This document shows positions 1-64,000 of a DNA stretch of 64,000 nucleotides, one piece after another (the stretch's first letter is position 1; the number at the start of each line of letters is the position of its first letter). This DNA is from Rhizoclosmatium globosum (lineage: Eukaryota; Chytridiomycota; Chytridiomycetes; Chytridiales; Chytriomycetaceae). The notes under the pieces are model-generated. The model did no database searches. It was not told the DNA's origin and saw nothing but the letters and a program-made list of their open reading frames with translations. The position numbers and the translations under genes are program-made. Location of the stretch: contig MCGO01000075.1 in assembly GCA_002104985.1 (NCBI GenBank), forward strand, positions 62,001 to 126,000, read 5' to 3'.

Positions 1-2
1 TT

Positions 3-609
3 AGGGTGTTGACTAAGCGATTTCGAATTCTCTCCAAATGCGGCGACCGCTTGGATCACCAAGTGGCCGTAAGAGCAATATCTGACGATATCTTTGGTAA
101 GCATCGAGACTGCATGGTATGTAGAGTTAAGATTTGATGTAGTCTCCTAAATACTAATAGCTTTGTGGTCTAGGTTATGATCGCAGATAATTTTGTATCT
201 GAGGGTTCAGCAAACTATGCGCAGGCACAATTGAATTCAGAAACCGCAATCAATGACAGCGACATGCACTTAGAAGATGAATTCAAACAGCTGTCGTCAT
301 TACAGAACGATATGGGTCTTGTACGAACGTTCTTCCATGGAACCAAGGTAAACCTTATTTGAATGACACTGGAACTCTGACGCTTTGCAAAAGAATTTCT
401 TAAAAACTCACGAAGGACTCAATGCCGATAGACTCCATCAGCGAGTCTTCTCACTTACAAGTTTGCAAGCCAAAATGTTACTCCTCTGCTCTCCGTACGA
501 CCGAATTACGCTGGAGATGATGATTGATCGTTACCGGAAGTGCTGGAATGAGGATATTTCCAAGCTATCCCATGCATTGATTGGACTTAATGCCGCCGCC
601 TTGGCTTAG
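3..609 (+). CDS. bZIP-family protein, C-terminal part (gene continues left of the window)
   Basis: Three exons are visible: 3-116, 174-347 and 394-609 (stop TAG). The introns 117-173 (GTATGT...CTAG) and 348-393 (GTAAAC...AAAG) keep the frame. The encoded protein is the end of the family described at 16355-17600 and 17988-19209: 'RFRILSKCGDRLD' closes the first helical repeat, and 'LLLCSPYDRIT...DRYRKCW' lies in the second. Basic region and zipper must lie upstream of base 1. It is the closest relative of the gene at 17988-19209, sharing the segment QLSSLQNDMGLVRTFF. It lies on the opposite strand from the main array. Seen: frame, splice signals and similarity to neighbours. Inferred: that it is a DNA-binding protein, since the bZIP domain is outside the window. 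Confidence 0.8.
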
Positions 610-880
610 ATCAATTTCCTGATTTAAGTTCTTCTTCCTGTATTGTGAATAAGTGTATATGTTTTGAGATCATCGAATATCCAAAAGACTCTGTTGCAGT
701 TTTTTTCTATGTTTATTGCACGAAAACATCTTCATCTCCACCAATACTAAGTATTACCATTAGCTTTGTCATAAGCTTTGTCATTATCAGCCACTCCAAC
801 ACCTTTATACTGATTTTATTCTCAATGTTTGTTAGAAAATCAATCTCGCTCCTGTGAAATAAACTCTGCCAGCTATAGAA
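610..880. other. Intergenic, convergent 3' ends
   Basis: Between two convergent genes. AT-rich; I see no gene here. Confidence 0.6.
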
Positions 881-3800
881 TCACTTCTTGATGAAACCTA
901 TTATTATCTGTTTGACTTCTTCCCCACTTCCAGCCTTTTCAAAGTCAATCACAACAGGGCCTTGTTTCGTTGTAACCTCCAACCGATCCTGCTGCCCATT
1001 CCGCCCTTTTATAACCTTTATTCGCGACTCTGGGGTGCTATCAGTACTTGCGTGGATCGTAACTGCAGTGGAGGCACCCATAAGATTCGTCTTGTATGGT
1101 ATAAACAACAGATACACTTTTCCCCGCATATAACCAACAGCAACAACACCCTTTGTCCAGACACTGGTCGAACGCACCATATTCAGCAAATAAACCACGT
1201 CATATAAAATGGAGAATTTTGGGGTCTCCTTCACAACCCCTGCCGTCATGGACGTCCGAACAATCGAGACAGAATCCCGACCCTTCATAAACGACGTGCG
1301 ATGGAAACTTCCAAGTAGCGGTTGCATCATTGACCCTCGTTTTGATTTCGTTTGGTTTTGTGATGACGTTGCTGATGTTGTTGGGACTGGGAACTTGTCA
1401 CGTGTGAGGAAGAGGTCCCAGATTCGTGGGGTTGATTGCATGAGGAGGGGGATGGATGTGTTGATGAAGATTAAGGTTGCTTCGTTCATTTCGGAGCGAA
1501 TTAGGTCATCAGGTTGGTGGAGGATTACGAGGAGGATGGCGGATACGGTTGCGCTGAGGGAGAGGACTAGGAGGAATGTGAATTCGGAGTGTGTTGGGCC
1601 GAGGTTTCGTGCAAAGTAGGTTACAAGGGGGATGAATGCGAGGAGGAGGATGTTGTATACCCAGAGTGTTGTGCCGAGAGCTGAGCCACGTGGGGATGTG
1701 TATTCGCATGTATATTGATATACGTATCCTGGAAGCTGTTTTTTGATTACGGTTGGGTTTGAGAGGGCGTGCCAGAGACCAAGGAGGAATAACTCTATTG
1801 CCAAGAGAATGGTAACGACAGTGAACCAGAGTGCGTCTCTGACAAAGTAAGGTGGAAGCCGTACGGCTGAAGAGTAAATCAAACAGACACGGGCATTCTT
1901 GACGAGAGATGCTCCAGTCACAATCACAAACGCAGTCAACTGAAGCCACATACGCGCTTGACAGGTAGATACAGAGGGTAGCCCAATATACGTCATATTT
2001 GCTGTATACGAGGGAACAGTTCCGAGCGTCATGATGGATAGGAAGAGAATGGATCCAGATCGAAGGGCTTTCTTTCCTCGAAGCGCGACTAGAATAATGA
2101 GAAATCCGATGGACGCAATCAATCCAAGAGCGGTGAATACAGTCAACAAGATTCCATTCGCTGATATGCGGTCGATGACTAACGAAGTGTAGATGGGTCC
2201 GTCCAGAGGCGGGTTGGCTGATCCATCGAAAAAAATTGGTGTAGCATTCGGGAAGATTGTAATATTTGTAACAAGCATATTGGTGATTGCCCAAGCTAAT
2301 CGAGGTTTTAAAAAATAACTGGTGGGATTCAAAGGAAAGAATGAACTTACGGATTTGATTGAAACTGTCGCTGAGTCCATCGGTGTAGCTGACGACGAAT
2401 TGGCTTTGATTTATGCGCGTAATTAATTTATGGTGATTTTATGGGAAAAAACTTACGTTGCCACTTCTCCGTTTGAGGAAATAATCACGGGATCTCCCAT
2501 TATTCCTCTATAGCCCGTATCTATGTATAGAGTGTAATTCAGATAGTCCTGCAGCTTTCTTGACCCCAGCATTTGTGGTGAAAAGGATGGGTTGCTCTTC
2601 AAAAGCTGAAACTCAATGGGTTACCACCCAAGTGACAATGTATAGTCTGACTCACTTTATCAAATCCCGATGCCATGATTCTTGGACAATCATACATTTG
2701 GTTAATGTCGAAATAACTTTCGATTTCAATTCGAGAAAAGTTGATTCTACAAAAACCAACCAAAAAAAATAAATGAAATTAGTTGACAGGGGAGGTAGTA
2801 CGCAACGAAAGTGTCAGTTTACCCCCATGGTGCCTGGAAGTTGTTAATTTCTTGCAAAAGGTTTCCTTCGAGCTGATACATGAATGGTGTAAACGCATTG
2901 GTTCCAAATACATTCATAATTCCTCGCGCGTATTTAAAATAATCAGCTCCCCATAGAGCCGTTGCATTCTGACTACTAAACGGTGAATTCATCGTGAACC
3001 AGACGTAATCATTCCCAACTGATCGGTTCGTCCTTTAAAGCAATTGTTTACTCAATTTCTTAAAGAACAAGTAACACTTACGTTGCCAAATCAAAATAAA
3101 TACTCGCTGTATCGTCTTGACTCCCACACATGATTATATACCGTGCGTCAACGTGAGCGAGTGTTTGTGCGAGGTAATCGACTGACTTTGGGGTTGCGAC
3201 AATGTTTCCTAAAATGTGGAACCCGAGTTTCGAAAGCTCTCGCGATATGTACCCGCAGAAGGTGTTATCTGCGAATGTGACTGTGTCAATTAAAGCGACG
3301 CGGTTTACGTTCCAGAGATTGAGCGTCAGGGCGATGCTTTCTGCTGTTCCCGTCACTGTTGATCTGGCAGGGTAAGACACGAGAAAAATGGGCTCAGCGA
3401 GGCGACTTAACATGTCAGGGTTTGGAAATAGTATGGATAGTTTTTTCGGTTCCATAACGATTGCTCGTATGTAGAGCCAGTGCATTGTGGGATTTTGTAA
3501 TATGAATACACTTCGGCATCAGCTACCATTCCGAGGGGATCAAAGTCTCCAACAACACCAATGACCTCTGTATATACACCATAAGTAAGCACATTGCCAT
3601 GAAAAAACAGTATTTCAAAAACCTGGATGATGATTCGCTATCTCATAAGCCAGTGCAATGGCCGTCCCCGCTGAGCTCCTCTGTCTCTTATCCTTTGGAA
3701 AATTGTTGAACCTCTTAATGAGGATCGTGGTATTGGGAAGAATAGTCGGATCTCTGTTCATCTGGTCGATTCCGACTTGAACTGCGAACTGGTTCCAGTA

Positions 3801-4042
3801 CCACCACGATTTGTAGCCCCAGAGGTTCAAGTCACTCAAGGTTGTTATGTTGAGTTTGTCGAGGCCACCTACGATTTCAAACCCATCGTAAGTGAGGCCA
3901 GGAAGTCTGCACCGTGTTTAGCAAGAGTGCGAAGATGTGAATCGGAACCTCACTGTCCAAAGGGTCCTATTATGGCGATCGTGATGTTGGATTGGGTCTT
4001 GCTGGTGGTCATGATGAGGTCTCTGAAGAAAAATCTGACCAT
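881..4042 (-). CDS. Class C (GABA-B/mGluR-like) G-protein-coupled receptor
   Basis: Nine exons (4042-3954, 3906-3623, 3567-3412, 3355-3082, 3032-2823, 2716-2656, 2605-2457, 2403-2351, 2295-881) join in consistent phase to 896 aa. Residues about 20-440 form a periplasmic-binding-like (ANF receptor type) ligand domain: IAIIGPFGQ near the start, then VIGVVGDFD, YPYYFQT, and YRGIMGDPVIISSNGEV near its end. The linker PIFFDGSANPPLDGP leads into seven hydrophobic segments (about 460-700) and a cytoplasmic tail of about 190 residues. Known for the family: an extracellular Venus-flytrap domain senses a small ligand and signals through G proteins. Oddity: the only start I can place (4042, or the internal Met at about residue 11) gives no clear signal peptide, so a short upstream exon may be missing. 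The ligand cannot be told from sequence. Confidence 0.88.
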
Positions 4043-4137
4043 TCTATGCAGACGAAATTTATTGGGACGTGTCTCATGATTGAACGCTTAATTAAGTCAT
4101 AGGACTTTAACGTTTTTTAAATTCTATTTGCACGAAT

Positions 4138-4875
4138 CTACTGTGAGTACATGGGCAGCCCTTCCCCATGAACAACACCATCTCCCTCAAACGCAACCTT
4201 CTCAAGAATAAGCAATTTCACGATATAATTGCTTCCAGCGACCCAGACTTTATTCACCTGCCACACCAAATTCACGTTCTGCGATTCGTCTTCCTCCGTC
4301 CACTGTTTCGCATATGATTCCAACACCGTGATATGCTGTCCCGTATTCCATTAGTTTTCACAATCTAAATTTCGGGAAATAGATATATACGTACACCCGC
4401 TTGCCGACTCGTGAACAGGTACACCCCCCCCGTACAGCGGCACAACCAGAAACGCAAACTGAGCAAGCGACGAGTTTTGGCGGACCACTGCCGCTGTTAC
4501 GATTGCGATGAAGACTGCGGAGAAGGAGATTGCTGTTAGGATGCGGATTCGGCGGGATCGTGCGAGTGCGAGGGGTATGGAGGGGTCTGCGAGGGATTTG
4601 TTGAGGGATTTCATGCGGGTTAGGTAGGTTAGGTTTGGGAGGCGGTCTTGGAGGGCGTGTGGGAGTGTTGTTGGGAAGACTGGGGTTGTGAGGGAGAGGG
4701 GAAGGGCGAGGAGGAGGGATGTGCCGTGTGGTAGGGGGCCGTCGTATGCTGGTGGTGGGAGGGGTGGCTCTGCGGGTGGTGCATCTTGTATTGGTGTAGA
4801 AGAGGGTTGATTAATATCGCTGCTGTCATTGTTTGATGATGGTGATAGCTGGGATGGCTGTGTGTTTGAAATCAT
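4138..4875 (-). CDS. Single-pass membrane protein with cystatin-like C-terminal segment
   Basis: Two exons: 4875-about 4423 and 4335-4138, 216 aa. The first half is Ser/Pro-rich (PPLPPPAYDGP). Near residues 113-132 a basic stretch (RSRRIR) precedes one membrane segment (ILTAISFSAVFIAIVTAAVV), so the C-terminus is probably outside the cytosol. Exon 2 contains VWVAGSNYIVKLL, resembling the cystatin core (QxVxG followed by xNYxxK). The first residue of QxVxG is V here, not Q. Family knowledge: cystatins inhibit papain-like cysteine proteases. The acceptor CAG before 4335, with a CTAAT branch, is clear. The donor is ambiguous between GTACCT (4422) and GTTCAC, both in phase, next to a run of eight G. 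The protease-inhibitor reading is an inference from one motif. Confidence 0.55.
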
Positions 4876-4993
4876 TTTCAAATTGGATTTGGGAAAGCTT
4901 TCAATTTTAACGATTTTTGTTGTTTCAAAGTATTATTTCATTATCATCCAACCCATCCATAGAAACCTATGTAATCTTCAAACTAAATAAGAT

Positions 4994-5862
4994 TCAACGG
5001 CAAGCATCATTGACCTGTGCCTGAGACCCAGCTTTACAAGTGGTTCCCTCTGGACATTGGTACTCATACCAAGAAGATCCACCGTTATAGTTACCTGACG
5101 CACCAAGCGAAATACACTGCTGAATAAACTTTGGATTGGTGGTACACATCATATTTCCAGTCTTACAACTCGTGTCCCAGTACTGCCAAGGAGACTTTGG
5201 AAGCACACCGTCAGTCGAAGACGGGGTTGTAGGAAGAATGTCCATGAACGTGTGAGTGTTATTTCCCTTTGTAGAAACAATAACGTCAGAGCAAGAAGCA
5301 AACGCTTCGTTCGCGGGTTGACCCCCGTTATCGGCTGTGTATGTCCACCGGATGATTGCAGAGTATTGGGACTGGCCGGCAGGGACGGGAGGGATTGTGA
5401 TGGGGATGTGGCCTGAGCCTTTGATTCCTGGTTGGGCGGGGATGCCGCAGGTAGGGTCTTGTCCGAGGAGTGTCCAGGTTTTTTGGTTGTCTGTTGAGAT
5501 TGTGACGTTGCAGCCGCCGCGGTGGAAGGCGGTGAGTGTCCAGTCGACGACGGCGGGCCCTGGAGCGAGGGTTTGGGTGAAGACGGGGCCTGCGGGAAGG
5601 TAGTTGCAGGAGATGTCGAAGGCTGGGTGCGGGGGAAGGTTGACGTTGATGGCACCTTGGTATTTTTGATTGGGTAATCGGGGTTAGTATGAAGGTGGAC
5701 TTGTGTAATCGCACATGCTATATATTGATGCATACCTTTGCCGTAGGAGTAGCCTTGCTGTTGGTCACCAGGCAATGCACGGGTAATGGGCCAGACCATC
5801 AGACCATGGGCGGAAACTTGGGTAGCAGCGGCAGCAAGAGTCAGGAGAGCAGCGAAAATCAT
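4994..5862 (-). CDS. Secreted LPMO-like copper protein with CBM19-like chitin-binding tail
   Basis: Exons 5862-5736 and 5655-4994 (intron GTATGC...CTAAC...AAG) give 262 aa. A signal peptide (MIFAALLTLAAAATQVSA) ends just before HGLMVWP, so the mature protein would start with His. An N-terminal His plus a second His in WTLTAFHRGG would form the histidine brace of lytic polysaccharide monooxygenases. I cannot assign the AA family (10, 11, 15 or 16 are possible). The C-terminus carries a cysteine pattern like CBM19 (CKTGNMMC ... YQCPEGTTC). Family role: oxidative cleavage of chitin or other polysaccharides outside the cell. Start: ATG at 5862 opens the signal peptide; the upstream in-frame GTG is not needed. 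Confidence 0.82.
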
Positions 5863-6368
5863 AGAGTGTTTTGCTATTACTGATGGGTGCACAGGAGGCT
5901 GGTTGGCTATTTATGCTCACGGCTTGGTCACCTGACAAACCATCGTGATCAAGTCATTCGTCCTCATTCCTCCCAATAAATTCCAGCAAGCATGAAGCGT
6001 CAAGATGAATAAGGGAAAGCCTCGGTGGCTCTATCGAAGCGAGAAGTATGTTTCAGGAGCTGATGTGGTGTGAGCCGCAGTTGGATGCCTTACTGGTGTG
6101 CACAAGGGTCAATTTTACAGGGTGTTGCACGGAATAAAAATCACCATCATCTCCATTTGTATGTTCACCCAAAGATGGAAGTGTCTCACTACCTTTTTTT
6201 GGGGGAAAGGAGATAACAAAACAGCCTCACAACTGACGGAGATCAACGCCTTGTTCTCGTTACCCTCCCATCTGCTACACTTCCAATTGAGCACACAGTA
6301 AGTTTACATAGTTATATACCAATTTCACTGATGCATCAAATCAAAGAGCTTGCGTTGACAGTTGTTTT
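5863..6368. other. Intergenic region, no supported gene
   Basis: Divergent upstream region between the LPMO-like gene and the cysteine-rich gene. Only short ORFs without recognisable features are present. It presumably holds both promoters. Confidence 0.5.
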
Positions 6369-6372
6369 TTGG

Positions 6373-7033
6373 TCTGCAAACTTCCAGAACACACAGGTCT
6401 CAATGCCACAACGGGTAACTTTCATAGTAGCATTTTGTACCTTCGATCGGATGGTGTGCTAAATATAACTGCATGGACTCTCTTCCTTAGTGTTCTATTT
6501 CAGGTTGTAACAAAAGGCAGAAGACTGCCAACACAACGGGCCAAAATTATCAACAACTCCATAAGTTCGAAAGCCGTTATTATTGTCGCAACTGCCTTGA
6601 CAAGGCCAAACACTCCGTAGCTGCTGTAACAACAGGATTGGACAATGAAAACCAAACCCAAACCCAAACTACTCCAAATCATCATGATGTGTCTCTATGT
6701 GTAGGCTTTGCAAATGATCGACACTATTTCGATTTGTTTAGTGCAGAAAGCGTGTTCCAGCTTGGCGTCGGCTACACATCTGGTTCATGGAGACATCATG
6801 AATGCACTGGAATTATTGCAAGCGGCCGCTGTGACAAGTGCCAACAATTATATCACAATATCAAGCGTAATGTGACATCAAAGTTGATCAGCAAAGCTGA
6901 TAATTGGCGTCCAACGGAACAGACCCTCTCTCAACCTCCAGCTCTGTGCCAAAAGAATTACCAGAAAGAGGAAAGCGAAAACGAGGACCACCATTATTCT
7001 ACGGAAATCCTTGCCTCTAGGCTTGTGCTTTAA
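6373..7033 (+). CDS. Uncharacterised cysteine-rich protein (5' end uncertain)
   Basis: The last exon (about 6505-7033, stop TAA) encodes two short cysteine clusters: CNKRQ...YYCRNC and HHECTG...GRCDKCQ, followed by a Lys/Arg-rich segment. A likely upstream exon (about 6373-6416, ending before GTAACT) adds CKLPEHTG and joins in frame across an intron ending TTTCAG at 6504. The C-x-x-C spacing suggests a small zinc-binding module of a kind also found in transposon-derived proteins, but I do not recognise the family. I could not place a convincing start codon, so the 5' boundary is provisional. Confidence 0.4.
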
Positions 7034-7542
7034 TTATTTGTTGTCTTGTTGTTGGTGCCTTATTTTGCGTGGAAATCACTGAACTAATGTTTCCATACGG
7101 TCATCTTTTCGAATAAATATCTTTATACCCTTATTACTGTATTTGGAAAGTTTTGGCTCAAAACATCAAGATCTGCGTAATTGACAGAGAAATGAAAATT
7201 TTAGAGTTCAATTACTCTTGCTACGCTAACATTAGTGACACAAATCACGGATAGACCTAAAATAATAAACTGGTTTTCTACCTACGCGAAATTTTGACAT
7301 TCCATCACGTTCCTTGCAGGCATGACAGCCAGTTGAAGAAGTGGAGATTCGTGGCTTGGGTCTCATCTCCGTTCCCCAAAAACTGTGAGGGAACTTTGGG
7401 TGAACATCCAACTGGAGATGGGAGAGATCCGACATGCGTGCAACACCCTGTAAAATTGACCCTTGGGTGTGCATCCATTGCAGTAAATGAAATATTAATT
7501 ACAGAAGCAGAGAACCCTTATTCATTAATTTGAGTGTTAAAA
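7034..7542. other. Intergenic region
   Basis: AT-rich, about 500 bases. Short ORFs only; no gene supported. Presumed promoter of the bZIP gene at 7543. Confidence 0.5.
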
Positions 7543-8007
7543 ATGATAGAACCCAAGGATAGCTCCACCCCACCATCACCCTCATCCTCCGAGACTGAGA
7601 CAGATACCGATCTCGACACCATCACCAGCGCTGGCACCAACAGCAACGGCGAATCAGCAGAGGCATCAGCCACCAACAACAACAACAACAACAACAACAA
7701 GAGCACGACTTCCAACACCGATCAAAGCAACAAAGTACGTCGCCGCCTCCAAAACCGCGAACACTCTCGCGAATGCAAACAAAGAAAAGATGCGCGAATC
7801 GCCTTTTTGAAGGTGAAAGTTGCTGAGTTGGAGGCAGCGGCGAGGGTCAGCAGTCGGTGCTCATCGTGTGGGAGGGTGCAGCCGCAGAAGAGACTCGATC
7901 TGGTCAAAGAGATTAGACGGTTGGAAGAAGCGAATCGGGTTCTGAGGAAGCAGGCCGAAGAGAGGGGGCTTCTGCTTGCTTCTAATAACGCCGCAAGTAA
8001 TAAATAA
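7543..8007 (+). CDS. Small bZIP transcription factor with CxxC zipper insert
   Basis: Intronless, 154 aa, ATG at 7543. A Ser/Thr/Glu-rich N-terminus with an eight-Asn run (an AAC repeat) precedes the basic region RRRLQNREHSRECKQRK (about residues 67-83). Then come hydrophobic heptads, a CSSC motif, and a second coil (LVKEIRRLEEANRVLRKQ). The basic region matches the bZIP NxxxxxxxR layout, but with Glu-His-Ser where fungal AP-1-like proteins have Ala-Gln. It lacks the C-terminal helical repeats of the array genes. Role: nuclear DNA-binding dimer (family knowledge); targets unknown. It ends only 10 nt before the next gene's start on the same strand. Confidence 0.85.
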   Translation: MIEPKDSSTPPSPSSSETETDTDLDTITSAGTNSNGESAEASATNNNNNNNNKSTTSNTDQSNKVRRRLQNREHSRECKQRKDARIAFLKVKVAELEAAARVSSRCSSCGRVQPQKRLDLVKEIRRLEEANRVLRKQAEERGLLLASNNAASNK

Positions 8008-8017
8008 ACAACCACAA

Positions 8018-11000
8018 ATGTCCGAACTCGAGACCCTCTTCGCCACGTCCTTTTCAACGGCCTCCCTCGACACGTCCACGCACTCGCGACTCGCAAAGAC
8101 GCTTTTAAACTCTCTCAAAAACAGCGATTCTAGTTCGTCTTCGTCTTCGTCTTCGTCAAAGTCCGAGTGGCGCGTGGCTCTCTGGCGCTGTGTCCTCGCT
8201 TTCACGGCGACAAAACGCGTTGCAAAGGACGCCGCCGCAAAGACACTTCGCTTTCTTGATGCCCTCGTGAAGGCCGCGGATGCTGTCTCTGTCTCAAAGA
8301 AGGATGTTGTGCTTGTTGACAAGAATGCTTTGGTCCTCTTTCTCTTGAAGAAGCTGTCAAAGGGCGCTCATGCTAAACAGGCTCATGTCAGATTCAGAGT
8401 CTGTCAGTGCCTTTTCTTGTTGCTCAATCATGTCCAGGAAATTGAGTATGTATCTTGACAGCGAGACTTGATGGAGTGAAGAATACAAATGGCTTCTTCG
8501 GCAAAGGCGAGCCACGCTCTTAAAACTATGTACGCGAACGAACTTTAGTGAAGGAATTCGTATACAAGTGGAGTGTTATAAACGAAATGGTTGTGATAGC
8601 AATGAACGACCGTATGAGCGTCAGAAATATGCGTGAAGCAAGAGAATGGAGTGGAGCATGAAAACGAACATTCAGGACGCGTGGAATAATGAGCGAAGCG
8701 AATTGAGAAAGAGGACTTCAAAAGAAAGATATGTTGACTTGAGTGAGCGAAGGCGAAAAATGCACTAAGTAATAGCATCTAACTTAACACAACAGTGACG
8801 ATTTACACGACACTCTTCGAACCATTTTGATGCAACGTGCAAGAGACAAGGATGTACACGTTCGCGTTCAGGCTTCCATGGCTCTGTCGCGGTTCCAAGG
8901 CCCACCAGAAGATATTGATACTCAAGTGGTTGATGTCTTGATTGATTTGATGACGGGAGATGCTTCAAGGTACCAGACTTATGTTGTTTGACAAAACAAG
9001 AAAACCAACACTTTACTCCCCCAACAGCGAAGTCCGCAAAACAATCCTCTGGAACATTGACTTGACAGCAACATCCCTTATTCCGCTCCTCCAACGCGCT
9101 ACAGACGTGGACGTGGGTGTCCGTCGTATGGTATACCAAAAGTTTGCAGCGTCCGTTCCAGATATGCACAACCTCCCACCTGAAGTCCCTATCGCGCTTC
9201 TTACAGTCGGACTAAAGGACCGTGACGCCGGTGTGCGTAAAAAGTGTCGTGCGTTGTTGTGTGACGTTTGGTATAAAGGGTATCAAGGGACGCTGCTAGA
9301 GTTTCTTGCGGATTTGAATGTTCGGAGTGTTGCGGCGCAAGAGGCGCTTGTGGCGCTTGTGGAGGCTGGATTGGTCAAGACTGATTTTGTAACTGGTTTG
9401 TTCTTGTTTTTGATTTGCAGGGTTCAAAGAGTCTCTCTGACATCGATTCCTTGCAGACGACATGTGGGGTGATGCACTTAGTATCGAGTTTGTCTTTTTC
9501 GCGAGTGTGTACGCACGTTGTCTTGATGACCAAAAGGTTTGTCTATAAAAGTGAGCATTCACAAAAAACCTAATCCCTTCATTTCTCACAGGAAGAAGAT
9601 AAACTTTTGGATTTTCTGCCGTCCCTTTCCACTCTCTCCAATTTACTCTCAAAGTTTGGAGCACTGATTGTGAATCCACCAACAAACGACGAATCGCAAA
9701 TCAAGGCGCTTGAGTTTGTCCTCTCACGGCTTTTGCAGTTGACAGAGTGTCACGATTTTTCGGATGAAGTTGGACGTCGCGGCGTATCCTTGTGCTTGAG
9801 TTGAGTGTTGAACGATTTGGCTGAGTACAGAAACTAATCTTATGATTAAAAAAAGGCAAACTTCTCGTGTGCGAAGACTTGCCAACGGAGAACCTGCAAT
9901 ACATCATCAAGATTTTGAGAAAAATGGAGCAGGCGGAGTCGGATGTTTTGCTGTGAGTCAAATCTGAATTGAAACCGTGGTTCTGAAGTTTCTTTAGAAT
10001 CGTTGCTGACGCGGTATCTGGAATCGTCGAAGCCTCGGAAGATGCCGAGCTGGAGGATGGGGTAAAATATGTGCATCGAGTTTATTTCGTCATTTCTAAC
10101 CAAAAACATTAAGGTTGACCCATTGATGCACAAGTTGTTGATTCAAATGCAGTGTCTGGAGATTATTCGCGCGCTTTTTGAACAGATTTTGAAGGTATTT
10201 TGTGTGATTTAGGGCCGGACTGTATGCTCACAAGGTATAACCCACAGCCACCTGGAAAAGACAGCTCCTTCCTGGTTCTGTTGCATCGCTTCGTAATTCC
10301 AAGCGTTCGCAGCAACAATGCGTTGCTAAGGCAGACTGGAATTCATTGCCTTGGACTGGCGTGTTATGTCGATAGAGTTGAGTCACAACGTCTTGGTCGG
10401 AAAATTACTTTTACTAAGCTTTCTTCAAGACGTTATCGCTTGAGAATGCGAATTTGTTTCTTCATGCGTTCCAAGTGGAAGAGTTGGATGGAAAGAAGCT
10501 GGTTTTACGCGTGTGTAATCCAACATCAGAATATCTATCGCTAATACGGATCATTAGATTCTCTTTGACCTTATAATGATCCACGGCGTCACCGTAGTCG
10601 ACGTAAACGCCGTTGTCATGTTTATTCTCGCGTGTCTCCAGCACGAAGATCCAGGTCTCTTGACGCTCGCAGCTGAAGGCGCAACAAAGCTTCTCATGAT
10701 GAAGTTTATCGAGAACGAGCAGATTTTGGAGGCGTTATTGGTGCTGTACTTCCACCCACATACGGCTGGACAGCATAGATTGAGACAATGTTTGTCGTGC
10801 TTTTTCCCAATGTATGCTTTGTCGAGTGCGGAGAACCAGGCGATTTTGGCGACGGTGAGGTGGTGCGATTTTGAGACATGTTGACTGATTCCTATTTAGA
10901 CTGTTGTAGCGGCGTTTACCAATTTGACGCTGGAGTATGAGGAATCGGGGCAAGGCCTTTCGCCAGGAGATATTGCTGCTCAGATGGGAGAGTGGACTGA

Positions 11001-11422
11001 TTATAGACGTCTTGTTACCTTTGAGAATGGGGAGGAACACGCGACGGGTTGTGTGCATGGTGTTGTCGCGGTGTCGTTGTTGGAGGCGATGCTTCGAGAG
11101 CCAGGTGAGCTTCCTATTAACGTGAATTTGTGAGTTTACCAAGTGACTGTATGTAGATATTCAAAAGGAGGGAACCAAGATGCTCAATATTTTGTACATT
11201 GACGCGACTGTTTCTGAAGATGCGAGAAAGCGGATTTTGAAGCTTGCAGATGATGTTCAGCCGATGCTTGTTGTGGATCCTGTTTCGTTGAAGGGGTTGA
11301 AGAGGTTTGGACTTTGCGTTTACTCGTGAGTTAGCTTATGGTTGCATTGTAGATTTACGGCCAAGATTCAAGACGGAAAGAAGAAGAGTGACGATGGCGA
11401 GGAGAGTGAGGAATCGGATTGA
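8018..11422 (+). CDS. Condensin complex subunit 3 (CAP-G / Cnd3 / Ycg1-like HEAT-repeat protein)
   Basis: Fourteen exons (8018-8445, 8796-8969, 9028-9395, 9457-9536, 9592-9799, 9856-9952, 9998-10061, 10114-10194, 10248-10376, 10430-10510, 10558-10854, 10900-11104, 11157-11304, 11353-11422) join to 809 aa with every phase consistent. Diagnostic stretches: DKDVHVRVQASMALSRFQ, SEVRKTILWNI, DVGVRRMVYQKFA, RDAGVRKKCRALLCDVW, TGIHCLGLACYVDR and VLRILFDLIMIHG. The protein is an array of HEAT repeats ending in an acidic, Lys-rich tail. Family role: with CAP-H/Brn1 it forms the DNA-gripping part of condensin, which compacts mitotic chromosomes. It is somewhat shorter than usual. The first intron is unusually long (350 nt) and has an odd composition (see the feature at 8446). 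Confidence 0.93.
8446..8795 (+). other. Long first intron of the condensin gene with GCGAAGCGA-type purine-rich repeats
   Basis: The intron has a GTATGT donor and an AACACAACAG acceptor. At 350 nt it is about five times the usual length here. It is rich in GCGAA/GAGTGGAG words and contains TGAGCGAAGCGAA, also present in the long intron near 50.16-50.7 kb. Confidence 0.7.
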
Positions 11423-11496
11423 TTTTGACTTTGAACTTTCATTTTTTACAGATGAGTTGAAATATATACGATATATTTTGAATTGAGTTGAATATA

Positions 11497-12798
11497 TTAC
11501 AAATTTTGAGGGAATCCATGTAAATGAAGGAGGGCTATTGTCTGTTGGCATGGTAAGTTGGTATGTGCTCGAATCCGGTCAATCAGAAAAACAAACACAT
11601 TTACCTCGGCCTGGTGCGTATCCGACGAAACCATAACCAATATATTTTGTTTGAGTTGAATAAGACGGGGAAAGTGGGACGATAAGGATTGGGGTTCCTG
11701 ATGAACTCTTAGAAACGTCTGTCGAAACAACACTCTCACTCACCATCAAGTAGAAAAGCAACTCATCGATAAGTATTGTTGCCTCGCGGGTTTCAAGGCC
11801 CGGAATACGATGAAATGTAGACGGAACATGGGCAGGAACTGGACCAAATGGTTTCACTCGTTTATCGCGCAACTCGTTCAAGATTCTAAGAGCCTGTAAT
11901 TCTGAGTTAGCTTTGAACGTTGAAGTTAGTGAAATGAAGAATCTATTCACCTCGTGCTTTTCTGGTTCGGTCTCACATTTATCTACCAGCTTGATCTTCA
12001 CTTCCAATACTTTCCGTACATTTTCCATCGCCGGTTGGTGCTGATTGTCCTGGAAAAGGCTCTTCAAGTAGGGATATTAGTGGTAATGCAAACTTTAGAG
12101 ATCCTTACATCAGCTTGCATCACAAGGCTGGCAAATTGATCGATCAGGTCAGACGATTCACTTAAACTTGGCACTTTGCTCAAGGATGACTTTGTGATTT
12201 CGATGTCTTGTTGCATAAGGAGCAACCCAGCCGAAGAAGATACCTCATCAGTCTCGAAATCGGAGGTATCCGAGAAGTTCAAGAGTTCGTCCCATACGAT
12301 ATCATCAGAAGCAACGTATTCACTCTGTTGTGGATTGTGTGGATCTTGTTGATTTTGAGGTTCCGCGGCAGGAGTGATGGTGATGGTGTGGTGATGGGTA
12401 CAATTGACTTGCTCGGCTGCCGTGAGAGCACTTGCCTCAAATAAATCCCGTTGTTTTATCATGGCAGTCAGAGACATATTCTCGGCTTGGAGCTCTGCCA
12501 AGTGTTGTTGTTCGTATTCGTTGCAGGGTCCTTCTTCGGGACTTTCCGCTTCACCAATCGTGCAAGACTTTGAACACGTTGTCAGCTCTGCATATCGTCG
12601 TTCGAGGTCCTGTATTGAACACTGTAAGCTTCCAAGATCCACTCAACAACCCTTTTGGATCCAATTTACCCTGTGAAGCTGGTTCCGCTTTTCGCGATAT
12701 CGCTTCTGGGCTTCTCGGTTTTGTTTTTGGCGTCGAGGAGACGGCCCTGTTTTGGTGAGTGGGTCTTTGCTTGATGAAGCTGGTTGTTTTGGAGGCAT
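11497..12798 (-). CDS. bZIP-family protein, array member 1
   Basis: Five exons (12798-12670, 12609-12109, 12061-11951, 11893-11744, 11697-11497), 363 aa. Exon 1 carries the basic region QNREAQKRYREKR, a fungal AP-1/Yap-like NxxAQ type. Exon 2 starts the zipper (DLERRYAEL) with two Cys-bearing stretches, then an acidic Ser-rich linker. The first helical repeat starts at KVPSLSESSDLIDQF and runs across two introns through KIKLVDKCE...ALRILNELRDKR. The second runs from FHRIPGLETREA to LIQLKQNILVMVSSD. It is a tandem paralogue of the gene at 14249-15519, with identical exon sizes for exons 1, 3 and 4 (129, 111, 150 nt). DNA targets unknown. Confidence 0.85.
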
Positions 12799-14248
12799 AG
12801 TTCAAAGCTTGCTTTCCATCCGACCGATTTGTGTTATCGCCTTTCATTATTCCACAAAATTCCATAGTTATTTTAGTACTGGCAATTTACATAGTCGTGA
12901 CGGGAATCCATATTGTCGTGTCTGATAGGCTACGAAAGCTTTCAGCTTTAATCGTGTGTAGAAAACTATGTTGAGGAGTCTGCGAAATGATTCGGGCAAA
13001 TCTGGTCTGTCGAAAATGGATTATGAATATCAAATGGAAATGTCTCGTATCTTACTATGACTGCATAATAGATTTTTGACGATACATTTGTCCGTTGAAT
13101 AAGTGAAAGGTTGAGTAGAAACAACCACAGTGATGTCTTCAGTACGTATCCGTGAATCACGAAAATTCGCTCAGTGACGGTTTTAAGTAAAAGACTGAGG
13201 ATGTATTGTGTAAGACATATGATTCGGAATTTCGGCTTTGAGTGTTTTCATACGTAAGGCACGGCTAAGGTGACGCCATACTGAGCAAGATAGATTAAAC
13301 AGACTGGCTGATTGAAAGGACTTTCGTCGTCAAAGAGGTTTGTCCCTAATGTTCGCCTTCCTTTGGTCACTACTTTGAATTATATCGTCGCTGAACAGAT
13401 CAAATCAAACTAGAGTTTATCTAATTAATCTAAATCGAGAAATGAGACCAATTGTGTTGACGTACTGCTGCTGGCCTGCGAGTAACTGATTGGTTGTCCC
13501 CATTAACCAAAGTAGTATGGGACGAGACACATCACGGCCCAACTTTCATCCATCGTGCCTCCCTTGTATCCACTTCGTCTTGAAATGAGGGAAGATCTCT
13601 CTGCGGGCTCCTCTGTTTTAACCTCTTGACTTGATAGCATCTCAAACGATAAAAAATCCACCTCAAACTCGTCGACTCGAAATATCCATCTATATTATGA
13701 TAAGAAACGACTTTCAACCCCATTGAATCTTTCCAAGGTTTTCGATTAGGGTCAATGGTAGCCGACGGATTGATATTTGATCTTTAACTGCGAGGGCAGC
13801 AACGAACAGTATCTGTAGATATCAAAAATATAGTCGTGTGATTGATGTGTATTTAGATGGTCCAGTAATAATAGCCGAAAGGACACTTGGTATATTTTGA
13901 GGTACGCACATTCCGATTGTTCCAGAAATTTATGCAGTGAGAACTGCAACTTTGGAGTTCCATCCAGTAAATATTTCATGGACGGCTGGTGAATGATCCA
14001 AAGCCCCTCAGGAGTCAGTTACTGGCTGCCTGTCACACTGAAAGAAACGGGGTTTCCTCGCCTCGTAGACTTATATATAGGGCTTTAATTAAACACAGGA
14101 GGAGAGAATGAAGGAGGTGTTTGGTGACACACCCCTCAATGTCGTATATATAATTATCCTGTTGTGTATGAAACAAATATACATTTATTTTAAATATTTA
14201 GCCGAAATATTTATAAATCGTGAGGAAATCCATGCAAATGAAGAAGAG
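12799..14248. other. 1.4-kb interval without a supported gene
   Basis: Minus-strand ORFs of 75 aa (13979-13752) and 63 aa (13723-13532) lie here. They have no recognisable motif, and I could not join them to a longer frame with good splice sites. They could be exons of a degenerated gene. The interval should also hold the promoter of the array member ending at 14249 and the upstream region of the one starting at 12798. Confidence 0.4.
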
Positions 14249-15519
14249 CTAGTGCCTGAAACGTTGTTGAGCATGGTCCATTAAACACATCAACGTTACC
14301 TTTTCCTTATGTGTATCTGACGACACCATATCCATAATTTTTCGCTTTAGTTGCACTAGATTAGAAACCTCGGATACAGATTCCGGCTCCTGTCGAGAAG
14401 TCAAAGGAAGCCCTATAACAAATAAATCCAGCCTCACCAACAAATGGACAATGATTTCATCAAGCAGTTTTGTAGCTTCCCGCGTTTCAAGCCCTGGAAT
14501 ATGATTAAATGTTGTTGGAAGATCTTTGGGCACAGGAACGATCGGCTTCACTCGCTTATCGCGCAATTCATTCACGATTCTCAAAGTCTGCAATTGTAAA
14601 TGATCGGTTTAAATTGTGTTCAGTGAAGCCAAATAATAAATGAATCCAACCTCGTTCTTTTCCACTTCCGTAATGCATTGATCCACCAAAGTGATTTTCA
14701 TGTCTACGACCTTTCGCACATTTTCCATCGCCTTTTGATGCTGGTTTGTTCGGAAAAGGTCCTTTTAAACCGGATTTCAGTTTGACTTTGGAAATTGGGA
14801 GGAGGAAAGTGAAGTTACATCAGCGCTCAAGACAAGATTCGTGAATTGATCTATCAAGTCCGAGCATTCTCGCAGACTAGGTACTTTTCCCAAGTCTAGT
14901 TTTGTTGCTTCGACGTCTTTCTGCATCGTTTTCTTGTTTAAAGCATCGTCTTCAGGATCCAGATTAGAGGAGTCCGAGAAGTTCAAGAGATCCTCCCAAA
15001 CTATTTCATCTGAAACAACGTCTTCTATTTCATGTGCTTCATGTGGATGATGTTGCTTCTGAGGCTCCGCGGCAGGTGGGACGTTGAAGGGGAGATGGTG
15101 AAGTTTGTGATGCACTTCCTCTGCCGCCGCCCACGCATTGGCTTCAAATAAATCACTCTGCTGAAGCATCGCAGCAAGCGTCATATTTTCGACTTGGAGT
15201 TGAGTCAACTGGTGACTCTGTATCTCAACCTCGTCTATACCACCACAATCGAAGCATGTCCCAGTGCCATCGTATCCCACTTCAGCAATCCCACAAGAAT
15301 TCGATGAATTCGTGAGCTCAGCGTATCGCCGTTCGAGGTCCTGTTTAGACACTGAGAAACAAACACCCACTCAAATCCTTTTTAGTTTACATGGTAGAGC
15401 CGGTTCCTCTTTTCTCGATATCGTTTCTGTGCTTCTCGATTTTGTCTTTGGCGTCGAGGCGATGGTCCGGTTTTGTTTAGAGAGGCTTTGCTCAATGACG
15501 GCTTTTGCTTTGGTGGCAT
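14249..15519 (-). CDS. bZIP-family protein, array member 2
   Basis: Five exons (15519-15391, 15340-14819, 14761-14651, 14587-14438, 14389-14249), 350 aa. Basic region RQNREAQKRYREKRNRL, zipper from DLERRYAELTNSSNSC, acidic linker, then the two helical repeats (KVPSLRECSDLIDQF ... KITLVDQCITEVEK ... TLRIVNELRDKR; FNHIPGLETREA ... LVQLKRKIMDMVSSD). Same exon plan as the neighbour at 11497-12798. The intron before the last exon (14437-14390, 48 nt) is a multiple of three, so retention would not break the frame. Nuclear DNA-binding function is inferred from the bZIP only. Confidence 0.85.
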
Positions 15520-16354
15520 GATTTGTGGTACATTCGAGCAAAGGATGTTCTGGCATAGAAGTCCGATGGTTTTACAAATGCTTGTCGCGAATCTCGATAG
15601 ATATAGCCGATTGTCGAGATATTGCAAAGATTGATGCCAATAGTGCAATAGATTCCGACAAGGGTTAATGCAAGCGAAATGCGAAGGATATGATATTAGC
15701 AGCCACGAGCAGCATATCAGCTATATTCTATTATGACTCGAAATGAACGTCAGCCTCAAAGTTTAATGAAATGAAGGGAATAAAGTCACCTTGTTTTTCG
15801 ATGTTAACTGATACTAAATGACTACGTCAGCATCCTCACTGGAGTCATCATTTCGTTCAAACAATTTGAACCAAACCGCGTCTGATTCTAATATAAGGCC
15901 CGTGACAGGCCGTCCAAACTTTGGTTAACCAAATCCCAGATCCAAATACAATATACGGACCGCTATTGCCAGTTTACAGGCGTTCAGTACCATTTTTGAA
16001 AGTATTTGAACGAGCTAGTTGAGCTTTGGGTGGCGAGATTGTCAGGGCCTTGTTTGAAGCTGGTGATGATGCCTTTAGACTGACTGTCATATGCCACACC
16101 CATCAGTGTCGCAGCTCGATTGAACTAGACGTCAACAGAATACTCGTTAGGTGAGATAAATTGGCTGGAGGTAACCTTTTTCAGTGTTACAGTTAGTAGA
16201 GTGTTATAATTAACCAACACTGCTTTACCATGTTTAAGGAAACACACAACATAATTCTCACCGCATTTTGCTTCATACATTCGATCAAGTATTAGAATGA
16301 TGCCGTAGTCACATTTGCTTTACGGTTGTAAACCTTTTTTTTAACGTTTTTATT
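15520..16354. other. Intergenic, 0.8 kb
   Basis: AT-rich; no ORF worth reporting and no RNA gene seen. Presumed promoter of the gene starting at 15519. Confidence 0.5.
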
Positions 16355-17600
16355 TCAAGAAGAAGACCCCACTTCAATTCTGTTCAAAGCGTGTACTACC
16401 TGGGATATTTCGTCCTTCCAGTTTTTTCGATAACGATCTATAATGAACTCCATTGTGATTCGGTCTTGTGAAGAACACAGGAGAAGGATTCTGATTTGAA
16501 GACCCAAACTATGCAAAAGACGAAGACGAAATATATCGTTATTGAGCCATTTGTGGGTTTCCAAGAAGTCCTACGTGCGAAGTCAATTTAATGTTCGCTG
16601 TCACTCAAAAACGATGGGTGTATATACCTTGATTTCACGAAAGTAGGTTTGCACAAGACCCAAATCATTTTGTAACGATGAAAGAAGTTTGATCTCACTT
16701 TCTAATTTTGCGTCGATGTGAGAATCAGCTGGTGCCAATTTTGGCTGGTTTTGGGTTGCCGAGTATGTAGACAAAAGGTTATTTGCAACGATTATCTGAA
16801 GTTAACACAATGAGAAGCCAGCCATAAATTCATATCAATTAACCATAGAGTTACAATGCTCCCCAAACAAGTAGTCCGATATTAGACTCAAGGCTGCAGG
16901 GCGATCCAAGTTGTCATCACATCTTGAAAGGATCTGAAGCCTCTGAATCATCATTCGAATCCAAAGCCTGCATATATAATTATTCGCGGGTGCCGAGCTA
17001 TCCTGGTACCCCGTCTGAGTTTGATTGAAAACTTGTATGAGTGTTTCACAAAACTCATTAACCAACTCAGACTGAGATGCGAGGCTTTGAAGTTCTAGCA
17101 GAGAAAATTGAAGAGTTTTTGCATTTGACCGTGGATAGGATTCATCTGTGGTGTGGTAAGAGGGGTTTGGAACAGACATGCTGTTCCAAAGAGGATGATA
17201 AGCAGGACCCGGTTCGCTTTGAGGATAATAATTCCAATAAGGATTCTGATAATACGGGTATAAATATGGATGATGGCCGTATGACGGATAAGTGTGTTGA
17301 TTTGCCCAAAGTGTGGTATTTTCATCCTCCAATTGTTTGATACGTTCTAACAACTCCAGTTCTCGTGGTGTTGGAGTAGAAGCGGCTGCAGATTTCATTT
17401 CTGCTATAATAGATTCGAGCTCGCGGACTCTGGCCTCCTTTCTGGGTATGGGATGAGTTACAGTTTGGTATCTCAAGATCTAACCTCTGCCGGTACAACC
17501 GCTGTGCCCGTCGATTCTGTTCAGCTCTATTTGCAGCCTTATCGCGGTTTTTTGTGCCTTCCTTGCTGTTGGCTGAGAAGTGGTTTTGCTTTGGTGTCAT
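16355..17600 (-). CDS. bZIP-family protein, array member 3
   Basis: Four exons (17600-17485, 17441-16844, 16795-16628, 16570-16355), 365 aa. Basic region EQNRRAQRLYRQR is split from KEARVRELE by intron 1. The zipper continues as ELELLERIKQLEDENTTL. A Tyr/Pro-rich middle follows (YPSYGHHPYLYPYY). Helical repeat 1: LELQSLASQSELVNEF ... QRLQILSRCDDNLDR. Repeat 2: LLSSLQNDLGLVQTYF ... IRILLLCSSQDRITMEF and DRYRKNW. Exon 1 (116 nt) and exon 4 (216 nt) are the same length as in the next gene. Intact from ATG to TGA. Confidence 0.87.
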
Positions 17601-17987
17601 TGGAGATCGATGAACCGTTTTCCCAACTTTCTGTCAACTATTCATTGTAGTTCTCGTAAACGTTTAAAGAAACACAAACTGTAATTATTTTCCGCAGATG
17701 TATGCAGGTCGCAATCGATGGGTGGCTCGAAATTGAACTTGAATGATACCTAAATACAGTCTGAGCTCAGCTCGCTTACTTCACGATAAAAAATTATTAA
17801 AATAACAAGAAGCTTGTGGCTCACGAATATTAAGGTTATGCAATGTGTCGTTCGATGATGATTACTGTTGAGTTTCTAATGATTCTTTTGACGTCAATTA
17901 ATTGCTTACTTTCCGATTCTTATTACCTCTTAGGTATTCTTTAATCTGTTTCCGCAATAAATAAAGAAGAAAATCTGGAAACTTGAA
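17601..17987. other. Intergenic
   Basis: AT-rich spacer between array members 3 and 4; no gene seen. Confidence 0.5.
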
Positions 17988-19209
17988 CTAAGACAATGGA
18001 CCAACGTTAAGTCCAGTAAATATATGGGATAGCTTGGAAATATTATCATTCCAACACTTCCTATAACAATCTATCATTATCTCCAACGCTATTCGGTCAT
18101 CCGGAGAACAGATGAGAGACACTTTAATTTGTAGGCTTGTCAGAGACAGGATTTGCTGATGCAGTATTTCAGCATCGAGCTTTTTGCCAGTGTTTAAGAA
18201 ATCCTAGCGCGATAATATCAGAGTTCCAGCATCATTCAAAGAAAGGTAAACCTTGGTTGCATGAAAGAACGTTCGCACAAGACCCATATCATTTTGTAAT
18301 GATGAAAGCTGTTTATATTCATTTTCTAATTGCACGTCACTATCATTGATGGTGGTTTCTGAATTTAATTGTGGCTGGTTATATTTTGCCTCGCCCTCAG
18401 ACACAAGATCATCTGCAACCATAATCAATACAAAGTAGGAGATGACACCAAATCTAAAATCTACAACCATGCACTCTCGATGCTCGCCAAATATGTAATC
18501 GGATATTGCTCTTAAAGCCGCTGGGCGATCCAAGCAGTCATCACATTTCGAGAGAATTCGAAACCGTTGCGCCAACACCTGAATCCAAAGCGCTTTCACT
18601 TCATTAACAGGCGTGGGCCCATCTGTCCGCCCTGGTGATGTTTGATTGAAGAAGTGGGTGAGTGTTCCGCAAAACTCATTCACCAGTTCGGAGTGTGATT
18701 TGAGGCTTTGAAGTCCCAGCAAAGTAGTCTCAAGAGTATTTGAATTTGAGACAGGGTATGATGTATCACGATTGTGGTAGTAAAGGTTTGGAAGAGGTAT
18801 GGAAGGATAAACAGGGGCTGGCCCACTTTGAGGATAAAAATTCCAATACGCATTCTGATAAAACGGGTATGTATATGGATGATAGCCATATGAGGGATAC
18901 GTGTGTTGATTAGCTCGGAGCATGGTATTTTCGTCCTCAAGATGTTTGATACGTTCAAGCAACTCTAGCTCTCGTGGTGTAGGAGTGGTAGCAGTTGCAC
19001 TAGTTCTTTCAGCAACAATAGTTTCGAGCTCGCGGACTCTGGCCTCCTTTCTGGGTGTGGGATGAGACATACTTTGGTATCTCAAGAACTAACCTCTGTC
19101 GGTACAATCGCTGTGCCCTTCGATTCCGTTCTCCTCTGATTGCAGCTCTTTCGGACTCTTTCGTATCTTGACTGTTTTCGGCCGAGGAGTCGTGTGGTTT
19201 GGGTGTCGT
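17988..19209 (-). pseudogene. bZIP-family gene, array member 4, with lost start codon and decayed splice sites
   Basis: Same plan as member 3: exon 1 19209-19094 (116 nt, ERNRRAQRLYRQR), exon 2 19050-18468, exon 3 to 18252, exon 4 18203-17988 (216 nt). The position equivalent to member 3's ATG reads ACG, with an in-frame TGA 9 nt upstream, and no other ATG precedes the basic region. Intron 2 has a weak donor (GTTGTAG) and its acceptor AG has become TTG, although read-through stays open (VVDFRFGVISYF). The rest of the frame is undamaged. It could be a young pseudogene or could use a non-AUG start; the sequence cannot decide. Closest relative: the gene fragment at 3-609. Confidence 0.75.
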
Positions 19210-19463
19210 GGGAGATCAATGTGCCTTTTTTACCGACTTTTCAACGACGATCTTTTCGTTTATCTCATTCATCCAGTTACCACTCGACTAACAATACAAT
19301 GCAACACCAATAGATTTCCTAATAAGAAACCTCAATATTCGGTCAAAAAGTTCGGCGATGGTGGGCGGGTCCAAATCGAAACGAAAAGTTCCATCAGCCA
19401 AACGCGCGTTTTTCGTGATTCGAGTCTATTCTCATTGGATAACAATGGCATGAAGACAATTGT
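19210..19463. other. Intergenic
   Basis: Spacer between array member 4 and the last exon of member 5; nothing recognised. Confidence 0.4.
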
Positions 19464-22400
19464 TTATTCTACATCAAGCTGATCCAATGTGTTCACAAGT
19501 TGGGCGACATCACCACTTTCGATTTGAGTACAATCCGTGATTCGTTCCATTTCAATACGATCGCACGGGGAACACATGAGAAGTGCCTGTATTTGTAAAC
19601 TCGCGAGCACTATTCTACGTTCACGAATTTCGACTGCACTCAACTTTTTGAAATTAGATAGTAATTCCTGTTACGACGGAGAAGTCTTCTCCGAGTGATC
19701 TGTCGACAGGTTAGTCCGCACCCACTCCCTCACCATTCCACTACAGAACCGACTAACTTACCCAAGCAGGAGGTACGTAGTTGGAAGTGTGATAAGCGAC
19801 ATCAAGGTGAGCGTGTCGGGGTTGCGTGGAGATTCCGGACCGGGACTGAACGGAATCCGCTTCTGACCACTCCTGTCCGTCTGTGGATTGCACACGTGAT
19901 CCCGTTCTTTGCTTTTTCACAACAAACACTTCCAGTGCCTGCCACACAAGTCGCCCGTCCTAACACAACTACGCCGTTAATGACTGGGTCAAGCAAGTCT
20001 ACTGTAAACACTACCGACGTCCACCGCCCCAAGCCTGTGGATGCTTTCGCTCCACACATGGTGTCCACGTCGCTTGATGAGAACGAGGCCTACATCAGGC
20101 AGCTCTACCTGTCTCTCGTCAATCCCGACCTCCAATCCACGCTTGTGCTCGCTTCCTACGAAATCTTCGCTCCCACAACCGCTCCCAAACCTATTATGGT
20201 GAAAAAGACGGTCACCTCCGAGAATGGTGGGCAGCCTTACGAAGTAACCGTGGAGAGCGACAAGCCGTCGGATCTGGCTGTTTTCCAGACGAATCAACTC
20301 AATCACAACGCATTAGTTGATGCTGCTCTGAAACACCAAAAGGAAGTCGATGACATCAACAACAAGCGAAAGGAACAACATCGCAAGTTTATTGATGGTC
20401 AAGCCGCTGCCCTCCGTGACTACTCCCAGCAGTTCTCTTCCATCAAGTGGAAAGAGATCCAGGAGGACCCAACATTCAAGGCCAACCCAACTCTTTTGAA
20501 TGCATTCGCTGCTGCGCGATCTGTTTTCCAACAAGACGACCGGGTTGGGGTGAGTGACTATTTTACGTCTTCCCCTTTTGCCTTATCCATTTCAAATTCG
20601 ACTTTGTAATGATGACTAATCGACTTTTCATCACACAGATGAACTTCACCACGTTCTTGAACAACCTCATGCAGTCTGGACTGTCGAAGGAGCATCGGAA
20701 CAGTTTGGAGAAGTGGGAAGCTTTCGTCGAGAAGCTCAAGAAGTCTTCCCAAGGTCTACAGCAAATCAAGGCTGTTTTCCAGCATTTCCAGTTCAATGAC
20801 ACTGATGCGGAAAAGGCTGCCGATATCTTCTCTCTTGTCCTCACTCTGGCCCTTGTCCACAAGAACATGCCAGATCCAAGTTCGGTCCTTGGAAGCCGCT
20901 TCATTGGAATCCGACTTGATATCGAGAAAGACGGTTACAAGTTGTTTCCAAATATGGAAGCTCTTATCACCAAGTTGACAAGCACTTTGACCAATGCTCG
21001 CAACCTTTCTGACCCATCTGACAAGTCTGACAAGAATATCAGAGCAAATGCTGTAAGTCATCATCATTATCTCCAACTATTGGTTTTGATAAATTACTAA
21101 CATCAAGCCATAGGGGAGAACCGAATCTTCACCAACGGTGTCAAAGTTCAAGGAGCTTGAGACTTGGCTTTCTAACAACGGATACAAAGCCAATCTCAAC
21201 AATACGTGTCGCCTCCATCAATCAACCAGAGGTCCAACACATCTCCTTCGCCATTGTCGTTTTGCTGCCAGTCTGATTGAGAAAGGAGAGGCTGTTGATC
21301 TGACCCAACGCTTAGAGAAATCTAAGACCACCCAGTCTTCCCCTACCTCAAACTTTGGTCCTTCTTCAAGTTCCCAAGACCGTGACAGAAGAAAAACTGA
21401 CAAGCGCCACCGTTCTGCTCGCGACGCTTCTGACTCTGACCGAAACAACCGTCGCAAGAAGCGTGCAAATGCTGCTGACACTGAGTATGAAACAGACTAC
21501 TACTCCGACAGTGCCAGTGATGACGAGAAAGACGTCAAGATTGACAAGAAGGCTCTCAGATTGATTCTGAAGGTGAGTGAAAATGCCGATTTGGTCGATT
21601 CCCCCCCCTCCGATTCTGATTTTGATATGCCTGCTCTTGCTGAATCCTCCAGTGACTCTGAGTCCATGGACGAATATGATTCCGACGATGGTTCTTACAC
21701 TTCATTGCCCAGACTTCAAAATCTAACAAGGACGTTGAGAAGCAAGTCCGTAAACTCGCGGGCAAGTAGAATCCAGAGAGGCTCAACGCTTCTTCAAGTC
21801 GATGAAGTTGACAAGTGGCACGATTTTAATGAGTTGTCAAAGCGGATTTTTGTTACACGTGGATTGAATGTTTTCAATAAACGTATCCGTTCTTTGATTG
21901 ATTCTGGTGCTTCCTTGATTATGACTCCCTGTTTAGAGCACTTTGTTCCTGGGACCTACCAGCCAGTTGAAGATGAATTTGTATATATGGCCAACGAAAA
22001 CAAGATCCCAATAGTCGGTACTGGTACCATCCGAATGTTCAGTAACCCTGAGAGACTGATTGAAGGCGCTCTTCATGTCCCTCAGCTTACAGACATGCTT
22101 GTGTCAATTTCCCACTTGTTACGTGACTCAAAAGATACCATTGAGTTCACTCAGAACAAGGTACGCTTGAAGCTCAATCAAACGCGTCAAGTCTTGGAAA
22201 TTGGAGCACGAGTCGGCGATCTTTACTACATTGACCTTGGTTATGACGAATCCAAATTTGCTGCACCTGCAAAGTCTATTCCTGCTCTGGATCGCAAAAC
22301 TTGGTTAGAATGGCACCAAGTCCTTGCCCACTGCAACGACCGTACTATGCGTCAAACATTGGACTCTGCAGGTATCACCTACAACTTTGAGCGAGACAAG

Positions 22401-25400
22401 AAAATCTGTCCTGCTTGTCCTGCCGTAGCACACAGGAAACGAACCACCCGTAAGCTTGATGGCCCATCAGACAGGCCAATTCACATGTTAAGCCACATAT
22501 ACGAAGACCTTTATCCTATTGGTTTTCGCACTATTCGTGGTTACAGGTATATAGCATTCATCCAATGCCGATACACCAAATATATGTGGATTCTACCACT
22601 CAAGTCAAAAGCAGAGTTTACCATCTGATTCACTCGTTTTCTGAACACTTTAGAGCTCAAGTATGGGTATCAGATTCTTGTAATTGGAGGCGACAGAGGT
22701 GAACTTGATACCAAGTGGATGGAAAATTGGTGCCTCTCCCATTCTGATGTTGAAGTGGAGCTCCGACTTGCACCAGCTTACACTCAAGAATTTAGTTTGG
22801 TCGAACGCCCTCTTGGAATCTACCGCGACAGAGCTGAATTGGAATTGCTTACATCCTTGTTCCCAAAGGATTTCTACTGCTTTGCAATTCAACTTGCAGT
22901 CTTTGTCATTAATTCACTCGTAACCGCTGCTCCTAAAAATGGAATTCGCGCGAAGTCACCGTATGAACGTATCACCAAGGTACAACCATACTACAATTAC
23001 TTCATTTCCATGGGTACGTTGGGATATACGCCAGTTGAAAAGAAACTACGGACCAAACGCGTTGGTAGAATGATCAAAGCAGAGCCCGTCGCCTTTCTTG
23101 CATACAAGTCGCGTACTATCATGATTGTTTGGAACTATCGCCTTCAAAAGCCAGTTGAAGTATTTCACGTTCGCTGGTGCCCCACCATCTTTCTTGGAAA
23201 GACCTTTGATCCAACAGTGGTAAACCCGTTTGTCAAGGCCCATGCTGATGCCATGCAGACATCAATGCCAGTGACTTCGGTTGAAGATGAAGTTTTCAAC
23301 TACTTCATTGACATACCAGATGATGGTTTCAAGGTACCTGAAGCACTTGTTGACTCCGAATCTGACACTCCAGAGTCTGGTTGGGACACCGATGCTACTA
23401 CACTTTCCAAGTCTGAGATGACGTATAAAGGGGACGTTGAGGCAGTTTCTTTGGAAGATGAAGGTGAATAGCTGTACACTATCATAATTCCTTCAAATTC
23501 TTATGTAACAATCATACAAATCTTTAGATGATACTATCATGACTGACGATGAGGCAAGTCTTGAGAAGCTATTCTCTAAAGTCCAGCCTGTTGGTGAATC
23601 TATGGCCCATGGTTAGTATTCCTCAATACGCCAAGCAAAATGTAACATTCTTTATGTTTTCCTATAGATTCTGCTGACAGTTCCAGCCCATTATTTTCGG
23701 GACCTTTAATCGATGGCCCTCGCCTTGCCAGAGAACGTGAGGATATTTCTCGTCTCCTCCAAGAGCCTGGTCGAAGCCTGCGAAAGCGACCACGTAGCCG
23801 CGAGTCTTCGAGTGAACCTCCACAAAAGCCACGTCGTCTCCGAGCAAAGGTTTCCAAGTCGTCTATTTCTCTTGGTACCAGTGATTTAGATGAATTCATA
23901 TCTTATATGCAACACATTTTCAAGGAAGGTCAAGTTCTTATGTCAGACTCAGATTCAGCATCTGACTCTGAAGCCTCAAGCTCTGGCACCAAACCTGCTA
24001 AGTCCAAAGATGAAGCAGAGCCAGCAACCCTATCTGATCCAGACTTTGAAGCTGCATTGAGCTGCCGCGCACTTGAAGCTATAACTACTGTGGTTCGTGC
24101 AAGTACTACATACATTAGGCTTCAACACCGAGTTGAACGTGCTGCCAAATCAACTGGCAAGAAATTCAGTAAACTCCGCCGCCGCGCCGAACATGCTCGT
24201 GTCGAAATGGATAGCCTTATGAGTTCCCAGATGGAAGAGTTGGAGAAAGAAAGATCTCGCATCAACGCTGCCCGCCGACCAGAACTTCACTTTGATTGGT
24301 CCAAGGCTGCTCCCTCTGATGTACCAACTGAACGTATTCATGTTTCCAATGCTCCACCTGTTCCTAAGTCAGTTCGTGAAGCTATGGAAGGATGCTTTGC
24401 TGCTTACTTTCAACGTGCAATGCTGTGTGAAATTGAGAGTCTAATGAACCGCGAAGTTTACACCACTTCTCTTTTGCCTGAAGGTCGCAAACCCATCAAA
24501 TCAAAGTGGGTTTACGCATACAAGACTGATCCTGAAGGATTCATCACTCGCTTTAAAGCTCGTCTTGTTGCAGTCGGCTGTGGTCAAACCCCTTATGATG
24601 ACTTTGACGAAACTCATTCGCCAACAGTCAAGATCAAGGCAATCCGTGTTCTCATCGCGTTAAGCGCCGCATTTAACCTCCACATTTCGCAACTTGATAT
24701 CAAGACTGCATTTTTGTATGGTGACTTGGACCATCCAAACGACATGCATCTTCCCCCAGGGTTCACTGAAAAAGACTCTGAAGGTAGACCTCTCTTTGCC
24801 GAGCTCAAGAAAGCACTTTATGGCCTTTGCCAAGCTGGACGCCAATGGTATAAGAGACTACGCGATTTCTTTGTGAAAATTGGTTTCCAACAGTTGAAAA
24901 CTGATTCCTGTGTCTTCATGAAGATTGATCCAACTACTGGTCAACTTGTCATCATTCTATTCTATGTTGATGATATCCTCATTGCTTGTAAGGACCAAGC
25001 TGTGATTGACCAAATCAAGGAGCTTATTAAGTCTGAGTTTGAGATTTCTGACCTTGGCCAAGCCAAATGGATTCTCAAGATCCAAGTTGAACGCACCAAA
25101 GCGGGAATATGGATAGGACAACCTCAATATGCTCATGCTCTGCTGAAAGAATACGATATTTGGGATCTGGACTCCAACAATTGGGCCGATACCCCAATGG
25201 CCACCACTTGGAATCATGACCCAAGTAGCCCTCCCATTTCTGCAGAAGGACAACGCAAATACTGTTCAATTATCGTGGACTTTATGGAATACAAACCTAA
25301 AGTTCGGAATGAACAAGCCCAGTCGGTAAGAACCGGAAGGTCGGGAAGGAAAGGGGAGATTGCCTGGTGATTTGACCACCATCATATCTTTGGTCAAATC

Positions 25401-28400
25401 ACCAGGTGCGTACTTGTACATAAGTTCTGGGTTACATTAGTTAGCTAATAAACATCATATCTTTGGTCAAATCACCAGAACCCAGAACTGCACGGATTAG
25501 GAGTCCCATTACTCTACGATTAACCTGACCTGCGAAAAAGAGAAAACATGTCATACACGTTAAAGAGAGGCGAATCATTCGAGCCACTCACCGTGGAGAA
25601 CAAAGCCAGTCGCACAACTAGTTGGCTGAACGACATTAAGACCCATGTCGACAAGAACAACCTCAGCCAAGTTTACTACCTACGTCCAATGAAAGGAGCC
25701 AACTACGTCTATATTCGAAAGTACTCGCATTTTTTCGAATACCACATCCCCGAGCCGAGCGAATCTGAAGCAATCTTCAATGCTGGAGGCCAGTTCAACG
25801 AGACGTACTTCCAAACAATGTTCAATATCTGGCAGAACGTCAACTCCACCATAGTCGAGGCAGTAACTCGTCATCTCGACAACACCCTCAAGGCATCGTT
25901 CAACAGCACCTCAAGCTCCATCTTCAACAGGATGAAGGCACTTGATACAGTTGTGGCTTTCAATCCTCAAGTATCCCTACAACAGGCTATCAGAGCATTA
26001 AAAAAGGCAGAAAAGCACTCACATGAAACAAACTATCAGTGGTTTTCCCGATTCAACGCACTCAAGCTAAAAGCGGAGGAACTCGGACAAGAGAAGAATG
26101 GGAACAGTGAATGTGGTTATGATTTGATCTACAACATTCCAGACGTATCGGATCGCAGAAACCTCCAGATGGAACTTGCAGGCATTGCCAGAGACAACTA
26201 CGAGAAATATGCAGAGGAGATTTCCATCAACATGGCCCGAGAATCCCACTGCGAAACAACCCGCATTGCGCAAGCGAAATCAGCTACAGAAATCCAACCA
26301 GACGTCACTTCCAAGATCCTTCAAACGCTTGAAAAGTTGACCATTGCAATGTCGTCCATTCAAACACCAAGAAAAGGATCGTCCGTGTCAAAGTCTTCCA
26401 GTTCCAAGAAACAAGCCCAAATCTTCATTGGGAACCTACCTGATGGAACAACGCTCGAAAACATAAAAGCATTTCTCCATCCAGCCAATGTGTCTGACGA
26501 ATCTTTCATCGGAAAATCAAAAAGATCGCCCTCCTCTTATGCTCTTGTCGTTCTTCAAGCTCCATTCTCTGTATCTGATGTTGACAGAATTGTAAAGGAG
26601 AAGAATGGAAAGGAATTGAATGGTTCTGAAATAAAGGTGGACAAGGCTGCCACGTTATCTGCTTATATCTCAGTTCCAAACTCTTTCTCAAAAATCCGAG
26701 CCTATTTAGATTCAGCATGTAGCAAATCCATGACTGGAGATTCGACTCTGTTATCCAACGTAAAGGAAGCAACTCCTATCGTTTACGAGACTGCTTCAGG
26801 GAAAACCATCCGCAGCGAAGGCATAGAGGGAGAGATGAATTTTAATGGAATAATCATCAAGGAAATTCAGCACGTTCCTGGTGCACCGGCAACTCTCATA
26901 GCCCTCATCGATCTTTTAAACAAGGGTTATGATGTCTGGTTCAACCACAAATCAAAAGCAGTAAGTATTGGACGGCTTGACAACTCAGGCCCTGGACTTC
27001 ACTCGGTGCTAAAAAGCATAGACGAAAAGGATGGAACATGGGAAATCACTTCTATCCCATCAGAACAGGCACTGGTCTCAAAAGCACTTCTCGGTGCAGG
27101 TATACCACGAGAGAAAACCATTCAGTTATGGCACTCTCGTTTCATGCATGCATCACCGGAACAAATTGTCGCAACTGCCAGTGTAGTCCATGGCCTCAAA
27201 ATCAACGGCCCGAAAACAGTCAAAGACTTCTTCTGTGAAGACTGCGTCTTGGGAAAAATGCACCAACGTCCCTACAACAACAAAAAAGACAGAGACGGAC
27301 AGATTCTTTCCCAAATTTCCATGGATGTCGGTTTTCCCGGAAAAGGAGAAGACGGAAAGACAAATCTTGGTAGAGGGGGAATCATTGGCTACTTGGGAAT
27401 CAATGTTCACAGGACTCAATTGAGGATTATGTTAAAACTGAAATCAATGCGAGGAGAGGAATTACTGGAAAAGGTCACGTGGACAAGGACTATGTTAGAA
27501 CGTCTAACGGGAGAGAAACTGTTGACAATATACTCAGATCAGGGGAGTAATTTCACCACAACGGCTTTGGCTGTTGCGTGCAAAGAACTGGGCATTACCT
27601 TGGACACTACTTGCACTGGAGCTAAAAATCAGCATGGTGAAATAGATGGGTGGTTTCGAACGGCTATGGATTCAGTGAGGGCAACTATGTCTGAAACTGG
27701 CATCCCGAGGGACTTGTGGCCAGATCTATTGGAGTGTAAAGCACACGTCTGGAACAGAACGCTACACAATGGCGAGGACTTCACTCCATACGAGTTAACA
27801 TTCAAAAAGAAACCAACAGTCTCTGATCTACGTGTTCCTGGCTGTCTCGCTTATGTATTCCAGCCTGGCGTCGGAAAGACACTTGATCGTGCAAAACGAG
27901 GACGATTCATCTCCTACGCATATGCTGACGGCCAACCAAACAGTCGCCGAGGCTACCGAATTCTCTATCCAGACAATAGCTCCGAAATAAGCAGGGACGT
28001 GTACTTCGTTGAAAATCAGTTTGACGTTGACAATCCTCTCACATCCACCGAAAAAATTCCCTTGACGCGATACAACTCTCATCACGACTCGGAGGGATGG
28101 GATCAGGACGAAGACTTTGTGGGGGATATTGTTAAAACCACTGAAAAGACAATTATTGAATTAGAAGAGATTGTAAAGGGGGAACAAAAACAACAAAAAC
28201 AAAAAGAACAAACAGAAAAAGAAAAAGAAAAAGAAAAAGAAAAAGAGGAGGAGTTGCGTTCTGAGGGCTCTTTGAGAACTGAGGGAAATGACCGTACTGA
28301 GGGCATTACAGGAATTGACGGAAGTGAGAGCTCCACAGATAACTCTTCTAATGACGACTCAGATGGGGATTATGAGCCTGAAGAAGCATTGGATAACACA

Positions 28401-31400
28401 TCACCTCCCCCCGCACGCCCCAACCGTCTTCGACGTCCTCCCAATCGACTGGCACTCTTTGCTGGTCTGGCACGTTTAGATGACTATTCAGGCTATATGA
28501 TCAATGAACCAACTTTCCTTGCCTTTGTCGCACTCAAAAGGAACTTCGCGTTCAGCACAATGGATGGTCCCCGGAGTATTAAGGAAGCATTGAAGGACGA
28601 AGAATGGAAAAAGGCGATTCAAGAAGAACTGGATCAATTCGCAGACAAGAACTCATGGGAATTGGTTGAAGCGGAAGCTGGACAACACCTGCTGTCAACC
28701 ATATGGGTCTTGAAAATCAAGGTAGACGATAAATCAGGAACAAAGAAGAAAAAGGCACGGCTAGTGGTGAATGGTTCAAAACAGTTGTCCTCAGAATATG
28801 ACAAGATATTTGCGGCAACTCCTTACCATGAATCGACAAAAATCTTTCAAGCTATATGTACTCACCTGGGTTTGAATATGTCAAAGGGTGATGTAAGAGG
28901 AGCGTACCACAACTCAGAAATTGATAAAATCATTCACGTTCGTATTCCTCAAGGGATGAAGCTCAACGAGGAAGACAAAGGAAAAGTCTTGCGAGCGCTG
29001 AAAGGAATCTACGGACTTAAACAAGGAGCTTACTTATGGGAATGCCTAAGGAACGAATTTCTTGAAGAATTTGGATTCGTCGAATGCCCAGGAGCTCCGT
29101 GCCTCTTCATGGCTATCTCAAAAAAGACTGGAGGTGTAATGTACACACTGTGGCACTCCGACGACGGAAAAGTTGGGGCACAATTCAAAGAGGACGGAAT
29201 AGACTTCTGGAAGTGGCTTGAAACGAAGGTGGAAGTAAGGTGGGAAGAAGGTATCGGAATGTGGGCAGGAATCAACAGCGAGTACTTTGACGGGTACTCC
29301 ACTATGGATCAAATTGCCTACATACAAGGTATTCTGGACGAATTTCTTGAAACTAAATCATTCCCATCCGGTGCACCTATCTCCCGTTCAAGTCCTTGGA
29401 ACCAAAAATTCGATGAAACATTTGACACTGATCAACCCACTCCAAGCGACGAGACTGCGCTATTCGAGGGGAGATGGCTACGTCTGCTCGGCCTACTACG
29501 ATTTGCTTGTCTCACGCGAGCGGATATAATCGAGACACTTGGTCGCTTATGCTCATACTCTAATAACCCACACCGAATTCATTGGGAAGCTGCCCAACAT
29601 CTGCTGGAATACCTCAACGGTTCGAACAATACAAAACTTTACTTCAGAGCCGGAACGAACATGATTCTTGAGGTATATAGCGACGCCAACCTTGCAGGAA
29701 ACAAAGTGACGCGAAAATCAACAACTGGAAACGTCATGATGCTCGCAGGAGCTGCAATCGCACCTATCTCCAAAGCACAACAAATTGTCACGGATTCAAC
29801 AGTTGCGTCAGAAACCGTTGCCCTCGCAAGCGCAGCAAAGTTGGCGGAATGGGGTCGTGGTGTTTTGGACTGGCTTGGTTTCGCACAACCTAAGGCCACA
29901 GTGGTGCATTGCGACAACGCTGGAGCTGTTCGGAACTCTCAGGAAGGCGCCGACAGACACAAAACAAAACACATGGATATCAAGTATATGCTCCTTCGTT
30001 GCATGGTCAAGCGAGGAATCATCGAGGTCCGGAAGATAAATACTCTTGACAATATTGCCCATGTCATGACAAAGGGCCTTGGAAAGAATAAGCACGGGGA
30101 ATTCACTAAGGCCATGGGCTTATTCAAGGGGAGCGTGGACTTTATGGAATACAAACCTAAAGTTCGGAATGAACAAGCCCAGTCGGCAAGAACCGGAAGG
30201 TCGGGAAGGAAAGGGGAGATTGCCTGGTGATTTGACCACCATCATATCTTTGGTCAAATCACCAGGTGCGTACTTGTACATAAGTTCTGGGTTACATTAG
30301 TTAGCTAATAAACATCATATCTTTGGTCAAATCACCAGAACCCAGAACTGCACGATTATTGCCAAGTTGATTTATTTGAGTTGTATGACCAGACCAGACC
30401 TCATATGCGCTGTGAACACTCTGGCTCAGTTTCAACGTTCCTCCACCACTCAGCATGACTATGATGCGCTGATTCGAGTTTTACGCTATCTTCGTAGAAC
30501 TTATGATTGGGGAATTCTTTTCAAGGCAAGTGCTTCTGGTGACCTCACTGTCTACTCTTCTGAAGAGTCTCGAGTAAGGACTGACCGACCACTTGATATG
30601 GAACTGCCAGAAGGATTGGCTCCACATGCTGCTGCTGATTCAAGTTTTGCACAAGAGACTGATCGTAAGTCTCGCTCTGCATATGTGATGATGGCTTTCG
30701 GAGGTCCAGTTGCCTGGTACTCCAAGAAGCAGCCAACTACTGCTTTGTCTTCTACTGAATCCGAGCTCTATGCCCTCGTTGAAGCAGTTAAAGAAGCTCT
30801 TTGGATGCGTCTATTCTTGCAAGAACTTGGTTTCAAGTTGCCTGGTTCTACAGTAATTGATCAAGACAATCAGTCTACAATTGCTATTGCATCCAACCCC
30901 ATCAACCATGCCCGTGTTAAACACATGGAGGTCAAGGCTCATTTTGTACGTGAACATATTGAAAACAGCAATGTTTCTCTGGTTTACTGCCCCACTGAGT
31001 TGATGGTTGCTGATGTACTTACTAAGGCTCTGCCTGCTCCCCAACACTACAGGTTATGTGGTATGATGGGAATGTGTAAGTTATCTGATGTTGACCCTGA
31101 TTATAAGTTTAAAGCACTTAGAGTCAGATACACAAGGTTTAGTGATTAAATAAACATTTATGAAGTGCTTCTGTGTCTCCAGTATAGTCTCGTCACAGGG
31201 GGGGCGCGTGTCACGCGCGTGCCGGCACCTCTGGGCTTATTATACGCACTCAATCTAGTCCGACACTCTTATCACTTCACACGTGACTGCAACCTACCCT
31301 GTCGTCACAGGGGGGTGTTACGACGGAGAAGTCTTCTCCGAGTGATCTGTCGACAGGTTAGTCCGCACCCACTCCCTCACCATTCCACTACAGAACCGAC

Positions 31401-32682
31401 TAACTTACCCAAGCAGGAGGTACGTAGTTGGAAGTGTGATAAGCGACATCAAGGTGAGCGTGTCGGGGTTGCGTGGAGATTCCGGACCGGGACTGAACAG
31501 AATCCGCTTCCGACCACTCCTGTCCGTCCGTGGATTGCACACGTGATCCCGTTCTTCGCTTTTTCACAACAAACACTTCCAGTGCCTGCCACACAAGTCG
31601 CCCGTCCTAACAATTCCTAGCCGAGTACGCAATTATAAACAATAACAAGCAAGAAACGAGAAAGTACCTGACGCTCACGAAATATTTGGCTCACAAGACC
31701 GGGATGATTATGCATTGATGGGAGTGAGCTAACCTCGTTTGCCAACTGTGAATGCAGATGCTCCTCCGACTCAGACTGACTTTGAAGTGTGTTTAATTCG
31801 ACGCTTTGGGGGCAAAGGGGGACAAGGGAGGAAAGGTGATCTCGTAGAAGAGTCTGGAGAGGCGAAAAGCATTAGATCAAAAGACAAGAGGCCTTTATAG
31901 ATACCATTTTCTCTCTATGCTCGTTAAATAAATAGTTTGATATTATTGTTAGAGCTTTTAGGAGTTCATCGGCAGCTGTACACTTTGAGAGCAGGTGGTG
32001 TCTTTGCAACAACCAGTCTAACCAAAGTGTAGCAATGGTTCCTCGTACCACTCGGTCAGCTCCATGCAAGGACTCAATCGCTTGAATGACGTTAACAAAT
32101 GTCTGACAAAGTCGAATGACTGGCTCCGAATGTGGCTTGAGACTTGGAATTAAAAGCAAATCATGTTCCATAGATGTAGAATGAGCCAAATACTCATTTT
32201 CAATGGGTTTAACAAAATAATCTGGTTCATGGGTGGGGAGTTGGTTGGGTAGTGCCGTAAAATGATTGACAGGTGCAGGAGGATGAGGATAGTACTGCCA
32301 GTGGTAAGCAGGGTAATAAGGATATGCATATGGATGATATGTAGGGGCAGTATGGTGATGCTGGTTTGTTCGGAGGATCGAGTTTTCTTCCTCCAACTGT
32401 CTAATTCGTTCTAATAGAGCCGCCTCCCGTGAAGTCGGAGCAGATTCACCCCCTCCCACAATCTTTGCCACGGTAGCTTCGAGTTCGCGGACCCGGGCCT
32501 CCCTTCTGGTGTCAGGTGAACGGTTGGCTGAGTAAACATTTAATTCAAGGATCTCACATTACTCACCTTTGCCGATATAAGCGCTGGGCCTTCCGGTTCT
32601 GGGCGGCTCTGATGGCAGCTCGATCGGTATCTTTCTTGTCTTCTTTATCATCTGAGGAGGAGTCTTGGGCTCTCGGTGTCAT
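19464..32682 (-). CDS. bZIP-family protein, array member 5, split by a nested retrotransposon
   Basis: Exons 1-3 lie right of the insertion (32682-32567, 32505-31905, 31853-31668). Exon 4 is split, with four bases at 31616-31613 and the rest at 19663-19464 (stop TAA). Without the insertion it codes for 368 aa: basic region AQNRKAQRLYRQR, zipper RREARVRELEATV and EAALLERIRQLEEEN, Tyr/Pro/His-rich middle, repeat 1 (LIPSLKPHSEPVIRLC ... HLLSKCTAADELLKAL) and repeat 2 (ending LQIQALLMCSPCDRIEMER). The 12-kb element sits four bases inside exon 4, so the intron would now be about 12 kb. The LTR end plus the duplicated target recreate a CAG acceptor before GAATTAC (19668-19667). Whether it is still expressed is unknown. 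Confidence 0.8.
19669..19965 (+). repeat. Left LTR of the outer copia element
   Basis: 297 bp, TG...CA ends, matches 31316-31612 with about four substitutions. Gag ATG at 19980 follows 14 nt after it. Confidence 0.95.
19980..31149 (+). CDS. Outer copia gag-pol polyprotein, five exons, one internal TGA, split by the inner element
   Basis: Exons 19980-20549, 20639-21052, 21114-23463, 23528-23611 and 23668-25273 plus 30360-31149 give one 1938-codon frame once four GT-AG introns and the inner element are removed. Gag occupies about residues 1-400 and has no obvious CCHC knuckle. Protease: LIDSGASLIM. Zinc-binding pre-integrase: WHQVLAHCN...CPAC. Integrase: YEDLYPIGFR, GGDRGELD and VERPLG. Reverse transcriptase: SQLDIKTAFLYGDL and ILFYVDDILIAC, both intact. 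RNase H: ADSSFA, STESELYALVEA, KHMEVKAHF. Defects: TGA at 22626-22628 inside the integrase, and the inner insertion before the RNase H part. Acidic Ser/Asp-rich linkers lie between gag and protease and between integrase and RT. Confidence 0.88.
20550..20638 (+). other. Intron 1 in outer copia gag
   Basis: 89 nt, GTGAGTG...CTAAT...CACACAG, phase 0. Length is not a multiple of three and the intron contains stops, so gag-pol needs splicing. Confidence 0.85.
21053..21113 (+). other. Intron 2 in outer copia gag
   Basis: 61 nt, GTAAGTC...TTACTAAC...CCATAG, phase 0, with a perfect branch-site match. Confidence 0.88.
23464..23527 (+). other. Intron 3 in outer copia pol (after integrase)
   Basis: 64 nt, GTGAATAG...ATCTTTAG, phase 1. 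It removes an in-frame TAG and joins GAA-G to AT-GAT. Confidence 0.8.
23612..23667 (+). other. Intron 4 in outer copia pol (before reverse transcriptase)
   Basis: 56 nt, GTTAGTATT...TTCCTATAG, phase 1. Frames on both sides are open and acidic/basic-rich. Confidence 0.82.
25274..25494 (+). repeat. Left LTR of the inner copia element
   Basis: 221 bp. Contains a perfect 16-bp inverted repeat (25363-25378 with 25391-25406, 12-nt loop) and a 26-bp direct repeat (25380-25405 and 25453-25478). Confidence 0.93.
25548..30230 (+). CDS. Inner copia gag-pol polyprotein with RRM-like domain
   Basis: 1560 aa, uninterrupted. Gag about 1-280. RRM-like fold at about 291-367 (IFIGNLP as RNP2, SYALVVL as RNP1, ending GSEIKVDKA) where a CCHC knuckle is expected. 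Protease with DSACSKSM (Asp388) rather than DSGA. Pre-integrase WHSRFMH...CEDC. Integrase catalytic residues Asp593 (SMDVGF), Asp664 (YSDQGSNF) and Glu698 (HGEIDGWF). A Lys/Glu-rich linker of about 40 residues. Reverse transcriptase with KGDVRGAY (Asp1115) and HSDDG (1205-1206) in place of YVDD. RNase H YSDANLAGN, SETVALASAAK, HCDNAGAV, TKHMDIKY. The last 32 residues are encoded by the 3' LTR. Coding capacity looks complete. Confidence 0.93.
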   Translation: MSYTLKRGESFEPLTVENKASRTTSWLNDIKTHVDKNNLSQVYYLRPMKGANYVYIRKYSHFFEYHIPEPSESEAIFNAGGQFNETYFQTMFNIWQNVNSTIVEAVTRHLDNTLKASFNSTSSSIFNRMKALDTVVAFNPQVSLQQAIRALKKAEKHSHETNYQWFSRFNALKLKAEELGQEKNGNSECGYDLIYNIPDVSDRRNLQMELAGIARDNYEKYAEEISINMARESHCETTRIAQAKSATEIQPDVTSKILQTLEKLTIAMSSIQTPRKGSSVSKSSSSKKQAQIFIGNLPDGTTLENIKAFLHPANVSDESFIGKSKRSPSSYALVVLQAPFSVSDVDRIVKEKNGKELNGSEIKVDKAATLSAYISVPNSFSKIRAYLDSACSKSMTGDSTLLSNVKEATPIVYETASGKTIRSEGIEGEMNFNGIIIKEIQHVPGAPATLIALIDLLNKGYDVWFNHKSKAVSIGRLDNSGPGLHSVLKSIDEKDGTWEITSIPSEQALVSKALLGAGIPREKTIQLWHSRFMHASPEQIVATASVVHGLKINGPKTVKDFFCEDCVLGKMHQRPYNNKKDRDGQILSQISMDVGFPGKGEDGKTNLGRGGIIGYLGINVHRTQLRIMLKLKSMRGEELLEKVTWTRTMLERLTGEKLLTIYSDQGSNFTTTALAVACKELGITLDTTCTGAKNQHGEIDGWFRTAMDSVRATMSETGIPRDLWPDLLECKAHVWNRTLHNGEDFTPYELTFKKKPTVSDLRVPGCLAYVFQPGVGKTLDRAKRGRFISYAYADGQPNSRRGYRILYPDNSSEISRDVYFVENQFDVDNPLTSTEKIPLTRYNSHHDSEGWDQDEDFVGDIVKTTEKTIIELEEIVKGEQKQQKQKEQTEKEKEKEKEKEEELRSEGSLRTEGNDRTEGITGIDGSESSTDNSSNDDSDGDYEPEEALDNTSPPPARPNRLRRPPNRLALFAGLARLDDYSGYMINEPTFLAFVALKRNFAFSTMDGPRSIKEALKDEEWKKAIQEELDQFADKNSWELVEAEAGQHLLSTIWVLKIKVDDKSGTKKKKARLVVNGSKQLSSEYDKIFAATPYHESTKIFQAICTHLGLNMSKGDVRGAYHNSEIDKIIHVRIPQGMKLNEEDKGKVLRALKGIYGLKQGAYLWECLRNEFLEEFGFVECPGAPCLFMAISKKTGGVMYTLWHSDDGKVGAQFKEDGIDFWKWLETKVEVRWEEGIGMWAGINSEYFDGYSTMDQIAYIQGILDEFLETKSFPSGAPISRSSPWNQKFDETFDTDQPTPSDETALFEGRWLRLLGLLRFACLTRADIIETLGRLCSYSNNPHRIHWEAAQHLLEYLNGSNNTKLYFRAGTNMILEVYSDANLAGNKVTRKSTTGNVMMLAGAAIAPISKAQQIVTDSTVASETVALASAAKLAEWGRGVLDWLGFAQPKATVVHCDNAGAVRNSQEGADRHKTKHMDIKYMLLRCMVKRGIIEVRKINTLDNIAHVMTKGLGKNKHGEFTKAMGLFKGSVDFMEYKPKVRNEQAQSARTGRSGRKGEIAW
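30134..30354 (+). repeat. Right LTR of the inner copia element
   Basis: 221 bp, near-identical to 25274-25494. The gag-pol frame runs 97 bases into it before stopping at 30230. The hairpin arms are at 30223-30238 and 30251-30266. Confidence 0.93.
31316..31612 (+). repeat. Right LTR of the outer copia element
   Basis: 297 bp, preceded by the purine tract at about 31308-31315 and followed by the ATTCC target repeat. Confidence 0.95.
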
Positions 32683-32874
32683 ACTGTGGTCACCCAAGCA
32701 CTTTTCACCGACTTTTACCCGAGATCGATTTCCAACGAAGTATATCAAAATTTGATTCATTGGGTATTCCCAAAGTATACATTTTATTCGTTTAATACAA
32801 ACACTGAGAAAAACGACTTCCAAGTCAAAGTATACTTTATCAACGGATTACCCCATTGGCTCATAAATAGATAA

Positions 32875-34220
32875 TTAAATCTCCAGTGCGTCCAACGCAT
32901 TCACTATTGTTTCCACATCTCTGCTCGATTCTTTTCGAGATCGATCAAATATCTTCTCAACTTCAATCCGATCCTGCGACAAACAAAGAAGCAAAATCTG
33001 GATTTGTAAACTCGCCACATGTAGATTTCTGGATTGAAGTAGGCGAGAAGAGCGCGATAAAGTCCGTGATTCTGTCAATAGAAACTAAAAAAGCATTAGA
33101 GATGAATTTCTCGTCTCTGACACAAAGCGTGGCAAACCTTGGTTTCGCAAAACAGTTCTTGAACAAGAGTAATATGGCTTTGTATGGAATCAAGTTTGGA
33201 ACACTCGTTTTCATATCGACTCCATGAATCAGTCTCAAGAGATTCATCGATCACTACAGCTAAAAACGTTGACGCACTTCCTGCTTTACGACGGTTAAAT
33301 GCTTTCGAGGCTTCAACGAGCTGAGTTTGAACAAGAATCTACTCGAATTAGTTGGACATCATGTTTGTTAGTTTTACGTGAACCCTCACCATTGATTCGC
33401 GATTATCTTCGAACATATGATCCGAAATCGCGACTATGGCCTTCATCCTTTCGGCATTCGTGGCACAAGAAGTCAAGACTCGAAACTTTTGTACCGACAC
33501 GTCCAACCACATTGAGCACACCTTTGACATGAAATCGTCCTCCAAACTCTTTGGTGAATTCACCATGCGACAGATATCTTCAAATAGCCTGCAAAATCGG
33601 TGTACAGTCGATGAGCAATTCTTGAGACTCGGTAACTCCTGCAAAACACGTTCAATGGCAGTTGATTCAAAAGGCGGATTATTCGATTCAATGGACTCGC
33701 AGGTTGTCATATCAGTCAGGTGTGATTCGTCACCCAAGTGTTGTGGTGCAAAATGAGGGTTACTCGGCGATTGACAAAAAGGAGCATGTGACGGCGGTAT
33801 TGCGTGATTATAGCCTTGTTCATAGTATGAGTGATAATACGAGTATGAGTAAGGATGGTATCCGTGCATAGGATACATAGTATATGTTGGGTGATAAGGT
33901 TGGGAGGCAGTGGCTTTCAGCGCTCTGTTTTCGGTTTCCAAGATCTCAATCCTCCTCATAAGCTCAGCCTCTCTTGGTGTTACGGCATCGCTCTCTTCGG
34001 TTGCAGCCAGTCGCGCAACAGTGGCTTCGAGTTCACGGATCCGAGCCTCTTTTCTGGAAAGTAATTGTGTGAGTCATAAGGGATTGGTAAGCTTCGGAGA
34101 CTGTTACCTTTGGCGGTACAATCGCTGGGCTTTTCGATTCTGAGCGGAACGAATTGCGGCTTTCTCGTCATCGTCATCGTCCTTGTACGAGACCACAGCA
34201 TCGGTTCTTTTTGGAGGCAT
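32875..34220 (-). CDS. bZIP-family protein, array member 6
   Basis: Exons 34220-34108, 34053-33390, 33320-33138 and 33084-32875; 389 aa. MPPKRTD start, an acidic run (DDDDDE), basic region AQNRKAQRLYRQR, zipper KEARIRELEATVARL and EAELMRRIEILETENRAL, then a Tyr/His/Pro-rich middle. Repeat 1: VLQELPSLKNCSSTVHRF ... KFRVLTSCATNAERMKA. Repeat 2: KLDSIQSHITLVQELF ... LQIQILLLCLSQDRIEVEK. The exon 1 donor splits the basic region exactly as in members 3, 4 and 5. All phases consistent. Confidence 0.87.
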
Positions 34221-34303
34221 TTTTGTTGAAGAATGCTTTTCTCTCGTAAGCTTTTTTATTGGGCATAACGTTAACAGCAAGCAGACACATAATAATCTAG
34301 AAA

Positions 34304-35234
34304 TCACATAGCAGAAGGAGGAGCTCCTGATGACGATGGATGGCCAGATGGTCTCTCAGCTGCAGGAGAGACTAAATCTGGGGATTCAAACTTTTGTAAG
34401 ACTGGGGTAGGAATAGGGGCTAATGCGATTGATGATGTAGAAGATGAAAGTGTATTTGGTGGAAGAGGAGCGGGAACTGTGGTTGGTGGGTGCCCTGCTG
34501 ACCACATATTAGAAGGAATCATGGGTTGTAGAGGCTGTGCCCACTGTGGCATTACCGGAGCATGTTGAGGAATGGAATGTGGCGGTGGATGAGGATAATA
34601 GTAAGGGTACGGAGGAGGAGGAGGAGGGTAGGCGTACATGGGATAAGAAGGGTATGAATGCTGTTGCTGAGGATGGAATGAGTTCGAAGTTGGATACGCC
34701 GAAATTGGAGTATTTGGAGATGCAACATCGGGTACTTTGATTCGTTTGAGAGCTTGGTTTTCTTCTTCAAGTTCTCGCACACGCTTCTCCAGTTGTGCAA
34801 TCTTTTCAGCCATGGTATTATCTGGTTGATTGACAGATTCAGACGCATCAATTTTGACGGCAGGGTGGGCGCGAGACTCGGTCAAAAGGGACAGTTGGAG
34901 CTCCACTATTTTTCAAGATGAGCAGCTGAGTAATTTGTAGTAACGATAAGCCCTATTCAAGAGTGACTCACGTTCTTTGATTCGATTATCCTTCCTCATT
35001 CTAAAGTTTCGTTGGGCCTAGAGAAGTAAAAATATGGATAAGTAAGGTGACCACTAATCCAAATTGAGACCAACAAAGCAAAACAAGCTGACTCACTACT
35101 CTATTTTGAATCGTCCTTCTTTCTACAGGATCCTGAACATATTCATCTGGGTCCGCCTTCTTCCTGCGAGTCGCTGACATATCACTGTGACCGTCTGGCG
35201 ATAACGACGCCGATTTCACCCCATCCCTTGGCAT
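34304..35234 (-). CDS. bZIP protein, array member 7 (lacks the helical repeats)
   Basis: Exons 35234-35100, 35017-34972 and 34905-34304; 260 aa. Basic region IQNRAQRNFRMRKDNR is spread over two introns. The zipper is ELELQLSLL, followed by MAEKIAQLEKRVRELEEEN. The C-terminal half is Pro/Tyr/His/Gln-rich (YPMYAYPPPPPPYPYYYP) and then Ser/Thr/Pro-rich, like an activation domain. Unlike its neighbours it ends without the conserved CxxxDR helical repeats. Nuclear regulator inferred from bZIP. Confidence 0.85.
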
Positions 35235-35627
35235 ATCTGGTATTCCTATAATAAGATTAGACGTTTGCCAAAGTTTGAAGACGCTGCGATGGCTGGAAGC
35301 GGTGTTAGCAACTTACGTAAGTCGGAGGATGAGAGACTGTAGCTAAATTTTCTGAGTCAGCTCAGGATGTCTTCTCGCCCGCTCCTACGAAAAATACCCA
35401 AAGACTTTTCGTTCGAATTGGATCAAATTCAGATATCACCTATAGTGCTTATTGGGTGTGTCGTAAAATCACATTTTACTAATCTTATGTTGTTTAACGT
35501 TTGAATCCGTTCTTGGGGTTTCAGGTGTTATAAACAGTGTTCATGCATACAGTTTATTTATCAAACAAGTCAACAGATATGATATCAGTAAAGTTCTAAA
35601 GTGTCGGAGGTTGTAAGCGCTTTGTCA

Positions 35628-36303
35628 TCAGCAGACTGTGCTGAAATAGCCTCGATTCCGTTGCGATTGGCTCTCCTGCGATTCAGCATCGCTTTCAAGA
35701 TGCATTAGAGACGGAACCGGTGAAGTGATGGCAAGACCATTTGACAGTGGGTGACTCACAGTCAAATGTGATGGTGATGGGATTGGGAGCTGGACACCCG
35801 CCGATGTCCAACTTAGAGGTAGTTGGTAACCTGCAATCGACTGGGCTGGTGGCGAAACTGGCGGAGTTGCCTGCGATTCCACCTTTGACACAACGTCCTT
35901 CAACTTGATATTTTCCCGTTCCAATCCAGCGCATCGTTCCTCTAATATCCGAATCTTTTCGAGCAATTCTGCATTGATTGTGTTGGTTGAAGCGGAGGAT
36001 GCGGTGAGTTGGGTGAGGACAGCGACTTTGACTTCAAGTTCTTTGATTCGAAGGTCTTTGCGTTCTCGGAATGCTTTTTGAGCCTACTCAGGTTAAAAAA
36101 CAGGTTAGCTATTTCGACAACACACATTAAACAAATAAAAAGAAGAAACTCACCAATCTGTTCTGCTCTGCTTTCCTCGCAGCAGCTTCTTCAGGGTCAA
36201 GGCACTTTCGCTTTCGGCCAGTGACTGGCTTAGTCACCAACGCATCACTGTCAACAGGCTCTGGATACGACACAGGAACAGGAGAAGGGGACGGTGCAGT
36301 CAT
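35628..36303 (-). CDS. bZIP protein, array member 8 (Yap-like)
   Basis: Exons 36303-36154 and 36083-35628; 201 aa. The basic region AEQNRLAQKAFRERKDLR is a close match to the fungal Yap/Pap1 signature, split by the intron after NRL. The zipper is IKELEVKVAVL, then LLEKIRILEERCAGLERENIKL. A Pro/Ser-rich tail without the helical repeats follows. A downstream stretch (to 35627) is AT-rich and not coding. Confidence 0.86.
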
Positions 36304-36685
36304 ACGGAGTTTCGAAGAAGGATTTTGGAGCCTCTTTCAATCAGCATTACTCATTCAAAACGAGATGGTGCGTTTGTGACTCATTATGACTCATAAACCA
36401 CTCCAATTTGGGGCCATCGCCAGTGGTGGGCTCCCTTTCTTGCCCCACCGAAACGTCGAAGCTCTGAAGTACTATTTTAAATTTTTCTATTCCTCCGATA
36501 GGATGCTTCGTGCTGTTGCCGGTTGCATCGCAATGGGAGATCTATTACCATTACGTAATGTTACTACTGTACGTAATAGAACAAGAAAAAAACGATTTGA
36601 GAAATGTATAATTTAATGCAGGAAAATTCAAACGTTTGACCGTCTCAGTGGAAAGAACTTAATGTGTGCCCTCATCATCACTCAT

Positions 36686-37483
36686 TCACTTTGAATCCTT
36701 TCTTGGAAACACATTCGGCTGAGACGCTCGTCTGAAGTCATTATACATAATAGAATATTGCTGTTGCTGTTGCTGATGCTGCATGGATTGGTTTTGATTG
36801 ATGGATGCAATTGGATTGATGGTTGGTGGAATTAACAAAGAATGTGAGTTCAATATAGGCTGTGGCTGTTGTTGCGACGTAAGGCCGAATGAGAGCGGTT
36901 GATGCAAAATCCGCTGTTGATGCTGTGGCAACTGCTGCTGCTGTTGGAACATTGGGATTTGTGGTTGAACTGTAAATGGTTGCGATGATGAGGATGCGAA
37001 CTGGCCATTACTCATTGCGGATACAGAATGGAAACCAAGCATAGGGTCAATAATGGGAGGTGATGCTGTCACTGGAGAAATTTGTTGATTTGTCTGGTAT
37101 TGCTTCTGTGTTTGGGAACTCAATAGGGTTGTCAACTCTTCGATTCGTTTGTCCTTTGCAGAGCAGTTTGCACACGATGATGGTGCACTAGTACTGGCCG
37201 AAGAAAGTTTCTCGATTTGCTGTTGTTGTTGATTGCAGAGCTCCAAGAGTTCGCTGACTTGCTGTTCAAGGGACTTGATTTTCTGTTCCTTCCTCGCACG
37301 GTGGGCTCGTTGGGCAAGACGGTTTCGGAGTGTTCGTCGAGCGGTTCTCTCAGTTGGTTGGTCCGCTTGGTCGTCGTCTGAATGATCCGGAATGTCATCA
37401 GACTGGATGTGAGTGGAAGCGGACTGGGGGCGTTGGGTTCCGGAAGTCCCTGATGTCCCTCCGCTTTCGTTGTGGACTGTCAT
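36686..37483 (-). CDS. bZIP protein, array member 9, Gln-rich, intronless
   Basis: 265 aa, single exon, ATG at 37483. Basic region LRNRLAQRAHRARKEQK, zipper IKSLEQQVSELLELC, a Gln run, a SCANC motif, then a second coil DKRIEELTTLL. The C-terminal 150 residues are very Gln/Pro/Ser-rich (several short Gln runs), typical of a transcription activation region. No helical repeats. Only intronless bZIP of the minus-strand array. Confidence 0.86.
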   Translation of the reverse strand: MTVHNESGGTSGTSGTQRPQSASTHIQSDDIPDHSDDDQADQPTERTARRTLRNRLAQRAHRARKEQKIKSLEQQVSELLELCNQQQQQIEKLSSASTSAPSSCANCSAKDKRIEELTTLLSSQTQKQYQTNQQISPVTASPPIIDPMLGFHSVSAMSNGQFASSSSQPFTVQPQIPMFQQQQQLPQHQQRILHQPLSFGLTSQQQPQPILNSHSLLIPPTINPIASINQNQSMQHQQQQQQYSIMYNDFRRASQPNVFPRKDSK

Positions 37484-38053
37484 CAAAACGTTATCCGCCC
37501 CGAGAAGTCTTGGACCCTATGTGGCCTTGAGTTATTTTTATAAAAAAATTAGGGCCGAAATTGATGATGAGGTTTCGAATGGAGATGACGGTGATGGGAT
37601 GAAAGATATGCTCGGATGAGGCTGTGACAAACTGTGGATTGGAAATTGTATCTGGATCATTAGGTTCATCAAAGTGTGCAAAACGAGATGTTTTGATGGT
37701 ATGAAAGGGCTTGAGAGTGAACCTTCTGCGAAATGCAGTCAAGCATCGGCTTCATTTTGACAGACAAAGCACAAATGACCAGGGCACAATCGAAACTTCC
37801 TACGTCTTCTCATTCTGATATCAGAGACCAGCATTTCACCCTACCTTTTTCGATGTGTCTTTCAACACAAGCCACAATGGCAAAAATGGTAACAAGTTCT
37901 GGAAAGGTATCAGCAATATCACCTTATCTGAGAATTTCAAACGCCATTACTGTTCACGTCAGGCATGTCTAGATGCATTCGAGTTACGGCTTAAGTCCAC
38001 CAGTTGTAGTCATCAATCAGAGAACGAGCTTCTGGAATGAATGATACGTTTTA
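37484..38053. other. Intergenic
   Basis: Promoter side of member 9 and 3' side of member 10. No supported gene. Confidence 0.45.
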
Positions 38054-39499
38054 TTATTCAACAAATAATGGTGGCCGCTCCAAGATTGCTTCGACTTGTT
38101 CAAATAAGTCTTCCTACAAAGTCCATGATTAGTGAGCAATACAAATAGCTCCGCCAGGAAACATCAGAGTACTTACAACGTAGCCCTTGTTGTTTTGCCG
38201 TCCAATTTCTAGCGCCAGCGAAAACTGAAAGAGAGGTTAGCTACAGGAGCTGGCAATGTGATAGCGGTTGTCTTACCCGATTACAGTCCTCCTCAGACTT
38301 ACACAGCGAGAACAACTTGTTTTTCAAGTCAACTAAGCTGAAGAATAATTTAACTTTCTCGACCGAATCCCTTGTCATAGTCATATGCTGGTTTGTCTCC
38401 ATCAGTTTGAATCAAAAGACCTTAAAAAAAAAACCAGGACCACATACAATGAACAGCTTGAACATGTTATTAACAAGATGTTCATGTCCCGCCAGGCTAG
38501 GAACGAATTCGAGGATACGTTTGAAGTTATCCAACTGCAGCGAGACTTGTTCCGACGCAGGAATCTCAGGCAGATCATCAGCACTCAAAGTAAGTCCCTC
38601 CCAATGATCGTCCATATGTTTCTTCACAAATCGGCCCATTTTAGATCCATCAACTAATTGGGGGCTTTGTCCTCAACTCACCAAATGAGCAGCATGCACC
38701 CTCTTCCCCTTCTCCATAATCTCAATCGCTTTCAACCGATCCACCATACTGCACGCTTCCAGTATCCGGTACTTATATTTCAGCATCAGGAATATCCGTT
38801 TCCGGATTTGGAATGAGTCGCGTAGCTGGGATTGATCGACAAAGAGGTTCACCATGGAGTCTACGTCTGTGGAATTTTGGAGGGAGGGGAGGGATTTGAG
38901 GTCGTGTAGAAGGGATCCGAATACGGGTACGCCGTATATTTCTGATGCTGATTGGGGTCTGAGGGTTGATGTGAGTGGGGATGGGGCAATAGGTGGTGCG
39001 TAGGAGATATCTGAGGTTGATGCATAGTATGGATGTGGTGGATTTGAGAGGGGAGTAGGAATTGCAGGTGGGAGGAGGGATTCCAAACGTCGATTCAGTT
39101 CAGTGTTTTCGGCTTCGAGATAGTTGACTCTTGATCGAAGATGAGAGACTTCAGATTTGAGTGTATTGAGTTCTGATGATGCTGAAGAGGAAGCTGGAGG
39201 AGGGTGGTCCGAGGAAGAGGATTTGATATCAAGTTGTGCCTGAAGCTGCTCAACCTGGGCTTCCAGTTCCTGGTGAAGTATGTATCATTTAGTGTAGTTA
39301 TATACGAGGAAAGTATCCAGTTCTCACTTTGATTCGGTTCTCCTTTCGTTCTCTCTGTTTCAAGGGTCAGTGTTTGAAGGCGATGAGGGTGATGCAGACG
39401 TACAAACTTCCGTTGAGCTTCTCGATTAGCTACTTTGTGTCTCTCAGCTGGATCCATTTCGTCATCGTCTTTGGGTGCAGGCTTTCGCTTTGGGGGCAT
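38054..39499 (-). CDS. bZIP-family protein, array member 10
   Basis: Seven exons (39499-39404, 39354-39328, 39269-38682, 38621-38448, 38387-38277, 38224-38177, 38113-38054), 367 aa, all in phase. Exon 2 is only nine codons (RERKENRIK) and completes the basic region ANREAQRKF. Two coils follow (ELEAQVEQLQAQL; LRSRVNYLEAENTELNRRL). Repeat 1: LKSLPSLQNSTDVDSMVNLF ... YRILEACSMVDRLKAIEIM. Repeat 2: LEFVPSLAGHEHLVNNMF ... NKLFSLCKSEEDCNRFSLAL. It is a clear example of both repeats in one undamaged gene. Confidence 0.87.
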
Positions 39500-39614
39500 C
39501 TTATCGTGCAGTGTTTCAGCGTTTGTTTTAGAGTAACAAAAGTGAGTAATGCAAAATAAACAGTGTAAAAGCAATAATTATATTTGGTACTTGGCGAAAA
39601 TAACGAGAGGTTGT

Positions 39615-41185
39615 TCACAGACTAAATCCTGCAATACGTTCATGCTCCTGCAATGAACTCTCCACAGACCGGTACATTTCCTCCACAAGTGATCTATTCT
39701 CTGCTCGACCAATCTCCATGGCAATATGAAACTGCATCTTTTCTTCCTCCGTTTTACAAACGTCCGAAATCTTGTTTCTGACGTCAATAAATTTGAAGAT
39801 TGTTTCGCATCGCTCTTCCGGATCCGTGCATCGCGCTTGAAATTCAAACAGATTGCATAGTTCGTCAATGATGGGGTGGTTTGTGAGGGATGGCACAAGG
39901 TTTATGGCCTTTTTGAGAGTATTGAGGTTTGGGGTAGGAGGACCCGATATATGCGATGATAGTGACTGCTTATTGAACGTTTCTTCAAAGACTTCCAACA
40001 TAGCTGAAGAGGGACTAGCTGATCCTGCTGCATTATTATTCGAGTTGTTGCCTCCACTCGAATGACTGCCATGCGGAGACCCATGTCGAACATCACTCCC
40101 ATAATTATTCCTTGGTGCACTACTTCCGTACATAGTATACATATGGTCCATGTGCACTTTAAACTGGTTTTTGGTTGCCTCCATTATCTCGATGGCCTTT
40201 AACCGGTCAATAGGGCTACACGCATCCAGTATCTTTGTGCGCGAATAAAGCAGTCGAATGACTTGTTTCCTGATTTCTTTTCCAGAAGAACTCTTTGACT
40301 GAGCCTATTTGGGTTGGCCTTACGTAAGGATCGACTCGTGTATGAGTAATGATATGGGGGCAACAACATACCAAAAATGCATCCGACATGTCATCCACAT
40401 ATTGCATGGCTTGAGTTCCGCGAATAGACGGGAGTGATTTAAGGGCTTCGCGGGAATTAGATATTTGGAGGGGGCCGTACAACTGTTCTGCAGCTGTTCC
40501 TGATGATGTTTCTGAAGAGTTTCTGGATTCATTCGGGCTGTCTGCCATAGCTTTCTCCCAATCATTCTTTGTAAGGGCGCTGAAGAGCATAGGATGAGTC
40601 ATCTGGGGTCGTTGGAGGAGCGGATGGACCTGTGATTGCTGGTGGTTCAGGGAGGAAGACGAGGAAGAGGAGGATGATGGTGTTTGAATGGTATTGGGTA
40701 CGATAGGGTTCCAAGGGGCAATTAAGGATTGCATCGCAGCGACTTGAGCTGAGTAGAGCTGGGAAAGCCGCGAGTTGTCCTGTTGAAGCATTGAAACCTG
40801 GGCCGAAAGCGCGGCAGATCGACCTCGTTCATACGCACAATTGACACAGTTTTGGGCTGGGGCGAAGGTTCAGGCGGAAGGTGCACGTTCAAGTTGGGCT
40901 TTGCGGGTTCGGCGGTGCTCGAGCCGCCGCCCTGGATTAACCCTAACTGCATCTGAAGATCGGCAACTTGAGACTCGAGTTCTCTGATTCGATTGTCTTT
41001 GCGTTCCCTCTGACAGTAGCGATCAGTTAGGTGTCAGTTACAGCCTGCTGACAAGACTCGTCAATACTCACAAACGCTCTCTGTGCAAGTCTGTTCTGTA
41101 AGGACCTTCGTTCCTCTATGGACATGTTGTCTGTGATTTCATCCTGAGTTGGTGCCGAAGAAGCCCCTCTTCGCTTTGGCCCCAT
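39615..41185 (-). CDS. bZIP-family protein, array member 11 (apparent one-base frame break)
   Basis: Exons 41185-41072, 41009-40372 and 40304-39615, about 480 aa. Basic region LQNRLAQRAF/RERKDNR, zipper RELESQVADLQMQL. To keep the conserved CVNC motif and second coil (SAQVSMLQQDNSRLSQL) the frame must shift by -1 near the T-run 40850-40853 (one base appears missing). Alternatively, a 90-nt intron starting at GTGCACC would skip CVNC. Repeat 1: ALKSLPSIRGTQAMQYV ... TKILDACSPIDRLKAIEIM. Repeat 2: AINLVPSLTNHPIIDELCNLF ... NKISDVCKTEEEKMQF. Ends GFSL. Confidence 0.78.
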
Positions 41186-41298
41186 CTGAAACGATGATTT
41201 GTTTTCCGTGCAAATCTTGTCAATGAAGAACGGCGAGAGTAAAACAAAGGAACAAGAAATAGCATTGATTTAATTATATATACAGCATATTATTGCTT

Positions 41299-42863
41299 TC
41301 AGTCCAGTCCATATTGCAGATCCTCCAGGAACTTTCCCTTTCAGTAGATTTAAGCATATATCGGAAAAGATACAACAAATACTCACAGTTATGCGTTTGT
41401 TTTGAGGCTTCTCTCGAGACACCTCGATGGCGAGTATGAACTGATTTTCATGATGAGTAATAGTCACTCTAAAAATTCTGACACTCACATTTGTTTTTTC
41501 GGTTTGATTCGCACACATATCATGCAACAGTGTTTTCAACTCCATCATATGGAATAACAGATTTTCACGTTCCTCGTTACTTTTGGACTTTGCAGCGATC
41601 TTTTTTTTTTTGTAAATTACCAATCAGTCATCAATGCGATTTCTAAACTATAAAAAACTTACCGAATACAAGTCACAAAGCTGATCTAAGGCTTGAATGG
41701 CCGTAGGGTTTTGCAGCGAAGGTATCGCTCTCACACTCTCTTTGAATGAGGAAGGATCAGACTCCACGAGCATCTCAGTCTCATTATATTCTGTCGGTTC
41801 AAGCTTAACAGCTTTCCCGCCATCACCAGCGACCATACGCGCACAACCATATGCATAATTCAAATGACGACGATGCTCTTTCTTGGCATCCTCAATAATC
41901 TCAAGGGCCTTCACCCGATCCATAATAGTACATGAATCAAGCATCTTGTACTTTGCATGCATAAGCCGAATGACATGTTTCTTGATTTCATACGGATCCG
42001 TCATCTGAGATTGAATCTTTTTTCCGTGACATTTGTTTCAGGATCCGTTATCAGTATCACAAATAAGAAGGAAAGTGTGAACTTACAATAACGTTATCAA
42101 TAAATACATCCACCCAAGCGCTGTTTGCAAAGATCCAAGATCTCGCAAAGCCCTTCGACAAGGCTCCATATTCATGGGCCCGAATTTTGCTTCCGCCGAT
42201 ACCACCACTTTTTTTACTTGATTGTCAATTGACACAGCACTCAAGCTGGCGAGTGACTGGTCATGAGACAAATTCGCCGAAGTTCGAAGCATCGGCGCCG
42301 AGAAGCTTAAATCAGTGCTTTGACGAACCGGGCTATCACAAGATCTTGGAATCATGGTGTTCGTGGTCGTGGTGGTGACGAATCCTGAATCGCTTCGTAC
42401 TGGGCTCATGGTTGCCCTTGAAACATTGGCAAGAGATTGGGGCTGAGTGTACCAAATCCCGTTGATGTCACTACTCGTCACTCCGGATACGGAAGGAGTG
42501 ATTCCACATATTTGCTGTAATTCTGTGACTCGCTGGTTGAGAATGGCAACCTGGGCAAGGCATTCTTCGGTCCGTGTGCGAAGGTCTGCACAGGACAGGC
42601 ACGGGGCCGGGGACGAGGCAGTAAGGAATGCGACCCGGTCTTCTAGCTCTTTAATCTTGTTTTCCTTGCGCTCTCGGTCTAAGGGTTTTTGGAGATTATT
42701 GATTAGGTAAGGCGTAGATCCGCTGACACTTACAAGCTCGCTGAGCCATTCGGATCTGGACAGTTCGTTTGTTGTTGGATAGAGGGGGCCGGCCTGAGCG
42801 CTTGGGCTTGGATGTGTCTGGATCTGGGTGGGGAGAAGGGGTCCGAGGCGGAGGAGGGTCCAT
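41299..42863 (-). CDS. bZIP-family protein, array member 12 (two apparent one-base frame breaks)
   Basis: Exons 42863-42734, 42677-42087, 42016-41663, 41599-41489, 41440-41387 and 41337-41299. Basic region VQIRMAQRA/YRERKE then NKIKELEDRV: one A is missing in the run at 42660-42662. CLSC motif, then coil CLAQVAILNQRVTELQ. A second missing A at 42124-42126 separates LRDLGSLQ from WVDVFIDNV in repeat 1. With both restored the exon phases agree and the product is about 426 aa. Repeat 1 ends KYKMLDSCTIMDRVKALEII. Repeat 2: VRAIPSLQNPTAIQALDQLC ... LLHDMCANQTEK. Either assembly indels or a damaged gene. Confidence 0.72.
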
Positions 42864-43056
42864 TTTGGAGAAGATTTTTTACTTTGTCACTGTGAAGTGA
42901 ATATCGCCGTCTTTCTCGCCATGATTACGTTATTCACGGATTTCTGTAGTAGATCAATATCGTCGGAATGGATTCCAACATCATAATAATTATTCACTAC
43001 ATATTCAGGTAACTGTCCAATAAACAAAGGGGAACAACACACAACCCTATTCCAAA

Positions 43057-44730
43057 TCAACACTCATGCAGTCCACAAATATTGTCCGTCATCACACCCT
43101 GGAGTAATTCGTTCTATCATGTCATTTTCAGTGAACGATACGATAAAACACCAAGAATAACAAACAAGCACTCACAACAATCGCACGATTCTCGTTCCTC
43201 TCACATCTCCATCGCTCAAACAATCCAAGCACACGAATCCGGTCCCCGTCGACACAAAGGTCCAAATTTTGTTTCGAACATTCACAAGCTGCAACAACCG
43301 TTCCACTTTCTCTTCTCGCCGCGTGGATCGACTCGTCGCGCCGATTAAGTTGAACAATTCGTTCAAAAGATGTTCGTGTTGTTGTAGAGACGGTATCGAT
43401 TGGAAGATGAGTTGTTGAAGATGGTCGGTATTTGGGAGGCGGTCTTGGTTTGTTGCTGGCGGGAGAGGACATGGTTGGGTTTGGTGTGTGTGAGCGTAGG
43501 AGAACATGTAATCCTGGGTGTGTGTGAGACGTTAGGGACTGGTGAGATAAGAAGAAAAAGGATAAAAGGGTTCGCAGATAGTATGGATCGGAAAACCGCC
43601 CATCTACACTGTAATCATGCATCGATTGAAGAGTACATAGTCAGTCATCCGACGAGCATATCCACAAATGTTACTTTGCTCGTTGTCTCACAAGCGTTTA
43701 GCCACATACCATATGAATACGATTCTGGTCTCTAATAGCCTCAATCACTTCTAAAGCCCTGGCTTTATCATCGAGACTGCATTCGTCCAACATTTTATAT
43801 TTGGCTTCAAGGTATTTGAAAGCGTAGTTCCTGATAGTCTCCTTTTCGTTACAATTAGACTGAGACTACATAATACATTAATATCGTTTGGAACGAAAGA
43901 GGCTTAAGTACCACTAAAGAGTCAAGCATGACTTGAACCCATTTGCAGGAGATGAGGGACGGAATCGCATGGAAGGCAGTTTGAGCAAAAGCGGTTTGCG
44001 GAGGCCCTCCAAACCGTTCGCCGCAGTCGAACCAAGCAAATTGATTGAAGCTGCGGTAGTGGGGTTCAAAAGACTTGCAGAGTTTGTTGATAAGGGTTGT
44101 TGGACTGGCACAGTTTGAATCAAATTAGTAACTGTCACCGAGGAGGTCGACGGCATAACTGAAGGAAAGAAGGCTTGCTGTGGCGAGGATGTGCTTGGCA
44201 TCTGTAAATTGGCAGAAGGATATGCCTGGAAGTTTTGCAAGTTGTTGCTAGTTTGGGTCATGAAGAAGGGAGGAAAGACTGCTGCACCGGACTTGATTCC
44301 CTCGCTGAAGCAGAGTGCATCAGAGACCCAAGGTGGGGGTTGTGGTGGTGGTTCAGGCTTTCGCTTGAGTGTTTTGACAGCGGACACTTTTGGCGGAGCA
44401 CTTCGCATTCGTTCTGGAGCTGTCGGATCCGTTGTTCAAGCGCTGAAATGTGTTGGAGAAAGTCGGATGTCTTTTTGCGTTCCGAGGAACAGTTTGCGCA
44501 ACCGCCGGTGATGGATGCTGTGGTAAGCTCTTCGACTCTTGCCTCAAGTTCCTGGTAGTCACAGTTATTATGCTATGGCAGTGTATCCTGCCACCTGCCT
44601 TTATCCGGTTCTCTCGTCTCTCTCTGAAGGCACGCTGTGCCAACCGTACTTGGATTGCTCTTCTCTCTTGTGGAGTAGTAGCTGCATCCAGGTCGTCTGT
44701 CTCTGGAGCTGCTCGCTTCTTGGGTGGCAT
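43057..44730 (-). CDS. bZIP-family protein, array member 13 (one apparent frame break, GC-AG intron)
   Basis: Seven exons (44730-44599, 44551-44288, 44225-44139, 44073-43912, 43865-43710, 43513-43176, 43113-43057), about 398 aa. Basic region VRLAQRAFRERRENRIK, then coil ELEARVEEL, CANC motif, second coil HISALEQRIRQLQNE. Intron 1 has the donor GCAGGT, i.e. a GC-AG intron. The exon 2/3/4 boundaries in the Ser/Pro-rich middle are my best in-phase choice, not certain. Repeat 1: FHAIPSLISCKWVQVML ... KYKMLDECSLDDKARALEVI. Repeat 2: QSIPSLQQHEHLLNELF ... LLQLVNVRNK, followed by a -1 break at T-run 43267-43270, then LDLCVDGDRIRVL. Confidence 0.72.
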
Positions 44731-45442
44731 GGATGCTTCGATTCCCGTTGAATTGGTAAAGCAAGTGGGATGTGATACGTTTGATGACGTTTGATCAAAA
44801 TAGAAAAAAGGCCGGCCTCTTTTCATCGGGGTAACCCCAAGCCACTTAAGAAAAAAATTCAAACCGATTACTGATTGCTGTGAATTATGTTTGCTACGCA
44901 ACGTATTGTCAATGCTCAGTTATTTATGATTTACTTATCCAGAATATTTAGTTAGGTGATAACCCGTTTAATATTTCCAACGTTGAACCATTGCTAAATC
45001 TCACCAGCACGATACTTCAACGCATGATTTCATGAAGTCTAAATTTTACGGACTGTAGACACACTCATGATTGAAAATCAAAAGAGCTGTATTATTTATA
45101 ACCGTTTAAGAGACCCTTAATTATGGAGCCTAGCCTCAATTTTTCTTGCCGCTGACCCATGTGACTCCGATGGGCAAAGCAGCAAGAACCTTTCGGCATT
45201 AAGGGTCTGTTGGGGCTGGACCCTTCAAACAGTGTACCGGATCATAATCAAGGGTTCATTTGGAACAATGATAATCAATGAAAGCAATGAAATAGTCACA
45301 CAGCCGAGTTACACTTCGTTGCTACATCTGCCAACCTTATCTGTATGACACACTTATATCACGACCAACACCCTCATCACGACCGAACGCAAGAAAAATG
45401 CAGCAAAAGTCTCAATGCGAAATTAGACTTGCATTTTGTTAT
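44731..45442. other. Intergenic, 0.7 kb
   Basis: Spacer between array members 13 and 14 with only short ORFs; no gene or RNA seen. Confidence 0.5.
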
Positions 45443-46641
45443 TTATTCCTGCAATCCATCCAACAACACCCGCTCAATCCCTCCCGCCCCAACCTCCCTC
45501 CAAGTCTCCAACAAGAACCCTAATCGTATCCGATCCTCAAGACTACACGCGTCCAAGATTTTGTTTTCGAGTTTCCGGCCTTCAAAGAGTTGGATCTTTC
45601 GTCTTCGAGGGAAGGTGGTGGAGTTGTGACTGAAAGTTGGGTTGTGAAGAGTGTGCAGAGGGAGTCGAGTTCTTGTTGGGCGGCAAGAACTGTTGGGGCG
45701 CAGGTTATGGCTGCTTGGCGGAATGATAGGACGGGATAAGGAAGTGCATTGGATTGGACGGCTTCTGAGGAGGAGGCTGGTGGGCTATTCATGGATGATT
45801 CATCACAAAGTCCAGTTGTTTCGTACAGGTGTTTCTGAATCGAGCAATATTAATATCGTTTCGGCGTGGTATGAAGCAAGAATACTCACAACGTGGGCTC
45901 GGTTGTTTACTTTGCAGATTTCAATGATTTCCATCACCTTTTCATAGTCTTGAGGAGTACAACGTGCGAATATCTTTGAGCGAAGTTTGAGAATTTTGAT
46001 GAAATATCGACGGATTTGGTTTTGATCTGAGCATTGAGCTTGAATCTGTACAGACGTAAGGTATGTTAGTTGTGATCCCCAGATGATGCTAGATTGACGT
46101 ACCAGGAACAGATCCAACATCTCATCGACTTCGCGACATCCCTGAAGACTCTCCAGACTCTTCAGGGCAAAGCGAGTGGCCAGGACTTGCGGAGGACCAA
46201 ACTGATCGAGTGCGTTCAGGGCGTCATCGAGCCAGCCATCCGGCGACTCTGTAGCCACGGCGGTGGGTGTAGCCGCAGCTTGAAGGGGGTGGTATGGCTG
46301 AGCAGTGGCAGCAGGTGTTTGGGAAGCAGTTTGGGAAGCAGTTTGGGAAGCAGAAGCAGAGGCTTTGGCAACGAGGCCCAGGTTGAAGTTGCGCATTGTT
46401 TCTCGCAGGTTCGCATTTTCACGTCGGAGCATTTCGTTTTCTTGTTCGAGTTGTTTGATTCGTTCGTCTTTTCGCTGTCGATACCTTTGGTCAGGTTTAG
46501 TATGGTAATAATGTGTCCAGAGCGATGGATGTACCGATTAGCAGCTTCTCTGTTTTGTGCGGCTCTTTTGTCTGAGGCTGAAGTGGCATCCTTTCGTGGG
46601 CGGCCCTTCTTTGTTGGTGGCGGTACTGGATCCATGTTCAT
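45443..46641 (-). CDS. bZIP-family protein, array member 14 (one apparent frame break)
   Basis: Exons 46641-46535, 46484-46103, 46045-45890 and 45834-45443, about 345 aa. Basic region AQNREAANRYRQRKDER is split by intron 1. A continuous zipper (IKQLEQENEMLRRENANL) has no CxxC. The segment ASQT is repeated three times. Repeat 1: LKSLESLQGCREVDEMLDLF ... RSKIFARCTPQDYEKVMEII. Repeat 2: ITCAPTVLAAQQELDSLCTLF, then one A missing at 45597-45599, then KLENKILDACSLEDRI to the stop. The last member of the minus-strand array. Confidence 0.75.
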
Positions 46642-46916
46642 TTGTTTCACTGTGGTATTATTAATGTATCTGCAAAGAAAGAGAAAACATTAGTCCCTAA
46701 GAATTCAGAATGATATTAACCCATTTACGAGAAAATATGGACTTACATTAGTGTGACCCGGAAGACTTGTCCAATGAAGTACTTACAAATTCCAACGTAA
46801 GCCGCTTACCAAATAGAGTTTGCGTCGATGGTAGCAAATTATTTCTACTCAATTGGAGAGTTCGCTTTTAAATATTTCAGCAAGACAGGATTCGCCGAAA
46901 CAATCTGAAGGATTCA

Positions 46917-49104
46917 ATGAGCTCCGGCACTGTTCCTATAATCATTGGAGGTGTCGCTGGATTCGCTGCGTTGATCGGGCTCATTTTGTCTGTTACGACA
47001 CTATTCAAAAAGCCAGAAGGTCCTCCCACTTGAACAACTTCCTCCTACTTCCTCTCCAGCTCTTGCCTCTTCAGAACAAGCTCTTCCAAACCCAGAAGTA
47101 TCCAGATCAACTCCGGAACAGTGTCCGCCTGCCACTGAACCTGTTCAGGAAACAATCCGCGATCCAATTACCCCACCAATAGTCAATGATCTCATTCCAT
47201 CTGCAACGTCTATGCCAACCACCAATGCATCGATTGACCATGGTCTCTTTCAACAGCCGAACTTATCCAATCCGAAGCTCTGGAACCACTTACAATGAGT
47301 CATCTCCAACGCCAACCCAACCTCCTCCACGCCTCAATCAAACCTCCTAATAAACTACGACATGCGCACTATGCCGCAGGTACACGATACCACACAATCA
47401 GTCACGTCTGGGACAAAGTCTCTCTCCTCCCCGATCCATACAAACAAACCGGCGTCCTCCTCACATCCCTGAGAAGCAAGCCGCCGTCGCGAGAATCGCG
47501 GAGGCAGCTGGTGTGCCTGTCTGGATGGACGTTTATTCTATAGATCAAGAAAACGAGGAGTTTAAGAACGCACAGGTATTTTTGTACCACAAAGGAACGG
47601 GAATATTAACAATCCCAACAATTAAAAGGTTTCCATCATGTACAACGTATACAACAACGCTGAAAAATGCCACGTCCTCCTAACCCCCACCGACGCGGAA
47701 ATGTTCAAGAGGGTTATTCAGGTCCTCCGTGGCCTCGCGTCTCCCCAGTTCCCAGACCTGCTATGTAACATGGACGACGACCCGCTGATGAATCTGCATC
47801 ACCCGTTTAGTTTCGCGTATGCGGCTGTTGGGACTGAGATCGGGGTTCTGTATAACCGCCGCGTGTGGACGTTGCAGGAGGTCCATGCGTCGAAGGGGGT
47901 TGCGTATTATGATGCGGAGGGGGTGGAGGTTGTGGATGGGGAGGAGGTGTTGGAGATGTTGGGAGGGTTGTTGCGGGTGCGATGTTGTTCGGATGAGGGT
48001 TGATGTGGGGCATCCGGTTGTGCAGGGGCTTGTGTATTCGTCACGGGTTTCGGGGGGGAGGTTTAAGGGGCGGGTTGATGTGTGTTGAGGTTTGCGTGGA
48101 ATGTTTTGAGGGCGTATGTTCCGGGGAGGAGGGAGGAGGTTGTGGGGAAGTTGGAGGGGTGTGGGTTTCGGGAGGCGTTGGGTGGGTTCGCGGATACGTT
48201 TTTTGATTTGATTGCGGCGAATTTTGAGCCGATGGTTAGGTTGTCTGTTGGGTTTCGGGTTGCGAGTGTGAAGCATGATTACGTGTATGGAATAGCGGGG
48301 ATGGTTGGGTTGGATGTTCCTGTGGATTATGGGATGGATGTTGGGGAGCTTGTTTTGATTGCGAGGAGGGGATTGTTTGTGAAGGGGTTGTTGAGGATAG
48401 AGGTTGCAGCTGCTGAGCCGACTTGGACGCATTATTTGATGGCCAATGTGGATGTGGAACAGAATCCGTGGTGGAATCCAAAGTGGACCAAAGTCCAAAG
48501 GTTATGGACGCGTGAGTTTCCGGCGCCTGTTCTTGTTGATCGAACTCATGGAGTCGACAAGAGCCATACAGTTTCGGTCAAGGCTGTGTCTGCTCCGGTC
48601 ACAATTTCTGAAGACGATGTCAATTTTATGGCTCCAGACATTTTGGATCAAGAGATGCACAGTCTTGGAGGTGGCAGTCAAAACCAAAATTTCATTGTCG
48701 CGTCTGGCCTCATGAGTCAAGTTATGCACAAGAGTACGATCAGGGATTTAAAGTGCTTATCTTATATAAGAAACGAAGTGTTGCAGTCCCTCTGCGATCC
48801 AGCCAATGAATCAATTCTGAACAGCGTGTATTTAGTTGTCGGAACCTTGACACTTGTGTCAGGTCTCAGTGAACAAGTGGTCTTTGTGTACCCAGAGACA
48901 ACTCGTAAATATTTCGAGAATCAGTGCCGATTGCATTTGGTTGCCTTTTTGGATCAAGTCATTCTTTGCACAGAAGAAAGTGAAACTGAAAAAGCTGAAG
49001 GATTAAGTGTGCGGCCATTGTGTTACGTCTTCCCAATAACCATTGGAAGCTCTCCATTAGATTTGTTGACAAGAATCGAGCCTGTAGATGTGACAATTTT
49101 GTAG
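46917..49104 (+). CDS. HET-domain-like protein with N-terminal membrane segment (several frame breaks)
   Basis: ATG 46917 opens a hydrophobic segment (IIIGGVAGFAALIGLIL), then an intron (47020-47059) and a Pro/Ser-rich linker. HET-like motifs follow: YHTISHVWDK, VPVWMDVYSIDQ, and VWTLQEVHAS after an intron at about 47578-47628. The long C-terminal part (48082-49104) is open (FADTFFDLIAANFEPMVR; VKHDYVYGIAGM). Frames must be changed near 47231, at the C-run 47467-47469, near 47997 and near 48083. In filamentous fungi HET domains act in self/non-self recognition. Here that role is only an analogy. Either assembly indels or a pseudogene. Confidence 0.65.
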
Positions 49105-49488
49105 TTCGAAGGCTGTAGGGAAACGTTTTTATAACTTGAATAGTGTTTGTCATTTGATCTCATAAAAGATAATTAGTCAGTTCATACACGCCCAATTTAG
49201 TCAAAAGGCCTTGAATAGATTGGTTCTGTTGATGAATGTGGAACCTGTTGTTGTTATTTGCCCATAATTCTGCGGACCATGATAGTCTTGATTGTGTATG
49301 TAAGTTGATCTCACAAAGACGCATGATTAGTCAGCGTGCTCACATTCAAACCACAGTTTTCAGCAATGTGTCTCTATTTTACTCCACGCATCTTTCTCTA
49401 CTTCTTTTTCCTTTTAATTCGTTGCAGTTCTACTATATTGATTTCCCTTTTCCTCAACCTTCTTCTTCAAGAAAGAGACTCAACAAAA

Positions 49489-52400
49489 TGCAGAGTCAAA
49501 ACCGGCGACCACTTTCGTACTCTGCCGTTGTTGCGCTGACACCGCCCACGCCTCCTTCTGCATCGACAACGACATCGACATCGAATGCATCGAGTAGTGA
49601 TGGCAGTGCAGTGCAGGGCCACGGTGGATCAGAGGACCAATCAACAACGTCAACAACAACAACCAGCCATCAAACAACGAACGCAAAAGAGATCCACGGA
49701 AACAATCTCAAACACAAACAAAGCATTCAACGATTGATCAAAAGCGGCCTCGATCACTCCGAAGAAGAAGCAGAAAGTGGTGCTCAAGAACCCACTCATC
49801 CACTGTCGCCCTCGCCCTCGCCCTCGCCGTCACCCAAAACAACAACGCAACACCACACCAACAATCAACAACACTCGCACAAACGGGCCCCGCGCGATGT
49901 CTCCCTCAAAGTGAAGCCATCCGGTCAATTACGATTCAACATTGAAAAGTTGGATCAGGAGGACCTCGAGGTGCGTGCGTCCCTCTTTCTCTCTCTCTCT
50001 CTTTCGAACACTGTGTCTGACTTCTCTCGGTGCTTAGGCCGTCTCGGGTCTCGTCTCGTTCGACTCGCCTACTCCTATCCGTACTTACCCGATGCACCTC
50101 CCGCCTCTCGTTGAACAGCAGCTGGATAAGGAATTGAGGAGTTGTATATGGTGTGTGTTTTTTTAAGACTAGACCAGAGCATGTCGTTGGTGTTTGGTTG
50201 AGAAAGGGGGTCACGGGGTCGGACATGACACGTTGTGGCAGATGGGCTTGGCAGCGAAAGATACGAGGGTGTAGCGAGTGTATGGAGTGGAGTGAGTGTG
50301 AAGTTCGGCTATGAGTGTGAAGGTGCGAAGCGAGGTTATTGACGGAGCTCGTTACTGTAATGGCGAAAAGGATGGAAGCGAAACGGCCCTTTGCGAAAGC
50401 AAGCTTGTGTGACGGGTGTAAGAGCGGAGCTTGATAGCATCATTGGCGAAGAAGGATGGGATATTCATGTGAGCGAAGCGAAACTGCTTGGTGAACTGCA
50501 CGAGTGTGAGCAAGGCATCGAGCAGAGCTCGTTACCATCAGGGCAAAAAAAGAGAAAGAGTGAGCGTAGCGAACACCCTGTGTCGAAGCAAGGCCACGAG
50601 CCGTTTGGACAAGAGAGAAATTGTGCGAACGAATCGTCTTTATAGCCACATAGAGTCCACTCACAAATCTGTCACAACTATTCCGCCTTCTAATCCATAC
50701 TCGCGAATAGAACCTACAGCCACGTGAAATCGATACCCAAAAACGAAGAGACTTTGTCATCAAGATCCAAACACTCGTTGGAATTGAATGGCCTGACCGT
50801 GATATTCAAGTGCATGCGTTTGGGTATGTGTTGTTTATAGTAATCAGTTTTGGTTTTTTTTGGTTTTTAACACTTGTGCTCTAGTTCGTCCGTGAATGGT
50901 CTTGGATCGCTGATAGTGATGTCGATCTGTGTTTCACGACGAGTTGGAAGGATACGCAGCGGGGTGTTTCGAATATGTTTGTTCTGGCAGCGTTTTTCAA
51001 AAAATGTGAGTTTTTTTTTCTTGCATTGTAGGGGGCCATGAGGAAATAATAAGCTGTTGGAATGCTGGTTGATTGAAGGAGGACAATGACAATCAATGAC
51101 TGGCATTGGAGTTGAAAGGGATGTGTCTTTGGAACTAAATTTCAAAAAAATCAACAGATGGAATGACTCGTATCTATACCGTGTCCAAAGCGAAAGTACC
51201 CATCTGTAAATTCTATGATCCTGAGTTGTGAGTCCAGTCTGTTTTCTTTGGAGGTAGCTGATCGAACAACCAAAAGTAACCTCGCGTGCGACGTCAACAT
51301 CAACAACATTATCGCCCTCCGAAATACGGAACTAATTAAATCGTATGTCGACATGGACGATCGCGTGCGTCCTTTCATTATGGTCATCAAATACTGGGCG
51401 AAAATGCGCGCACTCAATGACGGTACCCCTTTTCTTTTCATGCTCCAAAATTTCTAATGACTTCCTCACAGCTGCAAAAGGCGGCACGCTAAGCAGTTAC
51501 TGCTGGGTCCTCATGTGTCTCAACTTTCTCCAAACCCGATCCCCACCCATCCTCCCCTCCCTCCAAAAACCATACCTCGACCAACTCTTCTCCAAACCCA
51601 CGTCGCCCCAAACGACAAGGAAAACAATACCCGCGACGATCATCGACGGCGTTGATTGCTCGTTCGATCGCGACGCGGAGCCGCTCTCGACGCGGAATAC
51701 GGCGGGTCTCGCGGACTTGGTGTATACGTTTTTCAGGCACTATGCGGTCGAGTTTAGTTACCCTACGTCTGTGGTTAGCACGCGGCATGGCGCGGTGTTG
51801 AGTAAACGGGAGAAGGGGTGGGATGTTGATGTGGATCGGTATTGTCGGTGGCTCTGTGTTGAGGAGGTGTTTGGGGTTGAGCGGAACCTTGCGAATAGCG
51901 CGGATGGGGTTGCTGTTGCTGGATTGAGGGGGGAGATGCGGAGGGCTGTTGAAGGGGTTCTTGGGGTGGGGGAGGTGGTGGTGGTGGGGTTATGGCGCGG
52001 GTGTGTGAAATGTATGTTGGGGAGAAGGTTTTGTTGCCGTATTATCAGCAGCCGAGGGGGTGGGGGAGTGGTGGTGGGAGTGGGAGTGGGAATGGGTATT
52101 ATCGACAGAGGAGTCAGAGTGCGAGTGGGTGGGCTCCGTCTGTTGAAGGAAGGAATGCGAATGTGCCGCATAAACGGATGAACAGTGCGAATGCGAATGC
52201 GAATTCGAATGGTGGTGGTAATGGTAATGGAGGTAGTGTTGGTTGGAAGGGGAACGCGGGTGTGGCTTCAGCTGCGGTGATTGGATGGGTTCCTGTTCAA
52301 CAACATCTCGTGCCTGTCATGATGGATCCTCAACTGTATGCAGTTCAGCAGCAGCAACAACATATGATGTATGTGCAGCATCAACAGCGACAGCTTTCAC

Positions 52401-53008
52401 CGCATTCGCGTCAGAAACCCAAACTCGACTTTTCCGCGCTGGATCCACCGTATCTAATAGACGGACCCGTCGTCAGAAACTCCACAAAACGAAAAACAGG
52501 GACATCAACATCGTCACTAACAGAACAAGATATACCGAGCTCATCGTCGTCCTGTTCTCCAACCCCGTCCCCATCGTCATCAACATCAGACCTGGAAGAC
52601 GAACTTGTTCATCTTGAAATCTCAGAACCGCAAACGATGGAAGGAAGATGGGTCTCGTGGCTCGCGTCTCCAACACTTGCTTCACCTCTGGCACCGCCGC
52701 CCATAAGTCCCAGCTGTAAACCTGTGATGGTCGCGGGTACAGGTGTCGCTGGAGAGCCCATCTGTTTTTCGTCACCTGTGCAAAGGTATTGGAGTCCCAC
52801 ATCGCCTTCTGTGAAATCGGGGCTGCAACCGCCGCTTGTTTATTCTGGGTGGAGTATTGGGCAGCCGCTGTTGCCTGACTCTGTCGCTGTTCCGGTGGCT
52901 TCTGGGCTGGTTGGAGCAGGCGTTGAGAGTGAGAGGCTTGATGTTCAGAATGGGAAAGTTGGGAGGAATAATACTGAGAAGAAGGGGAAAGGGTTAATGA
53001 CAGTATAA
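49489..53008 (+). CDS. Cid1/TUTase-type terminal nucleotidyltransferase
   Basis: Starts ATG 49489; Ser/Thr/Gln-rich N-terminus with short direct repeats. Exons run to 49970, about 50039-50159, about 50708-50820, 50885-51008, 51159-51226, about 51277-51420 and 51472 to the end. Catalytic core: RRDFVIKIQTLVG, then FGSSVNGLG and DSDVDLC (nucleotide-binding Asp pair), LACDVNINNIIALRN, KYWAKMRALND. PAP-associated part: LSSYCWVLMCLNFLQ. The C-terminus is low-complexity (Gly/Asn/Gln-rich). A base appears missing just before DSDVD (about 50908-50911) and in the G-run 51986-51989. The family adds U or A residues to RNA 3' ends. The intron ending near 50707 is about 550 nt. Confidence 0.78.
50160..50707 (+). 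other. Long intron of the nucleotidyltransferase gene with GCGAAGCGA-type repeats
   Basis: About 550 nt (exact ends uncertain by a few bases). Rich in GTGAGCG, GCGAAGCGA and GAGTGGAG words. Contains TGAGCGAAGCGAA, shared with the first condensin intron. Confidence 0.6.
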
Positions 53009-53224
53009 TAAAAAAATGGGTTTAAAATAAGGAAGGCTTTCATGATGAAACACCTCAAAGAATATCTAAAGTTCTTGATGTTCAAGTCACATCATTGCTG
53101 GACATTGAAACAATACATTTTACCACTTATGAATGAACGTCCCAAACGATGTCAAATGTACTACTTCTTTCGATGACAAGTAAATCCTTTTTCCAAGCAC
53201 AAAACTCTTTTTCAAAAAGGGGGG

Positions 53225-55520
53225 ATGGCCACACCACCTGAACCAACGACGACAACGGATTCCACCACCAGTGCCCTCGCACCTTCCGACCCGCCATCAG
53301 TTGACCAATCAGCATCGACGGAGCCACCCCACACTAAGCCCACGCTCGAATCGGATGCTTCTGACCGAATCAGGGCCGCCAAAGCCGAGCTGTTCAAACG
53401 AGTGTTTGGAAGTGCGGACGACTCGGACTCGGATCTGTCGCTGAACTTGGACAACGCGGATCTCGACGACAGCGACAGAGAACACGAACTGGTCGCAAGG
53501 CACTCGCACTCACGAAGGAGGTCTGTGCAAACTGTCTCAAAGAAAGAGAAGGAGAAGGAGAAGCACGGCCCGGACTTGGCCCGCCTTTCAAACTTGTTCA
53601 ATCCATTCCGTCTTCTCGAACACTCGCCGGCTGATGGCGCGTTTGGCGTGTCGTTCTTGCAAAATGGTTTGAATGGGAACTCGGTCGTCAGGGCTGCTGC
53701 GGAGGCTCAGAGGGCGTGGGAGGATGTGCGGAGGGACTGGAGGGAACTTGGAATTGCCGCAAAGGTGGGGGGTTTTATTGGGTTTAGCGTGGTGTCGTAG
53801 TGTCACTGAACATTATGCAGGTCGTGGGAGACTCGCTGGCCCTTCCGAAACAGCAGCAGCACAAAACTCCTTTATTGTCTTCAGCTTCGTTCACGTCTCT
53901 TCACCCACTCTCCCTCTCTGTAGCTGCTTCTTCCGCAGCACCCGCTCTTTCACACGATAATTGTGCCACCTGCTTCGGACGTGGAGAGCTGCTGTGCTGC
54001 GATTCATGTCCGCTTGTCTTTCACTTTTGCTGCGTGGAGGAAGGCTTTTCAGAAGGTGGTGTGGATGTTCCTCCTGTGTGGTACTGCAAAAAATGTCGAT
54101 GGAAGCACGTAAGTAACCGCAGCAGACTGAAAGAGCCTCCGACTGAGTTTGAATAAGTGGTGTATATCAGGAGAAAATGGGTTCGCCGTTCAATATCCCC
54201 CCGGAGTAACTATTTGACGGCTGAAACACACACAACCACAATGATGACGAGCCTGAAGTTCCACAAACGAAGATAGTCGTTAAAAAGTATGAGCGTGGCA
54301 GAGGATCTTTCCAAGGACGTTGGGATGGAAAGGGGCCTGTGGGAACCCTTCTCGTTTTTCTCTTCATTCACCCCTTTCACCTCCTCTGGACTCATCGGCA
54401 TCTTTTCTTTGTATGATTACCTTCAACCACCGGCTAATATATTCAACCTGACAGAACCAGCAAAATGGGAATACTCCCAACCCTCCTCCTTCAGTCCGAA
54501 CCACAAAACGCTCACGGCAAAGCATATCCCTCGACTCCGCAACATCAACATCGTCCACAACATCAGCAGACATCAAATCTGCCTTCAGCCAGCTGACCAA
54601 TGTTCTCGACTCAAGCAATGCCCGAGTCTTTGAACTCCCCACCCACATCTACCCATCAAATCGAAAAGTATTCAAACACCCAATGACAGGAGAATTCATC
54701 AACCTTACAGACACAGAAGTAATTCTATGCCCCAACACCACAACCCGCTCCTCCTCCACAACAGAAGAATCAGAATGGACAACAACCGTCAACATAATCC
54801 ACGCAACAACATCCGACTGGGCCCACGACCCCCTCTACTCCTCCTTCCCAACTCCACCCACACCCTCACCCGATCCACCCCCTTCAAACCCACACACCCT
54901 CTCCACAGAAACCTCCAAACTCCACACATTCCATAAACTCCCTCCAACATGCTACATCTGCTCATCACCAGGCCCATCCCTACCCCACGCAACCACAGGC
55001 GCACCGCGACAAACTATCCACACGGCGCTTATAAAATGCGACTTTTGCGTGCATTGGTTCCACACAGACTGTCTCGGCCTTGCGCATGTTCCCCGCGCGT
55101 TTCGTGGGGGAGGGGCAGTGTTGTTGGGGTGAAGGGTGGGGGTGGGGTTGGACGGGTTGTGAGGGTTGCGAGTGGGGGTGTTCCTGCGGGGTATACGGGG
55201 GAGGTTGTTGAGTTGAAGGGGGTTAGGGAGGTTAGGGAAGGTGTTGGGGGAAGAGGTGGAGTGGGGAGGTTGGAGGTGGGGAAGGGGTTTTGTTGATGCG
55301 GAGGCGGTGGATGTGTCCTTTGCATTGTGAAGGTGGGGATGGGGTTGCTGTTGTGGATGGAGAGGAGGAAGGTGTTGGGGTTGAGGAAGGAGAGAAGGGA
55401 GGGGATCTTGGTCGGACGATGGTGGTGTTTTGGGGAGACACGGGCTGCTGTGGAGCACGGGGGAAGTTGAGAGTAAAGGCGGATCCGTCTGTGCTTGCTG
55501 CTATGAGAGTATGAAGCGGA
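53225..55520 (+). CDS. Protein with two PHD-type zinc fingers (3' end uncertain)
   Basis: Exons 53225-53764 and 53821-54108 are clear. They encode a Ser/Asp-rich N-terminus and a PHD finger (NCATCFGRGELLCC...CDSCPLVFHFCC ... WYCKKC). Downstream pieces in several frames continue with YERGRGSFQGRWDGKGP (about 54285) and a long Ser/Thr-rich exon (54456 on). A second zinc-finger block runs from TCYICSSPG through LIKCDFCVHWFHTDCLGL to WMCPLHCEG (55313). Frames are broken after 54207 and near 55110-55300, in C- and G-rich runs. Two PHD-like fingers resemble Rco1-type histone-reading subunits; that assignment is only suggestive. The acidic region to about 56.2 kb may belong to the same protein. Confidence 0.55.
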
Positions 55521-56280
55521 GGAGGCAGGAAGAGCGGATGAAAAGGTTATCGTTGTTGTCCCTTTGAAATTGAATGCTGGAGGCGAACGGCCGAGAGTGC
55601 TTAATGGAAGCTCTGTCAAGCGGAAAGGGAGCCGCGCTGGAGTTCAGGAACGCTGCCGAAAGTGGAACCTAAGCTCGAAGCTGTCTTCAGATGAGGACGA
55701 GGTTAAGGAGGAAAAAATCGCGGAGGACGAATCTCCTAAAGAACGACCATCGCTGCTTCTGCTGATTCTGTCACAGACTCAACACCTGCTATTGATGAAG
55801 GTGGTGAAATGGAAACTGGTGGTGAGCTTATTGAAAGGGAAGGAATTGAGACTGATACTGAGGCACCAACGTTGTACGCTCGAAGAAGAACCTGAAGATG
55901 AGGAACCAGAGACTATTGATGAGGTTGAGGCGATGGGTGAACAAGAGGAGACAATGTTTCCGGACATCAAAAGTGACGCCGAAGTCAGACTCCCGTTGTC
56001 TGAAGGAACTCCTTCGGAGACATCTGAAGCCTCCGATGTTCCTGCTGACCGTGAGATGCAGAATGAAGAAGGCGAATTGAGGCTGATGGAAAGTGCATCT
56101 GCTTCTTCTGCAGCTGAACCCACCTTGCCGTTACGGTTACATATTCAACTGAGGCTACACCTGAACAAGAGCTTTGTCAATCTGCGGACGACGCTCCCAC
56201 CAAGGTTGAGGAGACGAAGAAATGGATTGGAACAATGACGATTCTGTTTTGACGAATGGATCAACGTCCATTGATTTTGT
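55521..56280 (+). other. Acidic coding-like region, gene assignment unclear
   Basis: Open segments in two frames are rich in Glu/Asp (SSDEDEVKEEKIAEDE; EEPETIDEVEAMGEQEE). They probably belong either to the PHD protein before it or the zinc-finger protein after it. Stops between segments again call for one-base corrections. Confidence 0.4.
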
Positions 56281-56289
56281 AGATGGTAT

Positions 56290-57910
56290 TCGTCTATTGG
56301 ATCCACACCAAAATCAGGAACAGGTCGACCCAGAGGACGGCCACCAAAGAAGCGGAAAACTCCGAAAGGCACTCCAGTAGAAAAGGAATCGAGGGATGAA
56401 GGGCCTGCGCCGACGAACGGATCTACATTGTTAGTCCTAGTTGCTGAATCTGTAGATGGAGTTTCATCGACTGTGTCAACGCGAAATTCAACTGGTTCTG
56501 GTCGACCACGAGGACGTCCACCAAAGAAACGGAAAACACCTGATGGAAGTCCGCTGAAATTCAAGTGTAAAGTCTCTGGATGTAATAGAGCTTTTCCGAC
56601 AGGTATGTCTTATTTCAGCTTCATTTGGTTTTTGACTAACGTGTATCAGAATGGCACCTCAACCGACACAACAACTTGCACGGTGAAAACCCAACCTTCA
56701 AATGTCCAACCTGTCTAAAGCCTTCCAATCCCAATACCACTGGACCGACACCGTCTCTCGCATGAATCAGGACGCTGGAAATGTCTTGAAGAAGGATGTG
56801 GCAAAGTCTTTAACGGCCAAACCTTCCTCGCCGCGCACAAGGAAAACATTCACGTCCAGGAAACGCCGCCCCAAAAGGTGTCCTGAAGAAGGATGCATTG
56901 GAATCGAAGTCACAGCCCTCCACTCTTCAGCAGCACTTCCAAAGTCCCTGTCGTCGCGGGACATAAATACATTTGTAAAATCAAGGGTGTGGAAGCTGTT
57001 TACGACACAGTTTATACTCACACGGCATGTTTCTGGAGAACATGGGGAGGAGTATGTGGATGACCCTGAAGTTAGCGTTATTCCTTCTGCAGGACCGCCT
57101 GTTTGTCCCAAGGAGGAATGTAAAGGCAAACAGTTTCCGTCGCAATGGCATTTAGAGCGGCATTTACGGAGTCATAACAACAACGGACGTGCTACAGCTG
57201 CTTCAAACATTGAACCTGTCAATGTCTTCGAGGAACGTAAATTGAGAGGGAAGCCACGTGAGAACATCGTTCCGAAAGAGAAAGAGAAGGAGAAGGAACG
57301 GAAAAAGTATGAGAAACGAAGTTCTGGGGGAGTAGAGCGGAAACCTATTGTCATTAAAATTCCTCGACCGAATCAAGGCTCTACTTCATGCGGAAACGAA
57401 GTCTGGCTGGTGGAGTGTACAAATTTCCAGCTGCGTTGAATAGGATGGCTGTTGTCGTGCGTGCAAGGCGGTTTCTTGTGAAAGGGGTTTCTGTTTCGCA
57501 TTTGGTGCCTGAGAAGCGATTTGTGGTGGATTTTGAGGGGAATGTGGAGTTTCGGGATGAAGGAGATGATGGGACTGGGAAGATTTGCCAGAGACTGATA
57601 TCGAGCCGGAATATGAGTTTGAGGGCGGTTTCTGGATCAGTTGGTGGAGGCGAGTCGGGACGTTGAGATGTTGGATGAGCGTTCAGATCGTGAACGAGAG
57701 GTTCGTCAATGTTTATTTTATTAAGTGATGCTCATGTCTTGTTCACAGATTATTTATGGGTTTCTGCAGAGTGCCACAGAGCCTTTGTTGACAACAGAAT
57801 GGTTCCAAACAACTGGATCCCTGACTTCTCGCCCTGAAGATATGAGCTTAGATTTATCCAAAGAGGCCCCCTTGGATAATCAAGATTTGCTGTTTGGGAT
57901 GATTGCTTGA
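56290..57910 (+). CDS. C2H2 zinc-finger protein with two AT-hooks (boundaries uncertain)
   Basis: Two copies of an AT-hook segment, GRPRGRPPKKRKTP, lie near 56320 and 56505. They are followed by C2H2-like fingers: FKCKVSGCNRAF, continued after an intron (about 56603-56650) by EWHLNRHNNLHG. Further fingers are FKCPTC, GCGKVFNGQTFLAAHKENIH and CPKEECKGKQFPSQWHLERH, lying in different frames. The last clear segment ends at 57910. AT-hooks bind AT-rich minor grooves and C2H2 fingers bind DNA, so this is a probable nuclear regulator. Several frame changes are needed. It may be one gene with the PHD protein upstream. Confidence 0.5.
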
Positions 57911-58372
57911 GGGTTGGTTCAGGGAGGTTTGTTTGGCTTGCTGGGATCTTTAAGGACGTAACCAATTGTCCTCTACATGACATGTATATTTACTGCTGCT
58001 TATTTAACTTTACAATTTACAAATATAATATATGGTACACATGCCAAGCTCAAAGATTTGGTCATCGATGTTTCCTGTTGTTCTGAGATGAAGGCTTATG
58101 TTGGCTGTGCTGTAATCTTAGCCAATATACATTCCAGAATTGGATATAGTTTCCTTGTTTTTGTTTTTATTTGGCGTACGGTGGATAGTAGGTTCCAGCC
58201 ATTTTCATTCAAGGTTGCTCAAAACGCAATCTTCAAGTTTTTGAAACCGTTTATGTTTCTTAGATACTCTATTTCAGAAATATATAGATGTCTGCACCGC
58301 TGCTCTTGCTCTCCTTCAAGTTAGATTTTATTCATGTCTCTCTCACAAAAAACAACACGATTTTACTATTGA
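57911..58372. other. Intergenic, convergent
   Basis: AT-rich stretch between convergent genes; only weak ORFs. Confidence 0.5.
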
Positions 58373-59331
58373 TTAAGCCTTCCATTGAAATGAATTCAAC
58401 TCAGAGCTCCTGTTTCCTTGAAGCATTACAAGTGTCCACGAAAAATAGGGTCTCTCACTGGCTTTTCTTTCGTGGAAACCTTTAGGTACGCTTCCCTCCA
58501 ATCTGTTCTCCTGCACATACATGTATGCCAGTGCATCCAAGTTGGACAGTTCAGGTGGAATCTCTCCGATCAAACCGGAGTTATTCAAATGCAGATGCAC
58601 AAGCGACTTGAGCTGACCCAATTCCGGAGGAATCTTGCAATTCAGTTTCGTGTGGCTCAAGTCCATAAACGTAAGGTTTTTGAGCTGACCGTATTCTGCT
58701 GGAATGGGCCCTTTGACACTTGTATACGGCAGCTTCAGTTCTCTCAAGTTCACAAGGCGTCCAAATTCGGGCGGAAGTGCGCTCGACAAGGTTTGGTTGT
58801 TGCCCAAATCGATTGTTGAAAGGTAAATGAGGTTACCCAATTCAGCTGGAATAGGACCTTTCAGATCGTTGTATGCCAGATTTAAGTACGTCAAACTGTC
58901 AAGTTGGCCGATCTCTTTTGGGATGGGTCCAATTAAACGAGAGCCTGCAAGGCCTAACGATGCAACGTTTTTCACAAGTCCAAGAGCAGCCGGGATATGA
59001 ACATACGACATTGGGCGATTTAACAATTCCGAGTCAATTGCTTGCACGTCTTGCATACAGGTGAGGGCGATTGCTTCTTGGAATTGGGGGGAGGGATATT
59101 GAGGAACGAAGCGATCAAGTCCGCCTTGTTCACAACGAGCGTGAGTGCCATTCGTGCATATTCAGATGAATAAACATAGTCTTTGAAAGGTATGGATACT
59201 CTGGCAATGCGGAATGCCTCACGTGGGAGGAGCCAGCTGAATATCATAATGATCAGCTCGAATGGTAGCTGGACTGCGCCTTCTTGTACTTTGATTGTGG
59301 CATCGTGTGTTACTTGCTTGCTGCCACTCAT
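58373..59331 (-). CDS. F-box-like leucine-rich-repeat protein
   Basis: Starts at ATG 59331 (MSGSKQVTHD). An F-box-like N-terminus (LPFELIIMIFSWLLPREAFRIARV) is followed by plant-type LRRs of about 24 residues (LTYLNLAYNDLKGPIPAELG; LTFMDLSHTKLNCKIPPELG; LVHLHLNNSGLIGEIPPEL). The two parts are in different frames; one extra C in the C-run (59086-59091 on the plus strand as G) restores a single 319-residue frame. F-box/LRR proteins usually select substrates for SCF ubiquitin ligases, but the F-box here is not a strong match. Confidence 0.72.
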
Positions 59332-59592
59332 ACCGAAGTACTTTTGTGGAAAACTTGATGGTTGTTCCTTGCAGTTTAGAACCAAATTATATACTTAATA
59401 GTGTTGTATAAAATACCCAGTCCTTCGTGCGGAATATACCATCAACGTGTTTTGCTTCAGACAGCATATCTAATGGGAATCATATCTCTTTCTCGTTTCT
59501 TTCAATAAACGGTTGTTTAATTGTACATTAGTATCCCTCTGGGAAGTAAGTGGACTTAGTTGGTTTTGCTCTTCCTTTCCTCTTCACACAAA

Positions 59593-60590
59593 ATGGTGCG
59601 TGACCACCCACCATCAACAGCCCATCATCAACGACTCACGCATCAGACCAACCATCAAACACTGCGAATCGCACCTGGACGTACCATGAAAGATGCTGGA
59701 TGGAGGACTGATGGATGAGGATGGATCTCTGGACAACTGGAAGGACATGGCACCTGATGTCCCTCAACTGAACCAACGAACCACCACAACACTCGCAGCC
59801 ACCTTCAAAACCACCTTCAAATTCCCATATCGAAACTGCGAAAGAAAGCGATTCTAATTGTCCCATTCAAAACTAGTCTGTCGTTGTCCCCGATAAGAAC
59901 CAGTTCCAGCACATTATCCGTCTCCTCAACACCAACGTTGAGGGTAAGAGAAAGATCATGTACTCCTTGACCGCCATCAAGGGAGTCGGTCGTCGTTTCT
60001 CCAACTTGGTCTGCAAGAAGGCTGATATCGACCTCACCAAGCGGTGTGTACCTCCCTCTTTCCTTTATCACCCCTGTTCTAAACTGTTTAATTGAATTCA
60101 GTGCCGGTGAGCTCACCAACGACGAGCTCGAGCGTATCGTCAACATCATGCAGGCTCCATCCCAGTACAAGATTCCAAACTGGTTCTTGAACAGACAGAA
60201 GGATCCAAAGGACGGAAAGTTCTCTCAGTCCATCTCCAACGCTGTCGACAACAAGCTCCGTGAGGACTTGGAGAGAGTACGTGTTTTAAACTGCCTGTAC
60301 TGCGTTTGATTGGAGTCTGGAACTGGAAGGCGGGGTGTTATCAAAACCTGGAAGGAAAATGTGAATGCTTAATCATCTGGAGATGTGGAAACAGAGAGAA
60401 ACCTGGAGCATCACCCGCATTCCCAAAAATCCTTCAAAAACACTCGCTAACATCACTCCACCGTAAACAGCTCAAGAAGATCCGTGCTCACCGTGGTCTC
60501 CGTCACTACTGGGGTATCCGTGTCCGTGGTCAGCACACCAAGACCACTGGTCGTCGTGGAAAGTCCGTCGGAGTTGCCAAGAAGAAGTAA
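59593..60590 (+). CDS. RPS18: Ribosomal protein uS13 (S18e, RPS18)
   Basis: Four exons: 59593-59595 (ATG only), 59877-60043, 60102-60276 and 60471-60590; 154 aa, the normal family length. Diagnostic segments: [78 protein letters not shown]. It binds the head of the small subunit near the P-site. The first exon holding only the start codon, followed by a 281-nt intron, is a common layout for highly expressed ribosomal-protein genes. Codon use is C-ending and strongly biased, unlike neighbours. Confidence 0.96.
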
Positions 60591-60938
60591 ATTCCCTAAA
60601 TCCTCTGCAAGATTTATCTCTCTCTCTTCGACTGTGCTTTTCTTTGGATTGTTTTTATTGTGATGATCAACGCACAACTATTACATCATTAAAGTGTGGT
60701 TTTGTTTACATAAAATTGCCGCTTTCAAAAAGGTCGTTCTCTAAAACGTTCTAACAGCACTTAGCATAAGTTATGAGACTCAGAAAATGACATACGTACG
60801 GGGAACTTGAATGTTGTCCGATACTCTTGAATATAGAGGGACATATACACAGATTACACCGCCCTGCCATCTTCGTTCTCCTCACTATTGTCATGGATTA
60901 AAGGCTTTTTCTATTAAGCGGTGGTTACAAATGTTTAT
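60591..60938. other. Intergenic, convergent
   Basis: 3' regions of RPS18 and the exonuclease gene; nothing else seen. Confidence 0.5.
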
Positions 60939-61629
60939 TCAACCAGAGTTCTCAATTAACCATCCTTCTTTTATCAAAGCTTTCACAATTCTAGCAATAT
61001 TCCTTGAATCTGCGATCCCAGAGTGCTCTCGCCCTTCGAATCTCATTCCCAAGGACGACAACATTTGCTGCAGATTTGCTTTCTTTTGAATATACCCGAT
61101 ACAACGCCCGTAGGTCCACATAATCTTTAAAATAGTCTGGCACAGGTATTTTACAGAGTTTGCACTGATTTCTCACAAAGTTTCGGATATCCCATGGTCC
61201 GTCCGTCACGAATCGCATATTTTGGGAACTCAGGCTATGAGTGTTGAGGAAAGTACCAAACTGTTGGAGAACTTCTTTGAATGTAGGAGCATCATCCACT
61301 TGTTCTTGAGTGATTCCAGTCAATTCGGTACAAAAGTCCGTGAGAACGGGATTCAGAACTGGTTTCACGTATGTTTGGAACTCTGCAACGGTTGCTAATG
61401 TTCTTGAGCAGACTACGACGACGGGAAATTCTATGATTTCGTTTATCCAACTCTTGTCGTTTCGCTCACAGGTAGCTTCTACGTCAAAGACGCAGTAGTA
61501 GTCAAATGGTTGTTTCACTTGTTTAGCTTCGTCAATGGATTCCCAGTGAGGTTCATTTGGGATGGAGTCGAAGAGATCGTCGGCGACTGAGTTGAATATC
61601 AAGTCTGATGTGCTTATACTGCGAGACAT
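60939..61629 (-). CDS. ERI1-like DEDDh 3'-5' exonuclease (one apparent extra base)
   Basis: Single exon from ATG 61629. Exo I: YYCVFDVEATCE; then NEIIEFPVVV, typical of ERI1/PRN-like RNases. Exo II region: TELTGITQEQVDDAPTF. FVTDGPWDIRNF carries the next catalytic Asp. The Exo III motif HSGIADSRNIARI lies in another frame. Dropping one base in the T-run 61080-61082 (A-run in the sense strand) makes one protein of about 229 aa that ends at 60939. The family trims histone mRNA, 5.8S rRNA or small RNAs. Confidence 0.82.
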
Positions 61630-61914
61630 TATTTATATGATGGCGGTTGGAACGAAGTCCTGTTTTCAAGTAATTGTGGCGAAGTAAGTGCTGTGGCAAA
61701 GCTCTGTCGGACTTTCTTCACGAAAAACAAGAAACACAATAAGAAGAAGTTCCCAAGGAGTTTGCGAAACTTCTGGGTCAACTGGTATATTCAAAACAAC
61801 TAAGAAAATTCCAAGATCTTTTCTTTCATTATATAACAAACAAAACTTACTCAGCCGTGAATTCTCTCTCATTTTTGCTTGCTATAAGAACAATCCCTAG
61901 AATACAATCACCTC

Positions 61915-63501
61915 TTATGTCTTCACTTCAAACAAAGGCGTCAAATGCGACAACCCCTTCTGGATCAAAAACTCCACCATAGCAGCTCGAAATTTACGAG
62001 GTAAATCAATTCCACCAATCACATTTTCATAATAGTGGGTTCTTGTACTAAGCGCGGAAAGAACCCTTTCATCAGAGATCAGCGTTGTTGACATTTGTTT
62101 ACTACAAACTGAAACAGCTGATACCAAAGCAGCCAAGTCTTCAGCACACGGATTGATTCGTCCGTCTTTTAACAAGAGTTGAACAATGTCGGAACGCTTA
62201 TTGTTGATTGCTTGCACAAAAATGCTGGCGCTCTCTGGCAACAAAGTCATTCGAGGGTCTTGAAGGAATATTTGGATTACTACAGCTGAAGCAGCCATTG
62301 AGAAGATAGCCTGATTCTCAAAGTTTGGATCAATTCGAGAATCAGCAAGAAGTGTCCGAATGACATTTATGTGATGATGCCTAATAGCATGTTTCAAGGC
62401 TTTGTTGTCTTGAGTTGCTGGATCTGCTCGTCCGGCAGCAAGAAGAGACTCAATTAACAGCATATATTGAGAAGCACAGCTATCTATGAACAGTCGATTG
62501 TTGTCACGTGTCACGTTAATTCGAGGATCCAAGAGAAGCCTTTCAAGAATGTGTTTGTAATGTCCATGTCCGGCACTGAGAAGCGCTGCATTGTTATCCA
62601 AAGATGGGTCAGTTCGAGGATCTTCTAAAATTCGTTCCACAATATCCAACCTCCCCTTCTTTGAAGCCCTTGACAGTGCATTGCAGTCATTAGGATTCAC
62701 TCGACCGTCAGAAAGCAATACATTGACGACTTCAAAGTGTCCATTCTCGACTCCAAAGAATAACGCTAACGATTTGTCAACGGAAGGGTCAATATGGGGA
62801 ACAAGAATCCAAGATTGCAACTCTTCATGCACGCCATATATGCACAATAAATTCAAATAGTTGAGACCACTTTGTAGAGTCATTCTATCGAACCGAGGAT
62901 TTTTGAGAAGAAGCCTCGCAATGTGCGTATGCCCATTGGCCCGGGCTATATAAAGCGCCGCATTCTTGTGTGCTGAGATGTCAAGTACTGGATTTTCCAA
63001 ACAGATATCAACTACATCCGTATTTCCCAACTCGCATGCCCAACGAAGAAGCCGATTTGAAGGTTGATAATTGAGCTGGTCAACAATTGCCTGAACAAGA
63101 GCCAGTAGGCACTTGCCTGACACAGAAAACATGTGGTAACTCTTGATTTTGAAACAAGCATCTGGTGCAATAAGAGCTTGATGAAGGAACGCAGCTTGAA
63201 TCGGAAAAGGTAAAGACATCCAATTATTGCCATTGAAACCAGTCAACTCCAAGAACATCCAAACAGACTTAATGCCTGATTGAATCAATTGGTTCCTCAC
63301 AAATGCGTTTGCTGATTGGACTGAAGTGATTGGAGATGCCAGATATATAGCCTTGGATGTAAGGCAGACCCCATACAAGAGGCGATCAAATGGAAGCATG
63401 AGAAAGATTAGTTGGAGGATTTCAGGGGGCAATGACTGAAGGGATACACTTGTGAGTGCGTTGCTGTTTGTGTGTTGGCAGGGATTCATCTGGGGATTCA
63501 T
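61915..63501 (-). CDS. F-box and ankyrin-repeat protein
   Basis: Intronless, 528 aa, ATG 63501. The N-terminus SLPPEILQLIFLMLPFDRLLYGVCLTSK is F-box-like. From about residue 145 on there are about ten degenerate ankyrin units of about 32 residues (for example LYIARANGHTHIARLLLKNP; LFFGVENGHFEVVNVLLSDG; LKHAIRHHHINVIRTLLADS) with the recurring unit end RxDP/RINP. Undamaged frame. Such F-box/ankyrin proteins form large families in early-diverging fungi; a role in protein binding or ubiquitination is inferred. Confidence 0.87.
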   Translation of the reverse strand: MNPQMNPCQHTNSNALTSVSLQSLPPEILQLIFLMLPFDRLLYGVCLTSKAIYLASPITSVQSANAFVRNQLIQSGIKSVWMFLELTGFNGNNWMSLPFPIQAAFLHQALIAPDACFKIKSYHMFSVSGKCLLALVQAIVDQLNYQPSNRLLRWACELGNTDVVDICLENPVLDISAHKNAALYIARANGHTHIARLLLKNPRFDRMTLQSGLNYLNLLCIYGVHEELQSWILVPHIDPSVDKSLALFFGVENGHFEVVNVLLSDGRVNPNDCNALSRASKKGRLDIVERILEDPRTDPSLDNNAALLSAGHGHYKHILERLLLDPRINVTRDNNRLFIDSCASQYMLLIESLLAAGRADPATQDNKALKHAIRHHHINVIRTLLADSRIDPNFENQAIFSMAASAVVIQIFLQDPRMTLLPESASIFVQAINNKRSDIVQLLLKDGRINPCAEDLAALVSAVSVCSKQMSTTLISDERVLSALSTRTHYYENVIGGIDLPRKFRAAMVEFLIQKGLSHLTPLFEVKT

Positions 63502-63655
63502 GCTAACAAAGTTGTGGTGATATTATTATATTATAGGTTGAATAGTCCTTTTTAAAACACACCTCTATTCTCTACAACGTTCATTAATCATATCATTCGC
63601 GTGTTGAAGCGAAGGAATTGCACTCAGAGTATCTCGGAATAGTTTAATCTTTTTT

Positions 63656-64000
63656 CTAATAATAAGCCAATTCATTCACTTGCTCAAAAATCTGCGCAAA
63701 CGTCAATCTCGACACTGCTTCTACTTTCAAACATCCAGCTACAACTCGAAGAAATTTGACTTTCAACGCAATCGTTGAGCGTTCAACAAATTGATCTTCG
63801 GAATCTGCAAATGCCATTTGTGCGAGATTCAACTGCGACTGCGCCCATTCTTCAAGAGCCTCGTGTGTTGACACAGATCCATCAATCACGTGCCGAACAC
63901 CTTCCAATTTTCCTCCCAACTGTGCCAGTACATATCCAAACATCCACACATCACTGGATGGAACAACTTTTTCATCAAGCGGATACTGCAACCTGGATTT
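63656..64000 (-). CDS. Protein kinase domain, C-terminal end (gene continues right of the window)
   Basis: The frame is open from the window edge to the stop at 63656. The segment YPLDEKVVPSSDVWMFGYVLAQL matches kinase subdomain IX (DVWxFG). A later Arg in VSRLTFAQIFEQV matches the subdomain XI Arg. The catalytic core lies beyond base 64000, so specificity and activity cannot be judged. Confidence 0.65.
   Translation of the reverse strand, partial: KSRLQYPLDEKVVPSSDVWMFGYVLAQLGGKLEGVRHVIDGSVSTHEALEEWAQSQLNLAQMAFADSEDQFVERSTIALKVKFLRVVAGCLKVEAVSRLTFAQIFEQVNELAYY

What the first reader, a model, noticed from the sequence alone, without database searches (positions are those of the whole stretch)
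19669..31612. LTR retrotransposon with four spliceosomal introns inside gag-pol
Seen: four intervals (20550-20638, 21053-21113, 23464-23527, 23612-23667) have GT...AG ends. Two have clear branch sites, including TTACTAAC. None is a multiple of three, and removing all four joins five segments into one 1938-codon gag-pol frame. Established: introns are normally lost when an element copies itself through spliced RNA. Inference: the genomic RNA is copied unspliced while gag-pol is translated from spliced mRNA. Splicing would then separate genome from messenger, as in some retroviruses but with introns inside the polyprotein.
Basis: partly seen in the sequence, partly recalled or inferred. Interest (0 to 1): 0.88.

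Follow-up and report, generated by a model that had tools for sequence, protein, structure and literature searches.

The report
Intron-bearing Copia retrotransposon in a chytrid
A jumping gene in what looks like a chytrid fungus carries ordinary spliceable introns inside its protein-coding frame and still copies itself with them in place, so the RNA it copies and the RNA it translates are most likely different molecules.

Summary
The four GT...AG intervals are real and almost certainly spliceosomal introns. The element is a Ty1/Copia LTR retrotransposon (LTRs 19669-19965 and 31316-31612, TSD ATTCC; an empty site was found on another contig). A second, intronless Copia element sits inside its RT exon (25274-30354).

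The genome holds 13 places (about 11 loci) of this family. None of the 12 fetched copies is spliced at the four introns. Seven have identical LTR pairs and perfect 5-bp TSDs at seven sites, and all seven carry the introns. Exons show purifying selection in the spliced frame (pN/pS 0.15).

The strongest evidence was not in the finding. Eleven of 11 fetched non-twin copies carry a fifth intron (56 nt, GTGAGT...TTACAG). The window copy and its near-identical twin on contig C34 lack it exactly to the base, as expected if a partly spliced RNA was once copied. Related families in the same genome also carry introns, some at matching positions; one is intronless in a single 1958-codon frame.

One claim is wrong: the window copy has an in-frame TGA at 22626.

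Best reading: unspliced RNA is the genome, spliced RNA the messenger. Splicing in vivo and selective packaging are not shown. New variant of a known kind.

The parts
19664..19668 (.). 5-bp target site duplication ATTCC, left copy (right copy 31613-31617)
   Evidence: sequence printed; single ATTCC at the empty site on C235
19669..19965 (+). 5' LTR of the outer element, 297 bp
   Evidence: direct repeat D1; 293/297 identical to the 3' LTR
19980..20549 (+). exon 1 (gag), 190 codons; ATG 14 nt after the LTR
   Evidence: open frame; 185 of 192 residues identical to the Rhizoclosmatium hyalinum model P0011
20550..20638 (+). intron 1, 89 nt, phase 0
   Evidence: whole in 10 of 12 fetched copies, 5' end deleted in the other two; P0011 joins exons exactly here
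20639..21052 (+). exon 2 (gag), 138 codons
   Evidence: open frame
21053..21113 (+). intron 2, 61 nt (58 in seven other copies), phase 0, TTACTAAC
   Evidence: present in 11 of 12 fetched copies, region deleted in L032; P0011 joins exons exactly here
21114..23463 (+). exon 3 (Pol_BBD, integrase region), here fused across the lost intron 5; in-frame TGA at 22626
22996..22997 (+). junction where intron 5 (56 nt, phase 2) of other copies is exactly absent
23464..23527 (+). intron 3, 64 nt, phase 1
   Evidence: present in 12 of 12 fetched copies; L032 has a 7-nt deletion inside
23528..23611 (+). exon 4, 84 nt
23612..23667 (+). intron 4, 56 nt, phase 1
   Evidence: present in 12 of 12 fetched copies
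23668..25273 (+). exon 5, first part (reverse transcriptase)
   Evidence: RVT_2, E 7e-55
25274..30354 (+). nested intronless Copia element, LTRs 25274-25494 and 30134-30354, ATTAT duplication
30360..31149 (+). exon 5, second part, in the same frame, ending in TAA
   Evidence: ORF 30301-31149
31306..31315 (+). polypurine tract CACAGGGGGG
   Evidence: sequence printed; role inferred from position
31316..31612 (+). 3' LTR, 297 bp

Best explanation
This is a recently active Ty1/Copia family whose gag-pol frame is split by five short spliceosomal introns; the window copy has lost one of them. RNA unspliced at these introns is reverse-transcribed and integrated, so new copies keep them. Full Gag-Pol must come from RNA spliced at all five sites, because every intron brings an in-frame stop. 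Now and then a partly spliced RNA is copied (or reverse transcription switches to one), which removes an intron exactly, as happened to intron 5 in the window lineage. Shown: the young insertions carry the introns, the spliced frame is under purifying selection, and one intron is exactly absent at one locus. Inferred: splicing in living cells, separate RNA pools, and any preference for unspliced RNA in particles.
For: 12 fetched copies: introns 3 and 4 in 12 of 12, intron 2 in 11 of 12, intron 1 whole in 10 of 12. Seven copies with 298/298 or 299/299 identical LTR pairs and perfect, different 5-bp TSDs, all with introns 1-5. Intron 5 in 11 of 11 non-twin copies and exactly absent in window and twin; in the 10 copies matched by pattern the 60+60 nt flanks show 0-4 differences from the window junction in eight and 7 and 14 in two. 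pN/pS 0.15, 111 of 166 changes at third positions. Each retained intron gives a stop. An R. hyalinum gene model joins exons exactly at introns 1 and 2. Introns in related families B, C, D and an intronless 1958-codon relative L050. Empty site.
Against: No RNA evidence. The R. hyalinum model is a prediction and deals oddly with the rest of the element. Splice motifs do not stand out from exon background. The direction (loss, not gain, of intron 5) rests on distances in an unrooted tree with weak inner support, and intron 5 was not seen in the related families. The window copy shows that partly spliced RNA can be copied, so any separation is imperfect.
Confidence: 0.87

Rival explanations
1. Passive leak: they are introns, but nothing sorts genome from messenger. 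Splicing is simply incomplete, both RNAs can be copied, and intron loss is rare or less fit.
For: One exact loss (intron 5) at one of about 11 loci shows that partly spliced RNA is sometimes copied. An intronless related family exists. Introns 1-4 fold no better than shuffles. Family B shows no low intron variation.
Against: No copy spliced at introns 1-4 among the 12 fetched, although each intron would need frequent splicing for Pol to be made. Low intron variation in family A.
Confidence: 0.45
2. The intervals are local indels or diverged coding stretches, not introns.
For: Motif matches alone are no better than background.
Against: Exact 56-nt GT...AG presence/absence between copies, in-frame stops in every interval, third-position bias in the spliced frame, an intronless relative read through in one frame.
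Confidence: 0.03
3. The intron-bearing copies spread as DNA (segmental duplication, contig redundancy), so they say nothing about the copied RNA.
For: Two pairs do look like this: window/C34 (255/255 nt of upstream flank) and L033/L034 (99.5% over 431 nt of flank).
Against: Perfect 5-bp TSDs, all different, at 10 of about 11 loci, with no flank similarity among the 12 fetched copies except L033/L034 (L025 has a cut 3' LTR and could not be tested). Empty site with one ATTCC for the window insertion.
Confidence: 0.02
4. Intron 5 was gained by the other copies; the window copy shows the older, intronless state at that site.
For: Intron 5 was not seen at this place in families B, C, D or in L050. 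The tree of copies is unrooted.
Against: The most diverged copies (L032, L033, L034) carry it, and the window copy is closer to the main group (1.2-1.6%) than those are. A root on the window branch would be needed.
Confidence: 0.15

Closest known systems
Ogre (plant Ty3/Gypsy)
   Same: LTR element with an intron whose spliced transcripts are known; PMC3735527 (passages) says it splices between ORFs; PMC12786077 (passages) names it as an exception among intron-poor plant elements
   Different: Gypsy, plants. Here it is Copia in a likely chytrid, with five introns, two in gag, one in the integrase region and two between integrase and RT
BARE1 (barley Copia)
   Same: Copia; spliced and unspliced RNA pools, the replicated RNA unspliced (PMC3735527, passages)
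   Different: BARE1 has one open frame and one optional 104-nt intron whose splicing gives Gag only. Here splicing opens the frame and retention closes it
Drosophila copia; EVADE of Arabidopsis
   Same: Copia elements that splice to make subgenomic RNA (mentioned in the passages)
   Different: There the unspliced RNA encodes Gag-Pol; here it cannot
Retroviruses
   Same: Unspliced RNA is the genome, and intron-containing RNA must escape splicing and nuclear retention (general knowledge; abstract starts in the listing)
   Different: Retroviral Gag-Pol is made from the unspliced RNA; here it would be made from the spliced one
Penelope-like elements (recalled, no paper read)
   Same: Retroelements whose copies can keep introns
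   Different: No LTR/Copia-type cycle; another RT class

Membership tests
Ty1/Copia LTR retrotransposon | LTRs and short target site duplication | tested here: met
   297-bp LTRs 99% identical, TSD ATTCC and empty site
Ty1/Copia LTR retrotransposon | RVT_2-type reverse transcriptase | tested here: met
   RVT_2 E 7e-55 in exon 5
Ty1/Copia LTR retrotransposon | integrase upstream of RT | tested here: inconclusive
   no rve match in the window pieces; in the relative L050 rve (E 4e-4, below the curated cutoff) lies between Pol_BBD and RVT_2
Ty1/Copia LTR retrotransposon | RNase H after RT | tested here: inconclusive
   only a weak RVT_3 match, E 0.1, in 30361-31146
Ty1/Copia LTR retrotransposon | primer binding site | not tested
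   the first bases after the LTR were printed but not compared with tRNAs of this genome
Spliceosomal introns | GT...AG ends and branch-like motif | tested here: met
   motif strength alone not beyond background
Spliceosomal introns | removal restores the frame; exons under coding selection | tested here: met
   (one in-frame TGA apart)
Spliceosomal introns | exact presence/absence between copies | tested here: met
   intron 5 only
Spliceosomal introns | spliced RNA observed | not testable with these tools
   no RNA data at hand
Retrovirus-like split of genome and messenger | intron-bearing RNA is what is copied | tested here: met
   seven young insertions with all five introns
Retrovirus-like split of genome and messenger | active export or packaging of unspliced RNA | not testable with these tools
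   needs RNA from particles

The most novel reading that the evidence does not exclude
The introns are working parts, not passengers. The gag ATG lies 14 nt after the LTR, so there is almost no leader to hold a packaging signal. Intron RNA, absent from every full messenger, could mark the genome for packaging and keep spliced RNA out. The downstream introns (5, 3, 4), whose in-frame stops begin at intron nt 2, 6 and 3, could set the ratio of Gag to RT by graded retention, in place of a frameshift. Low variation in introns (8/270 vs 64/781 fourfold sites, p 0.003) and introns at matching positions in diverged families would then reflect selection on them.
Probability: 0.2. Interest if true: 0.88.

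Novelty: new variant of a known kind. Interest (0 to 1): 0.72.

Why it matters
Loss of an intron on passage through RNA is the classic proof of retrotransposition (the 1985 Ty experiment, described in a passage of PMC12786077). Here is a family in which the youngest copies keep five introns in one polyprotein frame, together with a natural copy where one intron was lost exactly. It makes testable how an element keeps the RNA it copies apart from the RNA it translates, and how introns are gained, kept and lost in a genome that must pass through RNA. Intron-bearing and intronless relatives live in the same genome, so the comparison is built in.

Tried and rejected
Motif statistics: a splice-motif pattern does not separate these introns from exon background (8 matches against a mean of 4.2), so it was not used as evidence. 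One search also failed to find intron 5 in L024 because I had typed its start wrongly; corrected.

Intron variation in other families: the family C pair (L051/L054) looked intron-conserved, but 160 of its 179 differences lie in the last two bins, where the ends do not align, so it was dropped. Family B gave 3/221 and 2/221 intron differences against 7/664 and 6/664 fourfold ones: no sign of constraint, which speaks against a general rule.

My splice-aware aligner also proposes introns that I reject: in L024 a 75-nt and a 116-nt one and a wrong 5' end for intron 5, and several weak ones in L049, L051, L052 and L054. I kept those with a frame need or a broken conserved motif and a good donor. 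In L049 the break at 1986-2103 was not solved.

A protein search with the R. hyalinum model found only itself. The RT tree puts families A-D on one side and the intronless L050 on the other (support 84) with weak inner support (33, 47, 62), so whether L050 lost introns or never had them is open. Introns 1-4 fold no better than shuffles (z 0.26, -0.98, 0.60, -1.34). The 63-nt stretch missing from the 3' UTR of the window copy has no GT...AG ends and is taken as a plain deletion.

Papers: ten searches listed no report that by title or abstract start describes multi-intron Copia elements in fungi. I read passages of four papers and no whole text. The library lacks most subscription papers.

Full report
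What was claimed.

Anatomy. The outer element runs from 19669 to 31612 with 297-bp LTRs (293/297 identical), TSD ATTCC on both sides and a purine-rich tract before the 3' LTR. Contig C235 carries the same flanks at 95.3% and 93.1% identity with a single ATTCC and no element. Inside exon 5 lies a second Copia element, 25274-30354, with identical 221-bp LTRs, an ATTAT duplication and one uninterrupted frame. A 1.5-kb probe of it found only this locus and its twin on C34. Pfam finds Pol_BBD in exon 3 and RVT_2 in exon 5; integrase core and RNase H were not found at confident scores.

The host. The window is part of a 56.9-Mb, 420-contig assembly. Among the listed protein matches, P0011 is a gene model of the chytrid Rhizoclosmatium hyalinum, identical at 185 of 191 residues over exon 1 of copy L024 (taxonomy). 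I infer a Rhizoclosmatium-like chytrid.

The four intervals. They have the stated coordinates and ends and lengths of 89, 61, 64 and 56 nt. They are T-rich (36.9% against 26.2% in exons; the pool holds one stray base from a failed intron-5 fetch) and have TAAC/TAAT motifs 16-25 nt from the 3' end. If retained, each gives an in-frame stop, beginning at intron nt 58, 46, 6 and 3. Motifs alone are not evidence.

Copies in the genome. DNA searches return 13 places plus one 57-nt match elsewhere; the tool calls such counts lower bounds. C34 matches the window over all 5,605 nt of the outer element fetched, with one difference in 1,541 nt of the nested one, and has identical flanks (255 nt upstream, 411 nt downstream to its contig end). 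C109 and C372 share flanks at 99.5%. That leaves about 11 loci. I fetched 12 copies. Introns 3 and 4 are in 12 of 12. Intron 2 is in 11 of 12 (its region is deleted in L032). Intron 1 is whole in 10 of 12; C109 and C372 lost its 5' end in a 33-nt deletion. Seven copies (L024, L026-L031) have LTR pairs identical over 298-299 nt and perfect, different 5-bp TSDs. They are recent, independent insertions, and all carry the introns.

A fifth intron. In 11 of 11 fetched copies other than the twin there is a further 56-nt interval, GTGAGT...TAACAACTATTTACAG, where window base 22996 meets 22997. A strict pattern matched it in 10 of the 11; the flanks on either side (60+60 nt) differ from the window junction at 0-4 places in eight copies and at 7 and 14 in L034 and L033. 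L032 differs beside the interval and was missed by the pattern. The phase is 2, and retention gives an immediate TGA. The most diverged copies carry it, and the window copy is nearer to the main group (1.2-1.6%) than they are, so loss in the window lineage is the simpler reading; the tree is unrooted, so gain elsewhere is not excluded.

Selection. Over exons 1 to 5a in the window and 9 copies (the rearranged L033/L034 and the twin left out) there are 57 nonsynonymous and 109 synonymous changes, pN/pS 0.15, with 111 of 166 at third positions. Seven of the 9 copies have no stop or frameshift there, and the same seven have an 805-codon open exon 5. L027 has a one-base deletion and L032 larger deletions.

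Relatives. Protein searches with the RT exon find families at 46-56% identity in the same genome. L050 (C52) is open over 1958 codons without introns; L053 is a second copy with one frameshift. L051/L054 (family C) have introns near reference residues 191, 383, 1100 and 1139 (1109 in L054, which has a 12-nt deletion in it), and a 57-nt in-frame one inside the RT motif at 1521. L051 also has an in-frame stop. L049 (family B; L060 and L061 are 99.2-99.3% identical to it over about 6.4 kb) has well-supported ones near 191 and 1146. L052 (family D) has ones at 489 and 1238. B and C share the intron at 191 in place and phase; A's intron 1 lies within one codon of it but in another phase. A and C both have two phase-1 introns near 1100 and 1139, parted by a short exon (84 and 87 nt); the protein there is too diverged for more than positional homology. 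The introns are probably older than the split of these families. The tree does not settle whether the intronless family lost them.

Mechanism. Young copies keep introns whose retention closes the frame, so the copied RNA cannot be the messenger for Pol. That the copied RNA was unspliced is shown by the insertions. Translation from spliced RNA is inferred from selection on the spliced frame and from the R. hyalinum model, which joins exons exactly at introns 1 and 2 but is itself a prediction. The exact absence of intron 5 with introns 1-4 kept points to a partly spliced template or a template switch. Whether unspliced RNA is actively chosen is unknown. Introns vary less than fourfold sites in family A (8/270 vs 64/781, p 0.003; 6/270 vs 60/781, p 0.0007 without the window), which hints at a role; but only a handful of changes carry this, family B gives no such sign, and introns 1-4 fold no better than shuffles.

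Compared with what is known. Passages of PMC3735527 say that Ogre splices between ORFs, that CRR removes rt, and that BARE1 splices to make Gag only while its replicated RNA is unspliced. Passages of PMC12786077 say that plant LTR elements generally lack introns, with Ogre and EVADE as exceptions. Several introns that must all be removed to reach Pol, in a fungal Copia clade, were not met in the ten paper searches, in a library that lacks most subscription papers.

Verdict.

Noticed in passing
L035 (C405:12562-12618): Bases 8-64 of intron 1 match non-element, non-coding DNA at 84% (57 nt, E 4e-10): a possible source or relative of the intron, unexplained.
   Followed up: partly
window 25274-30354: Nested Copia element with identical LTRs, an intact-looking frame, a weak RRM-like match (below cutoff) and LTR ends CGTG/CACG instead of TG/CA; found only at this locus and its C34 twin with a 1.5-kb probe.
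   Followed up: partly
window 16835-19088 and 31872-34073, minus strand: Several similar ORFs that begin like bZIP factors (RKEARVRELE...LERIKxLExEN), apparently a tandem array into which the element inserted; the name is my reading of the motif.
   Followed up: no
L033/L034 (C109, C372): Old, rearranged copy with an inverted internal segment and a 33-nt deletion over the 5' splice site of intron 1.
   Followed up: partly
L025 (C124:185051-192451): The 3' LTR is cut after 165 nt and followed by another piece of the element, a tandem or recombined arrangement.
   Followed up: no
window against C34 and C235: C34 is nearly identical to the window region and ends inside it, while C235 matches the flanks at 93-95% without the element: redundant contigs plus a diverged haplotype or duplicate.
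   Followed up: partly
window after 31166: A 63-nt 3' UTR stretch present in the 10 other copies aligned there is missing from the window copy, without GT...AG ends.
   Followed up: partly
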